Assembly: GCA_000424365.1 (NCBI GenBank)
Contig: AUJT01000002.1
Span: forward strand, 124,001 to 188,000
Source: Lachnospiraceae bacterium NK4A144
GTDB lineage: Bacteria > Bacillota > Clostridia > Lachnospirales > Lachnospiraceae
DNA: 64,000 nt
Direction: 5' to 3'
Shown here: positions 1-64,000 of the stretch, piece by piece
How positions within the stretch are numbered: the stretch's first letter is position 1
Layout: each line of letters opens with the position of its first letter
Made by a program: the position numbers and the translations under genes
The notes under the pieces: generated by a model
Told to the model about the DNA's origin: nothing
Databases searched by the model: none
What the model saw: only the letters and a program-made list of their open reading frames with translations

Positions 1-285
1 CCCTTTTTTCGTAAAAATCTAAAATTCTCCTTTTCTATATCATTCGTGTACATATATCAGCAATCCACTGTACAAAATGTATATGAAACGTTTCAAACTT
101 TAATTTTTATATTGCACATTTTTGTTCTATATCGACACATTATTGTAGTTTGCATATACACCCCGTCCCATTTTATCCTTTTTTATATATCTATGATGAC
201 CATATGACACAAATGGTTTTTAGACACTTTTATCATTTTGTGTGCATTTTTCACTTTTAGGAATTCAATTGTTATTTCCTATAAG
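1..285. other. AT-rich non-coding flank
   Basis: No reading frame here has a convincing ribosome binding site or recognisable product. The stretch is strongly AT-rich and carries T-runs and TATA-like words, so it may hold promoters for a gene beyond the left edge. I could not assign a specific promoter. Confidence 0.5.
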
Positions 286-383
286 TTAAATAATGTAAGG
301 GGCAAAAGTAAGGGTCAAAAGGTCTCAATCCTCTTTGTGCAAGCACAATCGGATTTTGACCTTTTGACCCTTACATCATTTAA
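286..383. repeat. Long palindromic repeat, full copy (family A)
   Basis: A nested inverted repeat. The outer arms TTAAATAATGTAAGGG (286-301) and CCCTTACATCATTTAA (368-383) differ by one base. Inside, a 17-bp perfect stem pairs 308-324 with 358-374, and the centre holds TTGTGC/GCACAA. The right arm (343 onward) shares a 29-bp identical block with partial copies at 7685 and 51548. It lies just downstream of the PH-domain gene, so it could end that transcript, but no clear T-tract follows. This is a dispersed palindromic element of unknown function. Confidence 0.8.
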
Positions 384-413
384 TTATAGATTCAGCGATA
401 AACCCATTACGTT

Positions 414-833
414 TCAGTTTCTATAATCATCCTCATAATCTTCATCAAGATGGCCTTCATGCTCGTCATGCAGAAATTCTCTGCTGCTTACGCGCTTTCT
501 GTCTCTTTCTTTTTCGATGAGACTTGATAACTGTTCCATAACTGCCGTTGAATTCTTAATGTTTTTAATCTCGAAATCGCCGAGAGATCTGTCACCTGAA
601 CAGCATCTTATAGTTCCAAGTCCAAAGATCCTCTGCCCTAGCGTCCTGCTAAGAGATATATCCATGATCCTGTAAAGACGTACCTCATCTCTTTTCAGAT
701 TAAAGAACCCTTTTTCGATAAAAAGCCGTTCTTCCGTCAGTGAATAGATCGTAAAACTCCACGGAAGCCCAAAAATAGTACGCTTGCGATCTCTCCACAG
801 GTATTCTGTATTTCCGTTTGCATTTTTACTCAT
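414..833 (-). CDS. PH domain-containing protein (YdbS/bPH2-like)
   Basis: A small protein of 139 aa without a membrane segment. Its first 100 residues look like a bacterial PH-like fold: an opening near LWRDRKRTIFGLPWSFTIY, then alternating short strands around YSLTEERLFIEKGFF and VRLYRIMDISLSR. The family is common in Firmicutes and has no settled biochemical role. The C-terminal 30 residues are very charged (repeated E, D, R, H) and probably disordered. The gene is monocistronic. A 145-bp repeat element lies just upstream and a palindromic repeat just downstream. Family assignment rests on fold-like patterns, not on catalytic residues. Confidence 0.65.
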   Translation of the reverse strand: MSKNANGNTEYLWRDRKRTIFGLPWSFTIYSLTEERLFIEKGFFNLKRDEVRLYRIMDISLSRTLGQRIFGLGTIRCCSGDRSLGDFEIKNIKNSTAVMEQLSSLIEKERDRKRVSSREFLHDEHEGHLDEDYEDDYRN

Positions 834-881
834 CTGTTTTCCGTCCCTCTGTAATATTCGTTTTGATCCTGATCGATCGTT

Positions 882-1042
882 ATCGGATCGTTACTGTTCA
901 CTCGCTTCCAGCTCGCTCACGTAACGGATTTTGCCAATTAAATCGCCTTCGGCGATGGGCAAAATCCAATGGCTTTTCATCGTTCTTGGTCGTAAACTCC
1001 GCAGTAAATGCTCCGTTTACGTCTGAACTGTAACATCGGATC
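882..1042. mobile_element. MITE-like element copy 1 with 8-bp flanking repeats
   Basis: The element spans 890-1034 (145 bp). It begins GTTACTGTTCA and ends TGAACTGTAAC, which are terminal inverted repeats with one mismatch. Directly outside lie identical 8-bp repeats ATCGGATC at 882-889 and 1035-1042, as expected of a target-site duplication. Internally there is a hairpin (926-967, stem GGATTTTGCC/GGCAAAATCC, inner ATCGCC/GGCGAT) and a second stem CGTAAAC/GTTTACG (991-997/1015-1021). It has no coding capacity. Copies at 27202 and 59261 share ends and architecture. Confidence 0.8.
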
Positions 1043-1060
1043 TTCATTTCTCAAATGACA

Positions 1061-1705
1061 TCAGTCAAAGATGTCATCTCCGAATCTGACCTTTGAATAA
1101 GCCTTGATTTCTTCTACGCATTTGTCAAAACCAAGTCGTCCGCTGTTTAGACAAAGGTCATAGTTTCTCGCATCTGTCCACAGCTGTCCGGTGTGATAGT
1201 GATAATAATCGGCCTTGTACCGGTCAGTTTTTTCGATAAATTTTTCCAGCTCTTTGTCGCGATAGCTCTGTTTCTTGGCGGCCTGCTCCATAAGGAAATC
1301 CTTGGGTGCATGCACAAATACCGAAACTACATTATCATAATCCTTAAGAACAAAATCAGCGCATCTGCCGATTATCACACAGGATTCTGTCTCCGCGAGT
1401 TTCTTTAAGACCTTCGCCTGATAATTAAAAAGATTTTCTCTGGAAACGAAATCATCGCTCTTCGGTGAGATAAGTTCCCCCTGATAAACGTTCTTCATAA
1501 CACGTACAAGCAGAGGATTCTTGTCATCAACATTTTCATCTGCCTGAACAAAGAGACTCTCATTTATACCGCTTTCTTCCGCAGCGAGCTTCATGAGTTC
1601 CTTATCATAGTAGTGGATGCCAAGCTCATCGGCCAGCATTTTTCCTACGGTACGACCACCGCTTCCGTACTGACGTGAAATAGTGAATACGATATTCTTT
1701 TTCAT
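1061..1705 (-). CDS. Cytidylate kinase-like P-loop protein
   Basis: A 214-aa protein of the cytidylate kinase-like family (often called AAA26 or 'Cmk-like'). It opens with the family signature FTISRQYGSGG and carries a mid-protein CVIIGRCADFVL segment, both typical of this group rather than of true Cmk. Substrate is unknown; a nucleotide or nucleoside kinase role is inferred. The start chosen is the ATG preceded by AAGGAAG at 8-nt spacing; an in-frame GTG 24 nt upstream overlaps the livF stop and lacks its own RBS. It is the last gene of the liv operon, 20 nt behind livF, which is a curious place for a nucleotide kinase. Confidence 0.75.
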   Translation of the reverse strand: MKKNIVFTISRQYGSGGRTVGKMLADELGIHYYDKELMKLAAEESGINESLFVQADENVDDKNPLLVRVMKNVYQGELISPKSDDFVSRENLFNYQAKVLKKLAETESCVIIGRCADFVLKDYDNVVSVFVHAPKDFLMEQAAKKQSYRDKELEKFIEKTDRYKADYYHYHTGQLWTDARNYDLCLNSGRLGFDKCVEEIKAYSKVRFGDDIFD

Positions 1706-1725
1706 TTCAGTAACTTCCTTTCTGA

Positions 1726-2433
1726 TCACTCCCCGAGGTAAGCCTTTCTAATGGAGTCATTATTAAGCATATCCGCTGCTTTTCCTTCCATTGTGATGCT
1801 TCCTGTCTCAAGAACATATGCCCTGTCGGCGATCGTAAGCGCCTTCTTCGCATTCTGCTCTACGAGGAGTACCGTCGTTCCATCTTTGTGGACACTCTTT
1901 ATTATATCAAAAATCTCGTTAACAAAGATAGGTGAAAGTCCCATAGATGGCTCATCCATAAGAATTATGTCCGGATGCGACATCAACGCGCGTCCCATTG
2001 CAAGCATCTGCTGCTCGCCTCCGGAAAGTGTACCGGCTTTCTGGGTCTGACGTTCCTTTAATCTCGGGAAACGATCATAAACCATAGCCATCGTATCTTC
2101 GATTTCTTTCTTATTTCTCCGTGTATACGCGCCCATCTTCAGATTTTGCGCCACAGAAAGATCTGCAAATACTCTCCGTCCTTCCGGAACATGTGCCATT
2201 CCCATGGATACTATCTTATTTCCGGATATGGTAACGATATTTTTTCCTTTATAAATGATCTCTCCGCTCTTAGGTTTCAAGAGACCCGAGATCGTATGGA
2301 GAGTCGTGGTCTTTCCGGCTCCGTTAGCACCGATCAGTGCAACGACTTCTCCCTTATCCACATGAAAGGAAACATCTTTCAAAGCCTGGATCACGCCATA
2401 GTAAACGTTGAGATTTTTTATTTCAAGAAGCAT
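1726..2433 (-). CDS. livF: Branched-chain amino acid ABC transporter ATPase LivF
   Basis: A 235-aa ATP-binding subunit that powers uptake of branched-chain amino acids with LivG on the inner face of the membrane. Walker A GANGAGKTT is at residues 35-43, the signature LSGGEQQM follows in mid-protein, then Walker B IILMDEP and the switch region VLLVEQNAKKAL. The length fits LivF (about 235 aa). The RBS GAGGGAG sits just upstream of the ATG. It lies between livG (20 nt upstream) and the kinase-like gene in an operon transcribed leftwards. Other hydrophobic amide substrates are possible for this family. Confidence 0.93.
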   Translation of the reverse strand: MLLEIKNLNVYYGVIQALKDVSFHVDKGEVVALIGANGAGKTTTLHTISGLLKPKSGEIIYKGKNIVTISGNKIVSMGMAHVPEGRRVFADLSVAQNLKMGAYTRRNKKEIEDTMAMVYDRFPRLKERQTQKAGTLSGGEQQMLAMGRALMSHPDIILMDEPSMGLSPIFVNEIFDIIKSVHKDGTTVLLVEQNAKKALTIADRAYVLETGSITMEGKAADMLNNDSIRKAYLGE

Positions 2434-2453
2434 TGTTCATTCTCCCTCTGCCA

Positions 2454-3215
2454 TTATTCATCTCCGAGATAAGCCTTGATAACTTCCGGATCTGACAAAA
2501 CATCTTTTGTATTACCCTGTGCGAGCACACGTCCGAAATTAAGCACCGTCAGCTTCTCACAGATACCGGATACAAGCTTCATATCATGCTCGATAAGAAG
2601 GATCGTCATCTTATATTTATCCCGGATAAGAGAGATCGTATCCATAAGTTCTGCTGTTTCATTCGGGTTCATTCCGGCTGCAGGCTCATCAAGTAAGAGA
2701 AGTTTCGGCTTCGTTGCCATTGCTCTGGCGATCTCAAGCTTTCTCTGCTGACCGTAAGGCAGATTAGATGACAGGAGTTCCGCGTCCTTATCCATACCAA
2801 ACACGGAAAGGATTTCCATTGCTTCCGCATCCATCTCTTTCTCAAGCTTCTTATACGATCCAAGGTGAAGGATTCCTGTCAGAGTGTTGTAATGATATCT
2901 GTCCTGTAAAGCAACCTTAACATTATCAAGCACCGACATTTTGCTGAAAAGACGGATATTCTGGAATGTTCTTGCTATTCCGTCCCGATTTATCTCAGCC
3001 GTCTTATGTCCTGTGATATTTTTGCCATCGAGAAGGATCTGACCTTCTGTCGGGCGATATACTCCCGTAAGGAGATTAAAAACAGTGGTCTTTCCGGCTC
3101 CGTTCGGTCCTATGAGTCCGTAAAGCTCCCCCTGTTCTATATTCAGATTAAAGTCATCCACGGCACGCAGGCCTCCGAACTGGATGCACAGATCATTAAC
3201 CTCAAGCAGTGCCAT
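2454..3215 (-). CDS. livG: Branched-chain amino acid ABC transporter ATPase LivG
   Basis: A 253-aa ATP-binding subunit that pairs with LivF. Walker A GPNGAGKTT lies at about residues 36-44, a short signature region reads LPYGQQRKLEIARAM, Walker B is LLLLDEP followed by AAGMNPNE, and the histidine switch is ILLIEHDM. The LPYGQQ form replaces LSGGQ, as is normal in LivG. The start overlaps the end of livM by 14 bp, so translation is probably coupled. The role in branched-chain amino acid uptake is inferred from family and operon order. Confidence 0.93.
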   Translation of the reverse strand: MALLEVNDLCIQFGGLRAVDDFNLNIEQGELYGLIGPNGAGKTTVFNLLTGVYRPTEGQILLDGKNITGHKTAEINRDGIARTFQNIRLFSKMSVLDNVKVALQDRYHYNTLTGILHLGSYKKLEKEMDAEAMEILSVFGMDKDAELLSSNLPYGQQRKLEIARAMATKPKLLLLDEPAAGMNPNETAELMDTISLIRDKYKMTILLIEHDMKLVSGICEKLTVLNFGRVLAQGNTKDVLSDPEVIKAYLGDE

Positions 3216-4278
3216 TCTTCCTGTTCCCCTTTCTGAATTTCATCATAAGTTCCTGTCTCTTATCCAATACGGCAGGAGCCCAGTTGATGATCATCACTAC
3301 GATAAGTACGATGGAGTAGATCAGCATACGGTATTTATTAAGTCCGCGGAGAAGCTCCGGCAGGAGATAAAGAACCGCTGCTGCAATGACTGATCCACGG
3401 ATGGATCCGATTCCTCCGAGTACCACGTACACGAGGATCATAATAGAAACATTGTAACCAAAGTACTGACCTGTAGCCTGAAGAGTAGAAATATTATGCG
3501 AGAACAGCACGCCTGCCATTCCTGCAATAGCTGCAGACATGGTAAATGCAAGCATCTTGTATTTCGTTACGTTGATACCGATGGACTCTGCTGCGATACG
3601 ATTATCACGGATTGACATGATTGCTCTTCCATCTCTTGAATTAATAAGATTCTGTACAACGATCAGAGAAACAATGAGAAGGAATATCGCAATAGTAAAA
3701 TTCGCATCTCTGGGAGTTCCCGTAACACCCATCGCTCCATTTATAAGTGTCTTTCCATCCGGCTCCATGCCGAGTTCCAGCATACTTGTTAATGAGAAAT
3801 GAAAACCCTTGGAATCAAGTCCGAGATAAAGGGAATTAAGTATATTCTTAATGATCTCACCAAAAGCAAGTGTAACGATCGCAAGATAGTCACCATTTAA
3901 TCTCAGTACCGGAATACCGATCAAAAAGCCAAAAAGCGCAGAAAATGCGATTCCGATGACAAGCGCCAGGAAGAAGCGTAAGCCACCCGGTAAAGAATCC
4001 TTAAAGATCTGTGAAAAAGCTGCACTGAAAAATGCTCCGATACACATAAATCCTGCATGTCCAAGGGAAAGTTCACCCAGGATACCTACGCAGAGATTAA
4101 GTCCCACAGCAACTATAGCGTAATAACACATTGGAACCAAAAGTCCCGATAAATGGCTCGATACTACTCCTGCTTTGAGCAGGATCTCCATTATTATCCA
4201 TACTGCGATCACGATCGCATATGTAACATTTTCTTTCTTTTTCAGAAAGGAAAGCTTATTGTCTTTCATCTTTGTCAT
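3202..4278 (-). CDS. livM: Branched-chain amino acid ABC transporter permease LivM
   Basis: A 358-aa polytopic permease. Around eight to ten hydrophobic segments are visible, starting near residue 18. The conserved LivM region GYLSLGHAGF-like appears here as GELSLGHAGFMCIGAFF, followed by LRLNGDYLAIVTLAFGEI, where the cytoplasmic loop contacts the ATPases. A charged C-terminal tail (KFRKGNRKNG) follows the last membrane segment. It is coupled to livG by overlap and sits 8 nt after livH. It forms the membrane channel with LivH. Confidence 0.93.
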   Translation of the reverse strand: MTKMKDNKLSFLKKKENVTYAIVIAVWIIMEILLKAGVVSSHLSGLLVPMCYYAIVAVGLNLCVGILGELSLGHAGFMCIGAFFSAAFSQIFKDSLPGGLRFFLALVIGIAFSALFGFLIGIPVLRLNGDYLAIVTLAFGEIIKNILNSLYLGLDSKGFHFSLTSMLELGMEPDGKTLINGAMGVTGTPRDANFTIAIFLLIVSLIVVQNLINSRDGRAIMSIRDNRIAAESIGINVTKYKMLAFTMSAAIAGMAGVLFSHNISTLQATGQYFGYNVSIMILVYVVLGGIGSIRGSVIAAAVLYLLPELLRGLNKYRMLIYSIVLIVVMIINWAPAVLDKRQELMMKFRKGNRKNGTA

Positions 4279-4286
4279 CCCCTTTC

Positions 4287-5174
4287 TCAGACTTTTTCCT
4301 GGATTATCTTACCCAGAATACCGGTAGGCTTTACGAGAAGTACGACGACAAGGATACCAAATACGATAGCATCCGAAAGCTGTGTAGAGATATACGTTCT
4401 TGCAAGGATCTCTATAACACCAAGCACAAGACCTCCGAGCATGGCTCCGGGAATTGATCCGATACCGCCAAGTACTGCTGCCACAAAGGCTTTAATACCG
4501 GGCATAGCGCCTGTATAAGGGGTAAGTGACGGATATGCACTGCAAAGGAATGCGCCTGCGATAGCTGCAAGAGCCGAACCTATAGCAAATGTCAGTGAGA
4601 TCGTCTTATTAACATCGATTCCCATAAGCGTAGCTGCGCTACGGTCCTGAGCAACTGCCAGCATTGCCTGGCCTTCTCTTGTCTTATGTACAAAAAACTG
4701 CAGAGCAAGAAGGATCACAACACTGGTGATTATCGTAATGATAGTCACACCCTGGATCCTTATCTCACCTCCGGCAAGAGTAATCCCGCTCCAGGGAATA
4801 ACAGAAGTAAAGGACTTTGTATCCGCACCAAATATCAGAAGTGCGACATTTTCAAGGAGGTAACTCACGCCTATTGCCGTGATCAATACTGCCAGTGGAG
4901 ATGCGGCATTTCTAAGCGGGCGATATGCCACTCTCTCAGTCGTCACGCCAAGGATCAGGCATAGCACGACAGCGACAGGTATCGCTATAACAGGACTCAA
5001 TCCTAAATTAGATACAAAAATAAAGATCACGTAACTTCCGACCATGATAAAGTCACCATGTGCAAAATTCAGCATCTTGGCAATACCATAAACCATGGTA
5101 TATCCGAGAGCGATTATTGCATAGATGCTTCCAAGGCTCAGACCGTTCACAAGAGACGTCAAAAAACTGAGCAT
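4287..5174 (-). CDS. livH: Branched-chain amino acid ABC transporter permease LivH
   Basis: A 295-aa polytopic permease, partner of LivM. It shows the family opening NGLSLGSIYAIIALGYTMVYGI and the motif MLNFAHGDFIMVGSY, and later AVLGGIGSIPGAMLGG, the ATPase-contact region. I chose the ATG at 5174 because GGAGG lies 8 nt upstream of it; the reading frame also opens at a TTG 15 nt further out that overlaps this RBS. A hairpin at 5211-5238 separates it from livK and probably lowers its expression relative to the binding protein. Confidence 0.93.
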   Translation of the reverse strand: MLSFLTSLVNGLSLGSIYAIIALGYTMVYGIAKMLNFAHGDFIMVGSYVIFIFVSNLGLSPVIAIPVAVVLCLILGVTTERVAYRPLRNAASPLAVLITAIGVSYLLENVALLIFGADTKSFTSVIPWSGITLAGGEIRIQGVTIITIITSVVILLALQFFVHKTREGQAMLAVAQDRSAATLMGIDVNKTISLTFAIGSALAAIAGAFLCSAYPSLTPYTGAMPGIKAFVAAVLGGIGSIPGAMLGGLVLGVIEILARTYISTQLSDAIVFGILVVVLLVKPTGILGKIIQEKV

Positions 5175-5210
5175 AAAAATTACCTCCAACGGGTATCGTA
5201 TTTTAAAAAT

Positions 5211-5238
5211 CGGAGGAGATGAAGTATCCTCTCCTCCG
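5211..5238 (-). terminator. livK-livH intercistronic hairpin
   Basis: A 9-bp perfect stem CGGAGGAGA/TCTCCTCCG with a 10-nt loop. On the transcribed strand it is followed by ATTTTTAAAA. This looks like a partial terminator or RNA-stabilising hairpin that raises livK over livHMGF, a common arrangement for binding-protein genes. Confidence 0.7.
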
Positions 5239-5279
5239 ACTACAACCTAAGTTGTTATCTGGCTTAACTGTAATAACGT

Positions 5280-6497
5280 TTATTCAGCAGAAACGTATGC
5301 GCCATCCTTGATCACAACAGCCTTCGGGCTCTTATTCGGCTCGCCTGTTGCATCCCATGTCATTCCCTCTGATGTAAGACCATCAACAGAGATTTCTGTC
5401 ATAGTCTTCTTAAGGGACTCGCAGATACCGGAAACACCAGCTTCAGGTGTAAGAGCACCCTTCTCAAGAGCTGCCTTAATAGCGTATACACCATCATATG
5501 CATCTGCTCCAAACTGGTTAGGAGTCTCACCGTAAAGGTCCTTGTACTTTGTAACAAAGTTTACTGTAAGATCATCTGTCGCGTCTGCTGCGAAAGGTGT
5601 CAGAAGCATAGCGCCTTCTGCAAGAGATGCATCAAAGTTTTCAACACCAAGGATACCGTCAAGACCATCACATCCAAAGAATGTAGGCTTGTAACCCATC
5701 TTATCAGCCTGCTGAAGGATGAGAGATGCTTCCTTGTAGTAGATCGGAAGGAATACAAGCTCTGCACCGCCGTCCTTAGCCTTCTGAAGCTGTACGGAGA
5801 AGTCGGTATTGTTATCAGCAGTAAATGCCTCTTGTGAAACTACCTCAAATCCCTGATTAGCAGCCTCAGCTACGAAGTTTGTAGCGATACCGGATGAATA
5901 AACATCGGAGCTGTCATAGATGATACCGACCTTGGAAGCGAGCTTGTGCTCACCGATGTACTGAGCAGATGCTGTACCCTGTGCAGGATCTGAGAAACAT
6001 ACACGGAATACATTGTCATACTGTACACATTCCTTAGCAGATCCGGACGGAGTCAGCTGGAACATATTATCAGCCTTTGTCTCCTCAGAAACAGCAAGTG
6101 AACATGCACTTGTAACACTTCCGAGAAGCATCTGCATTCCCCAGTCCTTAAGAGTGTTATACGCATTTACAGATTTCTGAGCATCAAGCTCATCATCCTC
6201 GCTCTTAAGTTCAAGTTTGTAACCGTTTACGCCGCCGGCTGCGTTGATCTCATCAACAGCGAGCTGTGCAGAATTTGCTACACATGTACCGTAAGCTGCA
6301 GCTCCACCTGTAAGAGGTCCGATGACACCGATCTTAAATGTAGCATCTCCGGAAGCACCTGCTGCTTCACTTGCTGCGCTGCCTGCGGTTTCTCCGGAAC
6401 CGCCGCCCTGTGATGCAGAAGAACCACATCCGGCAACCATTGACGCTGTCATGATCGCTGCCAGAACCACACTAGCTGCTTTTCTGAACTTTTTCAT
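5280..6497 (-). CDS. livK: Branched-chain amino acid ABC transporter substrate-binding lipoprotein
   Basis: A 405-aa periplasmic-binding-type lipoprotein that captures the ligand outside the membrane. The signal peptide runs MKKFRKAASVVLAAIM and ends in the lipobox MVAGC with the lipidated cysteine at residue 24, followed by a Ser/Gly/Ala-rich linker to about residue 50. The mature domain starts FKIGVIGPLTGGAAAYG, as in type-1 fold binding proteins, and includes SAVDEINAAGG-like text (LAVDEINAAGGVNG). The ATG at 6497 has AGGAGG 8 nt upstream; the frame is open 31 codons further but without RBS. It heads the liv operon after a long structured leader. Confidence 0.93.
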   Translation of the reverse strand: MKKFRKAASVVLAAIMTASMVAGCGSSASQGGGSGETAGSAASEAAGASGDATFKIGVIGPLTGGAAAYGTCVANSAQLAVDEINAAGGVNGYKLELKSEDDELDAQKSVNAYNTLKDWGMQMLLGSVTSACSLAVSEETKADNMFQLTPSGSAKECVQYDNVFRVCFSDPAQGTASAQYIGEHKLASKVGIIYDSSDVYSSGIATNFVAEAANQGFEVVSQEAFTADNNTDFSVQLQKAKDGGAELVFLPIYYKEASLILQQADKMGYKPTFFGCDGLDGILGVENFDASLAEGAMLLTPFAADATDDLTVNFVTKYKDLYGETPNQFGADAYDGVYAIKAALEKGALTPEAGVSGICESLKKTMTEISVDGLTSEGMTWDATGEPNKSPKAVVIKDGAYVSAE

Positions 6498-6523
6498 AAC
6501 TATTCCCTCCTGTAATATACACT

Positions 6524-6549
6524 TCTTATTAGGGAATTCCCTAATAAGA
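6524..6549. repeat. 26-bp perfect palindrome, proximal copy
   Basis: A perfect inverted repeat centred on AGGGAATTCCCT with TCTTATT/AATAAGA arms. It lies between the livK RBS and a block of hairpins, so it is inside the transcript leader. The same 26 bp occur again at 6654-6679 within a longer palindrome. Confidence 0.9.
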
Positions 6550-6557
6550 TTTATAAC

Positions 6558-6646
6558 AAAGAATCCGACTTTGTCGGATTCTTTGCGCAAGCGCGGGAGC
6601 CGTAGGCTCTACCTCTCCGCGCGTCGCATCTAATGCACGAAGTGCA
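6558..6646. repeat. Hairpin block between the two livK-leader palindromes
   Basis: Three successive hairpins can be read: AAAGAATCCGAC/GTCGGATTCTTT (6558-6569/6573-6584, loop TTT), GAGCC/GGCTC around 6597-6609 within a GC-rich GCGCGGG...CCGCGC block, and ATGCAC/GTGCAT with loop GAA at about 6632-6646. The core AATCCGACTTTGTCGGATT recurs exactly at 19571. No coding capacity is apparent. Confidence 0.75.
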
Positions 6647-6686
6647 TTTTTTATCTTATTAGGGAATTCCCTAATAAGATAAAAAA
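6647..6686. repeat. 40-bp perfect palindrome in the livK leader
   Basis: A perfect inverted repeat: TTTTTTATC on the left mirrors GATAAAAAA on the right, with AGGGAATTCCCT at the centre. In RNA it could form a 20-bp hairpin with no unpaired loop beyond the turn. Its A-rich arm supplies the T-tract of the hairpin at 6687-6723. Confidence 0.9.
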
Positions 6687-6723
6687 GCAGTCAAATAAAA
6701 TATAAAAATACCTACCTGACTGC
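6687..6723 (-). terminator. Terminator-like hairpin in the livK leader
   Basis: On the transcribed strand GCAGTCA pairs with TGACTGC around a long AT-rich loop and is followed by TTTTTTATC. It lies about 70 nt after the predicted start of transcription and about 190 nt before livK, so it could attenuate the operon. No known riboswitch or T-box motif was recognised upstream of it. Confidence 0.5.
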
Positions 6724-6794
6724 ATCTTTGCACTGGTGAACGTCGGACACGTACAAAAATGAATTTTTATACGTTTTCGACCATTTATTGATTT

Positions 6795-6822
6795 ATTATA
6801 ACATGGAGAAAAAGTTTTGCAA
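6795..6822 (-). promoter_or_regulatory. Predicted sigma-A promoter of the liv operon
   Basis: Read on the minus strand: -35 TTGCAA (6817-6822), 16-bp spacer, -10 TATAAT (6795-6800) with an extended TGT just before it. Transcription would begin near 6788, leaving a leader of about 290 nt before livK. Confidence 0.7.
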
Positions 6823-7050
6823 TCCCATAAAATGGGGATTTCTTGCGCAATTTGATCTATATTAATCTATTTTTTGATGATATTTAATCATCGATTTTTG
6901 ACCACTATTCAGTATTTATGCGGTTTTCACCCATTTAAAGTGATGAATTGTCCGTGAGCAAAAAACAAATTCAAAAAAAATTTTTAAACCGTATTCCCGA
7001 ATACAACAATCCCTGTGAACACAATGGATCAGACTTTTTTTCATGCACCT

Positions 7051-7629
7051 TCAGACCCTGTATAAAACCTCGGGTTCGCCATAAATCTCCCGCCTTTTTT
7101 CAGAATCAAAAAGAACAAGATCACGTATCAGTGGATCGCGTACGAGATGCTTCCACGCCGTTCCTGTGGCCTGTATAAAATCAGGACTGAGCTCCGCCTC
7201 TCCGTCGATCAGAGGACAACTGTACGGGAGTTCATAGTCACACCTGACAAGAACCAGCTCTCCACTCTCTGTAATATGTGGTTCCAACGGAAATGTCCTG
7301 CACTGGATCGGACGCTTTTCTCTGGGACATCTTGGGGCGTCCTTGCATTTTACAAAATAAACCTTTCCATCCCATGACGGCGGAAAATCATATTCTCTTG
7401 TATCATGTTCAGACCATCTGAGCCAGTCATCGTTCCTGTCATGAACCTCTTCTTCACCGGGCAGAAGATATATCCCCATATCATCCGGTTCGCCGTTTTC
7501 ATCGCTATCCGACACACCGCAGCACGCAGCTCCGCACAACGCACCGCAGTCATATGGAACAGGAGAAACCTTGTCAAGAAGCCTGTAGATCGCCTCATAG
7601 GTTCGTTTTTTTATGGTAGATTTAATCAT
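7051..7629 (-). CDS. YkgJ-like cysteine-cluster protein
   Basis: A 192-aa soluble protein with several cysteine groups: CGALCGAACCG near residues 28-38, then KCKDAPRC, IQCRTFPLEPH, and CDYELPYSCPL in the second half. This pattern matches the broad YkgJ or 'zinc/iron-chelating' cysteine-cluster family, thought to bind a metal or Fe-S centre; its reaction is not known. Spacing to neighbours and flanking non-coding DNA indicate a single-gene unit. No strong RBS precedes the ATG, so the start is less certain than the frame. Function is left open. Confidence 0.65.
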   Translation of the reverse strand: MIKSTIKKRTYEAIYRLLDKVSPVPYDCGALCGAACCGVSDSDENGEPDDMGIYLLPGEEEVHDRNDDWLRWSEHDTREYDFPPSWDGKVYFVKCKDAPRCPREKRPIQCRTFPLEPHITESGELVLVRCDYELPYSCPLIDGEAELSPDFIQATGTAWKHLVRDPLIRDLVLFDSEKRREIYGEPEVLYRV

Positions 7630-7684
7630 ATTCGTAATATATAAATGATGACATGATTACCAAATAAAAACCATTCTTGTGCAA

Positions 7685-7720
7685 GCACAATCGGATTTTG
7701 ACCTTTTGACCCTGACATCA
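7685..7720. repeat. Palindromic repeat family A, partial copy
   Basis: GCACAATCGGATTTTGACC followed by TTTTGACCCTGACATCA, identical over 29 bp to the right arm of the repeat at 286-383. The left arm here is degraded (a remnant ATGATG remains near 7646), so the long hairpin can no longer form. Confidence 0.75.
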
Positions 7721-7795
7721 TATTAATCGACATATAAACAAATTTAATCAAGATACTTGTTTTATTTTTTTGCTGACATTAAAGTCTTACTACTT

Positions 7796-8884
7796 TCAGA
7801 TCCGCGCAATGCGTTTCAGCATTTCTGTGTCTATCTTGTACGAAGCAGTTGCAAGGCGCTTTTCATCACTAACGAGAGTATCATACGCTTTCTGTCTGGT
7901 TTCTTTAGGTACCTCACCTGTTTCACATACTTTCTCAAAGAAAAACTCAAAATCATGGGCACTAGTAAATCCTGCACACTTTAAGAATTCACGTGTGAGC
8001 ACATCATCTTCCTTTTCTGCCTCTTTAAGGTAACTGCCAAGATAATAGCCCACAGCTGCACCGTGCGGCATCCCCAGCTCACAGGTTAATGTGTAACTAA
8101 GCCCGTGTGGTACCGAAGTGCCTGTCTGAGCGATTGCCATACCGGCAAGGGCAGATGCATGCATGAGATCCTCTGCAGCATACTGATCCAGCACTTTAGT
8201 GCCCTCTACCACCTGCCATATCCGTTTCCAGTACTTAAGTCCCTCCAAAACAAGCATGAGGCTATACTCATTTCTCGCAGAGTTTAATCCGCTCTCAAGA
8301 AGATGTCCCAACGCATCTACTGCCGTATTTCGAATGATCGAAAGCGGCGCGTTCATGATATATTTTCCGTCTATCAGCGCGATATCAGCAAAGATCTTGT
8401 GTGGAATGGAGCCTTTTTTTGTACCATTGTTTCTTGTAAGCACAGAAACTCCTGTAACTTCCGATCCGGTTCCGCAGGTCGTAGGAACCTCAGCAACCGG
8501 TACTGCCGCCGGATCAAGAGAAGCATCATACAGATCTCCTGCACCCTTATTCTTATGCTTTATCAAAAAAGCTGCTGCCTTTGCGGCATCCATCGGAGAA
8601 CCTCCCCCGATACCTATTACAAAATCCGCTTTATCACGTCTTCCCTGCACCGCAGCCCGCTCCACAGTTTCTACAGATGGATTTTCTTCTACCTCGGAAA
8701 AGATAGTGTAGCCGATTCCCTGATCATCCAGTGCTTTTGTCACATCATCAAGCGAACCGTTTGCCTTGGCAGAGCTTCTTCCTGTCATGATCAGAGCTTT
8801 TGTTCCAAGCGCCGCAAGTTCCCTTCTGTGATTCCAGACAGCTTCATTTTCCTCATACACAACCGTAGGCATATAAAATTTCAT
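7796..8884 (-). CDS. Iron-containing alcohol dehydrogenase family protein
   Basis: A 362-aa group III (iron-dependent) alcohol dehydrogenase. The NAD-binding motif GGGSPMDAAKA is present, then TTCGTGSEVTGVSVL, and the metal-binding histidines in DALGHLLESGLN and SVPHGLSYTL...GMPHGAAVGYYLG. It would interconvert an alcohol and an aldehyde with NAD(P)H; substrate cannot be told from sequence. The start at 8884 is supported by GAGGGAA about 8 nt upstream; the frame also opens 7 codons earlier without RBS. It stands alone between a repeat and a small divergent ORF. Confidence 0.9.
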   Translation of the reverse strand: MKFYMPTVVYEENEAVWNHRRELAALGTKALIMTGRSSAKANGSLDDVTKALDDQGIGYTIFSEVEENPSVETVERAAVQGRRDKADFVIGIGGGSPMDAAKAAAFLIKHKNKGAGDLYDASLDPAAVPVAEVPTTCGTGSEVTGVSVLTRNNGTKKGSIPHKIFADIALIDGKYIMNAPLSIIRNTAVDALGHLLESGLNSARNEYSLMLVLEGLKYWKRIWQVVEGTKVLDQYAAEDLMHASALAGMAIAQTGTSVPHGLSYTLTCELGMPHGAAVGYYLGSYLKEAEKEDDVLTREFLKCAGFTSAHDFEFFFEKVCETGEVPKETRQKAYDTLVSDEKRLATASYKIDTEMLKRIARI

Positions 8885-8975
8885 TACACTTCCCTCTTTC
8901 TTCATTCCTAAGTTAGAATTAAGTTTGAAAATTTATCCTGTATACAAAGATATCAATCATTAACAGGAGGTCATT

Positions 8976-9200
8976 ATGACTATCAGCGCTATCGCACCGA
9001 TCTTATCATACGGCTCGGATTCATCATTTTCATACAGATCAAATCTCTCTCGCCTCAGAAAAAAAGATTCTGATCCGGATAAAAAATCCGAAACAACGAT
9101 CACTCCGGCTTATAACATCATTACTTCTAATGACTGTAACAATGCTGCAGCTGCTTACACAACCTCTGTAGTACGATCATCATTTACTGCATATGCATAA
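8976..9200 (+). CDS. Small unknown protein with a strong RBS
   Basis: A 74-aa frame preceded by a perfect AGGAGG (8965-8970) five nt from the ATG, and divergent from the alcohol dehydrogenase. The product starts MTISAIAPILSYGSDSSFSY, has a short basic patch (RLRKKDSDPDKK) around residue 27-38, and an Ala/Ser/Thr/Asn-rich end; it has no signal peptide or membrane segment and few charges at the ends. It overlaps the end of the convergent M18 peptidase gene by 17 bp. I recognise no family. The RBS is the main reason to believe it is translated. Confidence 0.55.
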   Translation: MTISAIAPILSYGSDSSFSYRSNLSRLRKKDSDPDKKSETTITPAYNIITSNDCNNAAAAYTTSVVRSSFTAYA

Positions 9201-10518
9201 TGTATCGTCCATGTCCAAGGTCTTCTATACAGCTCTCAAAAAAGACCTTCATGGCATCGATAAGTGCTGTTGTATCATGCACGCCGGCTGTCTCCACACA
9301 GGAATGCATGGCAAGCTGCGGAAGTCCTATATCAACCGTATTCAGTGACACGTGCGCGTTAGAAATATTTCCGAGAGTCGAACCGCCATTCATATCCGAA
9401 CGATTCGTAAAGTGCTGCACAGGAGCCTCTGCTTTTCTGCAGATTTCTTCAAAAAGTGCTCCTGAAACCGCGTCAGTCGTATATTTCTGACCCGCATGAT
9501 ATTTTACGACGATTCCCTTATTGATCTTTGGACGATTTACCGGATCTGCCTTTTCCGCATATGCAGGATGAACTGCATGTGCATTATCCGCAGATACCAT
9601 AAAACTCGATGCAGTGAGAGTCTTCTGTTCCTCAATAGTAAGTCCCGCTGCCAGCCCGATCCTCTCTATCACATCTGAAAGAAACGTCGAATCAGCGCCC
9701 TGCTTTGTTCCGCTTCCAACTTCCTCATTATCAAAAACTGCCAGAACCGGAATAGCGCTCTCATTCTTACCCGCAGCGATAAAACCTTCCATAGTTCCGT
9801 ACACGCACTGCAGATCATCTATATGTCCTGCGGACACATATTCGCCCGATGCTCCCCATACCGAACCCCTGCCTCTCACATAGAGAAAGAGATCATGCGA
9901 AAGAATATCCTCTGCATTTACACCTGCTGCCTCTGCTACTATATCCATAAATTTGCCTTCGGCAGTTTCATCACCAAGGATCGGCAGCAGTTCTTTCTGT
10001 GCGTTGAGTTCATGACCCTCGTTTGCTTTACGATCCATATGGATCGCAAGGCTAGGTATCATCATGAGATCTCTGTCTATATTTACGAGCTTAGATGCTA
10101 TGACTCCGTCTTTTTCTTTCACCATCACCCTGCCTGCTGCAGAAAGTGGTCTGTCAAACCATGGATGCATGAGCATACCACCATATTTTTCCACATTAAG
10201 TCTGGTATAAGCGCCCTCACTCGTGATTTCCGGATCCTCCTTTATCTTAAAAGAAGGAGAATCACTATGGGACGCAGCTATCATAAAGCCTGCCGGTCTT
10301 TTTTCCGGCATGCGAAAAGCAATGACAGACGATTCATTTCTCGCTGTAAAATAGCCCTTTCCCGACTCAAGTTCCCACTTTTGCCCTTCAAACAGTTCCG
10401 TGTACCCCTCAGTCAAAAGTCTCTCGCGTATATTTGCCACCACATGAAAGCAGGTAGGGCTTTTATCCAAAAAATCCAGCAGTTTTCCGGTTACTTTTAA
10501 GTCATTACTTTCGATCAT
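9184..10518 (-). CDS. M18 family aminopeptidase
   Basis: A 444-aa zinc aminopeptidase of the M18 (aspartyl aminopeptidase) family, cytosolic, removing N-terminal residues from peptides. Metal and catalytic landmarks are in order: ASHSDSPSFKIK, SAGHIDDLQCVYG, AVFDNEEVGSGTKQGADS, SADNAHAVHPAY and NRSDMNGGSTLGNIS. The ATG at 10518 is preceded by GAGGAG at suitable spacing and matches the family's N-terminus; the frame runs open 38 codons further upstream but that extension looks non-coding. It is a single-gene unit. Confidence 0.93.
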   Translation of the reverse strand: MIESNDLKVTGKLLDFLDKSPTCFHVVANIRERLLTEGYTELFEGQKWELESGKGYFTARNESSVIAFRMPEKRPAGFMIAASHSDSPSFKIKEDPEITSEGAYTRLNVEKYGGMLMHPWFDRPLSAAGRVMVKEKDGVIASKLVNIDRDLMMIPSLAIHMDRKANEGHELNAQKELLPILGDETAEGKFMDIVAEAAGVNAEDILSHDLFLYVRGRGSVWGASGEYVSAGHIDDLQCVYGTMEGFIAAGKNESAIPVLAVFDNEEVGSGTKQGADSTFLSDVIERIGLAAGLTIEEQKTLTASSFMVSADNAHAVHPAYAEKADPVNRPKINKGIVVKYHAGQKYTTDAVSGALFEEICRKAEAPVQHFTNRSDMNGGSTLGNISNAHVSLNTVDIGLPQLAMHSCVETAGVHDTTALIDAMKVFFESCIEDLGHGRYIMHMQ

Positions 10519-10642
10519 TTCAATCTCCTCTATAAACACTAATCTAAATCTGACTAAATGTTGTCGAATGTCCGTTTTTACTCTGTATTCCTTCTGACAT
10601 AGGCTCATAAAGGACCTAAGCCAAGTCATCATTTATGTAATA

Positions 10643-10660
10643 TCGCACAAAAACGTGCGA
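10643..10660 (-). terminator. Small hairpin after the YdjM-like gene
   Basis: TCGCAC pairs with GTGCGA around an AT-rich loop, 17 nt beyond the stop of the leftward gene at 10677. It lacks a clean T-tract, so it is a weak terminator candidate. Confidence 0.35.
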
Positions 10661-10676
10661 CAACAAAAAGGCTGCA

Positions 10677-11285
10677 TTACACGTATCTCAGCAGTGTTGT
10701 CAGCACCTGCCGTATAGTTGGTCTCATTCCAAGATAACACAATACTCTAAATACTATCCACAATCCAAGGATACTCGATGTCAAAAATTCGAAATAGCCC
10801 TTTGTCTTAAAAACTATCGGCGGATGTATCCTTTTTAATGACAGCGGAAGTAATGGAATCCCTCCTGTCAGATAATCAAGCACCAGATGTGTCGCTATCC
10901 CTGTAAAAAATGCGTAAAAATAAATGATGCCATCCCCTCTAAACCACGGTATACACCACATTCCTACTCCGAATACAGCCCAAAACCACGGCGAATGTGA
11001 AATCCCCCGATGCGCCAGTCCTCTGGATACATTTTTCATAGACGGAGCAAAAAAAGCTATTATCCTGATGATCACCCGTAAGATATATAACGGAAGCCAT
11101 AAGATAAATAATCTCCTGCCTATAGTACTGTTTGGCTGATCCGCGTCCGGCATGAGGCTTCCCATTACAGACACGCCTATTACACCTGCAAAGGCAAACG
11201 GTCTTTGCACAGGAATAATATTTAATTCACTTGCTAATGCGATCCCTGCGGCTATGCCTGCCAACCGGTGTGTCTGTCCGAGCAT
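10677..11285 (-). CDS. YdjM-like inner-membrane metal-dependent hydrolase
   Basis: A 202-aa membrane protein of the YdjM/DUF457 'membrane-bound metal-dependent hydrolase' family. The family motifs are visible: THRLAGIAAG at the N-terminus, GSLMPDADQPNS, and HRGISHSPWFW in the middle, with TGIATHLVLDYLTGGIPLLPL later. These His/Asp residues are the presumed metal ligands. Four or so hydrophobic segments are present. In Bacillus and E. coli relatives are induced by DNA damage, but I see no LexA box here. RBS GAGG lies 4 nt before the ATG. Confidence 0.82.
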   Translation of the reverse strand: MLGQTHRLAGIAAGIALASELNIIPVQRPFAFAGVIGVSVMGSLMPDADQPNSTIGRRLFILWLPLYILRVIIRIIAFFAPSMKNVSRGLAHRGISHSPWFWAVFGVGMWCIPWFRGDGIIYFYAFFTGIATHLVLDYLTGGIPLLPLSLKRIHPPIVFKTKGYFEFLTSSILGLWIVFRVLCYLGMRPTIRQVLTTLLRYV

Positions 11286-11535
11286 CTGCCCTCTTTCCTG
11301 TTCATAAACTACGAGTATTTCTTGATGTACAAATTAGTGAACACAGCTAATATAGCACACTTCAAGGGGATTATCAAACATTAGTTCGCAAACTATGTAC
11401 ATTTTTTCAGTCAACATCAAAAACAGGTGCATTTTTTTACTGCTGCATTTATAATATTGTTTCTGCCACAAGGGCTCATCTTCAATTTCCTTACATCATT
11501 AAAAGCCCTAACTACAATGAAAAGAGAGAACTAAC

Positions 11536-12537
11536 ATGAATATAAAAAAATCAACTCTTAAAAAGATCAGAAATACAGTTATCATTCTCCTGCTTCTTTT
11601 CATCCTTCTTAGTCTGGCAGCAGGCGACTACATGATAAAATATGCCATCAAACGCGAAAGTGTCGCGTCCAGCAACATACACGACTCCCTCGCGGTTTCC
11701 GATGATGTCGAGCAGCAGGCTTTTGAAACGCAAGTCAATAATACGCGAAAAAAACTGAGCGCAGAAGCTCAGGAATGGTCAGACTCAACCCCGGGAGAAA
11801 CTTTGTCCATCACTTCATTTGACGGACTCAGACTGAACGCTCTGCTGCACAGACAGACAGATACTTCCCACCTCTGGATGATCGGTGTGCACGGTTTTCA
11901 CGGAGATATGTCCAGCATGTTTCCATTTGCAAAGAAATACTACGAAAAGGGCTATAATGTCCTGACTCCTGACCTGCGTGCCAGCGGCAGCAGTGAGGGG
12001 ATCTATATCGGAATGGGTGTCCCTGATAAAAGAGATATTATCCAGTGGACAAATGAGATAATAAAAATGGATCCCGATGCAAAGATCGTCCTCCACGGCA
12101 TCTCCATGGGCGCATCAACGATCATGCTCGCATCCGGAGAAAGCGATCTTCCTGACAGTGTAAAAGTGATCGTAGAAGACAGTGGCTATTCATCTATCTG
12201 GGGAGAATATACAGATAAGCTCCATCAGGTGTTTAATCTTCCGCCCTTCCCTGTTCTCTACACGGCAAATCTTATGTGCAAGATCCATGCCGGCTACTTC
12301 GTTACGGACGGTTCCTGCATAGAAGCATTAAAGAAAAACAAGACTCCCATGTTCTTTGTTCACGGGGATGCGGATGATTATAATCCTTTCTACATGCTGG
12401 ATGAGGTATACGAGGCCGATGCCTGCGATAAAAAAGAAAAGCTCGTAATTGAACGCGCACGTCACACGGACAGCAGCTTCGCAGAGCCGGAGCGCTATTG
12501 GGATTCTGTTTGGAGCTTTATAGACAAAAATATGTAG
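11536..12537 (+). CDS. Membrane-anchored alpha/beta hydrolase
   Basis: A 333-aa hydrolase. After a basic start (MNIKKSTLKKIRN) a single hydrophobic helix spans about residues 13-35, so the enzyme is probably anchored with its catalytic part outside. The fold landmarks are GVHGFHGDMSSM (oxyanion region), HGISMGAST with the nucleophile serine, VHGDADDYNPF with the acidic residue, and the histidine in ARHTDSSF. This pattern matches the YqkD-like serine hydrolases of Firmicutes. The substrate is unknown (ester, amide or lipid). It is a single-gene unit ended by a hairpin at 12536. Confidence 0.85.
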   Translation: MNIKKSTLKKIRNTVIILLLLFILLSLAAGDYMIKYAIKRESVASSNIHDSLAVSDDVEQQAFETQVNNTRKKLSAEAQEWSDSTPGETLSITSFDGLRLNALLHRQTDTSHLWMIGVHGFHGDMSSMFPFAKKYYEKGYNVLTPDLRASGSSEGIYIGMGVPDKRDIIQWTNEIIKMDPDAKIVLHGISMGASTIMLASGESDLPDSVKVIVEDSGYSSIWGEYTDKLHQVFNLPPFPVLYTANLMCKIHAGYFVTDGSCIEALKKNKTPMFFVHGDADDYNPFYMLDEVYEADACDKKEKLVIERARHTDSSFAEPERYWDSVWSFIDKNM

Positions 12538-12566
12538 AGCCCCGGAACTGGGGGTTCCGAGGCTCT
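12536..12566. terminator. Hairpin between convergent hydrolase and chemoreceptor genes
   Basis: AGAGCC pairs with GGCTCT and an inner GGAAC pairs with GTTCC. It begins one base before the hydrolase stop ends. A T-run is present on the minus-strand side (complement of the A-run before it), so it may serve both converging transcripts. Confidence 0.5.
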
Positions 12567-12637
12567 CAAAAATACCGGGAGGGTTCTCAGGCTGACGACC
12601 TGACCGGTGTCTTAATTACTATCTATGACATCCGATC

Positions 12638-13603
12638 TCAACCATTCTTTCTTATGTCCTCAACAAACGGATCAAACTGTTCCAGAAGGTTATTAAGGTC
12701 TTCAAAGATAAAGCCCTTTCGTGTGATCTTGGAACTCATTTCATGAATATTTTTCTCCACCGCATCATAATACTTGCCTGAGGCTTCCACGGTATCTGTG
12801 ATCTCTGCTATCGTATTTGAACAACCATCAAATACAGAATTCATCTTTTTGTTGCCATCTTCTATTTCATTAGCAACAGTCTTTATACTGTCTACAACTT
12901 CCTCTGTTTCGTTAACATGCTGTACCGACTCCTGCATGGCATTTCTCGTGGACTCGATAGAATTCATGAGCTTGCTGTTATTATTATTCAATACACCCAT
13001 GCTATCGCCGATAGAACTTACCAATTCCTTGATATCACTGGAAAGCTTATTTACCTGATCTGCAACTACTGCAAAACCACGTCCGCTCTCACCGGCTCTG
13101 GCAGCCTCTATAGAAGCATTGAGTGCCAGAAGGTTTGTCTGGTTTGCGATACCATTGATCGCATTAACCTTTTCCTGTATCTCGTCAAAACTCTTCTGAA
13201 ACTCCTCAAAAACTTCCTGTACCGCAGTGATCGTGACCTCTACAGAATCCGAACTCTCACGGACCTTGCTCATATTTGTGTGAGTTTCATCCGCAGTATT
13301 GATCATCTTGTTAATGATCTCATCAAAACCCGCAGTAACCTCTCTGGCTTCCGCAAACTGATCCTTAAATGCTTCGATCGATGCAGAAATGTCCTCAGAT
13401 TTCTGCTGTACCACCTCAAAAGATGAACGGATCGAGTTTAGCTCATCACTCGTGGCCAGTTCTTCCATCTGAAGCGCTTCTTTTCTCCTCGATATGTACT
13501 CACCCATTGTCTGAATTATGTGCAGTTCATCCTGTCTGCTAAGTCCTTCAGGCGCCTTTATCTCAACGGGCTCTTCTTCAACAGCCTTCTTAAATCCAAA
13601 CAT
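12638..13603 (-). CDS. Soluble methyl-accepting chemotaxis-type receptor
   Basis: A 321-aa receptor lacking any membrane segment or recognisable ligand domain. About 60 N-terminal residues are followed by a long coiled coil; the signalling tip reads [20 protein letters not shown] at residues 147-166 and continues [20 protein letters not shown], the CheA/CheW-binding hairpin found in all MCPs. It should cluster with chemosensory kinases in the cytoplasm. It lies 12 nt after the FIST gene, so FIST is the likely sensing partner. No che or flagellar genes are present in this window. Confidence 0.9.
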
Positions 13604-13615
13604 CTGACATCCCCC

Positions 13616-14707
13616 TTATTCAAATACAGCACAGACCATTGTCTGATTTACATGCTGATTACTGTACTGTTCACCACCGGCAACATATCCCACATGGGTT
13701 CCGAGTGAAGACATATTCTGTAGAAGTGTCCCAAAATAATTCTCCTGTGTAAAAAGCATGTAACGATAGATGCAGTTAAAGGAGAATATCAGATCGATCT
13801 TCCTTGATTCTCCCTGAATCTTTTCCCTTGTCTGACGATTAATGTCATCATAGTCAAGCAGCTGCAAAACATAGATCGTATCATTCTCATTCAGTTTCTT
13901 GTAGTTCAGCAACGCTCCATTCGGTTCCAGTGTATGCGCGGAAGCTACAAAAAGCTTCTCTCCGACACTTCGTCCCATAGGATTCTTAAGCACATTTCCT
14001 ACAACTTCATTTCTGGAAATACCTAATGTCTCTGCATAAACATCAGCTGCAGGTTTGTGATCCAGCTCCACCAGCGCTTTCTTCGCTCTATTAACTCTCG
14101 TTGCGATATGCGGCACCTCATTATACTTACCGTAAATATTCTCCGCATAAACACGAGCCTTTCCGGAAGTATTTTTTATCACCATATATACGCAGCTGTT
14201 CTCAAATAGTTCGCCGTTTATCGCTACATACGAAGGCTTCCCGTTTGGCGCTCCAAAAGCTGTTCCTCCGCACAAACCGACATCATTTTTTTCAAGCGCC
14301 ATCCTCATGGTAGTAACCAGGCGCTCCTCTTCATTTGTACAAAACTCGATAACAACCGTATCTTCTTTGCCGGGACCCACATTCTTGAGACTTCTTTCAA
14401 GAAACCCAAGATCTTCAACCGGGCACCTGTCAAGCCTTGAAATGCGTCCTGCTGAAATCTTTGCATCAGACTCTATTGCCGTTATTACAGTCATCTTGTC
14501 GGAACATTCTTTATTACAGTAAGATGTCCCGCTTGTTCCGATAACTTCAGCGTCCGGATACTTCTGCTGAAGAATTTCAGTAACCTGCGGCAGCAAATTA
14601 TAGTCTGTCATAAAAATGATGCCCTGCGGTTTCTGCACCTGTCTCGTTGCCTCATCAACAGCAGACTGCGCATTTCCCGCCATACTAAATCCTACCTTAC
14701 TCTTCAT
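13616..14707 (-). CDS. FIST domain sensory protein
   Basis: A 363-aa soluble protein with FIST_N followed by FIST_C. N-terminal landmarks include PQGIIFMTDYNLLPQVTEIL and AEVIGTSGTSYCNKE; the C-terminal part has FSFNCIYRYMLF...GTHVGYVAGGEQYSN, where the FIST_C family has its typical 'C.GR...G...GGFYTYGE'-like ending. FIST proteins are thought to bind small ligands such as amino acids and pass a signal to receptors or kinases. The adjacent soluble chemoreceptor, 12 nt downstream, fits this. The ATG has GGGG upstream. Confidence 0.85.
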   Translation of the reverse strand: MKSKVGFSMAGNAQSAVDEATRQVQKPQGIIFMTDYNLLPQVTEILQQKYPDAEVIGTSGTSYCNKECSDKMTVITAIESDAKISAGRISRLDRCPVEDLGFLERSLKNVGPGKEDTVVIEFCTNEEERLVTTMRMALEKNDVGLCGGTAFGAPNGKPSYVAINGELFENSCVYMVIKNTSGKARVYAENIYGKYNEVPHIATRVNRAKKALVELDHKPAADVYAETLGISRNEVVGNVLKNPMGRSVGEKLFVASAHTLEPNGALLNYKKLNENDTIYVLQLLDYDDINRQTREKIQGESRKIDLIFSFNCIYRYMLFTQENYFGTLLQNMSSLGTHVGYVAGGEQYSNQHVNQTMVCAVFE

Positions 14708-15034
14708 CCTTTACCCCTTTCCCTGAAGCCAAACCGGCAAAAACGTCTTTATACGCGTTTTTTAATCTGTTTGCAGCCTGTGATACAGTCAACCCCCAAT
14801 CACAATTAGCTACAAGTATTCTTCGTCGTCATGTTTTTTTTCGACACTATCAGCGCATTTCTTTAGTATTTACCGCACATTCCGAAAACAATTTCTAAAT
14901 TTTATACAATAAAGCCCGATAATAAAGTTAAAAAAATTCGGACAATAATCAAAAGCAGTGTTATAATGTATTTTCCGATTCAGTAGGACACTTCATTCTC
15001 CGTCTGACGGAGTTTTATTAAGGAGGACAATTAT
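14708..15034. promoter_or_regulatory. Divergent intergenic region with a predicted promoter for the gene at 15035
   Basis: On the plus strand -35 CGGACA (14939-14944), 17-bp spacer and -10 TATAAT (14962-14967) form a plausible promoter. In the 5' UTR a compact hairpin CTCCGTC/GACGGAG (14998-15012) is followed by TTTT and then the AGGAGG of the gene at 15035. The rest of the region is AT-rich and holds no convincing gene; a promoter for the leftward FIST operon must also be here but I could not place it. Confidence 0.55.
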
Positions 15035-15625
15035 ATGGCAGCAGCCAGCCCGCTTACAGATGAGTTAAAAGCCCTTATCGAAAACTATGAAACACTCACA
15101 CATACAAGCAAAGAAACCGATTATGACTTTTTGAAAAAAGGTCAGTCCTGCATCGAGATCCGCAATCCGCTCGGAGGCGAAAACCTTTATCTGGAGCTGG
15201 AAAACGGCTGGACCCTCGACTTCAACGACTGGAATGCTCACTACGAGCCAACTGATGAGGGACATAATGATCTTCTCAAAGATCTCCGTGCATTCCTCGA
15301 CGGAAAGATGTATGTAGTCACAGTATGGTCCGGTGAAGAATGGATCTGCTCATTCTCCGTAAACCAGCCTCGCATAAATGAAGAAGTAGCCAGAAAAGAA
15401 GCCCGCGAATTTCTTCATACCGCAGGACTTGATGAATTTGTAAAGTATATCCGTAAAAACGGCGCAAAGCTCCTATGTTCATCATGGACAAGCAAAGGAA
15501 GCCGTGAGATCCGCATACGTGGTTCCAAAGCTGTCCAGGCATCCAGAGCCGCAAAGAACAAAAACAAGGGCAGCAAGGGCGGCAATCGCCCTACAGGAGG
15601 AAAACCTACCGGTAAGAAACGGTAA
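15035..15625 (+). CDS. Unknown soluble protein with a basic tail
   Basis: A 196-aa protein with a good AGGAGG 8 nt before the ATG. The first 155 residues look like a compact alpha/beta domain containing LELENGWTLDFNDWNAHYEP and a tryptophan-rich stretch VTVWSGEEWICSF. From about residue 165 on, the chain is strongly basic and low complexity (RAAKNKNKGSKGGNR then PTGGKPTGKKR), suggesting binding to nucleic acid or to an anionic polymer. I do not recognise a family. It precedes the acyltransferase by 24 nt in the same direction, so both may be co-transcribed. Confidence 0.75.
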   Translation: MAAASPLTDELKALIENYETLTHTSKETDYDFLKKGQSCIEIRNPLGGENLYLELENGWTLDFNDWNAHYEPTDEGHNDLLKDLRAFLDGKMYVVTVWSGEEWICSFSVNQPRINEEVARKEAREFLHTAGLDEFVKYIRKNGAKLLCSSWTSKGSREIRIRGSKAVQASRAAKNKNKGSKGGNRPTGGKPTGKKR

Positions 15626-15649
15626 TCCGAAAACCCGGGGAGGATCATT

Positions 15650-16525
15650 ATGAAAACAAAGACAAGGGATTTCAGGATGGACAATATAAAGGCCATCCTG
15701 ATTCTTTTAGTCGTGATCGGTCATCTGATGGAGCTGCACTTAAAGACCGGCACGATAAAAACAGCATACAAGATCATCTACTCTTTCCATATGCCGCTAT
15801 TTATCTTTATCTCAGGATATTTTGCGAGATTCAGGATAAAAAAGCTGATCGCAGGACTATTGGTTCCATATTTTGTTTTTCAGACTATTTACATCTGTTT
15901 TCTGAATTACATCCTGCATGAACCCACAAAACTCCAGTACAGTAAACCTTACTGGATACTGTGGTACCTGATGGCTATGTTCATATGGTGTCTTACCGTG
16001 CCGCTAATCGAAAAAGGCGGACATCTGCGCCACCTGCTTTTTCTCATTCTTTCAGTCGCAGGGGCGATCGGGATCGGATATATCCGCAAGATCGGCATGA
16101 ATTTTACCCTGTCACGGGTATTTGTTTATTATCCGTTCTTCATTCTCGGTCACTATATTTCGACCATCATGAGAAACGAAGACGATAAGCAGTGCCTGAT
16201 CGACTTTTACCATCGCCATTTCTATGAAATACTGATCGCATCCGGCGCAGCCTTCGGCGCTGTGATAGGATACATCATCAGATTTATGCAGAAATATTCC
16301 TACGTATGGTTCTATGAATCCGCTCCTTATGCGGTATCTCATGAAACACCGCTCGCCAGACTCCTGCACCTCATCATCGCATCTGTCTGCATCATCTACA
16401 TATTTTTGCTGGTTCCGAATATCAGGTTCAATTTTTTTACCAAACTCGGAAGCAAAACAAAACCTATATATCTGTGTCATGGTTTTATAATCCTCGCATT
16501 AAAAAGCTCTGCAGGTCTCATTTGA
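15650..16525 (+). CDS. Acyltransferase 3 family membrane protein
   Basis: A 291-aa polytopic acyltransferase. The N-terminus FRMDNIKAILILLVVIGHLM carries the conserved histidine of the family, and YSFHMPLFIFISGYFARF is the next signature. Eight or more hydrophobic segments follow. Such proteins move acetyl or other acyl groups onto sugars of surface polymers or onto small molecules; this one is close to the shorter 'fucose 4-O-acetylase-like' group. The stop codon lies inside its own terminator stem at 16511. It follows the unknown gene at 15035. Confidence 0.85.
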   Translation: MKTKTRDFRMDNIKAILILLVVIGHLMELHLKTGTIKTAYKIIYSFHMPLFIFISGYFARFRIKKLIAGLLVPYFVFQTIYICFLNYILHEPTKLQYSKPYWILWYLMAMFIWCLTVPLIEKGGHLRHLLFLILSVAGAIGIGYIRKIGMNFTLSRVFVYYPFFILGHYISTIMRNEDDKQCLIDFYHRHFYEILIASGAAFGAVIGYIIRFMQKYSYVWFYESAPYAVSHETPLARLLHLIIASVCIIYIFLLVPNIRFNFFTKLGSKTKPIYLCHGFIILALKSSAGLI

Positions 16526-16532
16526 GACCTGC
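16511..16532 (+). terminator. Intrinsic terminator overlapping the acyltransferase stop codon
   Basis: A 10-bp perfect stem GCAGGTCTCA/TGAGACCTGC with a 2-nt loop is followed by a run of seven T. The TGA stop of the acyltransferase is in the right arm. Confidence 0.9.
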
Positions 16533-16668
16533 TTTTTTTACTACTTATTTCCCTTTTGACGTTCCTTCTATCGTGTTAAAATGAATGTAATATCGAAGTA
16601 GGCAAAAACTGCAATGGCTGGCAGCTTTCGCCAAAATAAAATTTAATATATGTAAAGGAGAAATCTGT

Positions 16669-17688
16669 ATGACGTATCAGGAAGTACTGGAAAAAGCCAA
16701 AACCTGCAGTGGTCCATACTGCAAGGCATGCCCGGTCTGTGACGGAAGAGCATGCAGAAATCAGATGCCCGGTCCGGGAGCAAAGGGTGTCGGTGACACA
16801 GCTATCCGAAACTATGATCAATGGAAAAAGATCAGAGTAAATATGGATACGCTGAACGAGAACAAAACCCCCGACACTTCTATCGAATTATTCGGAAAGA
16901 AGTTCCGCTATCCGATCTTTGCAGGGCCTGTCGGAGCAGTTAATCTGCACTACGGCGATAAACTGGATGATGTAGCCTATAACAACATCCTCGTAAAAGC
17001 CTGCGCTGATGCAGGTATCGCTGCGTTCACCGGCGACGGTACAAATCCGGATGTAATGAAAGCTGCCTGCGGCGCGATCCGCGCAAATAACGGTGTCGGC
17101 ATCCCAACAGTTAAGCCATGGGACACTAACACCTTGAAAGAAAAATTTGCACTGATCAAAGACTCTGATTCATTTGCTGTAGCCATGGATATCGATGCAG
17201 CAGGCCTTCCTTTCCTGCAAAACCTGACACCACCTGCCGGAAGCAAGACCGTTGAAGAGATGAAAGACATTATCCATATGGCCGGAAAGCCCTTTATCAT
17301 CAAAGGTGTCATGACCGTACGTGGTGCTGTAAAGGCACGTGCAGCCGGCGCTGATGCAATCGTCGTAAGTAATCACGGCGGACGTGTTCTCGATCAGTGC
17401 CCATCTACCGCAGAAGTACTTCCGGAGATATCCGAAGTTCTTTTCGGAACAGGAGTAAAAATCCTGGTAGACGGCGGTATCCGTTCCGGTGTCGATATTT
17501 TCAAAGCTCTTGCTCTCGGCGCTGACGCAGTAATGATCGCACGCCCCTATGTCACCGCAGTTTACGGAGGCGAAAGTGAGGGCGTTCAGTGTCTCACCGA
17601 TAAGCTTGGCTCAGAGCTTGCAGATACTATGAAGATGTGCGGCGTAAGCTCACTTCATGAGATTTCCGGAGAAAATATACATTTCTGA
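16669..17688 (+). CDS. FMN-dependent alpha-hydroxyacid dehydrogenase with cysteine-rich N-terminus
   Basis: A 339-aa flavoenzyme of the lactate oxidase/glycolate oxidase/MDH family. FMN and catalytic landmarks are PIFAGPVGAVN, KGVMTVRGAVKARAAGADAI, VVSNHGGRVLDQCPST (catalytic His with Arg) and VDGGIRSGVDIFKALALGADAV. It probably oxidises a 2-hydroxy acid such as lactate. Before the barrel, residues 13-31 contain five cysteines (CSGPYCKACPVC and GRAC), unlike classical members; this may hold a metal or Fe-S centre that links to an electron acceptor in an anaerobe. RBS AAGGAG lies 8 nt before the ATG. Single-gene unit. Confidence 0.85.
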   Translation: MTYQEVLEKAKTCSGPYCKACPVCDGRACRNQMPGPGAKGVGDTAIRNYDQWKKIRVNMDTLNENKTPDTSIELFGKKFRYPIFAGPVGAVNLHYGDKLDDVAYNNILVKACADAGIAAFTGDGTNPDVMKAACGAIRANNGVGIPTVKPWDTNTLKEKFALIKDSDSFAVAMDIDAAGLPFLQNLTPPAGSKTVEEMKDIIHMAGKPFIIKGVMTVRGAVKARAAGADAIVVSNHGGRVLDQCPSTAEVLPEISEVLFGTGVKILVDGGIRSGVDIFKALALGADAVMIARPYVTAVYGGESEGVQCLTDKLGSELADTMKMCGVSSLHEISGENIHF

Positions 17689-17769
17689 TCTTCAGCAACA
17701 TGGCGAAAGGGGAAAATTTTTTTACCCTGCATACTGTAGATACATCATAATATTTTGGGGGCATTGTCT

Positions 17770-19341
17770 GTGAAAAAGATGCGAGTCGAGCAAAAATCAA
17801 ATGTCAAAAACGGAGTAATGCGCTTCATCTTTGCCGTTCTCTCCGTTCTCTTTCAGGTATCCTGGTTTACGTTTTTCGTTGTCGGCTTAAGCTCATACCA
17901 CACCTATATTTCAATAGGTTTCAGCATCGTCGCACTTATCGTTGCCGTGCGATTGTATGGAAAACATACAGACAATGCTCTAAAAATGCCCTGGATCATC
18001 GTGATCCTCGCTCTGCCCGTCATGGGTCTCACTCTTTACCTGCTTACAGGTCATTCCAGTCTTTATAAGAAACTCCGACAAAGATTTTTATCTATCTCCG
18101 AAGAACTAAACGAGGCTATCCCACAGGACATGGACGTAATAGAGGAAATGCGTGAAGAAGCCTCCGACCGTGTCGATCTGTCAGAATATCTTTCAGGATG
18201 GAATAACTACCCTGTTTATCGAAATACGGATGTACAATTTTTTCCCGAGGCTGAATACGGTTTTTCGTCTCAGATCGAAGACTTAAAAAAGGCCGAGCAC
18301 TTTATTTTCCTCGAGTATCACGCAATAGAGAACAAGGAATCCTTTGCCCGCATGAAAGAGATCCTTATCGAAAAGGCTTCGAATGGAGTCGATGTACGTA
18401 TCTTCTACGATGACATGGGTTCTCTATGGTTCATTAACGGCGAATTCAAAAAAGAAATGGAATCCTACGGGATACAATGCCGGGTTTTCAATCCTATCGT
18501 CCCTGTCCTGAATATGTTTATGAATAACCGCGATCACCGAAAGATCACGGTCATAGATGGAAAGATCGGATATACCGGCGGATACAATCTCGCAAACGAG
18601 TACTTTAACGTGACACGTCCCTTCGGTTACTGGAAAGACACCGGTATACGCCTTGAGGGAGACGCGGTTTCAACTCTTACAGTCATGTTTCTTACCATGT
18701 GGTATGCCATGGAGAAAAAGAAACCTGCGTATTCTGAACGCGAAGACTTCATGAAGTTTTTCCCGGAATATAATTATTCCGCAAAAGATACGGGTTTTGT
18801 TCAGCCTTATGGCGATTCACCTCTTGATACCGAGCCTGTTGCGGAAAATGTCTACATCTCTATCGCTAACCGTGCACGCAACTACGTCTGGTTCGTAACG
18901 CCCTACCTGATACTCAGTGAAGATATGATCCGAACCCTTTCCTTTGCCGCAAAACGCGGCGTAGATGTCCGTATAATCACTCCCGGAGTTCCCGACAAAA
19001 AATTCGTATATCAGATGACACGTTCTTACTACGCTCCCCTTGTAGCGTCAGGCGTACGTATCTTTGAATATACCCCCGGATTTTCACATGCAAAAATGTG
19101 TGTTTCCGATGGAATTGTTGGAACCGTAGGAACTATAAACATGGATTTCAGAAGCTTTTATCTGCATTTTGAAAATGGAGTACTGTTAAGTCATTGCAAA
19201 GTCCTGAATGCCGTTCATAACGACTTTATAGATATGTTTGAAGAGTCCGAAGAAGTGACCGGAAAATACCAGAAGGAATGTCGTTCCTATCCTAAGCGTG
19301 TCATCCAGTGCCTGCTGCGACTCATCGCTCCTCTTTTTTAG
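17770..19341 (+). CDS. cls: Cardiolipin synthase (phospholipase D family)
   Basis: A 523-aa membrane enzyme that joins two phosphatidylglycerol molecules into cardiolipin. Two N-terminal membrane helices (about residues 16-60 and 75-97) precede two phospholipase D domains. The HKD motifs are HRKITVIDG with GYNLANEYF behind it, and HAKMCVSDG with GTINMDFRS behind it. The length is typical. I chose the GTG at 17770 because GGGGG lies 8 nt upstream; the frame also opens at TTG 15 nt earlier. A strong hairpin follows the gene. Confidence 0.9.
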   Translation: MKKMRVEQKSNVKNGVMRFIFAVLSVLFQVSWFTFFVVGLSSYHTYISIGFSIVALIVAVRLYGKHTDNALKMPWIIVILALPVMGLTLYLLTGHSSLYKKLRQRFLSISEELNEAIPQDMDVIEEMREEASDRVDLSEYLSGWNNYPVYRNTDVQFFPEAEYGFSSQIEDLKKAEHFIFLEYHAIENKESFARMKEILIEKASNGVDVRIFYDDMGSLWFINGEFKKEMESYGIQCRVFNPIVPVLNMFMNNRDHRKITVIDGKIGYTGGYNLANEYFNVTRPFGYWKDTGIRLEGDAVSTLTVMFLTMWYAMEKKKPAYSEREDFMKFFPEYNYSAKDTGFVQPYGDSPLDTEPVAENVYISIANRARNYVWFVTPYLILSEDMIRTLSFAAKRGVDVRIITPGVPDKKFVYQMTRSYYAPLVASGVRIFEYTPGFSHAKMCVSDGIVGTVGTINMDFRSFYLHFENGVLLSHCKVLNAVHNDFIDMFEESEEVTGKYQKECRSYPKRVIQCLLRLIAPLF

Positions 19342-19376
19342 AAATGATGAACTTGGAAATAAAACTATATAAAAAC

Positions 19377-19414
19377 GAAGAAACCACGAACGGGCACACG
19401 TTCGTGGTTTCTTC
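19377..19414 (+). terminator. Terminator of the cardiolipin synthase gene
   Basis: A 16-bp perfect stem GAAGAAACCACGAACG/CGTTCGTGGTTTCTTC with a 6-nt loop. The U-rich part is in the right arm itself. It may serve both directions. Confidence 0.8.
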
Positions 19415-19570
19415 ACTCTCATCATTGGCAGAACCCCTTGATATGTCCTGTCATAGTTTAGCTCCGGCAGCACAGTCTTTATCACTGCACTAAACCATCA
19501 CTAACGTTATTTATTTTACATCATATTTCGCCTGTCAGCAACCTACCATAAATGCGAAATACAATGATCT

Positions 19571-19589
19571 AATCCGACTTTGTCGGATT
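19571..19589. repeat. AATCCGAC hairpin downstream of tpiA
   Basis: AATCCGAC/GTCGGATT with loop TTT, six bases beyond the tpiA stop. The identical 19 bp form the core of the hairpin at 6558-6584 in the livK leader. It could act as a transcript end or protecting hairpin. Confidence 0.6.
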
Positions 19590-19594
19590 ATTTC

Positions 19595-20341
19595 TTATGC
19601 GTTTACAATCTGACCGAAATCAGCCTTAAGAGATGCACCACCGATAAGACCGCCATCGATGTCAGGCTTGCTGAGAAGCTCAGCAGCGTTACCAGCGTTC
19701 ATAGATCCGCCGTACTGGATGCGAACAGCCTCAGCTGTAGCAGCATCATACATCTCAGCGATATGATCACGGATAAGCTTACATACTTCCTGAGCCTGAT
19801 CAGCTGTAGCTGTCTTACCTGTTCCGATAGCCCAGATAGGCTCGTATGCGATAACAAGCTCCTTAACCTGATCAGCTGTTACGCCCTCAAGGTCCCAAGA
19901 GATCTGTCTCTTGATCCACTCTGTGTATGTTCCTGCCTCACGAAGTGCAAGAGACTCACCACAGCAAAGGATCGGTGTAAGGCCTGATGCGAATGCCTTC
20001 TTTACCTTCTGGTTGATGAGGATATCGTTCTCACCGAAGATATCTCTTCTCTCAGAGTGACCGATGATGATGTACTTTACGCCTGCATCCTTAAGCATAG
20101 GAGCAGAGATCTCACCTGTGAATGCACCCTTGTCCTCGATGTAGAAGTTCTCTGCACCAAGATTTACATTTGTACCCTTGATAGCCTCTGCTACCGGTAC
20201 GATATCGATTGCAGGTACGCAATATACTACGTCTACTGCATCGTTCTTTACGAGATCCTTAAGTGTTGCGCAAAGCTCAACTGCCTGGCTGGGAGTCATG
20301 TTCATCTTCCAGTTGCCGGCAATAATTCTTCTTCTTGCCAT
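19595..20341 (-). CDS. tpiA: Triosephosphate isomerase
   Basis: A 248-aa TIM-barrel enzyme interconverting dihydroxyacetone phosphate and glyceraldehyde 3-phosphate in glycolysis. The substrate-binding start IAGNWKMN holds the catalytic lysine; [13 protein letters not shown] holds the catalytic histidine; [15 protein letters not shown] holds the catalytic glutamate; [12 protein letters not shown] is the phosphate-binding loop. The ATG at 20341 has AAGGAA 7 nt upstream; the upstream in-frame extension of 18 codons lacks an RBS. It is third in the gap-pgk-tpiA run, separated from pgk by a hairpin-rich spacer. Confidence 0.97.
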
Positions 20342-20395
20342 TGTTGTTTTCCTTTCGTCTTGTAGGTATTGGATATTTACGTTCAATCGGATCAA

Positions 20396-20637
20396 ATATC
20401 TCTAATTGTTCCAAGAGATATTTATCCGATTTCACTTATATTCTACGAATTAGGGGAAACACCTACGTTCTAAGCTCGCACTCACTTTCGTTCGTGCTCA
20501 CTAAGAACCTAGGTGTAAGTTCTCACTAGATTCATCCTTCGTCCGTTGGACTCGGATTCATCAAGTGAATTACTTATACACAGTATACGTAATTTCTATA
20601 CTCAATCTTCGTCTAACGACTCGATTTCGTCAAGAAA
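20396..20637. repeat. Hairpin-rich pgk-tpiA spacer
   Basis: A chain of imperfect inverted repeats: ACACCTA/TAGGTGT with GTTCT/AGAAC inside (about 20459-20517); GATTCATC near 20529 mirrored and repeated near 20553; GAATTACTTATAC against GTATACGTAATTTC (about 20566-20599); and TTTCTATACTCAATCTTCG with a facing arm to 20640. No coding sequence. It may tune or stabilise the tpiA message relative to pgk, or it may be remains of dispersed palindromic repeats. Confidence 0.6.
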
Positions 20638-21873
20638 TTACTTATCGTCAGCTGCGTATACGCCCGGAAGCTCCTTACCCTCAAGGAACTCAAGGGAAGC
20701 ACCGCCGCCTGTGGAGATGTGTGACATCTTGTCGCCGAAGCCAAGGTTATTTACAGCTGCTGCGGAATCACCACCACCGATGATCGTTGTAGCGTCTGTT
20801 GCTGCAAGAGCCTCTGCTACTGCTACAGTACCAGCTGCGAGAACCGGGTTCTCGGAAACGCCCATAGGTCCGTTCCATACAACAGTCTTTGCAGACTTAA
20901 CAGCGTCAGCATAAACCTTTCTTGTGTCAGGTCCGATATCAAGGCCTTCCTTGTCGTCCGGAATAGCATCTGTCGGAACAACAACTGTCTCAAGGTTAGG
21001 ATCATCGATAGGATCCGGGAATCCTGCTGCTGCAACAGTATCTGTAGGAAGAAGGAGCTTCTTACCAAGCTTCTCAGCCTTCTCCATCATTTCCTTACAG
21101 TAATCAAGCTTTGTATCATCAACGAGGGAGTTACCAACTTTACCACCCTGAGCCTTGATAAATGTATAAGCCATACCACCACCGATGATGAGGGTATCGC
21201 ACTTTGTAAGAAGGTTATCGATAACAGCGAGCTTGTCAGCAACCTTAGCACCACCAAGGATAGCTACGAAAGGACGAACCGGATTCTCAACAGCGTTGCC
21301 GAGGAACTTGATTTCCTTCTCCATAAGGTATCCAACTGCACATGTGCCGTTCTTCTCACGGATGAACTTTGTAACAACGGATACGGAAGCGTGTGCTCTG
21401 TGAGCAGAACCGAATGCGTCGCAAACATAGTCATCAGCAAGATCAGCGAGTTCCTTAGCGAACTGCTCACCTGCCTCCTGCGGCTTTGTCTCTTCCTTAC
21501 CTCTGAAACGAGTATTCTCAAGAAGAACAACGTCACCCTCGTTCATAGCTGCAACTGCTGCTGTAGCCTTCTCGCCTGTAACGTTATCATCCTGAACGAA
21601 GTTAACTTCCTTGCCAAGCTTCTCAGAAAGTCTCTTTGCAACTGCTGCAAGAGATTCACCCGGGTTCGGGCCATTCTTTACCTTACCAAGGTGTGAGCAA
21701 AGAATAACCTTTGCACCATCGCCAACAAGCTTCTTGATTGTAGGAAGTGCAGCTACGATACGTGTCTCATCTGTGATCTCACCATTCTTAAGCGGAACAT
21801 TAAAATCACATCTAACCAGTACTCTTCTACCCTTTGCGTTGAAATCGTCAACGGTCTTCTTGTTAAGAGCCAT
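20638..21873 (-). CDS. pgk: Phosphoglycerate kinase
   Basis: A 411-aa glycolytic kinase transferring phosphate from 1,3-bisphosphoglycerate to ADP. The N-terminal domain opens [19 protein letters not shown], with [12 protein letters not shown] next, both substrate-binding. The C-terminal nucleotide domain shows [43 protein letters not shown] and [10 protein letters not shown], then [13 protein letters not shown]. The ATG has GGAGG 9 nt upstream. It lies between gap and tpiA; a hairpin at 21911 separates it from gap. Confidence 0.97.
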
Positions 21874-21910
21874 TATTCAATACCTCCATATTGGATTATT
21901 TTAAGTTAAA

Positions 21911-21941
21911 AGGTCCGGGGCCCTTAAAAGGCTCCGGACCT
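21911..21941 (-). terminator. gap-pgk intercistronic hairpin
   Basis: AGGTCCGGGGCC pairs with GGCTCCGGACCT (one mismatch). On the transcribed strand it is followed by TTTTAAC. It is a probable partial terminator or processing hairpin that raises gap over pgk. Confidence 0.75.
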
Positions 21942-22012
21942 CTTGATTTTCCGAACTATTCGAACAATATTGTATTCGCAGTTACACTGCGATCACACTT
22001 TTCAGATATGAC

Positions 22013-23029
22013 TTATGCAAGCTCTGAGAAGTACTTGATTGTACGAACCATCTGAGATGTGTAGGAGTTCTCGTTATCATACCAAGAAACAACCTGAACC
22101 TCATACTGGTCGTCAGAGATCTTGCTAACCATTGTCTGAGTAGCATCGAAGAGAGAACCAAATCTCATTCCAACGATATCGGAAGAAACGATCTCATCCT
22201 CGTTGTAACCGAAGGACTCGTTAGCTGCTGCCTTCATAGCTGCGTTGATACCCTCAACTGTTACATCAGCCTTGTTTACAACTGCTGTAAGGATTGTTGT
22301 AGAACCTGTCGGGGTCGGTACACGCTGAGCAGAGCCGATAAGCTTGCCGTTAAGCTCAGGAATAACAAGACCGATAGCCTTTGCAGCACCTGTGCTGTTC
22401 GGAACGATGTTGATAGCTGCAGCACGTGAACGACGAAGGTCGCCCTTTCTCTGCGGTCCATCAAGAGTCATCTGATCACCTGTGTAAGCATGGATTGTTA
22501 CCATGATACCAGACTGGATCGGAGCATACTTGTTAAGAGCTGCTGCCATAGGTGCAAGACAGTTAGTTGTGCAGGAAGCTGCTGAAATGATTGTATCAGA
22601 AGCCTTAAGTGTCTCATGGTTTGTATTGTAAACGATTGTAGGAAGATCATTTCCTGCAGGAGCAGAAATAACAACCTTTCTAGCGCCAGCGTTGATATGA
22701 GCCTGTGCCTTCTCCTTAGATGTGTAGAAGCCGGAGCACTCAAGAACAACGTCTACCTTAAGGTCGCCCCAAGGACAGTTGTTTGCATCCGGGAATGCAT
22801 AGATCTTGATCTCCTTGCCGCAAACGATGATGGAATCATCTGTTGCAGAAACCTCATCAGCATGCTCATACTTACCCTGTGAGCTGTCATACTTAAGAAG
22901 GTGTGCAAGCATCTTCGGGCTTGTTAAATCGTTGATTGCTACTACTTCGTAACCTTCTGCTCCGAACATCTGACGGAATGCAAGACGTCCGATACGGCCA
23001 AAACCGTTGATTGCTACTCTTACTGCCAT
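22013..23029 (-). CDS. gap: Glyceraldehyde-3-phosphate dehydrogenase, type I
   Basis: A 338-aa NAD-dependent dehydrogenase. The Rossmann start is [16 protein letters not shown]; the catalytic cysteine lies in [14 protein letters not shown] at about residue 153, and the catalytic histidine in [11 protein letters not shown]. The C-terminal [16 protein letters not shown] is the usual family ending. The ATG has a perfect AGGAGG 8 nt upstream. It is the first gene of the glycolytic run and has its own promoter at 23162-23190. Confidence 0.97.
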
Positions 23030-23161
23030 TTTGTAATCCTCCTGAAATTGAATTATTTAAATTTTCTAGATACACTAGATTCAGGCCTGCCGGGCATATC
23101 GGAACAATTCAGGAGATAGCAAAAACTCCCTTATCATCAGTGTGCCCAGTCAGCAATGTTT

Positions 23162-23190
23162 ATTTTATCTGATTGACAAAAAAAATACAA
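23162..23190 (-). promoter_or_regulatory. Predicted promoter of gap
   Basis: Minus strand: -35 TTGTAT (23185-23190), a 17-bp T-rich spacer, and -10 TAAAAT (23162-23167). This leaves a leader of about 125 nt holding GGGAG/CTCC and CTAG/CTAG small stems. The remaining stretch up to 23378 is AT-rich and shows no gene. Confidence 0.6.
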
Positions 23191-23378
23191 GTGCATTTTA
23201 GGGCAATCTGTATGTATTTGTGTGATTGTATTGAAATATGTACGTTACAGCCATTTCACGAATTATTTTTTAGTCATTTTTGTATTCTTTATACATTTAT
23301 GACAGTTCGTTCTTTGGTTAAAAATGGATAATATCCACCATATATCCGTTATTTTTTTATCAAACTGTCCCTGTAACC

Positions 23379-24590
23379 TTATGCCGCTTTTCGATGCAGC
23401 AGGCCGTTTAAAAGTTTCTGTACCCTGTGAACACTCTCATGAAGCAGTGCTCCTACCACAAAAATAAGGACAAAAACAGGGATAAAGAAAATTAGTGACG
23501 TCACACGGTTAAATGTAACTGTCTTAACCAGCGCCATGATCCCATAAAGGATCACATGATGTACGAGAAATATCCCATAAGAGTATTTGCTCATAAGCTT
23601 AATGATCTTTGCTTCCGCAAGTGCAGGGAACAGATTTGCCGCAGCCGTAAATAAAACATAAAAACCGACTGCAGAGATCGTGCAGCAGATGATCTTCGGA
23701 ACCGGCATCTCTACCAGCGCAATAACGGTAATTACGATCACCGATAATAATGCCGCTGCGATATTACGCTTCTTTATACCAGCATCTTCTTTTCTCAAAA
23801 ACGGCACCACATATGTAATAAGCGCAAATCCCAGCCAGAAATTCATCATGCAGGTCCAGAGGCACATGTTGTCAGAAATAGTTATATGACTGTTGTAGTA
23901 CTTTATAAGCACGATAAAGATATTCGTATCCGGCGCACTGGAAAAAGCATTTCTGTAAAGATTAAAAACATAAAAGAATGTCAGAATAACAGATCCTGCG
24001 ATCCTCATATGCTGCCACATCCACTGAAGGACAGGAAAAAGAAGGTACAAAAAAATGATACCTCCAAGAAACCATTCTCCGAGGCAGTAATAATTCTGCC
24101 CGAGATGCATGAAATATCCATCCATGCCAAAGAACGAAAACAGGAAATTCTTACGCGGTCCGCCCCAGTACCAGGTTCCAACTCGACGTGAATTGATGAC
24201 ATACATTATGATCCACGCCACATAGAACATTGGAAACAGGCTTAACCAGCGCTTTTTCCAAAACACAGCCAGTGACTTGAGCCCGGACATGAACCTCTCT
24301 GAAAAACTGCCCTCAGTTTCAGTCTTTTCCGGCATAAATCGCGGATGATTATATATAAGAGCAGCTCCTGACAGCATAAAAAATACTGCAACAAAGACAC
24401 CGCCCCAGTCTGCATTGACGAACCTTAAAAAATCAGGTCCCTTCCCCGGGATGCCATATTCATAAAATGTATAACTATAATGAAAAAGTACGATAGCCAC
24501 CGCACTGACCGCACGGATCAGGTTCAGCGAAGGTTGATTTTGTTTCTTTTGATTAATCGACAAGTTTTTGCTACTGCTCCTCTCACTCAA
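23379..24590 (-). CDS. OafA/YrhL-type acyltransferase
   Basis: A 403-aa polytopic acyltransferase 3 protein. The N-terminal signature is LNLIRAVSAVAIVLFHYSY with the conserved histidine, followed by GVFVAVFFMLSGAALIYN. About ten hydrophobic segments are visible, and SYGIFLVHHVILYG near the end is another family mark. It likely decorates a surface glycan with an acyl group. The frame opens at a TTG overlapping the end of the upstream phosphatase gene by 8 bp; no good RBS is seen there, so the true start could be a TTG nine codons in, behind AGGAG. Confidence 0.85.
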   Translation of the reverse strand: MSERSSSKNLSINQKKQNQPSLNLIRAVSAVAIVLFHYSYTFYEYGIPGKGPDFLRFVNADWGGVFVAVFFMLSGAALIYNHPRFMPEKTETEGSFSERFMSGLKSLAVFWKKRWLSLFPMFYVAWIIMYVINSRRVGTWYWGGPRKNFLFSFFGMDGYFMHLGQNYYCLGEWFLGGIIFLYLLFPVLQWMWQHMRIAGSVILTFFYVFNLYRNAFSSAPDTNIFIVLIKYYNSHITISDNMCLWTCMMNFWLGFALITYVVPFLRKEDAGIKKRNIAAALLSVIVITVIALVEMPVPKIICCTISAVGFYVLFTAAANLFPALAEAKIIKLMSKYSYGIFLVHHVILYGIMALVKTVTFNRVTSLIFFIPVFVLIFVVGALLHESVHRVQKLLNGLLHRKAA

Positions 24591-25461
24591 AATCTATACG
24601 TGATGGTTTTCTATTACGAAAAACGTAATAACCCTTAAAACCGGCATTTCTTAGGACCTTTTCAGCAAGGTCAAAATCTGCCGCTACATCTGTGGTCACA
24701 TGCGCATCAGATCCCACAGTAATTATCTCTCCTCCAAGCTCTCTATAACGCTCAAGTATCGAAACATCGGGATTGGGACGGTGCAGAGACTTTCTGTATC
24801 CTGCAGTATTGATCTCTATCCCCTTTCCCTTCTCTATGATGGTTTTCAGAACCTCGTCCAGAATATCACCATACTCAGAGTAGGAAAAATCAAAAACTCC
24901 GCTTTTCAAAGCTGACGGAGCATATCTAAGCGGGTAATCCAAATGACCGTACACATCATAAACATCAAACGAACGCGCACACTCAAGCTCGCTTTCAAAA
25001 TAAGCTCTCACCGCTTCTTTCTCAGAGCTGTATGACTCCCAAAACTCCGAAAAAGCTGTGTCTATCCTGTTTAGTGCATGTGATGAACCTATTACAAAAT
25101 CAAAAGGATATGAAGAAACATATTTTTCATAAAAATCTTTTACGTGAGGCTGCAATCCGAGTTCCACGCCAAAAAGCACCTCAACAGGACCATACATTGC
25201 CTCTCCTGTATCACGACCTGCTCCGATCAGTTTTCCATCAGGATTTTCGATGTCACGAAGTTCATGGTTACGCTTCATGTATGCCTCTGTATCAACCATG
25301 AAGCTTCCCTCTCCCTCCGGGTATTTTGTGTCATAGTCCATATGCTCCGTAAAGCAGATCGTATGGATCTGACGACCTCTTGCAGACTCTATCATGTCTG
25401 CCATCTCGGACTTACCATCTGTAGAAAACGTTGTGTGAACATGAAAATCAGAATGAATCAT
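24583..25461 (-). CDS. PHP-domain phosphatase (histidinol-phosphatase-like)
   Basis: A 292-aa PHP metallophosphatase. The metal-binding residues are in the expected order: DFHVHTTFSTDGKSEMADM, CFTEHMDYDTKYPEG, FVIGSSHALNR, YGHLDYPLRYAPS and VGSDAHVTTDVAADFD. This is the HisJ/HisK type of histidinol phosphatase, but no other histidine biosynthesis gene is nearby and it sits between membrane-protein genes, so another sugar or alcohol phosphate could be the substrate. It begins 11 nt after the upstream membrane protein. Confidence 0.87.
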   Translation of the reverse strand: MIHSDFHVHTTFSTDGKSEMADMIESARGRQIHTICFTEHMDYDTKYPEGEGSFMVDTEAYMKRNHELRDIENPDGKLIGAGRDTGEAMYGPVEVLFGVELGLQPHVKDFYEKYVSSYPFDFVIGSSHALNRIDTAFSEFWESYSSEKEAVRAYFESELECARSFDVYDVYGHLDYPLRYAPSALKSGVFDFSYSEYGDILDEVLKTIIEKGKGIEINTAGYRKSLHRPNPDVSILERYRELGGEIITVGSDAHVTTDVAADFDLAEKVLRNAGFKGYYVFRNRKPSRIDFE

Positions 25462-25472
25462 TTATACGCTCC

Positions 25473-27131
25473 TTACTCTGCTGTACTCCCTGCTGTCATC
25501 TGCACATAAATTCCTAAAACTGCCGCGATTATCCAAAACGGTACATAAATAAAGAGATACCTCGCCTTTGCTTCAAAGATCAGTTCAAAAATAAAAACTC
25601 CCAAAAGCGACAAAAGAACAACATCTCTGAACCAGCCGCATCCTCCGGATAAAGTATCCTGCTCTGAGGTATTCTCCACTGCATTTTTTTTACTGTGGAT
25701 CAATCGTGTCACGATCCCCGCAGGCAACGCTGCCAACAATGATAACGTCAGGATCGTAAGCCACATTCCCTGCTCTATCAAACTAAACAGAGCATTATGC
25801 TCAGCTCCCACCTGTATCCATGCGAGTATGTGTGGTGTCAGTGCATTTGGAGAAACATACGGCATATCGCCAAAATCCGTTCCTGCAAAGAAATTTCCAT
25901 CGATTCCCCAGGCAAAAGTTCCATCGCCAAAGTTGATCATCGTCTTTCTGAAAAGATGTCTTATAAAGCCTGCTATGCCATACTCATCAAGGCGTTCCCT
26001 TGCGACTTCCATATTCTTCCGGCCACGCTCCGGACGAGGCAGTTCATTTGTAAAATTCGTGTCATCATTCGAGTAAACACCATCAGTCTCAGGATTCAGG
26101 CCCATCATGATGTAATGCGGCATCCCAAATTCCTTGTCAGAATTAAGCGGTATCCCAAGCGACGGATAAACAGCCTTGACTATAAATAAATGCACCAGTA
26201 CAAGCGTCACTCCAAAAAAGGCAAATGAAACAGCCATATCTCGTAACTGTTCAGAAATCTTCTTGCCGGGATTTCTTTTCTTTATTATTAATGGTGCAAA
26301 AAAGTGTACCACTTCAACTATTATAACAGCAATAGAAACTATGACTGTCTGAGGTTTAATGGCATATCCAATTGCCGAAAGAACACCAATAAGTCCCCAA
26401 GCGCCATATTTACTCGTTTTAGACCCTTCCTGCACTTTTATACGAACCGCGATGTGCAGGATCAATACCGGAAAGATCAGTCCCACCTGATCCGAGTACG
26501 TAATAATGAGCCACGGCGACAACCCGACAATCACCACATAAATGATCCAGGTGATCCATGATACGATAAACGGGTATTTTGCTCCGGCACTCATGAAAAC
26601 TCTGCGAACTGTGCGAAATATAAGCACTCCTGTCACAGAGAAAAGTAAACACTGAAAAACAGAGATTGCCAGCACCGATTCCGTTCCAAAGATAGATGAT
26701 ATCTTCAAAACTATCACATAGATCCAAACAAGCATCAGATTATTCGGATGCGCCGAAAAATAGTCCGCATTTATCGCCATCTGATCATGATGCATAATTT
26801 TGTACACTGCATCAAGCACCCCTGCCGGATCCCAGTCGGAATAAAAGAAACCACTCGACACAAATACAACTTCCGCTATAAAAAGAAGTACTGTACATAG
26901 GGGCAATACCTTTGCCGTGTGAACTGCCAGATACGACTCGAATTTATAAGCCTTTCCGCACTTTTTCTTTAGTACAATGCAGATCAGTGCAGTGATCACG
27001 AGCCCTATGGCCATCACATAGCCATTAGACATCATAAACTCGGGTTTCAGATAGTAATCCGTTATCGGAGCAACTGCGACCAGCAATATACAGGTCAGCC
27101 CCATTAGTAAAAAATACATCGCTGCTATCAC
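25473..27131 (-). CDS. Polytopic membrane protein, GT-C glycosyltransferase-like
   Basis: A 552-aa integral membrane protein with about eleven to twelve hydrophobic segments. An early outer loop reads YSDWDPAGVLDAVYKI then INADYFSAHPNNLMLVW, the type of acidic first loop seen in GT-C (GT39-like) enzymes that use polyprenyl-phosphate sugars. A large loop (about residues 315-425) carries GMPHYIMMGLNPETDGVYSN. The start is GTG: GAGG lies 8 nt upstream, while the next ATG is too far from it. It heads a three-gene unit with the PHP phosphatase and the acyltransferase, suggesting envelope glycan or lipid decoration. Exact activity unknown. Confidence 0.7.
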   Translation of the reverse strand: MIAAMYFLLMGLTCILLVAVAPITDYYLKPEFMMSNGYVMAIGLVITALICIVLKKKCGKAYKFESYLAVHTAKVLPLCTVLLFIAEVVFVSSGFFYSDWDPAGVLDAVYKIMHHDQMAINADYFSAHPNNLMLVWIYVIVLKISSIFGTESVLAISVFQCLLFSVTGVLIFRTVRRVFMSAGAKYPFIVSWITWIIYVVIVGLSPWLIITYSDQVGLIFPVLILHIAVRIKVQEGSKTSKYGAWGLIGVLSAIGYAIKPQTVIVSIAVIIVEVVHFFAPLIIKKRNPGKKISEQLRDMAVSFAFFGVTLVLVHLFIVKAVYPSLGIPLNSDKEFGMPHYIMMGLNPETDGVYSNDDTNFTNELPRPERGRKNMEVARERLDEYGIAGFIRHLFRKTMINFGDGTFAWGIDGNFFAGTDFGDMPYVSPNALTPHILAWIQVGAEHNALFSLIEQGMWLTILTLSLLAALPAGIVTRLIHSKKNAVENTSEQDTLSGGCGWFRDVVLLSLLGVFIFELIFEAKARYLFIYVPFWIIAAVLGIYVQMTAGSTAE

Positions 27132-27193
27132 GATCTATACCTCTTTCAATTTTTTCAGCGGCGTGGTACTTCCTGCTACCTGTGAACTACCAC

Positions 27194-27355
27194 CGCAATC
27201 TGTTACTGTTCACTCGCTTCCAGCTCGCTCACGTAACGGATTTTGCCAATTAAATCGCCTCCGGCGATGGGCAAAATCCAATGGCTTTTCATCTTTCTTG
27301 GTCGTAAACTCCGCAGCGTAGTGCTCCGTTTACGTTTGAACTGTTACCGCAATCT
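27194..27355. mobile_element. MITE-like element copy 2 with 8-bp flanking repeats
   Basis: The element spans 27202-27347 (146 bp), about 95% identical to copy 1 by eye. It begins GTTACTGTTCA and ends TGAACTGTTAC. Identical 8-bp repeats CGCAATCT abut both ends (27194-27201 and 27348-27355). The internal hairpin GGATTTTGCC/GGCAAAATCC is at 27238-27279. It lies between the divergent GT-C-like and DAHP synthase genes, so it may affect either promoter. Confidence 0.82.
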
Positions 27356-27460
27356 TATCCACTATACCATAAAACCAAGGACACTGTTGTTTTTCTTATC
27401 ACAGCGTGCTATGATATTTTATGACTTTAAAGTGATAAACAGAAAACACGAGGTAATCCC

Positions 27461-28492
27461 ATGTCCATCACATTTATAAAAAAACTTCCCACACCTGAGG
27501 AAATAAGACATGCCCTGCCTATGACCGAAGCCATGCAGAAAGCAAAGGCAGAGAGAGACAAAGAGATCGCAGATGTACTCACAGGAAACAGTGATAAATT
27601 TCTGGTCATCATCGGTCCCTGTTCTGCTGACAGCGAAGAACCCGTATGCGAGTATATACGCCGCCTTGCAAACGTAAATGAAAAAGTAAAAGACAAGCTC
27701 ATTCTGATCCCCAGGATCTATACAAATAAACCCAGAACGACCGGAGAAGGATACAAGGGAATCGTTCATCAGCCTGATCCCGAGGGTGAGACAGACTTCG
27801 AAAAAGGACTACTGGCAATGCGCCACATGCACACCAGAGCTATCAGAGAAACAGGTCTCACTGCTGCAGACGAGATGCTCTATCCCGATAACTGGGGATA
27901 CGTAAGCGACATTTTATCCTACGTAGCGATCGGAGCACGCTCCGTCGAGGATCAGCAGCACCGAATAGTCGTTTCCGGATTTGATGCTCCGTCAGGAATG
28001 AAAAATCCCACTTCCGGCGACCTGTCAGTAATGCTTAATTCCATCGTTGCAGCCCAGAGCGCTCATACCTTCACCTATCGCGGCTACGAGGTAAAAACAG
28101 ACGGAAATGAGCTGGCACATGCTATCCTCCGCGGTTCAGTTAATAAGCACGGAAACAGCATTCCCAATTATCACTATGAGGATCTGGAACTCCTTTGCGA
28201 GAAATACGCAGAGAGGGATCTGAAAAACCCTGCATGTGTCGTAGATGCCAACCATTCAAACTCCGGCAAAAAGTTCTACGAACAGATCCGTATCGTAAAA
28301 TCAGTTCTCTCTTCCAGACGTCACAATAAAAACATCGAAAAGATGGTAAAAGGCGTCATGATAGAAAGCTATCTGGAGGAAGGAAATCAGAAGATCAGCG
28401 ATCATATGACCTTCGGACAGTCGATCACCGATCCCTGTCTCGGTTGGGACGACAGCGAACGCCTTATCTACGACATCGCAGAAATGGTATAA
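27461..28492 (+). CDS. aroF: 3-deoxy-7-phosphoheptulonate synthase (class I)
   Basis: A 343-aa enzyme condensing phosphoenolpyruvate and erythrose 4-phosphate, the first step of the shikimate pathway. Landmarks: LVIIGPCSADSEEP, PRIYTNKPRTTGEGYKGI (substrate-binding KPRT), GARSVEDQQHR, GFDAPSGMKNPTSGD and VDANHSNSGKKF (metal histidine). The length and motifs fit the AroF/G/H type; the individual paralogue symbol is only a convention here. GAGG lies 7 nt before the ATG. It is a single-gene unit ended by a hairpin at 28514. Confidence 0.94.
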   Translation: MSITFIKKLPTPEEIRHALPMTEAMQKAKAERDKEIADVLTGNSDKFLVIIGPCSADSEEPVCEYIRRLANVNEKVKDKLILIPRIYTNKPRTTGEGYKGIVHQPDPEGETDFEKGLLAMRHMHTRAIRETGLTAADEMLYPDNWGYVSDILSYVAIGARSVEDQQHRIVVSGFDAPSGMKNPTSGDLSVMLNSIVAAQSAHTFTYRGYEVKTDGNELAHAILRGSVNKHGNSIPNYHYEDLELLCEKYAERDLKNPACVVDANHSNSGKKFYEQIRIVKSVLSSRRHNKNIEKMVKGVMIESYLEEGNQKISDHMTFGQSITDPCLGWDDSERLIYDIAEMV

Positions 28493-28513
28493 AAATATAC
28501 ACAGATATGTCAA

Positions 28514-28550
28514 AAGCGGCAGAACCTTATGAATAATGGTCCTGCCGCTT
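28514..28550 (+). terminator. Terminator of the DAHP synthase gene
   Basis: AAGCGGCAG pairs with CTGCCGCTT, with ACC/GGT extending the stem around an 11-nt loop; TTCATTT follows. It lies between convergent genes. Confidence 0.75.
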
Positions 28551-28574
28551 GTTCATTTCATATTCACTTTAATG

Positions 28575-29468
28575 TTAATGTCTCGGATGAGCTCTCTCGT
28601 ATACTTCTTTAAGATGATTTCTTGAAATATTTGCATATATCTGTGTAGTAGATATATCCGAATGGCCGAGCATTTCCTGCACAGAACGAAGATCCGCACC
28701 ATTTTCCATGAGATGCGCCGCAAAACTGTGCCTAAGCGTATGCGGTGTAATATCCGCTTCAATGCCGGCCTTTTTTGCATAGTACTTGATCAGTTTCCAA
28801 AAGCCCTGTCTGGACATGGGCACTCCTGAACAGTTCACGAACAGTGCCGTTTCCTCTTTATTATCAACCATGACATCTCTGGAATGAGCGAGATAATTAA
28901 GAAGCGCCGTCTTTGCCTCATTACCGAAAGGAATGATCCTGTCCTTTGAAGCATCATGGCACTCAACATATCCCATCGCCAGATTTACGTCTGTGGTCCT
29001 AAGCGAAATAAGTTCAGTCACACGCATACCGGTAGCGTAAAGCAGCTCCAGCATAGCCTTGTCCCTGTAGTCTTTCGGTGCATCCCCGGACGGCTGTTCC
29101 AACAGCCGGACAACCTCAGCAGTAGAAAGGATCGAAGGCAATTTCTTTTCGATCTTCGGTGCCTTAAGGTTTTCTGCCGGATTTTGGGTAAACTGCCCCT
29201 CTTTCACAAAATAGTGAAAAAAGGCTTTCATGGACGCAATATTACGTGAAACCGTAGCCGCTGTGAAATTTTTATTCTCAAGATCAAGGATATACGAAGA
29301 CAAAGTTATCTCCGTAACTTCAGAGCCATCAGTCACTCCATGCGCCTGCAGATAGTCGGACATCTTACGCAGATCACGCTTGTACGAGAGCTGCGTGTTC
29401 TCTGAAGCCTTTTTGACATTATGTAAATATTTTATGAACTCCAGAATCTGTTCGTCAATCTTCCCCAT
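28575..29468 (-). CDS. xerD: Tyrosine site-specific recombinase (XerC/XerD type)
   Basis: A 297-aa recombinase that resolves chromosome dimers or moves DNA by strand exchange. The N-terminal SAM-like DNA-binding domain covers residues 5-90. The catalytic set is complete: R149 (GMRVTEL), K175 (ASKDRIIP), H243 and R246 (HTLRHSF), H269 (LGHSDIS) and nucleophile Y278 (TTQIYAN). The size matches XerC/XerD rather than phage integrases, and no integrated element surrounds it. The ATG at 29468 has GGAG 8 nt upstream. XerC versus XerD cannot be decided from this window. Confidence 0.9.
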   Translation of the reverse strand: MGKIDEQILEFIKYLHNVKKASENTQLSYKRDLRKMSDYLQAHGVTDGSEVTEITLSSYILDLENKNFTAATVSRNIASMKAFFHYFVKEGQFTQNPAENLKAPKIEKKLPSILSTAEVVRLLEQPSGDAPKDYRDKAMLELLYATGMRVTELISLRTTDVNLAMGYVECHDASKDRIIPFGNEAKTALLNYLAHSRDVMVDNKEETALFVNCSGVPMSRQGFWKLIKYYAKKAGIEADITPHTLRHSFAAHLMENGADLRSVQEMLGHSDISTTQIYANISRNHLKEVYERAHPRH

Positions 29469-29594
29469 ACACACTTCTCCAAAGACAGTGATTCTCCATT
29501 TCACCGTCAGTAAATTCATTATATATGTGGATTCGACTAAAAGCAATCACGTTTTTTCCCATAAATTCAGCATTTTTTCTGTTGAAAAGACAAA

Positions 29595-29646
29595 AATCAC
29601 AACATATCGCCTCTCAAAATTAAATCGAGCGCAACATGTTGTGATT
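29595..29646 (-). terminator. Terminator of the aminotransferase gene
   Basis: On the transcribed strand AATCACAACAT pairs with ATGTTGTGATT (11 bp, about 30-nt loop) and is followed by TTTTTG. The large loop is unusual for a terminator. Confidence 0.6.
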
Positions 29647-29688
29647 ATGTAAATCAAAATAATCTTCTGAATTTATGTAAATTAATTA

Positions 29689-30915
29689 TCAGCCTGCCAT
29701 CTCATCGCTCTTAACAGCTTCCAGAGCGTTCAGGAATGCTTCGATACGATCCATTCCCTTCTTGATCGTCTCCTTTGAGATCGCATAGGAGAGACGGATA
29801 TGCTTCGGGAATCCGAAGTCTGCACACGGTACTACAGCAACCTCATAATCATTCAGGAGGATCTCTGCGAGTCTGTGAGTAGTCTCGATCTTCTCACCCT
29901 TGTAGCAAAGCTCAAGTGCCTCAGAGAAATCACAGAAAAGATAGAATGCTCCCTCAGGCTTCGGTGCTGTTACATAAGGCATGGCAGCAACTCTCTCATA
30001 AATGTACTTACCGCGCTCCTCAAATGCCTGTCTCATGGATTCTACTTCATCCTGAGGACCGTTCAGAGCTTCAACAGCAGCCTTCTGTGCAACAGAGTTA
30101 ACATTAGAAGTACTGTGGGACTGTACAGAACCCATAACCTTTGCAAGCTCCCTAGTAGAACCTGTGTAACCTACTCTCCAGCCTGTCATGGAGTAGCTCT
30201 TACTGAGACCGGAGCATGTGATGGTCCTCTCATAAGCCTCCGGACCAAATGATGCCATGCTCACATACTCTTCTCCTGTGTACATGAGATTCTCATACAT
30301 CTCATCAGATACACAATATATATCATTTTTCACGATGAAATCAGCAATAGGCTTCAGCTCTTCACGGGAATAGATCATTCCTGTAGGGTTATTCGGATTG
30401 CACATGATAAGAGCCTTTGTCTTAGGAGTAACAACCTTCTCAAGCTGCTCAGCGGTAACCTTGTAATTATTCGCGGTTTCTCCGTATACGAATACCGGTA
30501 CGCCGCCTGCAAGCTTAACCATCTCCGGATAAGAAAGCCAGTAAGGTGCCGGGATGATCACTTCATCGCCCGGATTGATGATGGCACGGAAAATATTGGT
30601 AAGCGCATGCTTTCCACCGTTGCTGATAACGATCTGATCAGCTGCATAATCAAGGTGATTAAATCTCTTGAACTTCTGTGAAATGGCTTCCTTAAGTTCA
30701 TTTATACCTGATGCCGGTGTGTAATTTGTAAAACCATCCTGAATTGCCTTGATCGCTGCATCACAGATATTCTTAGGTGTAGGGAAATCCGGCTCACCTG
30801 CTCCAAATCCTACAATATCTCTTCCCTCTGCCTTAAGAGCCTTTGCCTTAGCTGTGATCACCAGAGTAGATGAAGGTTTTACGTTCTTTGCCTTTTCCGA
30901 TAATGTCAGTGCCAT
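29689..30915 (-). CDS. PLP-dependent aminotransferase, aspartate aminotransferase type
   Basis: A 408-aa class I aminotransferase (subgroup I-gamma, AspB-like of Firmicutes). Landmarks: FGAGEPDFPTPKNICDAA, NYTPASGINELKEAI, MCNPNNPTGMIYS (aspartate region), and the PLP lysine in CSGLSKSYSMTGWRVGY, then EGAFYLFCD and RLSYAIS with the carboxylate-binding arginine. It most likely exchanges amino groups between aspartate and 2-oxoglutarate. Its promoter is at 31078-31106. The gene is divergent from panT and is a single-gene unit. Confidence 0.93.
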   Translation of the reverse strand: MALTLSEKAKNVKPSSTLVITAKAKALKAEGRDIVGFGAGEPDFPTPKNICDAAIKAIQDGFTNYTPASGINELKEAISQKFKRFNHLDYAADQIVISNGGKHALTNIFRAIINPGDEVIIPAPYWLSYPEMVKLAGGVPVFVYGETANNYKVTAEQLEKVVTPKTKALIMCNPNNPTGMIYSREELKPIADFIVKNDIYCVSDEMYENLMYTGEEYVSMASFGPEAYERTITCSGLSKSYSMTGWRVGYTGSTRELAKVMGSVQSHSTSNVNSVAQKAAVEALNGPQDEVESMRQAFEERGKYIYERVAAMPYVTAPKPEGAFYLFCDFSEALELCYKGEKIETTHRLAEILLNDYEVAVVPCADFGFPKHIRLSYAISKETIKKGMDRIEAFLNALEAVKSDEMAG

Positions 30916-31077
30916 TTGTTGTTTTCTCCTTTTTTACCAACCGCCTGCCGTATTCATGTGTGCAATTTTATGATTGCTGTGTTTTACGTGCTTTCGCGTG
31001 TCTTTCTTTAACGGATTAACGTTAAAAACTGTCCGCTTATCAAAGACATTAGTCCGCTCATGATGCACACGTGCTTT

Positions 31078-31106
31078 AATATACCACCGTGAAATGTTTT
31101 TTTCAA
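31078..31106 (-). promoter_or_regulatory. Predicted promoter of the aminotransferase gene
   Basis: Minus strand: -35 TTGAAA (31101-31106), 17-bp spacer, -10 TATATT (31078-31083) with an extended TGG before it. This leaves a leader of about 155 nt. Confidence 0.65.
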
Positions 31107-31147
31107 TACACAATTATCAATTTCTTCTCCTATTTATCCCTCTATAA

Positions 31148-31176
31148 TTGACAAAAGAATATCAATATGTTAGTTT
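31148..31176 (+). promoter_or_regulatory. Predicted promoter of panT
   Basis: -35 TTGACA (31148-31153, perfect consensus), 17-bp spacer, and a weak -10 TAGTTT (31171-31176) with an extended TGT. Transcription would start near 31183, just before the TGCTGT arm of the leader. Confidence 0.55.
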
Positions 31177-31184
31177 TTCACGTG

Positions 31185-31267
31185 TGCTGTATCTGTTTCG
31201 CACCCGTAAAGGCAAATCGGTGCCGCGGCAATACGACGAGCGTGAAGAGCGCATCGGTAGAACAGCA
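31185..31267 (+). promoter_or_regulatory. Structured 5' leader of panT, candidate cis-regulatory RNA
   Basis: TGCTGT at 31185-31190 and ACAGCA at 31262-31267 form an outer stem that starts at about the first transcribed base and ends four nt before the AAGGAGG. Inside, GCACC/GGTGC and GGCA/TGCC can pair, and the word ATCGGT occurs twice. The compact layout and closeness to the RBS suggest ligand- or protein-dependent control of translation. I could not match it to a known riboswitch class. Confidence 0.4.
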
Positions 31268-31284
31268 ACCAAGGAGGATTTATT

Positions 31285-31962
31285 ATGGAAAACAACAACA
31301 CAGCTGTTGCATCTACAGGCGTGCACAATCGTACTCAGAGCCTGGTTCTTTTGTCACTTTTCACTGCTATCATTCTGATCATGGCGTTCGTTCCAAATCT
31401 CGGATATATCAATCTTATCCTGATCAAAGCGACCCTGATCCACATCCCTGTTATAATCGGTTCCATCTTTCTCGGTCCGAAAAAGGGAGCATTTCTCGGC
31501 GGCGTATTTGGTGCAACAAGCTTCATTAACAACACTATCAACCCAAGTGTAATGAGTTTCGCTTTTTCACCTGTAGTTTCTTTTGGTATGTTCGGTGTCA
31601 GCGGAATCTTCCGTACACTTTTCACCTGTTTCGTATCACGTATAATGATCGGCGTCGTTGCTTACTACATCTATAAGGGTGTTCGCAAGGCTATCAAGGC
31701 AAAGACATCCAGGCCGATCGCACTCGCTGTTGCAGGCGTCACAGGAGCTCTTACAAATACTATCCTTGTTATGGGCGGTATCGCAGTTCTTTATTCCGCA
31801 GCATATGCTGAGGCAAAGCAGATGTCACAGGCAGCTGTTTTCAATACGATCCTTGGTGTCGTATTCGGACAGGGACTCATGGAGGCTATCGTTTCAGGCG
31901 TCATCGTAACAGCAGTCGGCTCCGCCATCATGGCTGCAACTCATTCAGATACACGTGCCTGA
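31285..31962 (+). CDS. panT: ECF transporter S component, predicted pantothenate-specific PanT
   Basis: A 225-aa substrate-binding membrane subunit of an energy-coupling factor transporter. Six hydrophobic segments are visible, starting at about residue 20 (LVLLSLFTAIILIMAFVPNL). The loop LIKATLIHIPVIIGSIFLGPKKGA is typical of the S-component fold, where the shared EcfAAT module docks. The specificity call rests on its place just upstream of coaBC and near coaX; Firmicutes pantothenate importers occur in this context. Riboflavin or another vitamin is less likely. RBS AAGGAGG lies 7 nt before the ATG. Confidence 0.75.
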   Translation: MENNNTAVASTGVHNRTQSLVLLSLFTAIILIMAFVPNLGYINLILIKATLIHIPVIIGSIFLGPKKGAFLGGVFGATSFINNTINPSVMSFAFSPVVSFGMFGVSGIFRTLFTCFVSRIMIGVVAYYIYKGVRKAIKAKTSRPIALAVAGVTGALTNTILVMGGIAVLYSAAYAEAKQMSQAAVFNTILGVVFGQGLMEAIVSGVIVTAVGSAIMAATHSDTRA

Positions 31963-32091
31963 CTATTACGTTACCGGTCATCTAAACCGTAACACAGACA
32001 ACTGCATAAAGATAACGATTTACCCGGAAGCACGCTCTTCCGGGTAAATTTTAATTAGAAATCGTCCACTAACTAAACGAAAGGAAAAATC

Positions 32092-33285
32092 ATGAAAAAT
32101 CTGCTTTTAGTTGTAAGCGGTTCTATCGCTGCTTATAAAGCTGCCGACCTTTCACATATGTTTGTAAAAGCCGGCGTAAATGTAAACGTACTGATGACTG
32201 CCAATGCAGCCAATTTCATCAATCCAATAACCTTTGAATCACTGACTCATAATAAATGTATCATCGATACTTTTGACAGAAACTTTGAATTTAAGATAGG
32301 TCATGTAAGTCTCGCACAGTCAAGTGACGCAGTCCTCGTCGCTCCTGCCAGTGCAAATATCATCGGAAAGATTGCAAACGGTATCGCAGATGATATGGCT
32401 ACCACAACGATCATGGCCTGTAAATGCCCGATCTACATCGCGCCTGCCATGAACACAAATATGTTCCAGAATCCTATCATGCAAGACAATCTCAAAAAAC
32501 TCGAGCGTTTTGGATATCACATCATCCAGCCCGCAAGCGGACTCCTGGCATGTGGTGACGTAGGCGCAGGCAAGCTGCCTCCGATAGAGGATCTCTATGA
32601 AACTCTAATGCTCGAACTCAGCCACGAACACGATATGGTCGGAAAGAAAGTACTGATAACTGCAGGTCCCACTGAGGAAGCACTGGATCCTGTACGATTC
32701 ATTACAAACCATTCCACCGGAAAGATGGGCTATGCCCTTGCGAGAGCTGCAGCAAGACGAGGCGCCGATGTCACCCTGGTAAGCGGTCCCGTCTCTCTGA
32801 AAGCTCCTCTCGGTGTAAATACGGTCAAGATCACTTCAGCAGCCGATATGGCACGTGAGGTCATTGGTCGCGCGGATTCTACAGATATATTCGTTCTGGC
32901 AGCCGCTGTTGCGGACTACCGACCTGTAAACGTGGCTTCAGAAAAGATAAAGAAAAAGGCAGGTCAGGAAAACGAAGAATTCTCACTTCCTCTGACCCGT
33001 ACTCAGGACATCCTTGACTGGCTCGGTCACCACCGTCACGGAGATGAAGTCATCTGCGGCTTTGCCATGGAAACTGAAAATCTCCTTGCAAATGCCCACT
33101 CAAAGCTTGAAAGAAAAAATGCAGATATGATCTGTGCTAATTCAATTAGAGCTGAGGGCGCAGGTTTCGGAACCGATACAAACCGCATCACTATCATCAC
33201 TAAGGACACCGAAAAAGAACTCGACATAATGAGTAAAGACGATGTATCAGATGCGATCTACGACCAGATCCTGAGCATCAGATAA
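32092..33285 (+). CDS. coaBC: Bifunctional phosphopantothenoylcysteine decarboxylase / phosphopantothenate-cysteine ligase
   Basis: A 397-aa bifunctional enzyme of coenzyme A synthesis. The N-terminal CoaC flavoprotein half (about residues 1-185) has VVSGSIAAYKAADL and the PAMNTNMFQNPIMQ motif, with the active cysteine in SGLLACGDVGAGKLP. The C-terminal CoaB half has ITAGPTEEALDPVRFITNHS and the following TGKMGYALA, and the lysine-containing AAVADYRPVN...KIKK. It adds cysteine to 4'-phosphopantothenate and decarboxylates the product. It follows panT and converges on coaX. RBS AAGGAA is 5 nt from the ATG. Confidence 0.95.
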   Translation: MKNLLLVVSGSIAAYKAADLSHMFVKAGVNVNVLMTANAANFINPITFESLTHNKCIIDTFDRNFEFKIGHVSLAQSSDAVLVAPASANIIGKIANGIADDMATTTIMACKCPIYIAPAMNTNMFQNPIMQDNLKKLERFGYHIIQPASGLLACGDVGAGKLPPIEDLYETLMLELSHEHDMVGKKVLITAGPTEEALDPVRFITNHSTGKMGYALARAAARRGADVTLVSGPVSLKAPLGVNTVKITSAADMAREVIGRADSTDIFVLAAAVADYRPVNVASEKIKKKAGQENEEFSLPLTRTQDILDWLGHHRHGDEVICGFAMETENLLANAHSKLERKNADMICANSIRAEGAGFGTDTNRITIITKDTEKELDIMSKDDVSDAIYDQILSIR

Positions 33286-33337
33286 ATAGAAACAGGTAAA
33301 TAGAAACACTAACGGAATTTCCTAAAAGCAAAAAAAA

Positions 33338-33368
33338 TCCCGGAGTCACTAAACTTCTGACTCCGGGA
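33338..33368. terminator. Bidirectional terminator between coaBC and coaX
   Basis: TCCCGGAGTCA pairs with TGACTCCGGGA (11 bp, 9-nt loop). An A-run on the left and ATATTTTT on the right give T-tracts in both directions, fitting the two converging genes. Confidence 0.9.
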
Positions 33369-33399
33369 ATATTTTTACACTGATCTTTATACCTTATCC

Positions 33400-34194
33400 T
33401 TATTTCTTTACATGCTTGCCTGTCTTATCAGCATTCTTATCATAAATGATCTTTAAGCCCTTAAGCATAAGGTCATTATCAAGTATGATCTCACGTCTGC
33501 ACTTGGGTATTATAACCTTTGCAAGACCACCTGTAGCAACTACCTTGCACTTATATCCAAGCTCATCTTCAAATCTCTCCACAATACCATCAACCTGCGC
33601 TGCCTGTCCATTTATGATACCACTCTTCATACAGTCCACAGTATTTGTTCCGATAAAGTTCTTAGGAGCTGCCAGTGAAACTCTGGGAAGTTGGGAAGTC
33701 TTTGTTACCAGCGCTTCCAGTGATGCCTGTACACCCGGCAGGATCACGCCACCGATATAACAGTTATCCTTATCGATAACTGTTATAGTGGTTGCAGTAC
33801 CCATATCTACAACGATGAGAGGTGCGCCATACTCTGTCATACCTGCAACCGAATCAACCACCAGGTCTGCACCCATAGTACGCGGATCATCAAGACGGAT
33901 ATTAAGTCCTGTCTTAAGTCCTGCACCGACTACCATTGGCGAAATGTGGAGAAGTTTCCGCACTGCTGACTTAAGAATGTGTGTCAGCGGCGGTACGACC
34001 GACGAAATGATGCATCCATCGATATCCTCATCCTTTACACCATGAAGTTCAAAAACAGTCTTTATAACGACCGCATACTCCATCTCTGTCTTATTGATGT
34101 CTGTAGAAATACGTTCTGTGCAACGGATACTTCCGTCCTCATCTACTACACCAACCTCGATATTTGTGTTTCCCATGTCAATTGCAAGTAACAT
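33400..34194 (-). CDS. coaX: Type III pantothenate kinase
   Basis: A 264-aa ASKHA-fold kinase that phosphorylates pantothenate, the first step of coenzyme A synthesis. The family opening LLAIDMGNTNIEVGV binds ATP phosphates; RTMGADLVVDSVAG is the pantothenate-binding region; VVDMGTATTITVID holds the catalytic aspartate region; GGVILPGVQASLEAL and VVATGGLAKVI follow. With panT and coaBC it gives uptake, phosphorylation, cysteine ligation and decarboxylation in one locus. It is 80 nt downstream of the helicase gene. The first strong RBS-like sequence is 13 nt from the ATG, slightly far. Confidence 0.95.
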   Translation of the reverse strand: MLLAIDMGNTNIEVGVVDEDGSIRCTERISTDINKTEMEYAVVIKTVFELHGVKDEDIDGCIISSVVPPLTHILKSAVRKLLHISPMVVGAGLKTGLNIRLDDPRTMGADLVVDSVAGMTEYGAPLIVVDMGTATTITVIDKDNCYIGGVILPGVQASLEALVTKTSQLPRVSLAAPKNFIGTNTVDCMKSGIINGQAAQVDGIVERFEDELGYKCKVVATGGLAKVIIPKCRREIILDNDLMLKGLKIIYDKNADKTGKHVKK

Positions 34195-34274
34195 CTTTTT
34201 ACGTAAGCTCCTCTATCTTTTCCTCAAGTTTATAACAACTCCAAAAACCGATATATAAGGTCAACTTAGATCAT

Positions 34275-35969
34275 TTAGTCCTTAAGGCTTCCGTCATTAC
34301 GGATATCCTTACTGCGGACCTTCTTGCGGAACGGACGATCTCCGTCATCCTTCGGACGTCTGCGCTCAAAGAACTTACTTCCGCCATCCTTACGTCCGTT
34401 GTCCTTGAAGTCCTTACCGTCCTTACGACCGTCTTTATGACCATCCTTACCAAAGAAACCGCGTCCGCGTCTGCCGTCACGATCATCTCTTCTGTGTCCG
34501 CCATCTCTGCGACCACTGCGATCTCCGTCCTTACGGTCGCCGCGTCCGAATCTGCCAAAGGAGCCTAACTTACCAAACTTACCCTTGCCATTTTCGCCGT
34601 CGCGTCTTCTTTCGCCTCTCTTCCTCTTTCTTTCCTCGAAATAATTTTCTGTAGGAATATCAGGAAGTTCCTCGCCCATAGCATCCTTAAGGAAAGCTGC
34701 AGCGAGATCCATTGCTGTCATGTCCTCATCCTCAAGCTTTTCGGAAATGATCCGGATCATTTCACCGAGATCCTTCTCCTCATCCTTCACGATTTCAAGC
34801 ATACGTGTCAGAATCTTATCAGACTTGGTAGCCTTGATATCACTGCTCGTAGGAATTGTGCGAGGCTTCATCTTTGTCTTGCATACACGCTCGATATCAC
34901 GGATCTTGTAAATCTCACGACCTACTACGAGTGTGAACGCACGACCTGTACGGCCTGCACGGCCTGTACGACCTATTCTATGAACATAGTACTCAATGTC
35001 CTGCGGGATATCATAGTTGAATACTGCTTCCACATCAGAAACATCGATACCACGGGCTGCCACGTCTGTAGCAATGAGGATCTCTACAGAACCGTTTCTG
35101 AATCCCTGCATTACGTGATCACGCTGGATCTGTGACAGATCACCGTGAAGAGCTGCTGCAAAGTATCCGCGTCCAACCAGATCCTCTGTAAGCTCATCAG
35201 CCATTCTCTTTGTATTTACAAAGATCGTGCAGCGCTTGGGATTATAGTAGTCAAGAAGTCTCGCAACTGCCTCTGTCTTATTCTTCTTGCTAACCTCATA
35301 GTAATACTGACGGATAGCCGGTACTGTAAGCTCCTTTGCAGGCATCTTTAGATAAACCGCATCAGGCTTCTGATACTGCTTTGTGATATCCAGGATGGCC
35401 TTCGGCATAGTTGCTGAAAAAAGAGCGGTCTGACGATCTTCCGGACAGCTTGCGAGCACTGTCTCGATATCTTCGCGGAAGCCCATATCGAGCATCTCAT
35501 CGGCCTCATCAAGAACGATCGTTCTCAGACTATCCATCTTAAGTGTGTGACGGCGCATGTGGTCCATCACACGTCCCGGTGTACCTACAACGATCTGCAC
35601 GGATCCCTTGAGTGAACGGATCTGCTTAACGATATCCTGTCCACCATAGATAGGCAGTACGCGAATACCGGACATATACTTAGCGTACTTACGGATCTCC
35701 TCTGCTGCCTGGATAGCAAGCTCACGAGTCGGACAGAGAACCAGTGCCTGCAGGGAATCGATCTCCGGGTCAACTCTCATAAGGAGAGGAATACCAAACG
35801 CTGCTGTCTTTCCGGTTCCGGTCTGCGCCTGTCCAATGACATCCGCGCCTGTGATCATAGTCGGGATCGCCTGTGTCTGGATAGGTGTCATTACCTCAAA
35901 TCCAAGCTCTGCAACCGCGCGCTTAATTCTGTCATCGAGTGCCGCATCTTCGTATCTTAATTCTTCCAA
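34275..35969 (-). CDS. DEAD-box RNA helicase with a long RGG/GD-rich tail
   Basis: A 564-aa ATP-dependent RNA helicase. All motifs are present in order: MTPIQTQAIP (Q), AQTGTGKTAA (I), PTRELA (Ia), TPGRVMDHM (Ib), VLDEADEMLDMG (II), LFSATMPK (III), ATDVAARGIDV (V) and HRIGRTGRAGRTG (VI). After about residue 440, a low-complexity tail rich in R, G, D and K (runs such as FGRGDRKDGDRSGRRDG) binds RNA non-specifically in relatives such as CshA/DeaD. The start is a TTG supported by AAAGGAAAG upstream. The tail's length is the unusual part. Confidence 0.93.
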   Translation of the reverse strand: MEELRYEDAALDDRIKRAVAELGFEVMTPIQTQAIPTMITGADVIGQAQTGTGKTAAFGIPLLMRVDPEIDSLQALVLCPTRELAIQAAEEIRKYAKYMSGIRVLPIYGGQDIVKQIRSLKGSVQIVVGTPGRVMDHMRRHTLKMDSLRTIVLDEADEMLDMGFREDIETVLASCPEDRQTALFSATMPKAILDITKQYQKPDAVYLKMPAKELTVPAIRQYYYEVSKKNKTEAVARLLDYYNPKRCTIFVNTKRMADELTEDLVGRGYFAAALHGDLSQIQRDHVMQGFRNGSVEILIATDVAARGIDVSDVEAVFNYDIPQDIEYYVHRIGRTGRAGRTGRAFTLVVGREIYKIRDIERVCKTKMKPRTIPTSSDIKATKSDKILTRMLEIVKDEEKDLGEMIRIISEKLEDEDMTAMDLAAAFLKDAMGEELPDIPTENYFEERKRKRGERRRDGENGKGKFGKLGSFGRFGRGDRKDGDRSGRRDGGHRRDDRDGRRGRGFFGKDGHKDGRKDGKDFKDNGRKDGGSKFFERRRPKDDGDRPFRKKVRSKDIRNDGSLKD

Positions 35970-36065
35970 AAAACTTTCCTTTCTCGCCTGCGTTCCTCAC
36001 GCAGACCTGTCGACATATTCCATATCATTTATCGACTGCTTAAACCTTTTTCTGCACCTGCTGTT

Positions 36066-37121
36066 TCAGGCCTTTTCCACACCTTCATAATCAAACGATG
36101 GGATAAAACTGTCCTTTGCGACCTCTCTGTCCTGAATAAAAGCGTTTGTCACACCAATCTTTATCGCATAATCCACGAGACGCTCGTATTCGCTGATCCT
36201 CACTCTGCGTCCGAGTTCCGGATGATCCTTCTCTATTCCGGGCATAGGAGTATACTGACTCATAAGGCTCAGCGTAATACTGTCACCGTAGGTGTTATAC
36301 AGATACTTCACTATTTCTTTTGAGTTCATTACATTTCCGGGTAAAAGGAGATTTCGGACTATTACACCCTTTCTGATAAGGACAGAAGCCTCCTCTTTTT
36401 CATCTGAAGTGCACGAATTCCTATTTTCCACTGTTTCGCCCGATATGTCAACTTCTTTTTTTACAAATCTCTCCTCAGCAGAAAATTCCTGCACCGGACA
36501 CTGCCTTACCATCTCGGCTATCGCAGCCTTGGCAATATCAGGATAATCCGGTGCATTGGAATAGCGTTCTGCAAGCTCCGGGTCCATATACTTAAAATCA
36601 GGAAGATAGATATCTATAAGTCCCTCCATGATCTTCAGCACATCCGCCTTTTCATACCCGCTGCAATTCATGAGAAAAGGCAGGTCAAAGCCCTCATCCC
36701 TAACCTTTCTCACAGCCCATGCCACATCCGGCAGGTACTGATCCGGTGTTACAAGATTTATGTTATTCGCTCCCCTTTCACGAAGTTCCCAAAAGATCTC
36801 CGAAAGGCGTTCTCTCGTTATTACCTTTCCCGCAATGCCCTTGACCATACCGTCAGATCCGATCTCCGGTTCATCAATAAGATTTCCGGAAATATTTCCA
36901 TTCTGACAATAAACACAGTGCATGGAGCATCCGCTGAAAAAAACAGCCCCGGATCCCCGTGTGCCGGAGATGCAGGGTTCTTCCCAAAAATGAAGTGCGG
37001 CCCGGGCAACCATCAGATTTCCCGGAACACCGCACATTCCAATACCGGATGATGAAACTTTCGTCCCGCAGTTTCTGGGACACAGACGGCAACCCTGCCG
37101 TCCTGTAATTTTCTTATCCAT
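36066..37121 (-). CDS. PflX-like radical SAM protein
   Basis: A 351-aa radical SAM protein of the PflX (COG1313) group, annotated as pyruvate formate-lyase activating-like but without a proven substrate. The Fe-S motif CSMHCVYCQN (CX3CX2C) is at about residue 66, preceded by an N-terminal cysteine pattern CRLCPRNCG. Later landmarks are LVTPDQYLPDV, IYLPDFKYMDPELAERY and VRNLLLPGNV. Compared with the usual form, about 35 extra charged residues are inserted after the MVRQCP region (residues about 205-245). It lies 3 nt after the DegT gene, so both are co-transcribed. Confidence 0.82.
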   Translation of the reverse strand: MDKKITGRQGCRLCPRNCGTKVSSSGIGMCGVPGNLMVARAALHFWEEPCISGTRGSGAVFFSGCSMHCVYCQNGNISGNLIDEPEIGSDGMVKGIAGKVITRERLSEIFWELRERGANNINLVTPDQYLPDVAWAVRKVRDEGFDLPFLMNCSGYEKADVLKIMEGLIDIYLPDFKYMDPELAERYSNAPDYPDIAKAAIAEMVRQCPVQEFSAEERFVKKEVDISGETVENRNSCTSDEKEEASVLIRKGVIVRNLLLPGNVMNSKEIVKYLYNTYGDSITLSLMSQYTPMPGIEKDHPELGRRVRISEYERLVDYAIKIGVTNAFIQDREVAKDSFIPSFDYEGVEKA

Positions 37122-37124
37122 CTA

Positions 37125-38288
37125 TCAAGCCTCTTTACGAATGACAGAAATAATACGATCCTGATCCTCTGCGGAGAGATCCGCAAACATAGGGATAGTA
37201 AGAACTTCATAAGACAAACGCTTTGCCACAGGTGTAGCGTCTGCGTCATAGTCCGCCTTATAGCAGTCAAGCTCCGTAACCATAGGATAAAAATACTTAC
37301 GGGCGAATATATTGTGCTTAGCGAGTCTCTTAAAGAGATCACCTCTGCCCTCTCCGTAACTGTCCTTTTCTACAAAGATCGGGAAATATGCGTAATTACT
37401 CTGCACATGCTCCTGCACAGGATTGAGGCGGATTCCCTTAACATCTGAAAGTCCCTCACGGTAACGCTCTGCTACGCGCCTTCTCTTTTCGATCTCACCC
37501 TCTAAGTGACGGAGATTACAAAGTCCCATAGCAGCCGCAAATTCGTTCATCTTTGCATTAGGAGAAATATCGGTAACTTTCTCCGAGTCAACGATACCAA
37601 AGTCTCTGAGGATAGCTATGCGGTCTGTAAACGCCGTATCAGAACTGCACACAGCGCCGCCCTCAATAGTATGAAATACCTTTGTCGCATGGAATGAAAA
37701 ACACGAAACATCACCAAGTGTCGCAACTCCTCTCCATGAAACGTCTTCGCCGCCTGCCTGACCTACAAGAGGACGTCCGGATGCATCACAACCAACCTTT
37801 TCACCAAAGGTATGAGCTGCATCATACATCACTTTTAAGCCGTGTCTGTCCGCAATATCACGGATAGCCGCATCATTGCAGACATTTCCATATACGTGTA
37901 CAGGTACGATGGCTACGGTCTTATCCGTGATAAGCTTTTCGATCTGATCCACATCCATTGTGCAGGTAACAGGATCGATGTCGCAGAAAACAGGCTTAAA
38001 ACCGCTTCTCACGATGGCATGCGTCGTAGAATGGAATGTATAAGGAGTCGTGATGATCTCGCCTCCTGCAGGCAGATTCATGTCCTGCAGCGCAAGCTCC
38101 AGGGCCTCATGACCGTTAACCACGAGTGAAAGACCATTAACGCCCATATACTCCTTTAATTTTTCTGTAAGCTCCTCATGCTTCACGCCGGCATTTGTAA
38201 GCCAGTGATTTTCAAATATCGGAGCGATTTCCTTAGTATATTCCTCAAGACTCGGCATTGAGGAACGTGTTACAAATATTTTATCCAT
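37125..38288 (-). CDS. DegT/DnrJ/EryC1-type sugar aminotransferase
   Basis: A 387-aa PLP enzyme of the DegT family, which usually aminates a nucleotide-linked keto-sugar. The PLP lysine is in FSFHATKVFHTIEGGAV (about residue 190), with MYDAAHTFGEKV and PNAKMNEFAAAMGLCNL also typical. The ATG at 38288 has AAAGG six nt upstream; the frame extends 20 codons further without an RBS. It is next to two glycosyltransferase genes, consistent with synthesis of an amino sugar for a surface polymer. The exact sugar cannot be told. Radical SAM PflX follows directly. Confidence 0.88.
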   Translation of the reverse strand: MDKIFVTRSSMPSLEEYTKEIAPIFENHWLTNAGVKHEELTEKLKEYMGVNGLSLVVNGHEALELALQDMNLPAGGEIITTPYTFHSTTHAIVRSGFKPVFCDIDPVTCTMDVDQIEKLITDKTVAIVPVHVYGNVCNDAAIRDIADRHGLKVMYDAAHTFGEKVGCDASGRPLVGQAGGEDVSWRGVATLGDVSCFSFHATKVFHTIEGGAVCSSDTAFTDRIAILRDFGIVDSEKVTDISPNAKMNEFAAAMGLCNLRHLEGEIEKRRRVAERYREGLSDVKGIRLNPVQEHVQSNYAYFPIFVEKDSYGEGRGDLFKRLAKHNIFARKYFYPMVTELDCYKADYDADATPVAKRLSYEVLTIPMFADLSAEDQDRIISVIRKEA

Positions 38289-38376
38289 AAATAACCTTTC
38301 GGTAAAATTCAAAACTATGATCGCAAAACTTACTGCATTATACTCCATTATGGAATAAAAGACAAAGGACCCCTAT

Positions 38377-39687
38377 TTATCTGCATTTTTCATATATTTC
38401 CATAAGGAGTTCATAATTTTTATCCGGAGTAAAGTCCTTCAGCCTGTCTTTATCATAGCTGTACCTGCCCTTTTCACTGTCCTCCACGAAAGAACGGATA
38501 CGCGCCGGGAGTTCGCTAATTTCCTTCATGAGCGGTTCTCTTGATCCATAAATACCGGACACGATATCTCCTCCGTTTCCGAAATCAACAGCCAGTACCG
38601 GAGTTCCGGAAAAGAAGCTCTCTATCAACGTCATCGGAAATCCCTCAAGCCAGGTGGATGCAAAGATCAGTGCTGACGACTCCGACAAAAGCTTCAATGC
38701 CTCATCTTGTGCGACATTGCCCATAAATCTTACATTACTTATGCTTCCGTATTTCTCCCTGAGCATTTCCTCATAGGAAGCATCCCCGCTGCCGCAGACA
38801 AGCAGTGTATCCGTTTCCGGCACATTTTTCCATTGCTCCAAAATATTCTCTATACCCTTTAACGGATCGAGACGCCCGAGAAAGATAAACTGATGGGGAT
38901 TTTTAGTGACAGATTTTTTAGTTACTGCACCTTTTGTATCAGATTCATCGAGATCAGACTTAAACACCGTAAAATTAGGTTTCACAAATAAATGTGACTC
39001 ATCCGTAAGACCGCTCTGAAGCATAATATTGCGATTTAGTTCTGTGAGGCAGATGAGATTCACGTCTTTATAAAGATCACGTCTGACTGTCTCCTCGTGG
39101 ATCCTCCGGGACAAGACAGAATAAAGCTTACTGTTTCTATAGCAAGAGTACGCTGCGCCCTTTTCAAAGTGAAATCCACCTTCATTTTTTGACGGTACAC
39201 TGTTTTCTCCTACACTTCTGCCGTGCGTAGTTACTGTACACTTTTCTGCACAGTTACTATTTCTGCAATCTACTGAAAGATCAGTTAATCCCCTGAAATC
39301 AACACCGGGACAACACTCAGCGCAAAGTCGACCCTCTCTTTGAAGCATGGCATTTAAGCATATAGTGCGGAAATTATGAAGAGTCTGAAATACCGGAACA
39401 CCTGCGTCCCTCGCTGCCTTAAATACCGATGCCGACACAAGGAACTGCGTGTTATGCACATGAACTATATCCGGCTTTTTTTCTCGAATGATAGCCGACA
39501 CTTCTTTATAGGTTTTATCCGAATACACGGCATCCTTTAACAGATGCCAGGGCTTCATATCATGATTATCTCTCGTATAGGTCAGAACTTCATGCCCGTG
39601 AGACTCAAGAAGCGCCTTCTCATTATTAAAAACCGTGTCCTCTCCCCCCGGCACGCGGTAAAAATTATGTACTAAAAGTATTCTCAT
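38377..39687 (-). CDS. Family 4 glycosyltransferase (GT-B)
   Basis: A 436-aa GT-B enzyme, no membrane span. N-terminal ILLVHNFYRVPGGEDTVF with HGHEVLTYT is typical of the acceptor domain; the C-terminal donor domain has FIFLGRLDPLKGIENIL, VRFMGNVAQDEALKLL and ALIFASTWLEGFPMTLIES, where the EX7E region is seen as EGFPMTLIE. A middle cysteine-rich insert (CAECCPGVDFRGL, CRNSNCAEKC) is the type found in a subgroup of GT4 enzymes. It probably adds a sugar to a surface glycan. The ATG at 39687 has GAGGAA upstream. Confidence 0.88.
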   Translation of the reverse strand: MRILLVHNFYRVPGGEDTVFNNEKALLESHGHEVLTYTRDNHDMKPWHLLKDAVYSDKTYKEVSAIIREKKPDIVHVHNTQFLVSASVFKAARDAGVPVFQTLHNFRTICLNAMLQREGRLCAECCPGVDFRGLTDLSVDCRNSNCAEKCTVTTHGRSVGENSVPSKNEGGFHFEKGAAYSCYRNSKLYSVLSRRIHEETVRRDLYKDVNLICLTELNRNIMLQSGLTDESHLFVKPNFTVFKSDLDESDTKGAVTKKSVTKNPHQFIFLGRLDPLKGIENILEQWKNVPETDTLLVCGSGDASYEEMLREKYGSISNVRFMGNVAQDEALKLLSESSALIFASTWLEGFPMTLIESFFSGTPVLAVDFGNGGDIVSGIYGSREPLMKEISELPARIRSFVEDSEKGRYSYDKDRLKDFTPDKNYELLMEIYEKCR

Positions 39688-40013
39688 GAAGCCTATTTCC
39701 TCGTTGTTTTTTTGCAGATTCAAAACCAGTCTCAGACCCGACTACTTACTTAAGATTAAAAAACCATTTTCTGCAATTACTCGTTTTTCAAAAATATTAG
39801 CCGGTACCGTTCCGGAGATCCTGACAAAACATGCCTTCGACAAGAAGACCATACATACCGCTTTGTCTTATCCCCGTAATATTTGGAAAAAATACGACTA
39901 AAAGCATCTCCATACAATAGAATGAATTAAGAAAGAAAATACCTAACTCATACTTTCTACGAAATAATACATAGATCACAATTGGCATTATTAAAAGACC
40001 TGCACACTTATGA
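39688..40013 (-). pseudogene. Intergenic remnant with a DUF2304-like fragment
   Basis: Between two glycosyltransferase genes no intact gene is seen. On the minus strand, directly after the GT2 stop and one frame over, a 63-codon fragment (39797-39988) reads LFRRKYELGIFFLNSFYCME and continues MLLVVFFPNITG. Its order (basic patch with EL, hydrophobic helix, FFPN) resembles the start of DUF2304 membrane proteins, which often follow polyprenyl-phosphate GT2 genes. The rest of the domain is missing. I read it as a decayed DUF2304 gene; this is a pattern-based inference only. Confidence 0.4.
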
Positions 40014-40940
40014 TCAGATCTGTTCCCTTTTATAAAGCAGATTCAGATAGATTTCATAATTCTTTCTATTCTGATTTACTATGACATCGAGAATAAGACC
40101 ACATACCAGTGAAAGTGCTCCCATTATAAAGAACGCCACCGCTACGATAACTGACGGAAATTTCAGTACCAGTCCGGACTTCAGATAATCCACAAATGCC
40201 GGCATGAACAATATCATACCAATGATCCACAAAATAACCGTTCCAATACTAAAAAAAGCTAGCGGTTTATAATCACGAAAAAGATTAAAGATCGTGAGGA
40301 TCACCTTAAAACCATCTGCAAATGTATTGAGCTTTGATACACTTCCTTCCGGTCGGTCACGATACTGTATCGGCAGTTCTATGAGGTAAAAATTTTTGTC
40401 AAGTGAATGAATAGTCATCTCTGTCTCTATCTCAAATCCCTTGGATAAAACAGGATACGATTTCACAAACAACCGTGAAAATGCACGGTAACCGGTCATT
40501 ATATCTCTGATATCGCTCTTAAAGATCTTGTTTATCAGAAAACGCACTATCCTATTTCCCGAATTGTGGAACGGTCTCTTATTCTCAGTGAAATATGTGG
40601 AACTGAGTCTGTCTCCGATGACCATATCCGCATGGTCTTTCAACACTGCTTCCTGCAATCTCACCGCATCCTCGGCAGGATATGTATCATCACCATCTAC
40701 CATGATATAGCAGTCTGCATCAATCTCACGAAACATGGTCCTGATGACATTTCCCTTACCCTGACGCCTCTCATATCTGACGATGGCGCCTGCTTTTCTC
40801 GCGATCTCATCTGTCCCATCAGAGGAATTATTGTCATACACGTATATATCCGCATCAGGAAGAACTCTCTTAAAATCCGTCACTACCTTCTCAATTGTCT
40901 TCGCCTCGTTGTAACAAGGGATCAAAACTGCTGTTGTCAT
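40014..40940 (-). CDS. Polyprenyl-phosphate family 2 glycosyltransferase (GtrB/DPM1-like)
   Basis: A 308-aa GT-A enzyme that loads a sugar onto undecaprenyl phosphate. N-terminal VLIPCYNEAKTIEKVV and IYVYDNNSSDGTDEIA bind the nucleotide sugar, and YIMVDGDDTYPAED holds the metal-binding DGDDT. RDIMTGYRAFSRLF and RPEGSVSKLNT are typical of DPM1/GtrB members. Two C-terminal membrane helices lie at about residues 240-265 and 272-295. The lipid-linked sugar it makes is the natural donor for the GT-C-like proteins encoded further upstream. The ATG has GGAG about 10 nt before it. Confidence 0.9.
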   Translation of the reverse strand: MTTAVLIPCYNEAKTIEKVVTDFKRVLPDADIYVYDNNSSDGTDEIARKAGAIVRYERRQGKGNVIRTMFREIDADCYIMVDGDDTYPAEDAVRLQEAVLKDHADMVIGDRLSSTYFTENKRPFHNSGNRIVRFLINKIFKSDIRDIMTGYRAFSRLFVKSYPVLSKGFEIETEMTIHSLDKNFYLIELPIQYRDRPEGSVSKLNTFADGFKVILTIFNLFRDYKPLAFFSIGTVILWIIGMILFMPAFVDYLKSGLVLKFPSVIVAVAFFIMGALSLVCGLILDVIVNQNRKNYEIYLNLLYKREQI

Positions 40941-40984
40941 TATCTACTTTCTCCAATTATTCTTAATCAAATAAAATCTAAACG

Positions 40985-41947
40985 CTAGAATTCTATATTC
41001 TTCATGAAATCTAATATTTCTTTTCTGACTTGTCCTTGCAGATATGCTTTATTCAGGGTTGATTTATTGTATTTCAGATATGTATCTTTTGTTTTCTCTA
41101 CTAGTAGATATGTAAAAAATCTTTCCCAACTGACAAATTTTTGTGAATCAATGAATTCACTCGGCTCAATCAGAATTTTCACTATCTCGCTGTCTTTAAC
41201 TACCCCACTCGCAAGTAATATCCATTCGAAAGATTCCGGTAAATATATGTGAACATTTTGTTTAATCTTTATTAGCTTGGATACTTTATCCATTTCAGAG
41301 CCAAATGCCGCACCATCTGCGACAATTATTATCTCATTATCACCAACTATTTCCGCTATCTTCGTTGCCACATTGGATTTCCCACCTGCACTTATACAAT
41401 CAACATCATTATCCCTGCATACTGCTTCAAAAAACTGATATCCAGAATTGCTGTCTTCTGTGATGACCTTCGAAGGTTTAATTATTGATGTATTATCCTC
41501 TCCGTATATATGATAAAACTCCTGATAACACTTTTTCAGACTCCCATATTTTCCAGACTTATGTATTCCATAAATCTCATCAACACTATAAGGAAGATTG
41601 GGAAGACCTTCACGGCTTACTATCACATAATAATTATCTGTATCCTGTATAGCTCTTGCAAATTCATCCGTCCGAACAAAGTTATTACCCTCATCAATAA
41701 ATATCAGACTATCGCTAAATTCTGATAGCTGACCTTTCCAGGTATTGCCCGAAATGACCCCACATCTTTTATCCGACTGGATCGAGACCATGCTCTCCTG
41801 TCCCTGATCCATATATTCCTGAATCATCTCTACAAGCGTGGTTTTACCTGTAGCACTATCCCCCTTTAATATAGTGATATTTCGCCTCAGATCAAACTCA
41901 TAATGCATACGCTTATTTTGTATTACAACATGATGTATGCCCTTCAA
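40985..41947 (-). CDS. DUF4869-associated P-loop ATPase with possible Toprim-like half
   Basis: A 320-aa soluble protein. Residues 20-110 form a very compact P-loop domain: FDLRRNITILKGD, Walker A GDSATGKTT (29-37), Walker B LIFIDEG (81-87), and a sensor-like YYVIVSREG (107-114). There is no ABC signature. The C-terminal half reads KVITEDSNSGYQFFEAV (E164), then ISAGGKSNVATKI and EIIIVADGAAFGSEMD (D211, D220), which resembles the order of acidic residues in Toprim folds such as OLD nucleases. It lies 12 nt behind the DUF4869 gene and is surely co-transcribed. I know this pair from gut Clostridia, but no function is established. Confidence 0.65.
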   Translation of the reverse strand: MKGIHHVVIQNKRMHYEFDLRRNITILKGDSATGKTTLVEMIQEYMDQGQESMVSIQSDKRCGVISGNTWKGQLSEFSDSLIFIDEGNNFVRTDEFARAIQDTDNYYVIVSREGLPNLPYSVDEIYGIHKSGKYGSLKKCYQEFYHIYGEDNTSIIKPSKVITEDSNSGYQFFEAVCRDNDVDCISAGGKSNVATKIAEIVGDNEIIIVADGAAFGSEMDKVSKLIKIKQNVHIYLPESFEWILLASGVVKDSEIVKILIEPSEFIDSQKFVSWERFFTYLLVEKTKDTYLKYNKSTLNKAYLQGQVRKEILDFMKNIEF

Positions 41948-41959
41948 ACCTATATCTCC

Positions 41960-42397
41960 CTATACAAAACTTACTGCTGTCTCGACTAATTCTTTCATGT
42001 TATGAACTATCGTTCCGGTGTTTAATACCTCAATATCAAATTCACCGTCTCCAAAATCCATGAGGTGCCTTAAATTTACTGTCCGGTCTTCGGACTCTGC
42101 TATCTTCAGCAGCCATTTGGCACAATTATCACCACACGTCGATGCATTAAACACGACGTCTGGCTCAAATTTCACAAGTATAAGCGTCTTAACTCCACCT
42201 GATAATTTCACCGGTGGAATCTTTCCTAATACGGGACTATCAATAACTCCGCTGTACATCACATCCGACGAATCAACATCTTTTATCATCTCAACCACAA
42301 ATGGATCAACTATCCATTCATCTTCATAATCATTCTTGAAGTAGACAGCTGTATTATAAATAGCCCCCTGCATATCACCGAAATATATTTTCAGCAT
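41960..42397 (-). CDS. DUF4869 domain protein
   Basis: A 145-aa soluble protein that matches DUF4869 over its whole length: it opens MLKIYFGDMQGAIYNTAVYF, has DEWIVDPFVVEMIKDVD, the conserved VKLSGGVKTLIL, and the block VFNASTCGDNCAKWLLKIAE with two cysteines, ending near LRHLMDFGDGEFDIEVLNTG. No catalytic residues are known for this family. The ATG at 42397 has GAGG 8 nt upstream; the frame runs 7 codons further without RBS. It is followed after 12 nt by the P-loop ATPase, the constant partner. Role unknown; defence, surface-glycan regulation and stress sensing are all possible. Confidence 0.75.
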   Translation of the reverse strand: MLKIYFGDMQGAIYNTAVYFKNDYEDEWIVDPFVVEMIKDVDSSDVMYSGVIDSPVLGKIPPVKLSGGVKTLILVKFEPDVVFNASTCGDNCAKWLLKIAESEDRTVNLRHLMDFGDGEFDIEVLNTGTIVHNMKELVETAVSFV

Positions 42398-42484
42398 AAT
42401 CAAAACCTCTGCTCCCAAATAACGCTTTGAATCTAAAGTTTATAATATCAATCAACTCTTTTTTCGCATTTCAAGTTCAAAATA

Positions 42485-44458
42485 TCACTCTCGATCCAAA
42501 AGAGTATAATCATCATCTGAATAAACCACTTGATAATGCTTATCATTCCATTCATAGCCATCAGAAAAATCCTTTTCGCCAAGCCATATGATCGCATCCG
42601 GTTGAAATGTATAGTCTCTATACATAGAAGTCTCATTTTCACCGTCGAATACATTCTCAATCCTGTCTATATCATTACACATTTGCCATACCGGATATGA
42701 ATAATGCCCATTATCTGAATGGAATCCAAGCGTCTTATATCCTGCGTTATTAACCTGATCTGTGATCGTTTTCCACTGATCATAGATATTATTTGCTCCA
42801 AAATATCCTGATGGTCTACTCTTAGCCTTTGTATACCACGTTATGGTGTGATAGATTATCAAATTCCCAATATTTATAACACAGGCACAGATAATAACTG
42901 AAATGATCGCAGTTTGCATATCCCTGCTTTTCAATGTCAGTTTGGACGCTATAGTTGCTACAAACGGGCACAAAATAATCAGATACGAAACCTCATATCT
43001 GGTTTCAAAAGGTTCCCATCTTACTGCAAACAAGAAAACTACAAAAGAAACTACTGAGCACAAACTATATAGATCAATCCTCTTCTTTTTTGCCTTATTT
43101 TCAAAAAATATAAAATGAATCACTCCAGCAATGGCAGAAAGAATAACCAACCAAACCAGCAGTGAATTACCCGCTGTATCATGACCAAAGTCTTCTATAT
43201 TCGCAACACTATATGGTGTACCATCCTCCGATATCAAAGCATCATCAAGATTTATCTTAAAAATTTTAGCAATAATAAATGGGATCGTGTAAAAAATCTT
43301 GTCACTCTTCCTTATCCAGGCAGCAGGCAAAGTAAAACAAAGATTCTTAACAAAATTAACGATCAAATACCTCGGATCGATCGTACCTACAAGCTGTCTA
43401 GAACCAACATTTTTGGATGATACTGCATGGAAACAGATCAGATTTCTGATAATTCCGGGAGCAACGATAACTGATACGACCAAAGTAGCTATCACACAGA
43501 GAACAATCATGATTCTAAGATCATTCTTCTTAAATAACATACGTATCGCCATGACCAATAGAAATATTGCCATAGAAATACACACAGACGGTTTTGTAAC
43601 ATACGCAAGACCAACGCAGCACCCCATTACAGCGACATCTGTTAAAACCACTCTATCCAAGCCAATTCTTTCGAAAGCGAGCAGATCCAACCAAAAATAC
43701 GCAAAAATAACCATCCAAACAGAAGTGAACACATCCACCTGTGTTGTAAGTGCCTCAGAATATACAATAGGAGTTGATAGCATGATCACAACAGCTAAAA
43801 GCCTCCACTTTCTATCTAATCCCAGCTTTTTTGCAATGCTATAGACACCTACTGCGCAGAAACAAAAAGAAATGCCCTGTATGAAATTAAAAAAGAGGTC
43901 ACTTTGAAGTAAAACGTATTGATTCAGATTTACAAATTCACTAAGATACGGACTACTTAACTGTCTAAGATCAAACGTATAATAATGAGCAACTGAGTGA
44001 TTTTGTGCCCAGAACATTATTCTCGGCAAGTGATATGTCATACTATCCCAATTATATGGAACTGTAATAAGATCAAGAACCATTACAGATAAAAAAGTCA
44101 GGACAATTAATCCAACCGCACATTTATATGACAATGCTTCATTTCTGATATTTTTTATCCTATCGATTTCGTCCAGCCATAAGCACGTAATCTTAAGTCC
44201 CGTCTTCCTAAGATTCCATCTCAGGTAAAAAAACAAAGAGATATTTATAAACACCCATACAATTAATAAAAGCGGTCTGTTAATCGCCTTAAAGACTGAT
44301 AACGATTCCGTCACAGCAATAAGCAAAACTGCCCATAAACACACTGCTATCGATAATAATCTAAATCTATCACACTGATCATTCTCAGACCGTGTTTTTA
44401 TAAATTCTACCTTTTGTATCAAATACAATATCAAAATAGGCAGCACTGCATACAACAT
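42485..44458 (-). CDS. GT-C (GT39/ArnT-like) membrane glycosyltransferase
   Basis: A 657-aa polytopic protein with about twelve to thirteen hydrophobic segments. The first outer loop holds VPYNWDSMTYHLPRIMFW, the Asp-containing loop that binds lipid-linked sugar in GT-C enzymes, then HYYTFDLRQLSSPYLSEF. A soluble C-terminal domain (about residues 540-657) follows the last helix. It should transfer a sugar from undecaprenyl phosphate to a glycan or protein on the outer face. RBS GGGGAG is 7 nt before the ATG. AT-rich codon use is clear here. The acceptor is not known. Confidence 0.75.
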   Translation of the reverse strand: MLYAVLPILILYLIQKVEFIKTRSENDQCDRFRLLSIAVCLWAVLLIAVTESLSVFKAINRPLLLIVWVFINISLFFYLRWNLRKTGLKITCLWLDEIDRIKNIRNEALSYKCAVGLIVLTFLSVMVLDLITVPYNWDSMTYHLPRIMFWAQNHSVAHYYTFDLRQLSSPYLSEFVNLNQYVLLQSDLFFNFIQGISFCFCAVGVYSIAKKLGLDRKWRLLAVVIMLSTPIVYSEALTTQVDVFTSVWMVIFAYFWLDLLAFERIGLDRVVLTDVAVMGCCVGLAYVTKPSVCISMAIFLLVMAIRMLFKKNDLRIMIVLCVIATLVVSVIVAPGIIRNLICFHAVSSKNVGSRQLVGTIDPRYLIVNFVKNLCFTLPAAWIRKSDKIFYTIPFIIAKIFKINLDDALISEDGTPYSVANIEDFGHDTAGNSLLVWLVILSAIAGVIHFIFFENKAKKKRIDLYSLCSVVSFVVFLFAVRWEPFETRYEVSYLIILCPFVATIASKLTLKSRDMQTAIISVIICACVINIGNLIIYHTITWYTKAKSRPSGYFGANNIYDQWKTITDQVNNAGYKTLGFHSDNGHYSYPVWQMCNDIDRIENVFDGENETSMYRDYTFQPDAIIWLGEKDFSDGYEWNDKHYQVVYSDDDYTLLDRE

Positions 44459-44474
44459 TCTATTTCTCCCCGTT

Positions 44475-45431
44475 TCAACCTCGTTTTATCAGTTTCTTCA
44501 TCTCTCTGAGCTTCATATTGATATTGCAGTAACGCTTAAAGAAAAGCTCATAGTTTTTACCTCTGAACGTCCTATTACGTCTAAATGCTTTTTCTTTTTC
44601 CTGATCAAATATCGATATCAAGAAATTTTCAAAATCATCTCGAACCTGACTTATCCTGTAATCATCTCGGAAAATCGGCTGTCGAAGCATTTCCAGATAT
44701 GCTTCTTTATCATTATCAAGTCGCTTCACTTCCTCGACAACCTCATCGATAGAGTCATATTTTCTAACATCTATGAAGGCTTTATCATTAAAAACTCTTC
44801 CAATCTCAGGATCTCCAAAATAAATCGGCACAGTTCCGGCAGCAAAAGCTTCCAAAATCTTTTCCGATGTATATCCCGAATATTGGGAATTTTCAAATGC
44901 TATCGAAAACTTATGCTCTGCCTCAAATGCTTTCTTATCTTCCACAGGAGATCCAATATTATTCATGTATCGTCCGCCGGAATCTACCTGCTTGTACTCC
45001 GAAAGTTTTTGAAAAATCTCTGTTCTAAGGTGCAATGCCTTATCATTCGAATACACAAAACTGCAAAACTTGTCTCGTATTACCGGCTCAGACCGCTGTC
45101 CTCCACGATTCTCAGCAGTTTCCGGAACATGACCATAGATCATATACAGCGGATATCTAAAGTATCTGTCTCCAAAATCAATGTAATCAAATCCAATCCC
45201 ATAATCACAAAGGTTAAAGTCCGGTGTCTGTGACTCGCCTGTAAAATATATACGTATTGCATCGTCATAGTTAATATAATCATCAGAAAAAACCGAATAA
45301 AACAAATAATCCGGGCTGTCCGAGATTTCAACTTCATAATGCTTCCTAAGGATATAAATAAAATAGTTATCATTAGGATTAAACTTATCCCAAAATCCAC
45401 TGAAATTGATCTTTATCTTTTTCTTCTCCAA
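44475..45431 (-). CDS. Family 10 glycosyltransferase (alpha-1,3/4-fucosyltransferase-like)
   Basis: A 318-aa soluble GT-B enzyme of family GT10, which moves fucose from GDP-fucose to a GlcNAc unit. The family signature FSIAFENSQYSGYTSEKILE starts at residue 175 and continues AFAAGTVPIYFGDP to residue 208, containing the GDP-fucose-binding arginine/lysine and acidic residues. N-terminal INFSGFWDKFNPNDNYF also matches. Bacterial relatives build Lewis-type antigens. No GDP-fucose synthesis gene lies in the window. The start is a TTG with a poor RBS; no in-frame ATG is near, so the exact start is uncertain. Confidence 0.83.
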   Translation of the reverse strand: MEKKKIKINFSGFWDKFNPNDNYFIYILRKHYEVEISDSPDYLFYSVFSDDYINYDDAIRIYFTGESQTPDFNLCDYGIGFDYIDFGDRYFRYPLYMIYGHVPETAENRGGQRSEPVIRDKFCSFVYSNDKALHLRTEIFQKLSEYKQVDSGGRYMNNIGSPVEDKKAFEAEHKFSIAFENSQYSGYTSEKILEAFAAGTVPIYFGDPEIGRVFNDKAFIDVRKYDSIDEVVEEVKRLDNDKEAYLEMLRQPIFRDDYRISQVRDDFENFLISIFDQEKEKAFRRNRTFRGKNYELFFKRYCNINMKLREMKKLIKRG

Positions 45432-45451
45432 TTTATCAGATCCGTCCCTTT

Positions 45452-46951
45452 TTATAGTTCTTCAAACGTTAAATGATACTTCTCGTTTATTTCTTCTGAA
45501 GGTATTGGATTTACTTCAAAATCCCTCTTTATAATTTTGTAATGCCTTAATGTTGTCATAAGCATCGGAAATCCACCGATCGCATTTGGCCAATTATCGC
45601 CTTTTGTGGATTTCATGATATAAATATCCGCTTCCTCCTCACCAGACTTATCCGCTTCGATAATCTGGTCGATGATATCATTTCCTATTTCTCTGCATAG
45701 CTCAGGAGAAATCTGCATGACGTTATATTCCTTAAAAAGAGCTTTTCCGGTAATGAGTTCATTTAACAAAAACAACATAATTATTGGAATTACAAGATTT
45801 ACTTCTCTACTATTTTCGGAAACAAACCATAACATAGCTGCCAGTATCAAGAACACAGCAGTAAAAAATCCAAACACTACACTTGGTCGTCCTGCATTTC
45901 CAGCCGCTACTCTTGCAGCAAGTACTATAGTACAAATCCAAAGGATCAATGCATAAAAAGCATTGAAACCGGCAAAGCTAAGAAACACCTTCTTTGAGTC
46001 TGAATTATCCTTCACACAAAAGAACACAACTGCAAATGCCAGAACCAATATAGCAAGGCAAAGTCCCTCCCATACATTTACTTTCGTCAACAGATCAAAA
46101 AAACATTCAACCGATTGCCCCAGAGACACCTTCATATCCACATGACCAACTGAACCGGCGCGACCTCCGCTAAGTTCTAAAATGCATGACAGAACCCATC
46201 CCAGATACAATATCAGAGCAGTGCGATTTCTTTTTACCATATTACTTATACTGCCCCGCTTTTGTAATACATCCAGCAGAACAGTTTCTCCCAAATATGC
46301 CGCCAGATAGAAATTCTCACATAAATTTGAACATATACACAAATAACAAACAAGCAAAATGACAGCTCTCTTTTCCACTCTAACAGAATTATCAAGCAGA
46401 TCCGGTATCCCATCTGTCATAAAATACAACACCAAGCTCATATTAGCCACTGCCGGTATGGTATAGTTAAAGAAACATGTCAGATTACCCTCAGAAAATA
46501 AATTCTCATTTCCTATATCCGCGGAAACAAAAGTCAAAAAATACAGTATGACGATGAGTCCTAAAACTGCCAATTTTTGAAATCCGTTCAATCCAAACTT
46601 TCTATCTAATAAACGAAGCAAAAGATAGAAAAATCCTGCGATCACAATGCTGCTAAACACAGCATATGCCAATGATGTCGCCATAAAAAAATCATGTGTA
46701 AACGGCATCAGAAAACAAACTCCTATTTCAGACACAAAGCATTGTATCATCTCCGGAAGCACTTTTATAGGATTCCAGACCCCTCGCCCAAATCCCGGTA
46801 TAGCATGTCTCGGCTCACCAACATAATGCCAATCATCCGTGTCAAAGATCATCAAAGGATGAGCGTACGTGAAATACAAAAACAGCCCAACAAACAGCAG
46901 TATAAATGCTGATAAGACAACTCTTTTTTCCTTAATTCCTTCAAATTTCAT
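45452..46951 (-). CDS. Polytopic membrane protein of a surface-glycan cluster
   Basis: A 499-aa integral membrane protein with about ten to eleven hydrophobic segments. The first outer loop reads YAHPLMIFDTDDWHYVGEPR, acidic as in GT-C and GtrII-type glucosyltransferases. A later NLFSEGNLTCFFNYTIPAVAN is reminiscent of DUF6056 proteins. A C-terminal soluble part (from about residue 415) includes DIYIMKSTKGDNWPNAIGGFP. It overlaps the stop of the acyltransferase gene by one base, so the two are coupled. I do not assign a reaction; transfer of a lipid-linked sugar is the best guess. Confidence 0.6.
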   Translation of the reverse strand: MKFEGIKEKRVVLSAFILLFVGLFLYFTYAHPLMIFDTDDWHYVGEPRHAIPGFGRGVWNPIKVLPEMIQCFVSEIGVCFLMPFTHDFFMATSLAYAVFSSIVIAGFFYLLLRLLDRKFGLNGFQKLAVLGLIVILYFLTFVSADIGNENLFSEGNLTCFFNYTIPAVANMSLVLYFMTDGIPDLLDNSVRVEKRAVILLVCYLCICSNLCENFYLAAYLGETVLLDVLQKRGSISNMVKRNRTALILYLGWVLSCILELSGGRAGSVGHVDMKVSLGQSVECFFDLLTKVNVWEGLCLAILVLAFAVVFFCVKDNSDSKKVFLSFAGFNAFYALILWICTIVLAARVAAGNAGRPSVVFGFFTAVFLILAAMLWFVSENSREVNLVIPIIMLFLLNELITGKALFKEYNVMQISPELCREIGNDIIDQIIEADKSGEEEADIYIMKSTKGDNWPNAIGGFPMLMTTLRHYKIIKRDFEVNPIPSEEINEKYHLTFEEL

Positions 46952-47955
46952 TATATAATCCCATCTCTCCGGACATTTCCTGTCTCTATAAATGCAACCA
47001 CGCGATCCGTGATCAGAAAATCCACTATATCTACCACTATCACAGTGATTATTAACACAACAGGATAGATCATTACTACCTTTATCTCAAATAAATCTGT
47101 CCAATTATCATACAATTTAAGAATCAACGAGATCACGGCAGCATGGAGCAGGTAGATCGAATAAGACTTTCCTGCCAAAAAATCTATAATTCTGCATCCC
47201 TTTTCATTCACTTTTAAAACAGTGCTGTCCGGCATAAGCAGTATAATAGCCGCCGACTGGAAAGAAGCCACTCGTGTCACAACATACAATATCATCAATA
47301 TAGTGATGCAAATTACTCTGTATCTATAAAACGTTTCTGGCAATAAACCATTTTTCTTTAACCTGCGGCTGCAATATCCACAGATAAACATAAACACGTT
47401 CGCTGAATTGAATATGACATTATTTACACCAAACTGATAATTTACAATCGATAGCAGATCATTTAACGCATTCACTGCAAAGCATCCATAAAAAAGAACA
47501 GCAACCTCTTTATCCGTCATATTTTTGAACATCTTTGACAAAAACGGAGTTGCCAGATAAAGCCCTAATATTGCATATATAAACCAAAATGTTCCATGTA
47601 CGTTTCCCGTAAAGACCTTCACAAGATACATCCACGGAAGAAGCAGTGGCTTATCGATTCCCACATCACACACAACGTATAACGATGCATATATCAGAAA
47701 CGGAATACCAACCTTTATCAATCTCTTTTTATAAAAGCCCCATAGATCCTCATAAGTTCTGCTGAGTAAAAAAACGCCGCTCAATGCAAAAAACAATGGA
47801 ACACCAAATGTATTTAATGCATCCAATATATATACTTCCGCTTGTGCAAATGTTGACACAGCATAGTCCTTTATAGAGCCAACCGCGTGAACCCCTATAA
47901 CCATCAGCATTGCCATGATTCTCAACTTATCATAATACAAATTTCTACGGTTCAT
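46951..47955 (-). CDS. Acyltransferase 3 family, surface-glycan O-acyltransferase-like
   Basis: A 334-aa polytopic acyltransferase. YYDKLRIMAMLMVIGVHAVG carries the family histidine, and LNTFGVPLFFALSGVFLLSR is the second signature; SYSIYLLHAAVISLIL marks the C-terminal part. About ten hydrophobic segments. Similar proteins (WecH, OafA) O-acetylate a cell-surface polysaccharide. It is followed with a one-base overlap by the polytopic protein at 45452. The ATG has AGGAGAAGG upstream but at long spacing. Confidence 0.85.
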   Translation of the reverse strand: MNRRNLYYDKLRIMAMLMVIGVHAVGSIKDYAVSTFAQAEVYILDALNTFGVPLFFALSGVFLLSRTYEDLWGFYKKRLIKVGIPFLIYASLYVVCDVGIDKPLLLPWMYLVKVFTGNVHGTFWFIYAILGLYLATPFLSKMFKNMTDKEVAVLFYGCFAVNALNDLLSIVNYQFGVNNVIFNSANVFMFICGYCSRRLKKNGLLPETFYRYRVICITILMILYVVTRVASFQSAAIILLMPDSTVLKVNEKGCRIIDFLAGKSYSIYLLHAAVISLILKLYDNWTDLFEIKVVMIYPVVLIITVIVVDIVDFLITDRVVAFIETGNVRRDGII

Positions 47956-48032
47956 CTTTTATGCCCAATATCCTTCTCCTAATGGATGTTTACTCCTACT
48001 TCAAATTTTTATTCTCTTGATCTCACAAAATT

Positions 48033-49544
48033 TCATGCTGCGGTATCCCGTTGCAAAACAATCAATCCAATATCATCTCGTACTTCTTTAATCTTATAAC
48101 CATTCAGTTCTCTTAAAACACATCCATCTACATTCTTTGTTTCTGAATTATAAATGTTAGCGGCAAACATTGTATACCAAAGATAAATTGTGTCATAATC
48201 TTTTGCATCATCAACCGTGCTTACAAATATGATATTCTCATTATTCCTTAAGTAATATTCAATTAATCCGTTGACTGGATATTTAGGAACAACCCATTGA
48301 CTCTCACTTTTGCGATACGCAAAAACGCATTTTTCAGTACCATCCACACAATCTTTTATATAATCTGTCATAATCCGATTCTGTGGGAAAGAAAAAAATT
48401 GATTATAGAGATTATGTTTAACACCTCTGCTCAACAAAAGGAAAGAAAAAACAACAATAAAAAGAACATTTAAAATAATACTTTTACCATATGTCTTGCC
48501 CCCCCGAACATATATTTGTTCAGTGATATTATTCAGCCCATAAGCAAGCAACACCACTACCTCTGGAAACAACACCAAATAATACTTATGCACAAAAATA
48601 CTTCCATGAGGGTTAACCCATCTACCATGAATATAGACAACTGCTATTGTAAACACTACTGTCCAGATAACTGCTGGTATTTCTTCATTCTTTTTGTATT
48701 TTTTATATACTTCATAGACTGTAAACGCCATCGCTATCGCAAATATAGCTACACCATATCTGTTTATTAGAAAAATACATAACACATCCCAGATATCTTT
48801 TAATCCCGGTCTGGAGGTCCAAAATGATGCTATATTTTTTGTTCTATGTTGAAGAGATATCAGGAGATAACAACCTGTGTTCAATCCTGCAACCAGATAA
48901 GCAAGAAACACCTCTCGCTTTTTATTTCCTATTAAAATTAAAACCGCATCGTAAATGCCAAACGCCAACGTTAAAATAACCCCAAAATAATGCGTCAAAG
49001 ACATGAATAAGAGAACCAGACCATAGAGTACTATATTTTTCCACGATTCATCCTCTCTTACCTTATCATACATATAAAGTGAAAATGCCGAAAACATAAA
49101 TAACATCGCATAGCTTCTAAGATAATAAAGCATATATCCATATGTTGAAGGATTTAGGAAAACCAAAATTGAAGCAAACAACACATTTCTATAATTATCA
49201 GTAAAATTAATTATCAGCTTACTGACTGCACCTAACCCTGCTAAAACAAATACCAGATTAGGAAAAAGCAGCCATCCCTCTCCCCAAGGTACTATCCTGT
49301 ACCAAAAGTACAGAAAAATGTCATACAAAGGTGGATTTGTTACTTCATCTGTAAAAAAGATATGCATCAGATCCGAAAAAGAATTTTTCTTACTGATAAA
49401 TCCAAGTGTATAAAGCTCGTCATCCATAAAAGCATGCGACCCGTAATGCGTTATAGTCACATATGTCATCACAGCTATAAAAATACCTGTTAAGATCAGA
49501 TAAACTCTCTGATCAAGTTTCATTTTTGAATAACCAACTTCCAT
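48033..49544 (-). CDS. GT-C (GT39-like) membrane glycosyltransferase
   Basis: A 503-aa polytopic protein. The first outer loop has HAFMDDELYTLGF and then FFTDEVTNPPLYDIFLYFW, the acidic pair plus 'NPPL' pattern typical of GT39-type enzymes that use lipid-linked sugars. About eleven hydrophobic segments and a C-terminal extracytoplasmic domain (from about residue 375) are visible. It starts the leftward glycan cluster. The ATG at 49544 has AAAGG 9 nt upstream; a second ATG seven codons in is possible. Donor and acceptor are not identifiable. Confidence 0.75.
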   Translation of the reverse strand: MEVGYSKMKLDQRVYLILTGIFIAVMTYVTITHYGSHAFMDDELYTLGFISKKNSFSDLMHIFFTDEVTNPPLYDIFLYFWYRIVPWGEGWLLFPNLVFVLAGLGAVSKLIINFTDNYRNVLFASILVFLNPSTYGYMLYYLRSYAMLFMFSAFSLYMYDKVREDESWKNIVLYGLVLLFMSLTHYFGVILTLAFGIYDAVLILIGNKKREVFLAYLVAGLNTGCYLLISLQHRTKNIASFWTSRPGLKDIWDVLCIFLINRYGVAIFAIAMAFTVYEVYKKYKKNEEIPAVIWTVVFTIAVVYIHGRWVNPHGSIFVHKYYLVLFPEVVVLLAYGLNNITEQIYVRGGKTYGKSIILNVLFIVVFSFLLLSRGVKHNLYNQFFSFPQNRIMTDYIKDCVDGTEKCVFAYRKSESQWVVPKYPVNGLIEYYLRNNENIIFVSTVDDAKDYDTIYLWYTMFAANIYNSETKNVDGCVLRELNGYKIKEVRDDIGLIVLQRDTAA

Positions 49545-49577
49545 TTATTAAATCCTTTTCTCCATCCCATAAATAAC

Positions 49578-49611
49578 CCTGCCAAGCAAGTTCTATACTT
49601 ACTTTGGCAGG
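49578..49611. terminator. Hairpin between the CE2-like gene and the glycan cluster
   Basis: CCTGCCAA pairs with TTGGCAGG around an 18-nt loop. It repeats the CCTGCCAAG word of the neighbouring hairpin at 49654. It lacks its own T-tract and may reinforce that terminator. Confidence 0.5.
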
Positions 49612-49653
49612 TACTCAAAAATTTTATAATTATTTTATAATTCTATACAAAAA

Positions 49654-49687
49654 AACCTGCCAAGGCAAGTTTTCACCCCAACAGGTT
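49654..49687 (-). terminator. Terminator of the amino-sugar operon
   Basis: On the transcribed strand AACCTG pairs with CAGGTT across an inner TTGG-rich loop and is followed by TTTTTTTG. It lies about 45 nt after the stop of the last gene of the GH20 operon. Confidence 0.7.
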
Positions 49688-49729
49688 CTATGTTCTATGT
49701 ATCTAACGTAATATTTATTGTACATCGGA

Positions 49730-50755
49730 TTATATCTCACGCAGGTACCCCCGGATCCGCTCCGCCAATGCACGATGATCTGACTCACTTGGATGGCCGT
49801 CTACAGCGTCAAGCGCGTAGTTTCCGGAGCAATTCAGATACTCTATGCGCATACCATCTTTTTTTAGTTCATGAACAATTTTTTGTATTACAGGCGCCAA
49901 ACTTCGTTCCATGACTTCATAAACGACATAGATTTTTGCCTCAGAAAATGCCTCATGAACTTCTGTCAAAAACGCATTATATAAGGCAGCAAACCTCTCT
50001 TCCCTTTCAGGTATCCCACGGGTATAGCTGGCATCATTTGTTCCGACATTTACAAAAATATGTGTATACTTGTCCGACCTCGGTGCATTTTTTTGCAATT
50101 CTTTCCGAAAGAGCTCCGGTATCAGTGACACCCTCAACGGCATATCTTCCTCATCAGGTATCCATCTGGAAATGATGCCGTCACCGCTCCAGCAGAGTGT
50201 ATCATAGTCCGCGTACATTTTTTCTGCCAGTAAATACGGGTATGCCTTTAAGAAATTCTCTGACGCTGTAGTGAAAATCTCTCCGTTTACGCCATCAATG
50301 CCGTAACCACAGGTGATAGAATCACCGATAAACAGAAATCTCTTATCTCTTTCTCCGGTCGGCAATACATTTCCGTCATCCTCAAATCTCTGCACAGCAA
50401 CCGTACCATACTGTTCTTCCGTCGTCTTTATTATCCTGACAGTGATGTCTTTTTCACCATCTCCCTCATACAGTACGGAATGATCATATCCATTCTTGAC
50501 TTCAAAAAATTTCACATGATCCGCATCATCGATCAACCACGATGCATTATCAACCGCAGCACAGAGTTTCTCCGTATCATTGACCATTATTGCCAAAAAG
50601 GCCGGATACCCGACGGATTTCCCGACAATATCAGCTTCAATCTTTCTGATATGACCATGAAACTCAATATATGTCCCGGATTGCTCCGGGTAAAAAACTC
50701 CGTTAGATATATAATATTTACCATTAACCTTTACGTCATATCCCGATATCTGCAT
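49730..50755 (-). CDS. SGNH/GDSL esterase, carbohydrate esterase family 2-like
   Basis: A 341-aa two-domain esterase. Residues 1-125 form a beta-rich jelly-roll-like domain; the SGNH domain follows with FIGDSITCGYG (nucleophile S146), FVNVGTNDASYTRG and, near the C-terminus, DAVDGHPSESDH. That order and the N-terminal domain fit CE2 deacetylases, which remove acetyl from sugars. There is no signal peptide, so it works in the cytoplasm, presumably on imported O-acetylated sugars. It is the last gene of the GH20 operon, just before the terminator. RBS GGAGAG precedes the ATG. Confidence 0.8.
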   Translation of the reverse strand: MQISGYDVKVNGKYYISNGVFYPEQSGTYIEFHGHIRKIEADIVGKSVGYPAFLAIMVNDTEKLCAAVDNASWLIDDADHVKFFEVKNGYDHSVLYEGDGEKDITVRIIKTTEEQYGTVAVQRFEDDGNVLPTGERDKRFLFIGDSITCGYGIDGVNGEIFTTASENFLKAYPYLLAEKMYADYDTLCWSGDGIISRWIPDEEDMPLRVSLIPELFRKELQKNAPRSDKYTHIFVNVGTNDASYTRGIPEREERFAALYNAFLTEVHEAFSEAKIYVVYEVMERSLAPVIQKIVHELKKDGMRIEYLNCSGNYALDAVDGHPSESDHRALAERIRGYLREI

Positions 50756-50807
50756 TTTTCTCTCCGGACTTTTTACATTTGTAAATGATGCCTTTACATA
50801 CGATCAA

Positions 50808-51497
50808 TTACCCGATCGCATTCGCAAATTTCCGTGTGATAAGCTGAGGTCTGGTGATCGCTCCGCCAACTACCACACTGTAGCATCCGAGCTCTATGAC
50901 GCGCCTTGCCTTTGCCGGGGTATCGATATTCCCCTCAGCGATCACGGGATGCTTTACCTTAGCCAGTATATCACGGATTATCTTGAAATCATCCGCATCT
51001 ATCTTATCATTTGCGCTGTAGGGAGTGTACCCGACCATAGTAACTCCGATAAAATCAAAGCCGATCTCATCTGCGTAAAGTGCTTCCTCCACAGTAGAAC
51101 AGTCTGCCATAAACTTCTGATCCGGATATTTTTCCCTGACTTCCTTAAAAAAAGTCGTCAGATCCTTGCCGTCAGGTCTCACTCTTTTCGTAGCATCCAC
51201 AGCAATGATATCAGGTTTTATAGCCATCAGAGCATCCATTTCCTTCATGGTCGGTGTGATGTATACGTCAGAATCAGGATAAACTGCTTTTATGATACCG
51301 ATTATAGGCAGATCGACATTTTTCCGGATTTCCTGTATATCCTCGACTGTATTCGCACGGATCCCACAAGCACCGCCCTCCTTTGCGGCGAGTGCCATGC
51401 GTCCCATGATAAATGATGAATGAAGCGGCTCATCATCCAGTGCCTGGCAGGAAACCACCAGTTTTTTTTCAATCATTTTAATCTTGTCACTACTCAT
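50808..51497 (-). CDS. nanE: N-acetylmannosamine-6-phosphate 2-epimerase
   Basis: A 229-aa TIM-barrel enzyme turning ManNAc-6-P into GlcNAc-6-P, the step that feeds sialic acid or ManNAc into the GlcNAc pathway. Landmarks: [61 protein letters not shown] with the catalytic lysine, [25 protein letters not shown] and [14 protein letters not shown]. It lies in the GH20 operon, and nagA and nagB downstream in the pathway are 10 kb away. No sialidase or nanA is present in the window. Confidence 0.93.
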
Positions 51498-51547
51498 TGC
51501 TAAATCACTCCTCTAATTTTGTCGGATGTCCGATTTTGTAATGTCGC

Positions 51548-51583
51548 GCACAATCGGATTTTGACCTTTTGACCCTGACATCC
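51548..51583. repeat. Palindromic repeat family A, partial copy
   Basis: GCACAATCGGATTTTGACC followed by TTTTGACCCTGACATCC, in the same orientation as copies at 343 and 7685. Flanking GGATGTC (51514-51520) and GACATCC form an outer stem. It separates the DUF4127 and nanE genes. Confidence 0.75.
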
Positions 51584-51603
51584 AAATAATTAATCACTCA
51601 AAT

Positions 51604-53103
51604 CTATAAACGACCGGACTGAACACGCAGATCTATCTCAAACATCCGCTTCCACGGCATGGTGACGCAGATGTCCCTTACGTCACCTTCTATCGAGTGA
51701 AGATGCCTGTGCAGATAGTCTCGAAGCCTGTCAGACACGATATGACTCACAACACCGTCTCTGTCTTTTACGTCAAAGTACGTCATACCTGACTCCGGCA
51801 GATCATCTGTAACTTCACCGCGTATCTTTCCGCAGTAGCCTGCGTCCTCCAGATATCTCTCGATCATAAAGTTCTTAAAATCATCTGTTTTTCCATAGTA
51901 ATACACAAACACAGCCTCAGCCAAAGCCGTACCAAGCGTATTTGCCGATGTATTCCATCCTGCATATCCGTCGAGTGTCAACAGCATTCGATTTTTATCT
52001 AAAGAATCGATGATCTCAAGGTCTCCGCCATTTGCATAAGCATTATCAGCCATAACAGCCAACTTTCCGGCAGTTTTCACTTTATTGATACTGTCAATGA
52101 GCCCTTTTATATCGCGACTTCTATAGCCTTCCGTGCCCGCAGGCTGGCTCACCGCTTCTCGCATCTGTCCGGACGGAGCTGTGAGGTAAAGCACGATTTC
52201 CGCCTTATCTATATCAGAAACAGCTTCGCATCCTGCCGATTTAATGTGGTTCAGCACAGTATTTATGAGCTCTGCACCTTCATAAAGCGGCACGATATTT
52301 TTTGCTTCTTCACTAAAAAACCACGGATAGATCTTGGGTCTCCTGTCACTGAACGCATTGATCATTCGAGAGATAAGAGTCAGCTCTACTTCATCGGCAC
52401 CGGGATAGATCAACACTTTGTCTGTCAGACCATACTCTGCGATCTTCTCTCTCACAATTTCCTGGTCCATGGCAGCGTATCCATAGGCTGCCGAATCATC
52501 CTGCGGGATCACCAGACCGTCTATAAAGCCCTCCTTTGCAAGGTTTAAGACTTCTACGTTCATGTATCTGTTTATCGCCCTGCGGTTTATATAGTCTTCA
52601 AGTATCCGCTTATCGACCTGCTCCGCTGCCTTATCCACCGAGATCTCACTTTTAACACCATTCCTGCTTTTATGGATTGCCTCACCCAGATCATGTATCT
52701 CCTTTCCGCAAAAAAGATAATAGTCCGGCTCCTCATCATCACTTGAGTAGTTCGGGCACCTCATTATCACATTGAAGCCATAGATCAGTATCCCAGGATT
52801 CATCTCCCGTATCTTCTTAATGACCTCAGTTCTCGAAACGAGTTCTTCTTTTTCATGCTTATGTATCCTTGACGGAACCAGTCCGCCATAAAGCAGCATA
52901 TCGAGGGAGATCACGAGTCCGTCTGCCTCCTTGCATTCTCTATATAAAAAATCTTTTATCGCATCAAAATCCGCCGGCGTTTTTTTTTCGCCTAATCTTT
53001 CCGGCTTTACGATGTTTATTGCTCCGTCCGAGAAAAGCCGTTCGGGAAAATTCATATTACACGGTCTTTCATCAAGAGGAAGCAGTACTATTTTTTTACC
53101 CAT
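51604..53103 (-). CDS. DUF4127 family protein
   Basis: A 499-aa soluble protein of the DUF4127 family. It opens with the family mark IVLLPLDERPCNMNFP, then LVISLDMLLYGGLVPSR, FNVIMRCPNYSSDDEEPDYY and LVIPQDDSAAYGYAAMDQE, followed by IYPGADEVELTLISR and TLDGYAGWNTSANTLGTALA. Conserved Asp, Glu, His and Asn suggest a metal-dependent hydrolase or lyase, but no reaction is proven. The place in a hexosaminidase/NanE operon points to amino-sugar catabolism. RBS GGGGGAA is 7 nt from the ATG. Confidence 0.85.
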   Translation of the reverse strand: MGKKIVLLPLDERPCNMNFPERLFSDGAINIVKPERLGEKKTPADFDAIKDFLYRECKEADGLVISLDMLLYGGLVPSRIHKHEKEELVSRTEVIKKIREMNPGILIYGFNVIMRCPNYSSDDEEPDYYLFCGKEIHDLGEAIHKSRNGVKSEISVDKAAEQVDKRILEDYINRRAINRYMNVEVLNLAKEGFIDGLVIPQDDSAAYGYAAMDQEIVREKIAEYGLTDKVLIYPGADEVELTLISRMINAFSDRRPKIYPWFFSEEAKNIVPLYEGAELINTVLNHIKSAGCEAVSDIDKAEIVLYLTAPSGQMREAVSQPAGTEGYRSRDIKGLIDSINKVKTAGKLAVMADNAYANGGDLEIIDSLDKNRMLLTLDGYAGWNTSANTLGTALAEAVFVYYYGKTDDFKNFMIERYLEDAGYCGKIRGEVTDDLPESGMTYFDVKDRDGVVSHIVSDRLRDYLHRHLHSIEGDVRDICVTMPWKRMFEIDLRVQSGRL

Positions 53104-53117
53104 GTCATTTCCCCCAT

Positions 53118-53155
53118 GTAACTGTTAAGAACCCTTTGGGGTTCTTAACAGTTAC
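53118..53155. repeat. 17-bp perfect hairpin overlapping a stop codon
   Basis: GTAACTGTTAAGAACCC pairs with its exact complement (53139-53155) around TTTG. The GNAT gene's stop codon (53152-53154) is inside the stem. The GTAACTGTT ends resemble the ends of the MITE-like elements. No T-tract follows, so it is more likely an RNA-stability element or a short relative of the repeat family. Confidence 0.75.
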
Positions 53156-54075
53156 GAAATGTCTCTATATGCTCCCCTGTAGGTTCTTTCAGGTTCAAAT
53201 CCGAACTGACCATAAAAATCTTTTAATATAGTCCAGTCAATGTTAACTGTTTTTACACCAAGTTTTCTAAGCTGCATCAGGGATTCCCTGAGGATATAAT
53301 CACCCACATGGTTTCCACGCACCTTTTTCGCGATACCAATGGGTCCCAGACCGCCGTACTCTTTTCCGGCTCCGTCGAGCATACAGTAACCTACGATTTT
53401 TTCTTCCGTACGAGACCAGAGGAGCACTATTTCTTCACTGCTTTTTCCCTCTGCCAGCGCCGTTTCTGCTTCAAATTCCCAGCGCCCCGGGAACTCTTTC
53501 TCCAGAAACTCCAGCAGTTCATTTTTTTGTCCATCATAAACAGAGATACGATAGTTCTTTTCATAATCTTCTGTATCAAAATCTTCTATCTTTTCGTTTG
53601 TAACTATTCCGGCTTCCAGATCGTAGTGATCCATATCATTGATCCAGAAACCTTCTTTTTTGAAAAAACCTATATTTTCCTCATCAGGGCTTGGGATCCC
53701 GGAAAAGAAATTATTGTAATCCTGTCCGAGATATACTCTCTTTACACCATGAAGCGAGAGCCTTTGCAGCGCATGTTCCAAAAGACTGCTCCCTATTCCC
53801 TCATGCCTCATGTCCTTCCGCACCGCAAAGATGCTGATCCACGCCGTATCGGGATAGACCTCATCTTCCTCAGAAATCTTTACACCTATGAATCCACAGG
53901 CCTTTCCGCCTATCCCACGGGCTATAAAGCTTCCCTCGCTAAAATAATCCTCTGTATTAAAAAGGTTTTCCTCGAGCTTCTTTTCTGTTATGTGAAAATT
54001 TTTGTCAAAAACACTATCACATATCTCGCATATTTCTTTGACGTCTTTTTTATCCAGCCTATCTATACTCGTCAT
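53152..54075 (-). CDS. Tandem GNAT acetyltransferase
   Basis: A 307-aa protein with two GNAT domains. In the first, acetyl-CoA binding is shown by IFAVRKDMRHEGIGSSLLEH (residues about 79-98). In the second, LGPIGIAKKVRGNHVGDYIL (about 245-264) is the same motif. It should transfer an acetyl group from acetyl-CoA to an amine, perhaps an amino sugar, given the operon (GH20, ABC importer, DUF4127, NanE). The ATG follows the permease gene by 4 nt. Substrate unknown. Confidence 0.85.
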   Translation of the reverse strand: MTSIDRLDKKDVKEICEICDSVFDKNFHITEKKLEENLFNTEDYFSEGSFIARGIGGKACGFIGVKISEEDEVYPDTAWISIFAVRKDMRHEGIGSSLLEHALQRLSLHGVKRVYLGQDYNNFFSGIPSPDEENIGFFKKEGFWINDMDHYDLEAGIVTNEKIEDFDTEDYEKNYRISVYDGQKNELLEFLEKEFPGRWEFEAETALAEGKSSEEIVLLWSRTEEKIVGYCMLDGAGKEYGGLGPIGIAKKVRGNHVGDYILRESLMQLRKLGVKTVNIDWTILKDFYGQFGFEPERTYRGAYRDIS

Positions 54076-54079
54076 GCAC

Positions 54080-54925
54080 TCACCCCTTGACTGCTCCGCT
54101 GACAGCTTCGATATAGTTTTTCTGACAGATCATAAATACGATAAGTACCGGTATGATAGAGATGATCGTGCCTGCCGCAACATATCCAAATTTATAGCTG
54201 AAAGATCCGTTCAGGTACTGGAGCGCTGTTGCCAGAGGATATTTATTTGGATCCTGCAGGACGATGATCGGCCACAGGAATGAATTCCAGTTTCCAATGA
54301 AATCAAAAATGATGATCGTGGAGATACTTGGCATGATACCCGGAACCATTATCTGAGCCCAGGTTCTGAGCTCTCCTGCGCCGTCTATACGTGCGGCTTC
54401 CACCAGTTCCTTTGGTACTCCAAGATACGCCTGCCTCATGAGGATTATGCTGAAAGCCTTTACAGATGATGGCAGTATCACTCCGAGGAACGTATTTAAG
54501 AGATGCAGCTTACTGATTATCAGATAGTTTACGATCATACCCGCTGCCGCAGGGATGATCATGGTAGCTACCAGTGTTCCAAAGATGATATTTTTTCCCT
54601 TAAAGTCCATCATGGCCAGCGGATATGCACACATGGCAGAAAAGACCACGTCCAACACTATCGCTGCGACTGTGATGATCACGGTATTTCCAACGTACAT
54701 AGGCAGATTCATGTAGCTTATGACACCTGTAAAATTTTCCAGTGAAAAATCACTCAGCTTAAAATTCAGACTGTAGATATTTGCTCCAACTCTAAGGGAT
54801 GACAGCAGGAGCCAGATAAACGGTCCTGCACATACCAGAGCGATAATTATAAGGAGAAGGTATGCCAGTATATCACCAAACAGCTTTTTCTTATTTCTTA
54901 TTTTTACCGGTTTATCAGTCGCCAT
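54080..54925 (-). CDS. Carbohydrate ABC transporter permease (MalG-like)
   Basis: A 281-aa permease with six hydrophobic segments. The EAA loop reads ELVEAARIDGAGELRTWAQI (residues about 173-192), where the ATPase docks. It overlaps the end of the MalF-like gene by 11 bp, so translation is coupled. It imports oligosaccharides or amino sugars with the partner permease and the lipoprotein at 55888. No ATPase gene is in the operon; a shared MsmX-type ATPase encoded elsewhere is expected. RBS GGGAGG is 8 nt from the ATG. Confidence 0.92.
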   Translation of the reverse strand: MATDKPVKIRNKKKLFGDILAYLLLIIIALVCAGPFIWLLLSSLRVGANIYSLNFKLSDFSLENFTGVISYMNLPMYVGNTVIITVAAIVLDVVFSAMCAYPLAMMDFKGKNIIFGTLVATMIIPAAAGMIVNYLIISKLHLLNTFLGVILPSSVKAFSIILMRQAYLGVPKELVEAARIDGAGELRTWAQIMVPGIMPSISTIIIFDFIGNWNSFLWPIIVLQDPNKYPLATALQYLNGSFSYKFGYVAAGTIISIIPVLIVFMICQKNYIEAVSGAVKG

Positions 54926-55811
54926 TTGTCATACCTCCCTTTTTACCGTATGCAAATACAACGATACTGAGTATAGTTGTTACTATTGCCTGCACCGCTC
55001 CTATCGCTGCAGCATATCCAAACTGGAAATCCGAAAATGCCTTTGTGTAGGAGTAGTAATTGATGACCATAGTGGCATTATTCGGTCCGCCCTTTGTGAG
55101 CACAAATACCACATCAAATACACCAACCGCCGAGATCACGGAGTTCAGTGAGCAAAACCATATGTAAGGCTTCAGCAGAGGAAGCTTTATCCTCGTAAAT
55201 ACTATTAAAGAATCAGCTCCGTCAATACGTGCCGCCTCGCAAAGTTCACCGGGGATTCCCTGCAGTCCTGCGAGATACATCATCATATAGTAGCCAAGTC
55301 CCTGCCACACCGTGATAAACATGATGCACGGCATCGCACCAAATTTGCTGCTCAGGAATCCGAGAGGCATGCTGATGATACCTGCATTTTGCAAAAAAAT
55401 ATTTATGACACCGTTTGAGTCAAAGATAAATCCCCAGATGATCGACACAGCGACCATGGAAGTGACAACAGGTATATAAAACAGGGTCCTGAATATATTC
55501 ATCCCCGGTAGATTTCTATTTACTAGTACTGCCAAAAGTATGGATAGTATCTGGATTATGGGAACTACTATGACGAATAGTACAGAATTTTTGATAGATA
55601 TCAGAAATACCCGATCCTGAAATGCTTTGATGAAATTTTTGATCCCGATAAATTTTGTCGTTCCAAGTACTGAGTAATCATAAAACATCAATATCAGACT
55701 GCCGATTATCGGTATTATCGTAAAAACCAGTATGAGTATCAGCGCAGGAGCCATAAACCCGTATGCGTTTATCGTCCGCCTGGTTTTCATTTTTGTTGCC
55801 TTTGTACGCAT
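54915..55811 (-). CDS. Carbohydrate ABC transporter permease (MalF-like)
   Basis: A 298-aa permease with six hydrophobic segments, the first near residue 17-40. The EAA loop reads GELCEAARIDGADSLIVFTR (about residues 195-214). The ATG at 55811 has GGAGG only 4 nt upstream; an ATG seven codons later is an alternative, and the open frame ten codons earlier lacks an RBS. It lies after the substrate-binding lipoprotein and is coupled to the MalG-like gene. Confidence 0.92.
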   Translation of the reverse strand: MRTKATKMKTRRTINAYGFMAPALILILVFTIIPIIGSLILMFYDYSVLGTTKFIGIKNFIKAFQDRVFLISIKNSVLFVIVVPIIQILSILLAVLVNRNLPGMNIFRTLFYIPVVTSMVAVSIIWGFIFDSNGVINIFLQNAGIISMPLGFLSSKFGAMPCIMFITVWQGLGYYMMMYLAGLQGIPGELCEAARIDGADSLIVFTRIKLPLLKPYIWFCSLNSVISAVGVFDVVFVLTKGGPNNATMVINYYSYTKAFSDFQFGYAAAIGAVQAIVTTILSIVVFAYGKKGGMTNGD

Positions 55812-55887
55812 ATACCCTCCACAAAACAGCGTATTGATCAAACATTTCCAACGGGGAAATTTCCCCGCCGGAAATGTCAGAAATCAA

Positions 55888-57168
55888 TTACTCCGCATTT
55901 TCAGCAAGAATCGCGTTCACATCTGCTTCTGCCTGATCAAGTGCCTGCTTGCTGTCATCACCGTTAATGATAACTGCCTCATAAACTCTGTTTATGGCAT
56001 CCTCGATAGTACTCTGATTGCCAATACCAAGCGAAAAGTCCTCGGATGTGAGACTTGCCTTTGCAGACATTGCACTTGCCTGTCCCTCAAGTGACTCTGT
56101 ATCAGAAGTGAAGTACGGATCTTCACTTGCTTTCTTTGTAGACGGGAAGATAGAAACAGTCTTGCAGAAAGCCAGCTGGTTATCATCATTTGTTACATAA
56201 TTTGCAAATGCGATAGCAGCCTCATGGTTCTTACTTGCCTCAGGAATTACCAGGTTCATGAGCGGATTACGGCTGAGTCCATTAGAACCTGTAAGAGGTG
56301 TCGTGATAGCTACCTTCTCATAAATATCAGGTGCCTCATCCTTTATACGTGACAGAGAAGATCCGGAAGAACTTACGATAGCGAGCTTTCCTGACTCAAA
56401 TTCTTTAAGTTCTTCATCCCAGTCGCCCCACTTTGTCTTGGATATAGCGCCCTTATCTGTGAACTCCTTGTACTTCTCAAGGAGTGACAGCGATGCATCA
56501 TTGTTAAATACCGCAGACTTTCCATCCTCACTGATAACATCCAGATTTTCGGAGATCAGGAGATTAAAGTAAGAATCCGGTGTAAAGAGATATGCTCCGG
56601 TCTTTTCATGAAATTCCTCGCACTCGGAAAGTGCTTCTTCAAAAGTTGTCGGAACCTTCATGCCAGCCTGATCAAAAAGCTCCTTGTTATAGAACATGAT
56701 ATCCGGTGATGCATACCACGGAAATGCATAGACGGAATCACCGATGCTTGCTGACTTCCAGAGACTCTCTGTGTAAATACTCTTCTGCTCCTCAGTTGCC
56801 TCTTTATTGAGATCTACGAGAGCCCCCTGCGCTGCAAGAGTAAGTGTCATCTGTGTATTGAAATTAACTACATCCGGTGCATTGCCGCCTGCAACAGCAG
56901 TTACGAGTTTTGACTTGATATCGTCATAAGGCACATCTGTCCAGTTGATCTTCACTCCCGGATTGTCAGCCTCGTACTTTGCTATCATGTCATTAAAGAA
57001 ATCTCCGAAAGATGCCTTTAAGTCAATAGTCCAAAACTCGATCGTTGTCTCCGCCGCAGCTGTCCCTGCTGCCTTTGCAGAATCTCCTGAAACACTGCTC
57101 CCGCATCCTGTCAGTGAACTAAGTGCCATAATGCCGCAGAGCACCATGCTCAAAACCCTTTTCTTCAT
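55888..57168 (-). CDS. Sugar ABC transporter substrate-binding lipoprotein
   Basis: A 426-aa extracellular solute-binding protein of family 1. The signal MKKRVLSMVLCGIMALSS ends in the lipobox LTGC with lipidated C22. The mature part opens TTIEFWTIDLKASFGDFF, and continues with DVVNFNTQMTLTLAAQGALV, as in MsmE/UgpB-type proteins. Tryptophans such as in YAFPWYASPDIMFYNKELFD line the sugar pocket. Ligand is probably an N-acetylhexosamine oligosaccharide given the GH20 gene upstream. The ATG has GGAGG 9 nt before it; a hairpin lies between it and GH20. Confidence 0.92.
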   Translation of the reverse strand: MKKRVLSMVLCGIMALSSLTGCGSSVSGDSAKAAGTAAAETTIEFWTIDLKASFGDFFNDMIAKYEADNPGVKINWTDVPYDDIKSKLVTAVAGGNAPDVVNFNTQMTLTLAAQGALVDLNKEATEEQKSIYTESLWKSASIGDSVYAFPWYASPDIMFYNKELFDQAGMKVPTTFEEALSECEEFHEKTGAYLFTPDSYFNLLISENLDVISEDGKSAVFNNDASLSLLEKYKEFTDKGAISKTKWGDWDEELKEFESGKLAIVSSSGSSLSRIKDEAPDIYEKVAITTPLTGSNGLSRNPLMNLVIPEASKNHEAAIAFANYVTNDDNQLAFCKTVSIFPSTKKASEDPYFTSDTESLEGQASAMSAKASLTSEDFSLGIGNQSTIEDAINRVYEAVIINGDDSKQALDQAEADVNAILAENAE

Positions 57169-57247
57169 CTTTTGTTTCCTCCCGATCTTGATAATCATTG
57201 ATCTATATCCCTTACTGCTCCAGGTACCTCATGGCGCAGCGGCAAAA

Positions 57248-57278
57248 ATTTGAACATTCTCTTTTCAGAAGTTCAAAT
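57248..57278 (-). terminator. GH20-binding protein intercistronic hairpin
   Basis: On the transcribed strand ATTTGAAC pairs with GTTCAAAT around a 15-nt loop and is followed by TTTTGCC. It begins just after the GH20 stop codon. It is probably a partial terminator or stability hairpin within the operon. Confidence 0.65.
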
Positions 57279-57279
57279 C

Positions 57280-59127
57280 CTACCCGATTACATTTGGTGA
57301 TACGATATTTGACCATAGATTATAGTTCATCGTATCTATGCCACTTGCCGTACAATAAGCAAATTCCTTCTGCTTTTCCTCCAAAACTTCTATTGGATCA
57401 TTTTTATAGATAAAGCAGTCTAAAATCTGCTCTACGTCCTTAAGTCTCTGTATCAGTCCACCAAATCTGATAGCCTGTACCTCAAAGCCGTAGTCTTTAT
57501 TTTCTTTATGCCACTGATACTTAAACGCCTCGTAAAGCGACTCTATATAAGGTATCAGCTTTTCCTCTATCTCCGATGAGATCACGCTGAGCGCTCCCCT
57601 GTCTGAACTCGAATATGCCTCTCTGATCCTTATTCCCAGATCAGCCTTGACAGTTAATACTTCTGCCAGCGCCCTCTCCGTCTCAAAAAGGTAGCCGTAT
57701 TCATTACCTACCTTATTTATGACTTCTTTCAGATCTGTAACTATCGAGCGGAATCTTTCCGGCAGTCCATCCGGTATCAGCGGATCGAATGTCCCGTACA
57801 GAGGATCATTAAATAGCAAAAATTTGCTTATATTATTATGCCTGTCACCTTTTTCCAGATATGGATTTACGTCATCTATCTTTATAAAAATCTCAAAGTC
57901 TATGCCTGTAAGGCTCTTAAATCCCTCATTATCTTCATCTTCTCCATATGCCATCTCCGCTGTCCTGTAGAGCACCGGCAGGATAGAGAAGCATCCAGCT
58001 TCTGCACCGTTATCGCCCCAGCAGGTAACCGTATATGACTTTAATCCATACTTTCTGCACTGACTAATAGCTGCTTTATTCGCCTTTATGCTGTATCGAT
58101 TATGCGGTGCAAGTCCGCTCCATTTCCAGGCGCCTCCGGCAAATCCGACATTTTTTGTAAGAGCGAGATGTGCCTTTATCCTTTCTTCATAATGTGCCGG
58201 ATCCTGTGAATAATAATCCCAGTAACATATCTCCACATCTTCCGGAACAATTCCCTCGGATTTTTTATCAGAAACATTTTCCGGAGCGGCAAAGCCAAAG
58301 AACATATCACTCCACATCTGCGCCTTAAGGCCATACTTTCTGCAAGTATCAAGCACCAGATCGAGATGCTTCTGCATGATCTCTTTTCTCGGCTCATATC
58401 CATTTTTATCCGTATATCTGCCCCGACCTACTAGGTAAGCTTCATCCATTCCGATATTGATCTTTTTTGTCCGAAACGACCTTGCAACTGTCCCAAGGAG
58501 ATGATCTATGAGATCAGCCGTTCTTTTTTCTCCTGTAAGCAGAATGTCGCCCGTATCTATGATTGAAGCATATTCTTCATAGCGAGTGACCTGATTTACA
58601 TGAGCAAGTGTCTGAATAAAAGGCCGGAGCTCCATGCCGATAAACGCAGCATAATCATCCATTTCCCTGATCTCGTCTGCTGTATAGGCACCTCGCTGAT
58701 ACCCCCAGTGAGGTTCCTTATCTATCTGCAACGTGTCTTCCATATACAGACCTACGAAGTCATATCCCATAAGGGCAGCCAAACGGAGCATCTTCTTTAC
58801 GGTTTCAATCTTCAGAACTGCATTTCTCGACACATCCAGCATGACACCGAAATCTTCAAAGCATTTCTCTCTATGCAATGTGCCCTCGAAGTCTATGCCG
58901 GTTTCTGATCGTTCAAGTGACATTATTTTCAGGAGTGCTCTGCCAAGTTCCGATGCTGCTCCATACTTCACCACTATGCGGTCATCATTTTTCTGTATCT
59001 CATATCCCTTGTCTGATTTTTTCTCCAGGATCAAAGCATACGGTGACTCAGGATCTATGATGCTTAATTCTTTATTTAATTCGATTACGATATCTCTATC
59101 CGTACCGACGATCTCACTTATCTGCAT
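57280..59127 (-). CDS. GH20 family beta-N-acetylhexosaminidase
   Basis: A 615-aa glycosidase releasing terminal GlcNAc or GalNAc from oligosaccharides. An N-terminal GH20b-like domain spans about residues 1-85; the barrel starts CFEDFGVMLDVSRNAVLKIE, and the catalytic pair D228-E229 is in INIGMDEAYLVGRG. The polar ligands in the C-terminal part of the barrel include YCWDYYSQDPAHYEERI-like text (residues about 300) and GAWKWSGLAPHN. There is no signal peptide, so it cleaves imported oligosaccharides inside the cell. It is the first gene of the amino-sugar operon, with a good promoter at 59193-59221. Confidence 0.92.
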   Translation of the reverse strand: MQISEIVGTDRDIVIELNKELSIIDPESPYALILEKKSDKGYEIQKNDDRIVVKYGAASELGRALLKIMSLERSETGIDFEGTLHREKCFEDFGVMLDVSRNAVLKIETVKKMLRLAALMGYDFVGLYMEDTLQIDKEPHWGYQRGAYTADEIREMDDYAAFIGMELRPFIQTLAHVNQVTRYEEYASIIDTGDILLTGEKRTADLIDHLLGTVARSFRTKKINIGMDEAYLVGRGRYTDKNGYEPRKEIMQKHLDLVLDTCRKYGLKAQMWSDMFFGFAAPENVSDKKSEGIVPEDVEICYWDYYSQDPAHYEERIKAHLALTKNVGFAGGAWKWSGLAPHNRYSIKANKAAISQCRKYGLKSYTVTCWGDNGAEAGCFSILPVLYRTAEMAYGEDEDNEGFKSLTGIDFEIFIKIDDVNPYLEKGDRHNNISKFLLFNDPLYGTFDPLIPDGLPERFRSIVTDLKEVINKVGNEYGYLFETERALAEVLTVKADLGIRIREAYSSSDRGALSVISSEIEEKLIPYIESLYEAFKYQWHKENKDYGFEVQAIRFGGLIQRLKDVEQILDCFIYKNDPIEVLEEKQKEFAYCTASGIDTMNYNLWSNIVSPNVIG

Positions 59128-59192
59128 ATAACGTATCCCTTTTTGATAAAACCAATGCGGAAGTTAACTATACTTCCCCTGTCCTCACGAAA

Positions 59193-59221
59193 ATTATATG
59201 TTCGTTTTTTTGTGTTTACAA
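59193..59221 (-). promoter_or_regulatory. Promoter of the GH20 operon
   Basis: Minus strand: -35 TTGTAA (59216-59221), 17-bp spacer, -10 TATAAT (59193-59198). Transcription would start near 59186, 59 nt before the GH20 ATG. The palindromic operator lies 39 bp upstream of the -10 box. Confidence 0.75.
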
Positions 59222-59237
59222 TGGATGACGGGGATTC

Positions 59238-59251
59238 TGAATGTACTTTCA
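59238..59251. promoter_or_regulatory. Predicted MurR/RpiR operator upstream of GH20
   Basis: TGAATGTACTTTCA, one mismatch from the perfect palindrome TGAAAGTACTTTCA at 61469. Its form TGAAA-N4-TTTCA is like the boxes bound by MurR/RpiR regulators. The gap to the GH20 -10 box is 39 bp, the same as at nagBA. Confidence 0.65.
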
Positions 59252-59415
59252 AAAAGAGCCGTTACTGTTCACTCGCTATCAGCTCGTTCCAGTAACGACT
59301 TCGCGCATTTATGAGAGTTCGCCTGCGGCGAAAAATGCGCTCACACCCACATCACTTTCTTACGCAGTCAGCGGCATAGCGCTTCCTGCTACATGTAAAC
59401 TGTAACAAAAGTGCC
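59252..59415. mobile_element. MITE-like element copy 3, diverged, with 9-bp imperfect flanking repeats
   Basis: The element spans 59261-59406 (146 bp), begins GTTACTGTTCACTCGC and ends GTAAACTGTAAC. It is flanked by AAAAGAGCC (59252-59260) and AAAAGTGCC (59407-59415), one mismatch. The internal sequence differs from copies 1 and 2, yet the central hairpin is kept (GCGCATTT/AAATGCGC, inner TTCGCC/GGCGAA, 59303-59340). It was inserted between the ROK terminator and the operator of the GH20 promoter. Confidence 0.75.
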
Positions 59416-59430
59416 GCTAACGTTGAAAAA

Positions 59431-59469
59431 GCCCTCTGAAATTTGAAAATTCAAACAAATTTCAGGGGC
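59431..59469 (-). terminator. Terminator of the RpiR-ROK operon
   Basis: On the transcribed strand GCCCCTGAAATTTG pairs with CAAATTTCAGAGGGC (one bulge) and is followed by TTTTTCAAC. It is about 10 nt after the ROK stop. Confidence 0.85.
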
Positions 59470-59478
59470 TTCTTTCTA

Positions 59479-60456
59479 TTAACACCTATCGCTTGATCTC
59501 ATCGAATCAATACAGAATTTCACCGCACCTATCATGCCTGCATCGTTTTTTAGCTCAGCGGCTCTTAATTCCAGATCTATCTTAAATTCATCCATTACAT
59601 TGTCAAAAACTCCGGTTCTGAGCTTGTCTATAAAAAGCTCTTTCTGCGCAGAAACTCCTCCGCCGATCAGGATGATCTCAGGATTAAAGATGTGCACGAG
59701 ACTCACTATACCTGCCGCAATGTTATCGATCCAGTGCTCTGTGACTTTTTCAAGCGCCTTGTCACCGGACTTGACCGCATCAAATATCATCCTGCCGTTT
59801 GGAGCAGCAGCAAATTTTTGATCAATGGTTCCCTCGTTTGCCAATTCCTCAACCATACGTACCAGAGCTGACATAGAAGCATAGTCCTCATAGCATCCGC
59901 GTCCTTTAAGCGGTGTATCACTTATAAACGGCGGCTTTATATATCCAATCTCTCCTGCAAAACCCTTGTGCCCAAGCAGGATATGACCATCAACCACAAC
60001 TCCGCCGCCAACTCCGGTTCCGATAGTTACGACCACCACATTTTCCTTATCTCTCGCAGCACCTCTCCACATCTCACCAAGGGCTGCCGCATTTGCATCA
60101 TTTAATACAAAAACAGGTACTCCGTAAGTACTTTCAAGCGTATCCTTGATCGTACTTCCAAGCCAGTTCTTAATATGTCCGCCGCTCCCTGCGACCAGGC
60201 CCTTCTTAGAATCAATGGCACCTGTCGCGGATACGCCGATCGCCATCAGCTTCTCCCGCGGCATATCGATCCTGCCGATAAAATCACCTATCCCCTTCTT
60301 TACTGTTTCAAGGATCGGTGTATCATAGCCGTCGAAGGCAACAGACAGATTTTCCCTTTCCAGTATTTCACCATCGCTATTCAATAATCCGATCTTTGCC
60401 TCTGTACCACCTATATCTACACCTAAAAAATAGCTTTCAGAGCATTTTTTCTCCAT
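59479..60456 (-). CDS. ROK family sugar kinase, probable amino-sugar kinase
   Basis: A 325-aa ROK kinase. Landmarks: ATP phosphate loop GVDIGGTEAKIGLL, sugar-contact GHIKNWLGS, VLNDANAAALGEMW with catalytic Asp, and VVVTIGTGVGGGVVVDG. The ROK zinc motif is incomplete: the GHKGFAGEIGY histidine is present, but the usual CXCGXXGC is KGRGCYEDYAS, with only one cysteine, so zinc is probably not bound in the usual way. It should phosphorylate GlcNAc, ManNAc or glucose. The start at 60456 has AAGG 8 nt upstream and overlaps the regulator gene by 20 bp. Confidence 0.87.
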   Translation of the reverse strand: MEKKCSESYFLGVDIGGTEAKIGLLNSDGEILERENLSVAFDGYDTPILETVKKGIGDFIGRIDMPREKLMAIGVSATGAIDSKKGLVAGSGGHIKNWLGSTIKDTLESTYGVPVFVLNDANAAALGEMWRGAARDKENVVVVTIGTGVGGGVVVDGHILLGHKGFAGEIGYIKPPFISDTPLKGRGCYEDYASMSALVRMVEELANEGTIDQKFAAAPNGRMIFDAVKSGDKALEKVTEHWIDNIAAGIVSLVHIFNPEIILIGGGVSAQKELFIDKLRTGVFDNVMDEFKIDLELRAAELKNDAGMIGAVKFCIDSMRSSDRC

Positions 60457-61291
60457 TATCAACACCTTCTTTCTTAATAGCGCTAAGCGTCTGATTATAC
60501 TTCTGCGCCTTAAAGTACGAATCATTTTCAAAATAATAGGAATACAATACATCGATCATGACAAGTATCGAGAACTGCGGCGAGATCACGGTTCCTGTGT
60601 CCAGATTTTTGGAAAAAGCCACCTGGATCAGTTCATCCGCATACTTCACCGCCTCACTCGATGTATCTGCAGTTATAAGCACCGTCTTAGCTCCCCTATC
60701 CTTTGCGATCTTTAGCCCCTCCGTAATGATATCCGTGGTACCGCTAAGCGATATACCTATTATCAGATGATCCTCACCGGCAAGCGCTGCACTTATAGGG
60801 ATCATCTGGAAATCCGTAAATGCAGCCACATCCATTCCGATCCTCATAAACCGATGCTGGAACTCTCCCGCCGCAAAGCCGGAACTGCCTACGCCATATA
60901 CAAAAACTTTCTTTGCTTTATTCATGACTCCGGCTATCCGGCGGATCTTTTCCTCATCAAGAAGCTGAAATGATTCATGCATGAGCGTTCCGTAGGTCTG
61001 CTTCACCTTTCTCGTGATCTCACTGATATCACGTTCCGCTTCGGCATTGTCCTCATTTTCCAGATCCTTTTCATATGAAAAGATAAACTCTCTGTAGCCC
61101 TTGTATCCGCATTTTTTTGCAAATCGCGACAACGTGGCTTCCGATACATACAGTTTTATGGAAATGTTTTTTGACGAAAAATCATTAACCTTTTTATTTT
61201 TTATAAAATAATCCGCAATGCTTCTCTCCACTGCAGTCATCTCATCATATTTACTCTCTATTCTCTGCTTTGTCTCATTAACGAAATCCAT
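60437..61291 (-). CDS. MurR/RpiR family transcriptional regulator
   Basis: A 284-aa regulator. Residues 1-77 form the RpiR helix-turn-helix domain (MTAVERSIADYFIKNKK, LYVSEATLSRFAKKCGYKGY); residues about 125-260 form the SIS sugar-phosphate domain (VFVYGVGSSGFAAGEF, DHLIIGISLSGTTDIITEGL, GAKTVLITADTSSEAVKYA). It is likely to sense an amino-sugar phosphate such as GlcNAc-6-P and to bind the palindromes at 61469 and 59238. It is divergent from nagBA and co-transcribed with the ROK kinase. AAGGG lies 11 nt before the ATG. Confidence 0.92.
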   Translation of the reverse strand: MDFVNETKQRIESKYDEMTAVERSIADYFIKNKKVNDFSSKNISIKLYVSEATLSRFAKKCGYKGYREFIFSYEKDLENEDNAEAERDISEITRKVKQTYGTLMHESFQLLDEEKIRRIAGVMNKAKKVFVYGVGSSGFAAGEFQHRFMRIGMDVAAFTDFQMIPISAALAGEDHLIIGISLSGTTDIITEGLKIAKDRGAKTVLITADTSSEAVKYADELIQVAFSKNLDTGTVISPQFSILVMIDVLYSYYFENDSYFKAQKYNQTLSAIKKEGVDNGEKML

Positions 61292-61468
61292 AATAATAAA
61301 ATCCCTTCAGCTGCACTACGAACCCTTAATAATAAATGAAGCCCCTGCCTAATAAGACATGGACTTGCTTCGTTGCTCAGTTCTGATTTTTCAAGCTTTG
61401 CGCTCTAGAGAAGATAATAACACACATCTCCCTATCTATGTACATATTTTCTGCCGATCATCGATATG

Positions 61469-61482
61469 TGAAAGTACTTTCA
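61469..61482. promoter_or_regulatory. Predicted MurR/RpiR operator between rpiR and nagBA
   Basis: A perfect 14-bp palindrome TGAAAGTACTTTCA in the divergent region. It lies 39 bp upstream of the nagBA -10 box; its twin at 59238 has one mismatch and the same 39-bp spacing. Confidence 0.7.
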
Positions 61483-61521
61483 AATTTTTTTCGAACTATG
61501 GTCTATCCGCTATCACCGCAC

Positions 61522-61527
61522 TATACT
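61522..61527 (+). promoter_or_regulatory. Predicted -10 box of nagBA
   Basis: TATACT, with only a poor -35 candidate (TGGTCT at 61499-61504, 17-bp spacer). A weak -35 fits a promoter that needs an activator bound at the palindrome 39 bp upstream. The rest of the 312-bp divergent region is AT-rich and shows no gene. Confidence 0.5.
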
Positions 61528-61603
61528 AGGAGCAAATGTAACTGTTCAGTGTGCTGTGCTTTCTGAATGATTACGATCAAATCTCATAAACGGAGGCATT
61601 TTC

Positions 61604-62392
61604 ATGCGTATATATAAAGCAAAAGACTATAACGACTTAAGCCGAAAGGCTGCAAATATAATCTCAGCGCAGATCATAATGAAGCCCAACGCGGTACTGG
61701 GACTCGCAACAGGCTCATCACCTATCGGTACATATAAGCAGCTGATCGAATGGTACAAAAAAGGCGATCTGGATTTCTATGAGGCAAAGTCCATTAACCT
61801 CGATGAATATAAGGGGCTCGGACCTGATGACGCGCAGAGCTACTATCACTTCATGCACGTAAACTTTTTTGACCATATAAATATCAAACCGGAGAACACA
61901 AATATCCCGAATGGTCTGGAAGAAGATGCAGAAACAGAATGTGCCCGCTACAATAGTGTCATCGAGTCCTCAGGCGGCATCGACCTGCAGCTCTTAGGCA
62001 TAGGCTGCAACGGACATATCGGCTTTAATGAGCCCGGCAGTGCCTTTGATAAAGAGACCCACTGCGTGACTCTCAGTGAAAACACCATCGGTGCCAATGC
62101 ACGCTTTTTTGCTTCCAGAGATGATGTGCCGAGATACGCCTACTCCATGGGCATTAAGAGCATCATGCAGGCTAGACGCATCCTTCTCATCGCGACCGGT
62201 GCAAATAAGGCTGATGCCCTGTATGACAGCATCTGCGGCCCTATAACCCCCTCTGTGCCTGCATCGATCCTACAGCTCCACAATAACGTAACTATCATCG
62301 CCGATGAGGACGCTCTCGCAAAAATCCTCGCAGAACACGACATCATGCCCGGAGGACACCTGATAGACAGAAGGGATGGTACAGATAAATGA
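61604..62392 (+). CDS. nagB: Glucosamine-6-phosphate deaminase
   Basis: A 262-aa enzyme converting glucosamine-6-P to fructose-6-P and ammonia, linking amino sugars to glycolysis. Landmarks: VLGLATGSSPIGTYKQL (phosphate loop), NLDEYKGLGPDDAQSYYHFM (catalytic Asp), LLGIGCNGHIGFNEPGSAFD (catalytic His) and the IATGANKADAL region. The length fits. GGAGG lies 7 nt before the ATG. It overlaps nagA by 4 bp (ATGA), so translation is coupled. Confidence 0.96.
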   Translation: MRIYKAKDYNDLSRKAANIISAQIIMKPNAVLGLATGSSPIGTYKQLIEWYKKGDLDFYEAKSINLDEYKGLGPDDAQSYYHFMHVNFFDHINIKPENTNIPNGLEEDAETECARYNSVIESSGGIDLQLLGIGCNGHIGFNEPGSAFDKETHCVTLSENTIGANARFFASRDDVPRYAYSMGIKSIMQARRILLIATGANKADALYDSICGPITPSVPASILQLHNNVTIIADEDALAKILAEHDIMPGGHLIDRRDGTDK

Positions 62393-63510
62393 TCATAAAA
62401 AACGGAAATGTTTTTTGTCCTGATGGATTCTTTCATAAAAAAGATCTCTATATTTCAAATAAGAGGATCGTATCCGACAGCATACCGGCACTTGAGGATC
62501 AGATCGTCATCGATACAGAGGACAATTATGTGATCCCGGGGCTCGTGGACATACACTCCCACGGAGCAAACGGACACGACTTCTGCGATGCTTCTGCTGA
62601 TGGACTTAAAGAGATCCTAAAGTACGAAAAGAGCTGCGGTATCACCAGCTACTGCCCCACATCAATGACTTACTCCTTTGACATACTTAAGGGGATATTT
62701 AAAACGGTTAAAGAAGTCGAAGAATCCGTTGACGATGCATCAGAGAACTATGCCCGTATCGCCGGCATAAATATGGAAGGGCCATTCATATCCCCCGACA
62801 AAAAAGGGGCTCAGAACGAGAAATATATCCAAAAGCCCGATATAGATATGTTCAAAAAATTGAACAGTCTCACAGGAAACCGCATAAAACTCGTAACTAT
62901 GGCACCGGAAATTGATGGTGCGCTGGACTTTATCAAAGAATTAAAAGACGAAGTTAATATCTCCGTAGGGCACACCTCTGCGACCTACGATGAAGCAATC
63001 GCAGCATTTAAGAGCGGAGCAAACCATGTAACTCACCTCTGCAATGCCATGCCGCCATTCCATCATAGAGATCCGGGTGTATTCGGCGCCGCCGCTGACA
63101 GCGGGTATGTGTTTGCAGAGCTTATCTGCGACGGCATCCACATCCATCCGTCAATGATCCGAAGCATATTTAAGCTCTTTGGTCCAAAAAGAGTAACTCT
63201 GATCAGTGACTCCATGGAAGCAACCGGCATGAAGGATGGCGAATACGAGCTCGGGGGACAGAAAGTAATCAAGCGCGGCAACCACGCAACCTTAACCGAT
63301 GGAACCCTCGCCGGATCCGCCACGAACCTCTTTGACTGCATGAAAAAAGCAGTGGCCTTCGGAATACCGCTGGAACACGCGGTAGCCGCTGCCACTGCCA
63401 ATCCTGCCAAGAGCATCGGAGCCTATCCGGAGATCGGATGCCTCGATATCGACTCAAGAGCAGATGTAATTATAGTTTCAAAGGAGCTGGAGCTGCTGCG
63501 CGTCATATGA
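62389..63510 (+). CDS. nagA: N-acetylglucosamine-6-phosphate deacetylase
   Basis: A 373-aa amidohydrolase removing acetate from GlcNAc-6-P, the step before NagB. Landmarks: VIPGLVDIHSHGANGHDF (metal histidines), NMEGPFISPDKKGAQNE (metal glutamate), ISVGHTSATYDEA, HLCNAMPPFHHRDPG and LISDSMEATGM with the catalytic aspartate. It starts within the nagB stop. Its stop codon is inside the terminator stem at 63496. Confidence 0.96.
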   Translation: MIIKNGNVFCPDGFFHKKDLYISNKRIVSDSIPALEDQIVIDTEDNYVIPGLVDIHSHGANGHDFCDASADGLKEILKYEKSCGITSYCPTSMTYSFDILKGIFKTVKEVEESVDDASENYARIAGINMEGPFISPDKKGAQNEKYIQKPDIDMFKKLNSLTGNRIKLVTMAPEIDGALDFIKELKDEVNISVGHTSATYDEAIAAFKSGANHVTHLCNAMPPFHHRDPGVFGAAADSGYVFAELICDGIHIHPSMIRSIFKLFGPKRVTLISDSMEATGMKDGEYELGGQKVIKRGNHATLTDGTLAGSATNLFDCMKKAVAFGIPLEHAVAAATANPAKSIGAYPEIGCLDIDSRADVIIVSKELELLRVI

Positions 63511-63517
63511 CGCGCAG
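63496..63517 (+). terminator. Terminator of nagBA
   Basis: A 22-bp perfect palindrome CTGCGCGTCATATGACGCGC plus AG (11-bp arms), then seven T. The TGA stop of nagA is in the stem. It may also end the convergent ABC gene. Confidence 0.9.
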
Positions 63518-63523
63518 TTTTTT

Positions 63524-64000
63524 TCAAGCATTTTTCATAGTCTGCTCAAACGCTGCTTCGAGCACCTCTTTTTTATCCTTTTCATGAACTTTTCCATCAC
63601 GAACTTCATAAACGATGTCGCAGTTACGGATAGTCGTAAGTCTATGAGCAATGATGATGAGCGTTCTGGAACCTGCAAGCTTGTCAATGGACTCCATAAC
63701 CGCTGTCTCAGTTTCAGTATCAAGCGCAGATGTAGCTTCATCAAGGATCAGAACTTCCGGCTCATTGTAAAGCGCTCTCGCGATACCGATACGCTGTCTC
63801 TGACCACCTGAAAGCTTTACACCCATTGCACCGATGTTGCTGTCGAGATCCATACCATGCTCTCTAAAGTAGTCAGCGAGCTGTGCTTCCTCAAGAGCTT
63901 TCCATACACGTGCATCATCTGTGTCTTCCTTAGAATAGCCAAAAGCAACATTCGCACGAACTGTATCATCTATCAGATAGATATTCTGAGGGATATATCC
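63524..64000 (-). CDS. ABC exporter ATPase domain, C-terminal part (cut by the window edge)
   Basis: The last 158 residues of an ATP-binding domain of the exporter (MsbA/LmrA) type; the gene continues past the right edge. The Q-loop region [20 protein letters not shown] comes first, then the signature [17 protein letters not shown], Walker [13 protein letters not shown] and the H-loop [15 protein letters not shown]. Such proteins normally carry a six-helix membrane domain before this. The start at 63853 suggested by an internal ATG is not the true start. Substrate cannot be told. It converges on nagA. Confidence 0.9.

What the first reader, a model, noticed from the sequence alone, without database searches (positions are those of the whole stretch)
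882..1042. A family of ~146-bp non-autonomous elements with GTTAC-type inverted ends and flanking 8-9 bp duplications
Three copies (890-1034, 27202-27347, 59261-59406) have nearly equal length (145, 146, 146 bp), begin GTTACTGTTCA and end with its approximate inverse. Each is flanked by direct repeats: ATCGGATC, CGCAATCT, and AAAAGAGCC/AAAAGTGCC. That is what transposition by an enzyme making 8-9 bp duplications leaves behind. No element codes for protein, so a transposase must act in trans. I know of no named MITE with these ends.
Basis: seen in the sequence. Interest (0 to 1): 0.8.

Follow-up and report, generated by a model that had tools for sequence, protein, structure and literature searches.

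The report
Rumen-bacterium MITE family moved by IS66
A short, gene-less jumping DNA element is present in about 130 places in this rumen bacterium's genome, and the enzyme that most likely moves it was found, intact, in close relatives.

Summary
The window holds three full-length copies and a remnant; the genome has 130 matches to the element's 29-base head (reversed-pattern control 0). Of 103 distinct copies examined, 58 have an exact 8-bp target duplication. Four unoccupied sites align without gaps between genomes, each with one base changed in the 8-mer. So these are mobile insertions. The probable partner is a 2237-bp insertion sequence in two relatives (MC2017, MA2020): ends GTTACAGTTCAGAC, 8-bp duplication, IS66-type transposase. 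A published ISBst12-group IS66 element has similar ends and an 8-bp repeat (PMC12898284). Only a decayed piece of it was found in the window's genome. Element and IS share only 11-16 terminal bases. The interior folds into hairpins with paired changes on both arms; 55-bp insert forms and 36-bp solo forms also occur. The paired changes show no G-U excess, which favours DNA-level palindrome maintenance over a functional RNA. Verdict: a new MITE family, with no IS66 MITE found in the papers searched. Mechanism ordinary; folded interior the interesting part.

The parts
890..1034 (+). MITE copy 1, 145 bp, subfamily A, ends GTTACTGTTCA / TGAACTGTAAC
882..889 (.). left 8-bp target duplication of copy 1 (ATCGGATC)
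1035..1042 (.). right 8-bp target duplication of copy 1 (ATCGGATC)
27202..27347 (+). MITE copy 2, 146 bp, subfamily A
27194..27201 (.). left 8-bp target duplication of copy 2 (CGCAATCT)
27348..27355 (.). right 8-bp target duplication of copy 2 (CGCAATCT)
27155..27188 (+). remnant of a subfamily-B right end just upstream of copy 2, up to 91% identical over 34 bp
59261..59406 (+). MITE copy 3, 146 bp, subfamily B
59252..59260 (.). left duplication of copy 3 (AAAAGAGCC)
59407..59415 (.). right duplication of copy 3 (AAAAGTGCC, one mismatch)
890..925 (+). 36-bp head module of copy 1; it ends in GTAAC, an internal copy of the inverted end. Similar modules occur alone elsewhere with 8-bp duplications
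926..967 (+). hairpin 2 of copy 1: outer stem, loop on the 5' side, inner stem
991..1021 (+). hairpin 3 of copy 1: outer stem, internal loop, inner GCA/TGC stem

Best explanation
[quoted passage not shown] The transposase recognises the terminal GTTACWGTTCA sequences, inserts the element into a staggered target cut, and gap filling leaves the 8-bp duplication. Shown: copy number, terminal sequences, 8-bp duplications, unoccupied sites, and an IS with the same ends and duplication length in relatives. Inferred: recognition of the MITE ends by this transposase, and the reaction itself. The MITE keeps only the tips of the IS; its interior is unrelated sequence folded into hairpins. Most likely those hairpins are kept as DNA palindromes by strand-switching repair or replication rather than as a coded RNA. 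The 36-bp forms are most simply deletions between the internal GTAAC and the right-end GTAAC. In the window's genome the IS seems to have decayed, leaving the MITEs stranded or dependent on a transposase not seen in the draft assembly.
For: 130 head matches, reversed control 0. 58 of 103 distinct copies have exact 8-bp duplications and 15 more have 1-2 mismatches. One 146-bp sequence recurs letter for letter at 14 sites with 14 different left flanks, 10 of them in the own genome; 13 of the 14 have exact duplications. Four unoccupied sites, ungapped across the junction, each with one mismatch in the 8-mer: own C7 copy against a MAG (95.5%), own C4 copy against the same MAG (93.2%), a MAG copy against the own genome (99.66%), and an MC2017 copy against KH1P17 (178 of 178 positions aligned, 92.7%). 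Partner IS: 2237 bp; three contig-end matches at 100% protein identity in MC2017 and three at 92% in MA2020. In each genome two of the three carry the matching flanks of a single insertion split over two contigs, so there may be two insertions each. Ends GTTACAGTTCAGAC at both tips; flanks CATAGCTC (MC2017) and CCTTTGCT (MA2020) on both sides. A relative in another genus has GTTACTGTTCA at both tips and an exact duplication GCCGGAAT on one contig, though its transposase frame holds one stop. Transposase: Pfam IS66 DDE domain 69.6 bits against cutoff 23.1. The right tip of copy 1, GTCTGAACTGTAAC, equals the IS tip over 14 bases, 16 with MA2020. ISDge4 of the ISBst12 group: tips GTGACTACTCAGCA/GTAACTGCTCAGCA and an 8-bp direct repeat (PMC12898284, passages).
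Against: No intact IS was found in the own genome or in most element-bearing relatives: 5 of 13 genomes had any match, and only 2 of 13 (MC2017, MA2020) an intact one above 90% identity. The protein falls below the NCBIfam IS66 cutoff, 125.8 of 180 bits. IS and MITE share only their tips. No transposition was observed. Ten full-length copies in the own genome lack a recognisable duplication, and copy 3 in the window has an imperfect one. Transposases of other families were searched only in part.
Confidence: 0.88

Rival explanations
1. The interior is a functional RNA (or a regulatory hairpin read in mRNA) that spreads as a MITE; the paired changes are RNA selection.
For: 96.0% of cells paired, 24 cells changed on both sides against a shuffled mean of 4.8, and 0-5 for slid partners. 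A loop of 6-7 bases on the 5' side of hairpin 2 occurs in subfamily A and in three of eight subfamily-B folds (L032, L034, L153), although the outer stems differ in sequence. Interior folds better than shuffles in 12 subfamily-A sequences, mean z -2.5. Flanking genes on one strand: 22 antisense against 11 sense to the element head, a two-to-one skew.
Against: G-U pairs are not enriched: 5 G-U against 8 A-C cells of 1454. Folding is about equal on both strands. The orientation skew is modest and was not tested. In 8 subfamily-B sequences the interior folds only weakly better than shuffles (mean z -1.4 and -0.9 for the two strands). No Rfam family reaches gathering level in the window.
Confidence: 0.15
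2. The elements are moved by a transposase of another family with similar ends.
For: The own genome has no intact ISBst12-like IS that the searches found. Other families (IS256, ISL3, IS1595, ISLre2) were not searched.
Against: The ISBst12-like IS matches both end sequence and duplication length. An IS6-type domain was found in 1 of 4 genomes, without matching ends on both sides. The standard IS66 of the own genome reads ATTTCGCTTAC past its gene, not GTTAC.
Confidence: 0.08
3. The 36-bp forms transpose as 36-bp units.
For: Exact 8-bp duplications around three 36-bp forms in three genomes (L046, L150, L177). Their two ends match each other inverted over 5-7 bases.
Against: Deletion between the internal GTAAC and the right-end GTAAC gives the same product with the same flanks. 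The MC2017 orthologue of the L046 place has only 20 bases between the two aligned flanks, so no element, which does not separate the two. Of the three own-genome cases only L046 is exact, and L251 may be a truncated longer copy.
Confidence: 0.2

Closest known systems
ISDge4 (ISBst12 group, IS66 family), Deinococcus geothermalis, PMC12898284 (passages read)
   Same: Similar terminal sequence, 8-bp direct repeat, no recognised IS66 accessory genes
   Different: Autonomous, with a single 449-aa ORF. The Lachnospiraceae IS has a 568-aa transposase and a second 98-aa frame with no Pfam or NCBIfam match
MITEPsy1, Pseudomonas syringae, PMC3189936 (passages read)
   Same: Short non-coding element whose ends match an IS; transposition was seen in a trap plasmid
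   Different: 100 bp, 4-nt duplication, ends like ISPsy2 (listed as 'IS5?'); few copies
MITEAba12, Acinetobacter, PMC6382973 (passages read)
   Same: Bacterial MITE derived from an IS
   Different: Paper reports only weak secondary structure; IS66 is not mentioned in its text
REPINs / REP palindromes, PMC3116915 and PMC3733652 (search listing only)
   Same: Palindromic repeats in high copy
   Different: From recall: mobilised by a Y1/HUH enzyme; here 8-bp duplications point to a DDE transposase

Membership tests
MITE (non-autonomous DNA transposon) | short, inverted ends, multi-copy | tested here: met
   mostly 143-147 bp; 130 head matches
MITE (non-autonomous DNA transposon) | target-site duplication of fixed length | tested here: met
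   8 bp, exact in 58 of 103
MITE (non-autonomous DNA transposon) | unoccupied sites in relatives | tested here: met
   four ungapped unoccupied sites, each with one mismatch in the 8-mer
MITE (non-autonomous DNA transposon) | no transposase inside | tested here: met
   follows from length: 36-202 bp cannot hold one
MITE (non-autonomous DNA transposon) | movement by the partner transposase | not testable with these tools
   needs an assay
ISBst12 group of IS66 (for the partner IS) | IS66 DDE domain | tested here: met
   PF03050 69.6 bits, cutoff 23.1
ISBst12 group of IS66 (for the partner IS) | NCBIfam IS66 equivalog cutoff | tested here: not met
   125.8 of 180 bits; so named ISBst12-like, not filed as a member
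ISBst12 group of IS66 (for the partner IS) | 8-bp duplication | tested here: met
   GCCGGAAT on one contig; CATAGCTC and CCTTTGCT each across two contigs
ISBst12 group of IS66 (for the partner IS) | ends like ISDge4 | tested here: inconclusive
   GTTACTGTTCAGAC against GTAACTGCTCAGCA 10 of 14; GTTACTGTTCACAC against GTGACTACTCAGCA 8 of 14 (sequences, counted by eye); one published example only
ISBst12 group of IS66 (for the partner IS) | single ORF, no tnpA/tnpB | tested here: inconclusive
   a 98-aa frame precedes the transposase; no Pfam or NCBIfam match
classical IS66 | GTAAGC-type ends (recalled) | tested here: not met
   partner IS ends GTTAC

The most novel reading that the evidence does not exclude
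The hairpin interior is a selected, working part of the element at DNA level: single-stranded or cruciform hairpins of nearly fixed total span (mostly 143-147 or 200-202 bp, although subfamilies differ in sequence) take part in transposition, replication or host-factor binding, and the internal inverted end of the 36-bp head offers an alternative end. It would be a structured MITE class riding on IS66 transposases.
Probability: 0.25. Interest if true: 0.65.

Novelty: new member of a known kind. Interest (0 to 1): 0.45.

Why it matters
It gives a probable partner to a high-copy repeat of rumen Lachnospiraceae and, in the papers searched, the first MITE tied to the little-studied ISBst12/IS66 group. 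The MITE with the MC2017 or MA2020 IS is a ready pair for a two-plasmid transposition test. The paired hairpin changes without G-U excess also offer a natural data set on how bacteria keep palindromes perfect.

Tried and rejected
IS6-type transposase as partner: domain found in 1 of 4 genomes; its 487-aa protein has no matching ends on both sides. Standard IS66 of the own genome: no GTTAC ends found near it. A longer element with both MITE ends (up to 2 mismatches) and an exact duplication in the first 957 kb of loci: nothing from 203 bp to 4 kb except one 287-bp compound. Known RNA: no Rfam gathering match in the window; five sub-threshold hits in seven loci, of which one (rliE, 34.4 of 90 bits, L109:1175-1391) overlaps an element at L109:1279-1529. 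Paper searches for ISBst12 with MITE and Butyrivibrio with MITE returned 0 papers, and the end sequence 4 unrelated ones; broader ones gave capped lists in which I saw no IS66 MITE; passages of six listed papers were read. Window copy 1: three relatives lack it at the orthologous place, but 20-45 bp around the site also differ, so it is not a clean unoccupied site. Window copies 2 and 3 were not tested this way. One search flagged many rows across a junction; eight pairs were looked at, four are counted, three had gaps, one (L025) printed nothing; the other rows are nested repeats, self-matches or unexamined. MAFFT on both subfamilies misaligns hairpin 2, so pair counts used 24 of 32 representatives, dropping 8 subfamily-B rows; the 32 had been thinned from 70 distinct sequences of 140-147 bp. 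One search used 56 A rows of 70, 12 of which sit out of register in hairpin 3; its fold z-scores used 12 A and 8 B sequences.

Full report
What is there. The window is G000:C2:124001-188000 of a 4.09-Mb draft genome in 68 contigs. Copies 1 and 2 are one subfamily (A). Copy 3 is another (B), aligned to them by BLAST over the first 37 bases only. A 34-bp remnant of a B right end lies just upstream of copy 2 (27155-27188). All three lie between the long called frames.

Is it more than chance? The 29-base head matches 130 times in the genome with up to 3 mismatches, and the pattern read backwards 0 times. I examined 103 distinct heads: 45 of length 143-147, 9 of 200-202, 1 of 36 and 3 of other lengths have exact 8-bp duplications; 15 have 1-2 mismatches; 10 are full length without one, 16 truncated or other, 4 at contig ends. 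The rest of the 130 were not looked at one by one. Comparing left 8-mers with right 8-mers of other copies gives 12 exact of 5256.

Mobility. One 146-bp sequence occurs unchanged at 14 places with 14 different left flanks, 10 of them in this genome. Joined flanks align without gaps to unoccupied sites in four cases: own C7 copy and own C4 copy against a Lachnospiraceae MAG (95.5% and 93.2%), a MAG copy against the own genome (99.66%), and an MC2017 copy against KH1P17 (92.7% over 178 positions). The 8-mer at the unoccupied site differs by one base in each. Three other candidates had gaps and are not counted. Several copies share the flank ACGGATTG because the element sits at one place inside another repeat that itself spread.

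Distribution. 5 of 61 genomes (own included) carry the head: own, 4 of 36 others of the genus, 0 of 24 from other families of the order; many are incomplete.

The partner. A divergent IS66-domain protein in relative G030 lies in a 2237-bp element with GTTACAGTTCAGAC at both tips. G030 equals G262, the genome of an MC2017 locus, by identical coordinates. Its flanks, read from two contigs, are the same 8 bases, CATAGCTC. MA2020 has matches at 92% protein identity with the same first 14 bases at both tips and CCTTTGCT on both sides, again over two contigs. Each genome shows three matches, all at contig ends, of which two may be one insertion. A relative in another genus has GTTACTGTTCA at both tips and GCCGGAAT on both sides, with one stop in its transposase frame. 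The transposase matches Pfam IS66 (69.6 bits, cutoff 23.1) but is under the NCBIfam cutoff (125.8 of 180). Of 200 genomes drawn from the family 9 match at 1e-30, own included. Of 13 genomes that carry head matches, 5 match at 1e-10: MC2017 and MA2020 intact, one with a 42% and a 26% relative, own and G032 as broken pieces. The own piece is 401 bp, 98% identical, with two stops. G032 has a 752-bp internally deleted derivative with both tips but no matching flanks. ISDge4, of the ISBst12 group, has similar ends and an 8-bp repeat (PMC12898284, passages).

The interior. Of 32 representatives folded singly, 28 pair the two ends, 32 form the outer and 28 the inner stem of hairpin 2, 27 hairpin 3, and 21 all of these. 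On 24 subfamily-A representatives, 96.0% of 597 cells pair; 9 of 25 pairs and 24 cells changed on both sides (shuffled means 2.9 and 4.8; slid partners 0-2 and 0-5); the number of further pair types, 11, equals the shuffled mean. The shuffle control does not correct for relatedness. On 56 A sequences, cells are 1390 Watson-Crick, 5 G-U, 8 A-C, 51 other; new pair types are 12 Watson-Crick, 5 G-U, 4 A-C, 12 other. Two copies (L027, L181) have lost the loop and become near-perfect palindromes. I read this as DNA-level palindrome maintenance by template switching (a known process, recalled); selection on a folded DNA strand is not excluded. Subfamily B folds only weakly better than shuffles.

Variants. 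200-202-bp forms carry about 55 extra bases, in hairpin 3 in own, MC2017 and KH1P17 copies and in hairpin 2 in G032; both inserts hold ACTAAGCTC...TTCGCTAAGT. 36-bp heads with exact duplications occur in three genomes (L046, L150, L177). 114-bp forms recur.

Context. Of 63 own copies of 143-147 or 200-202 bp with a duplication, 57 had enough flank: 0 lie inside a frame of 90 aa or more; relative to the element head, flanking genes are both antisense in 22, both sense in 11, divergent in 19, convergent in 5.

Judgement. A new MITE family with its probable autonomous partner found; ordinary in mechanism, new as an IS66/ISBst12 case in the searches made, with a folded interior worth testing.

Noticed in passing
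L077, L079, L099, L163 (near 1501 in the first three, 3592 of the reverse strand in L163): A second repeat family, TGATGTAAGGGTCAAAAG...TTTTGACCCTGACATCAT, hosts the MITE at one fixed site (flank ACGGATTG) with either the 146- or the 201-bp form, so the 55-bp module was probably gained or lost in place.
   Followed up: partly
L137:2881, L168:5989 and 6078, L188:3452, L045:2919, L052, L055, L126, L149: A third repeat, ACTAAGCTCGAAAATACCTCGCTAAGT with small variations, resembles the core of the 55-bp insert.
   Followed up: no
L273:1429-2180 (G032): A 752-bp internally deleted derivative of the partner IS with both tips kept, a possible step from IS to short element; its flanks do not match, and the second listing (L277) may be the same copy at the other end of the contig.
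   Followed up: partly
L213:1510-1909 (own genome C3): Decayed 0.4-kb piece of the partner IS, 98% identical to the MC2017 copy.
   Followed up: yes
G000 contigs C6, C22, C53, C54: These contigs begin or end exactly at an element boundary, so the draft assembly breaks at these repeats and copy number may be underestimated.
   Followed up: partly
L198, L199, L200 (G032): A 487-aa transposase with a weak IS240-type domain in a 1.86-kb repeat, three copies at 99.8-100%.
   Followed up: no
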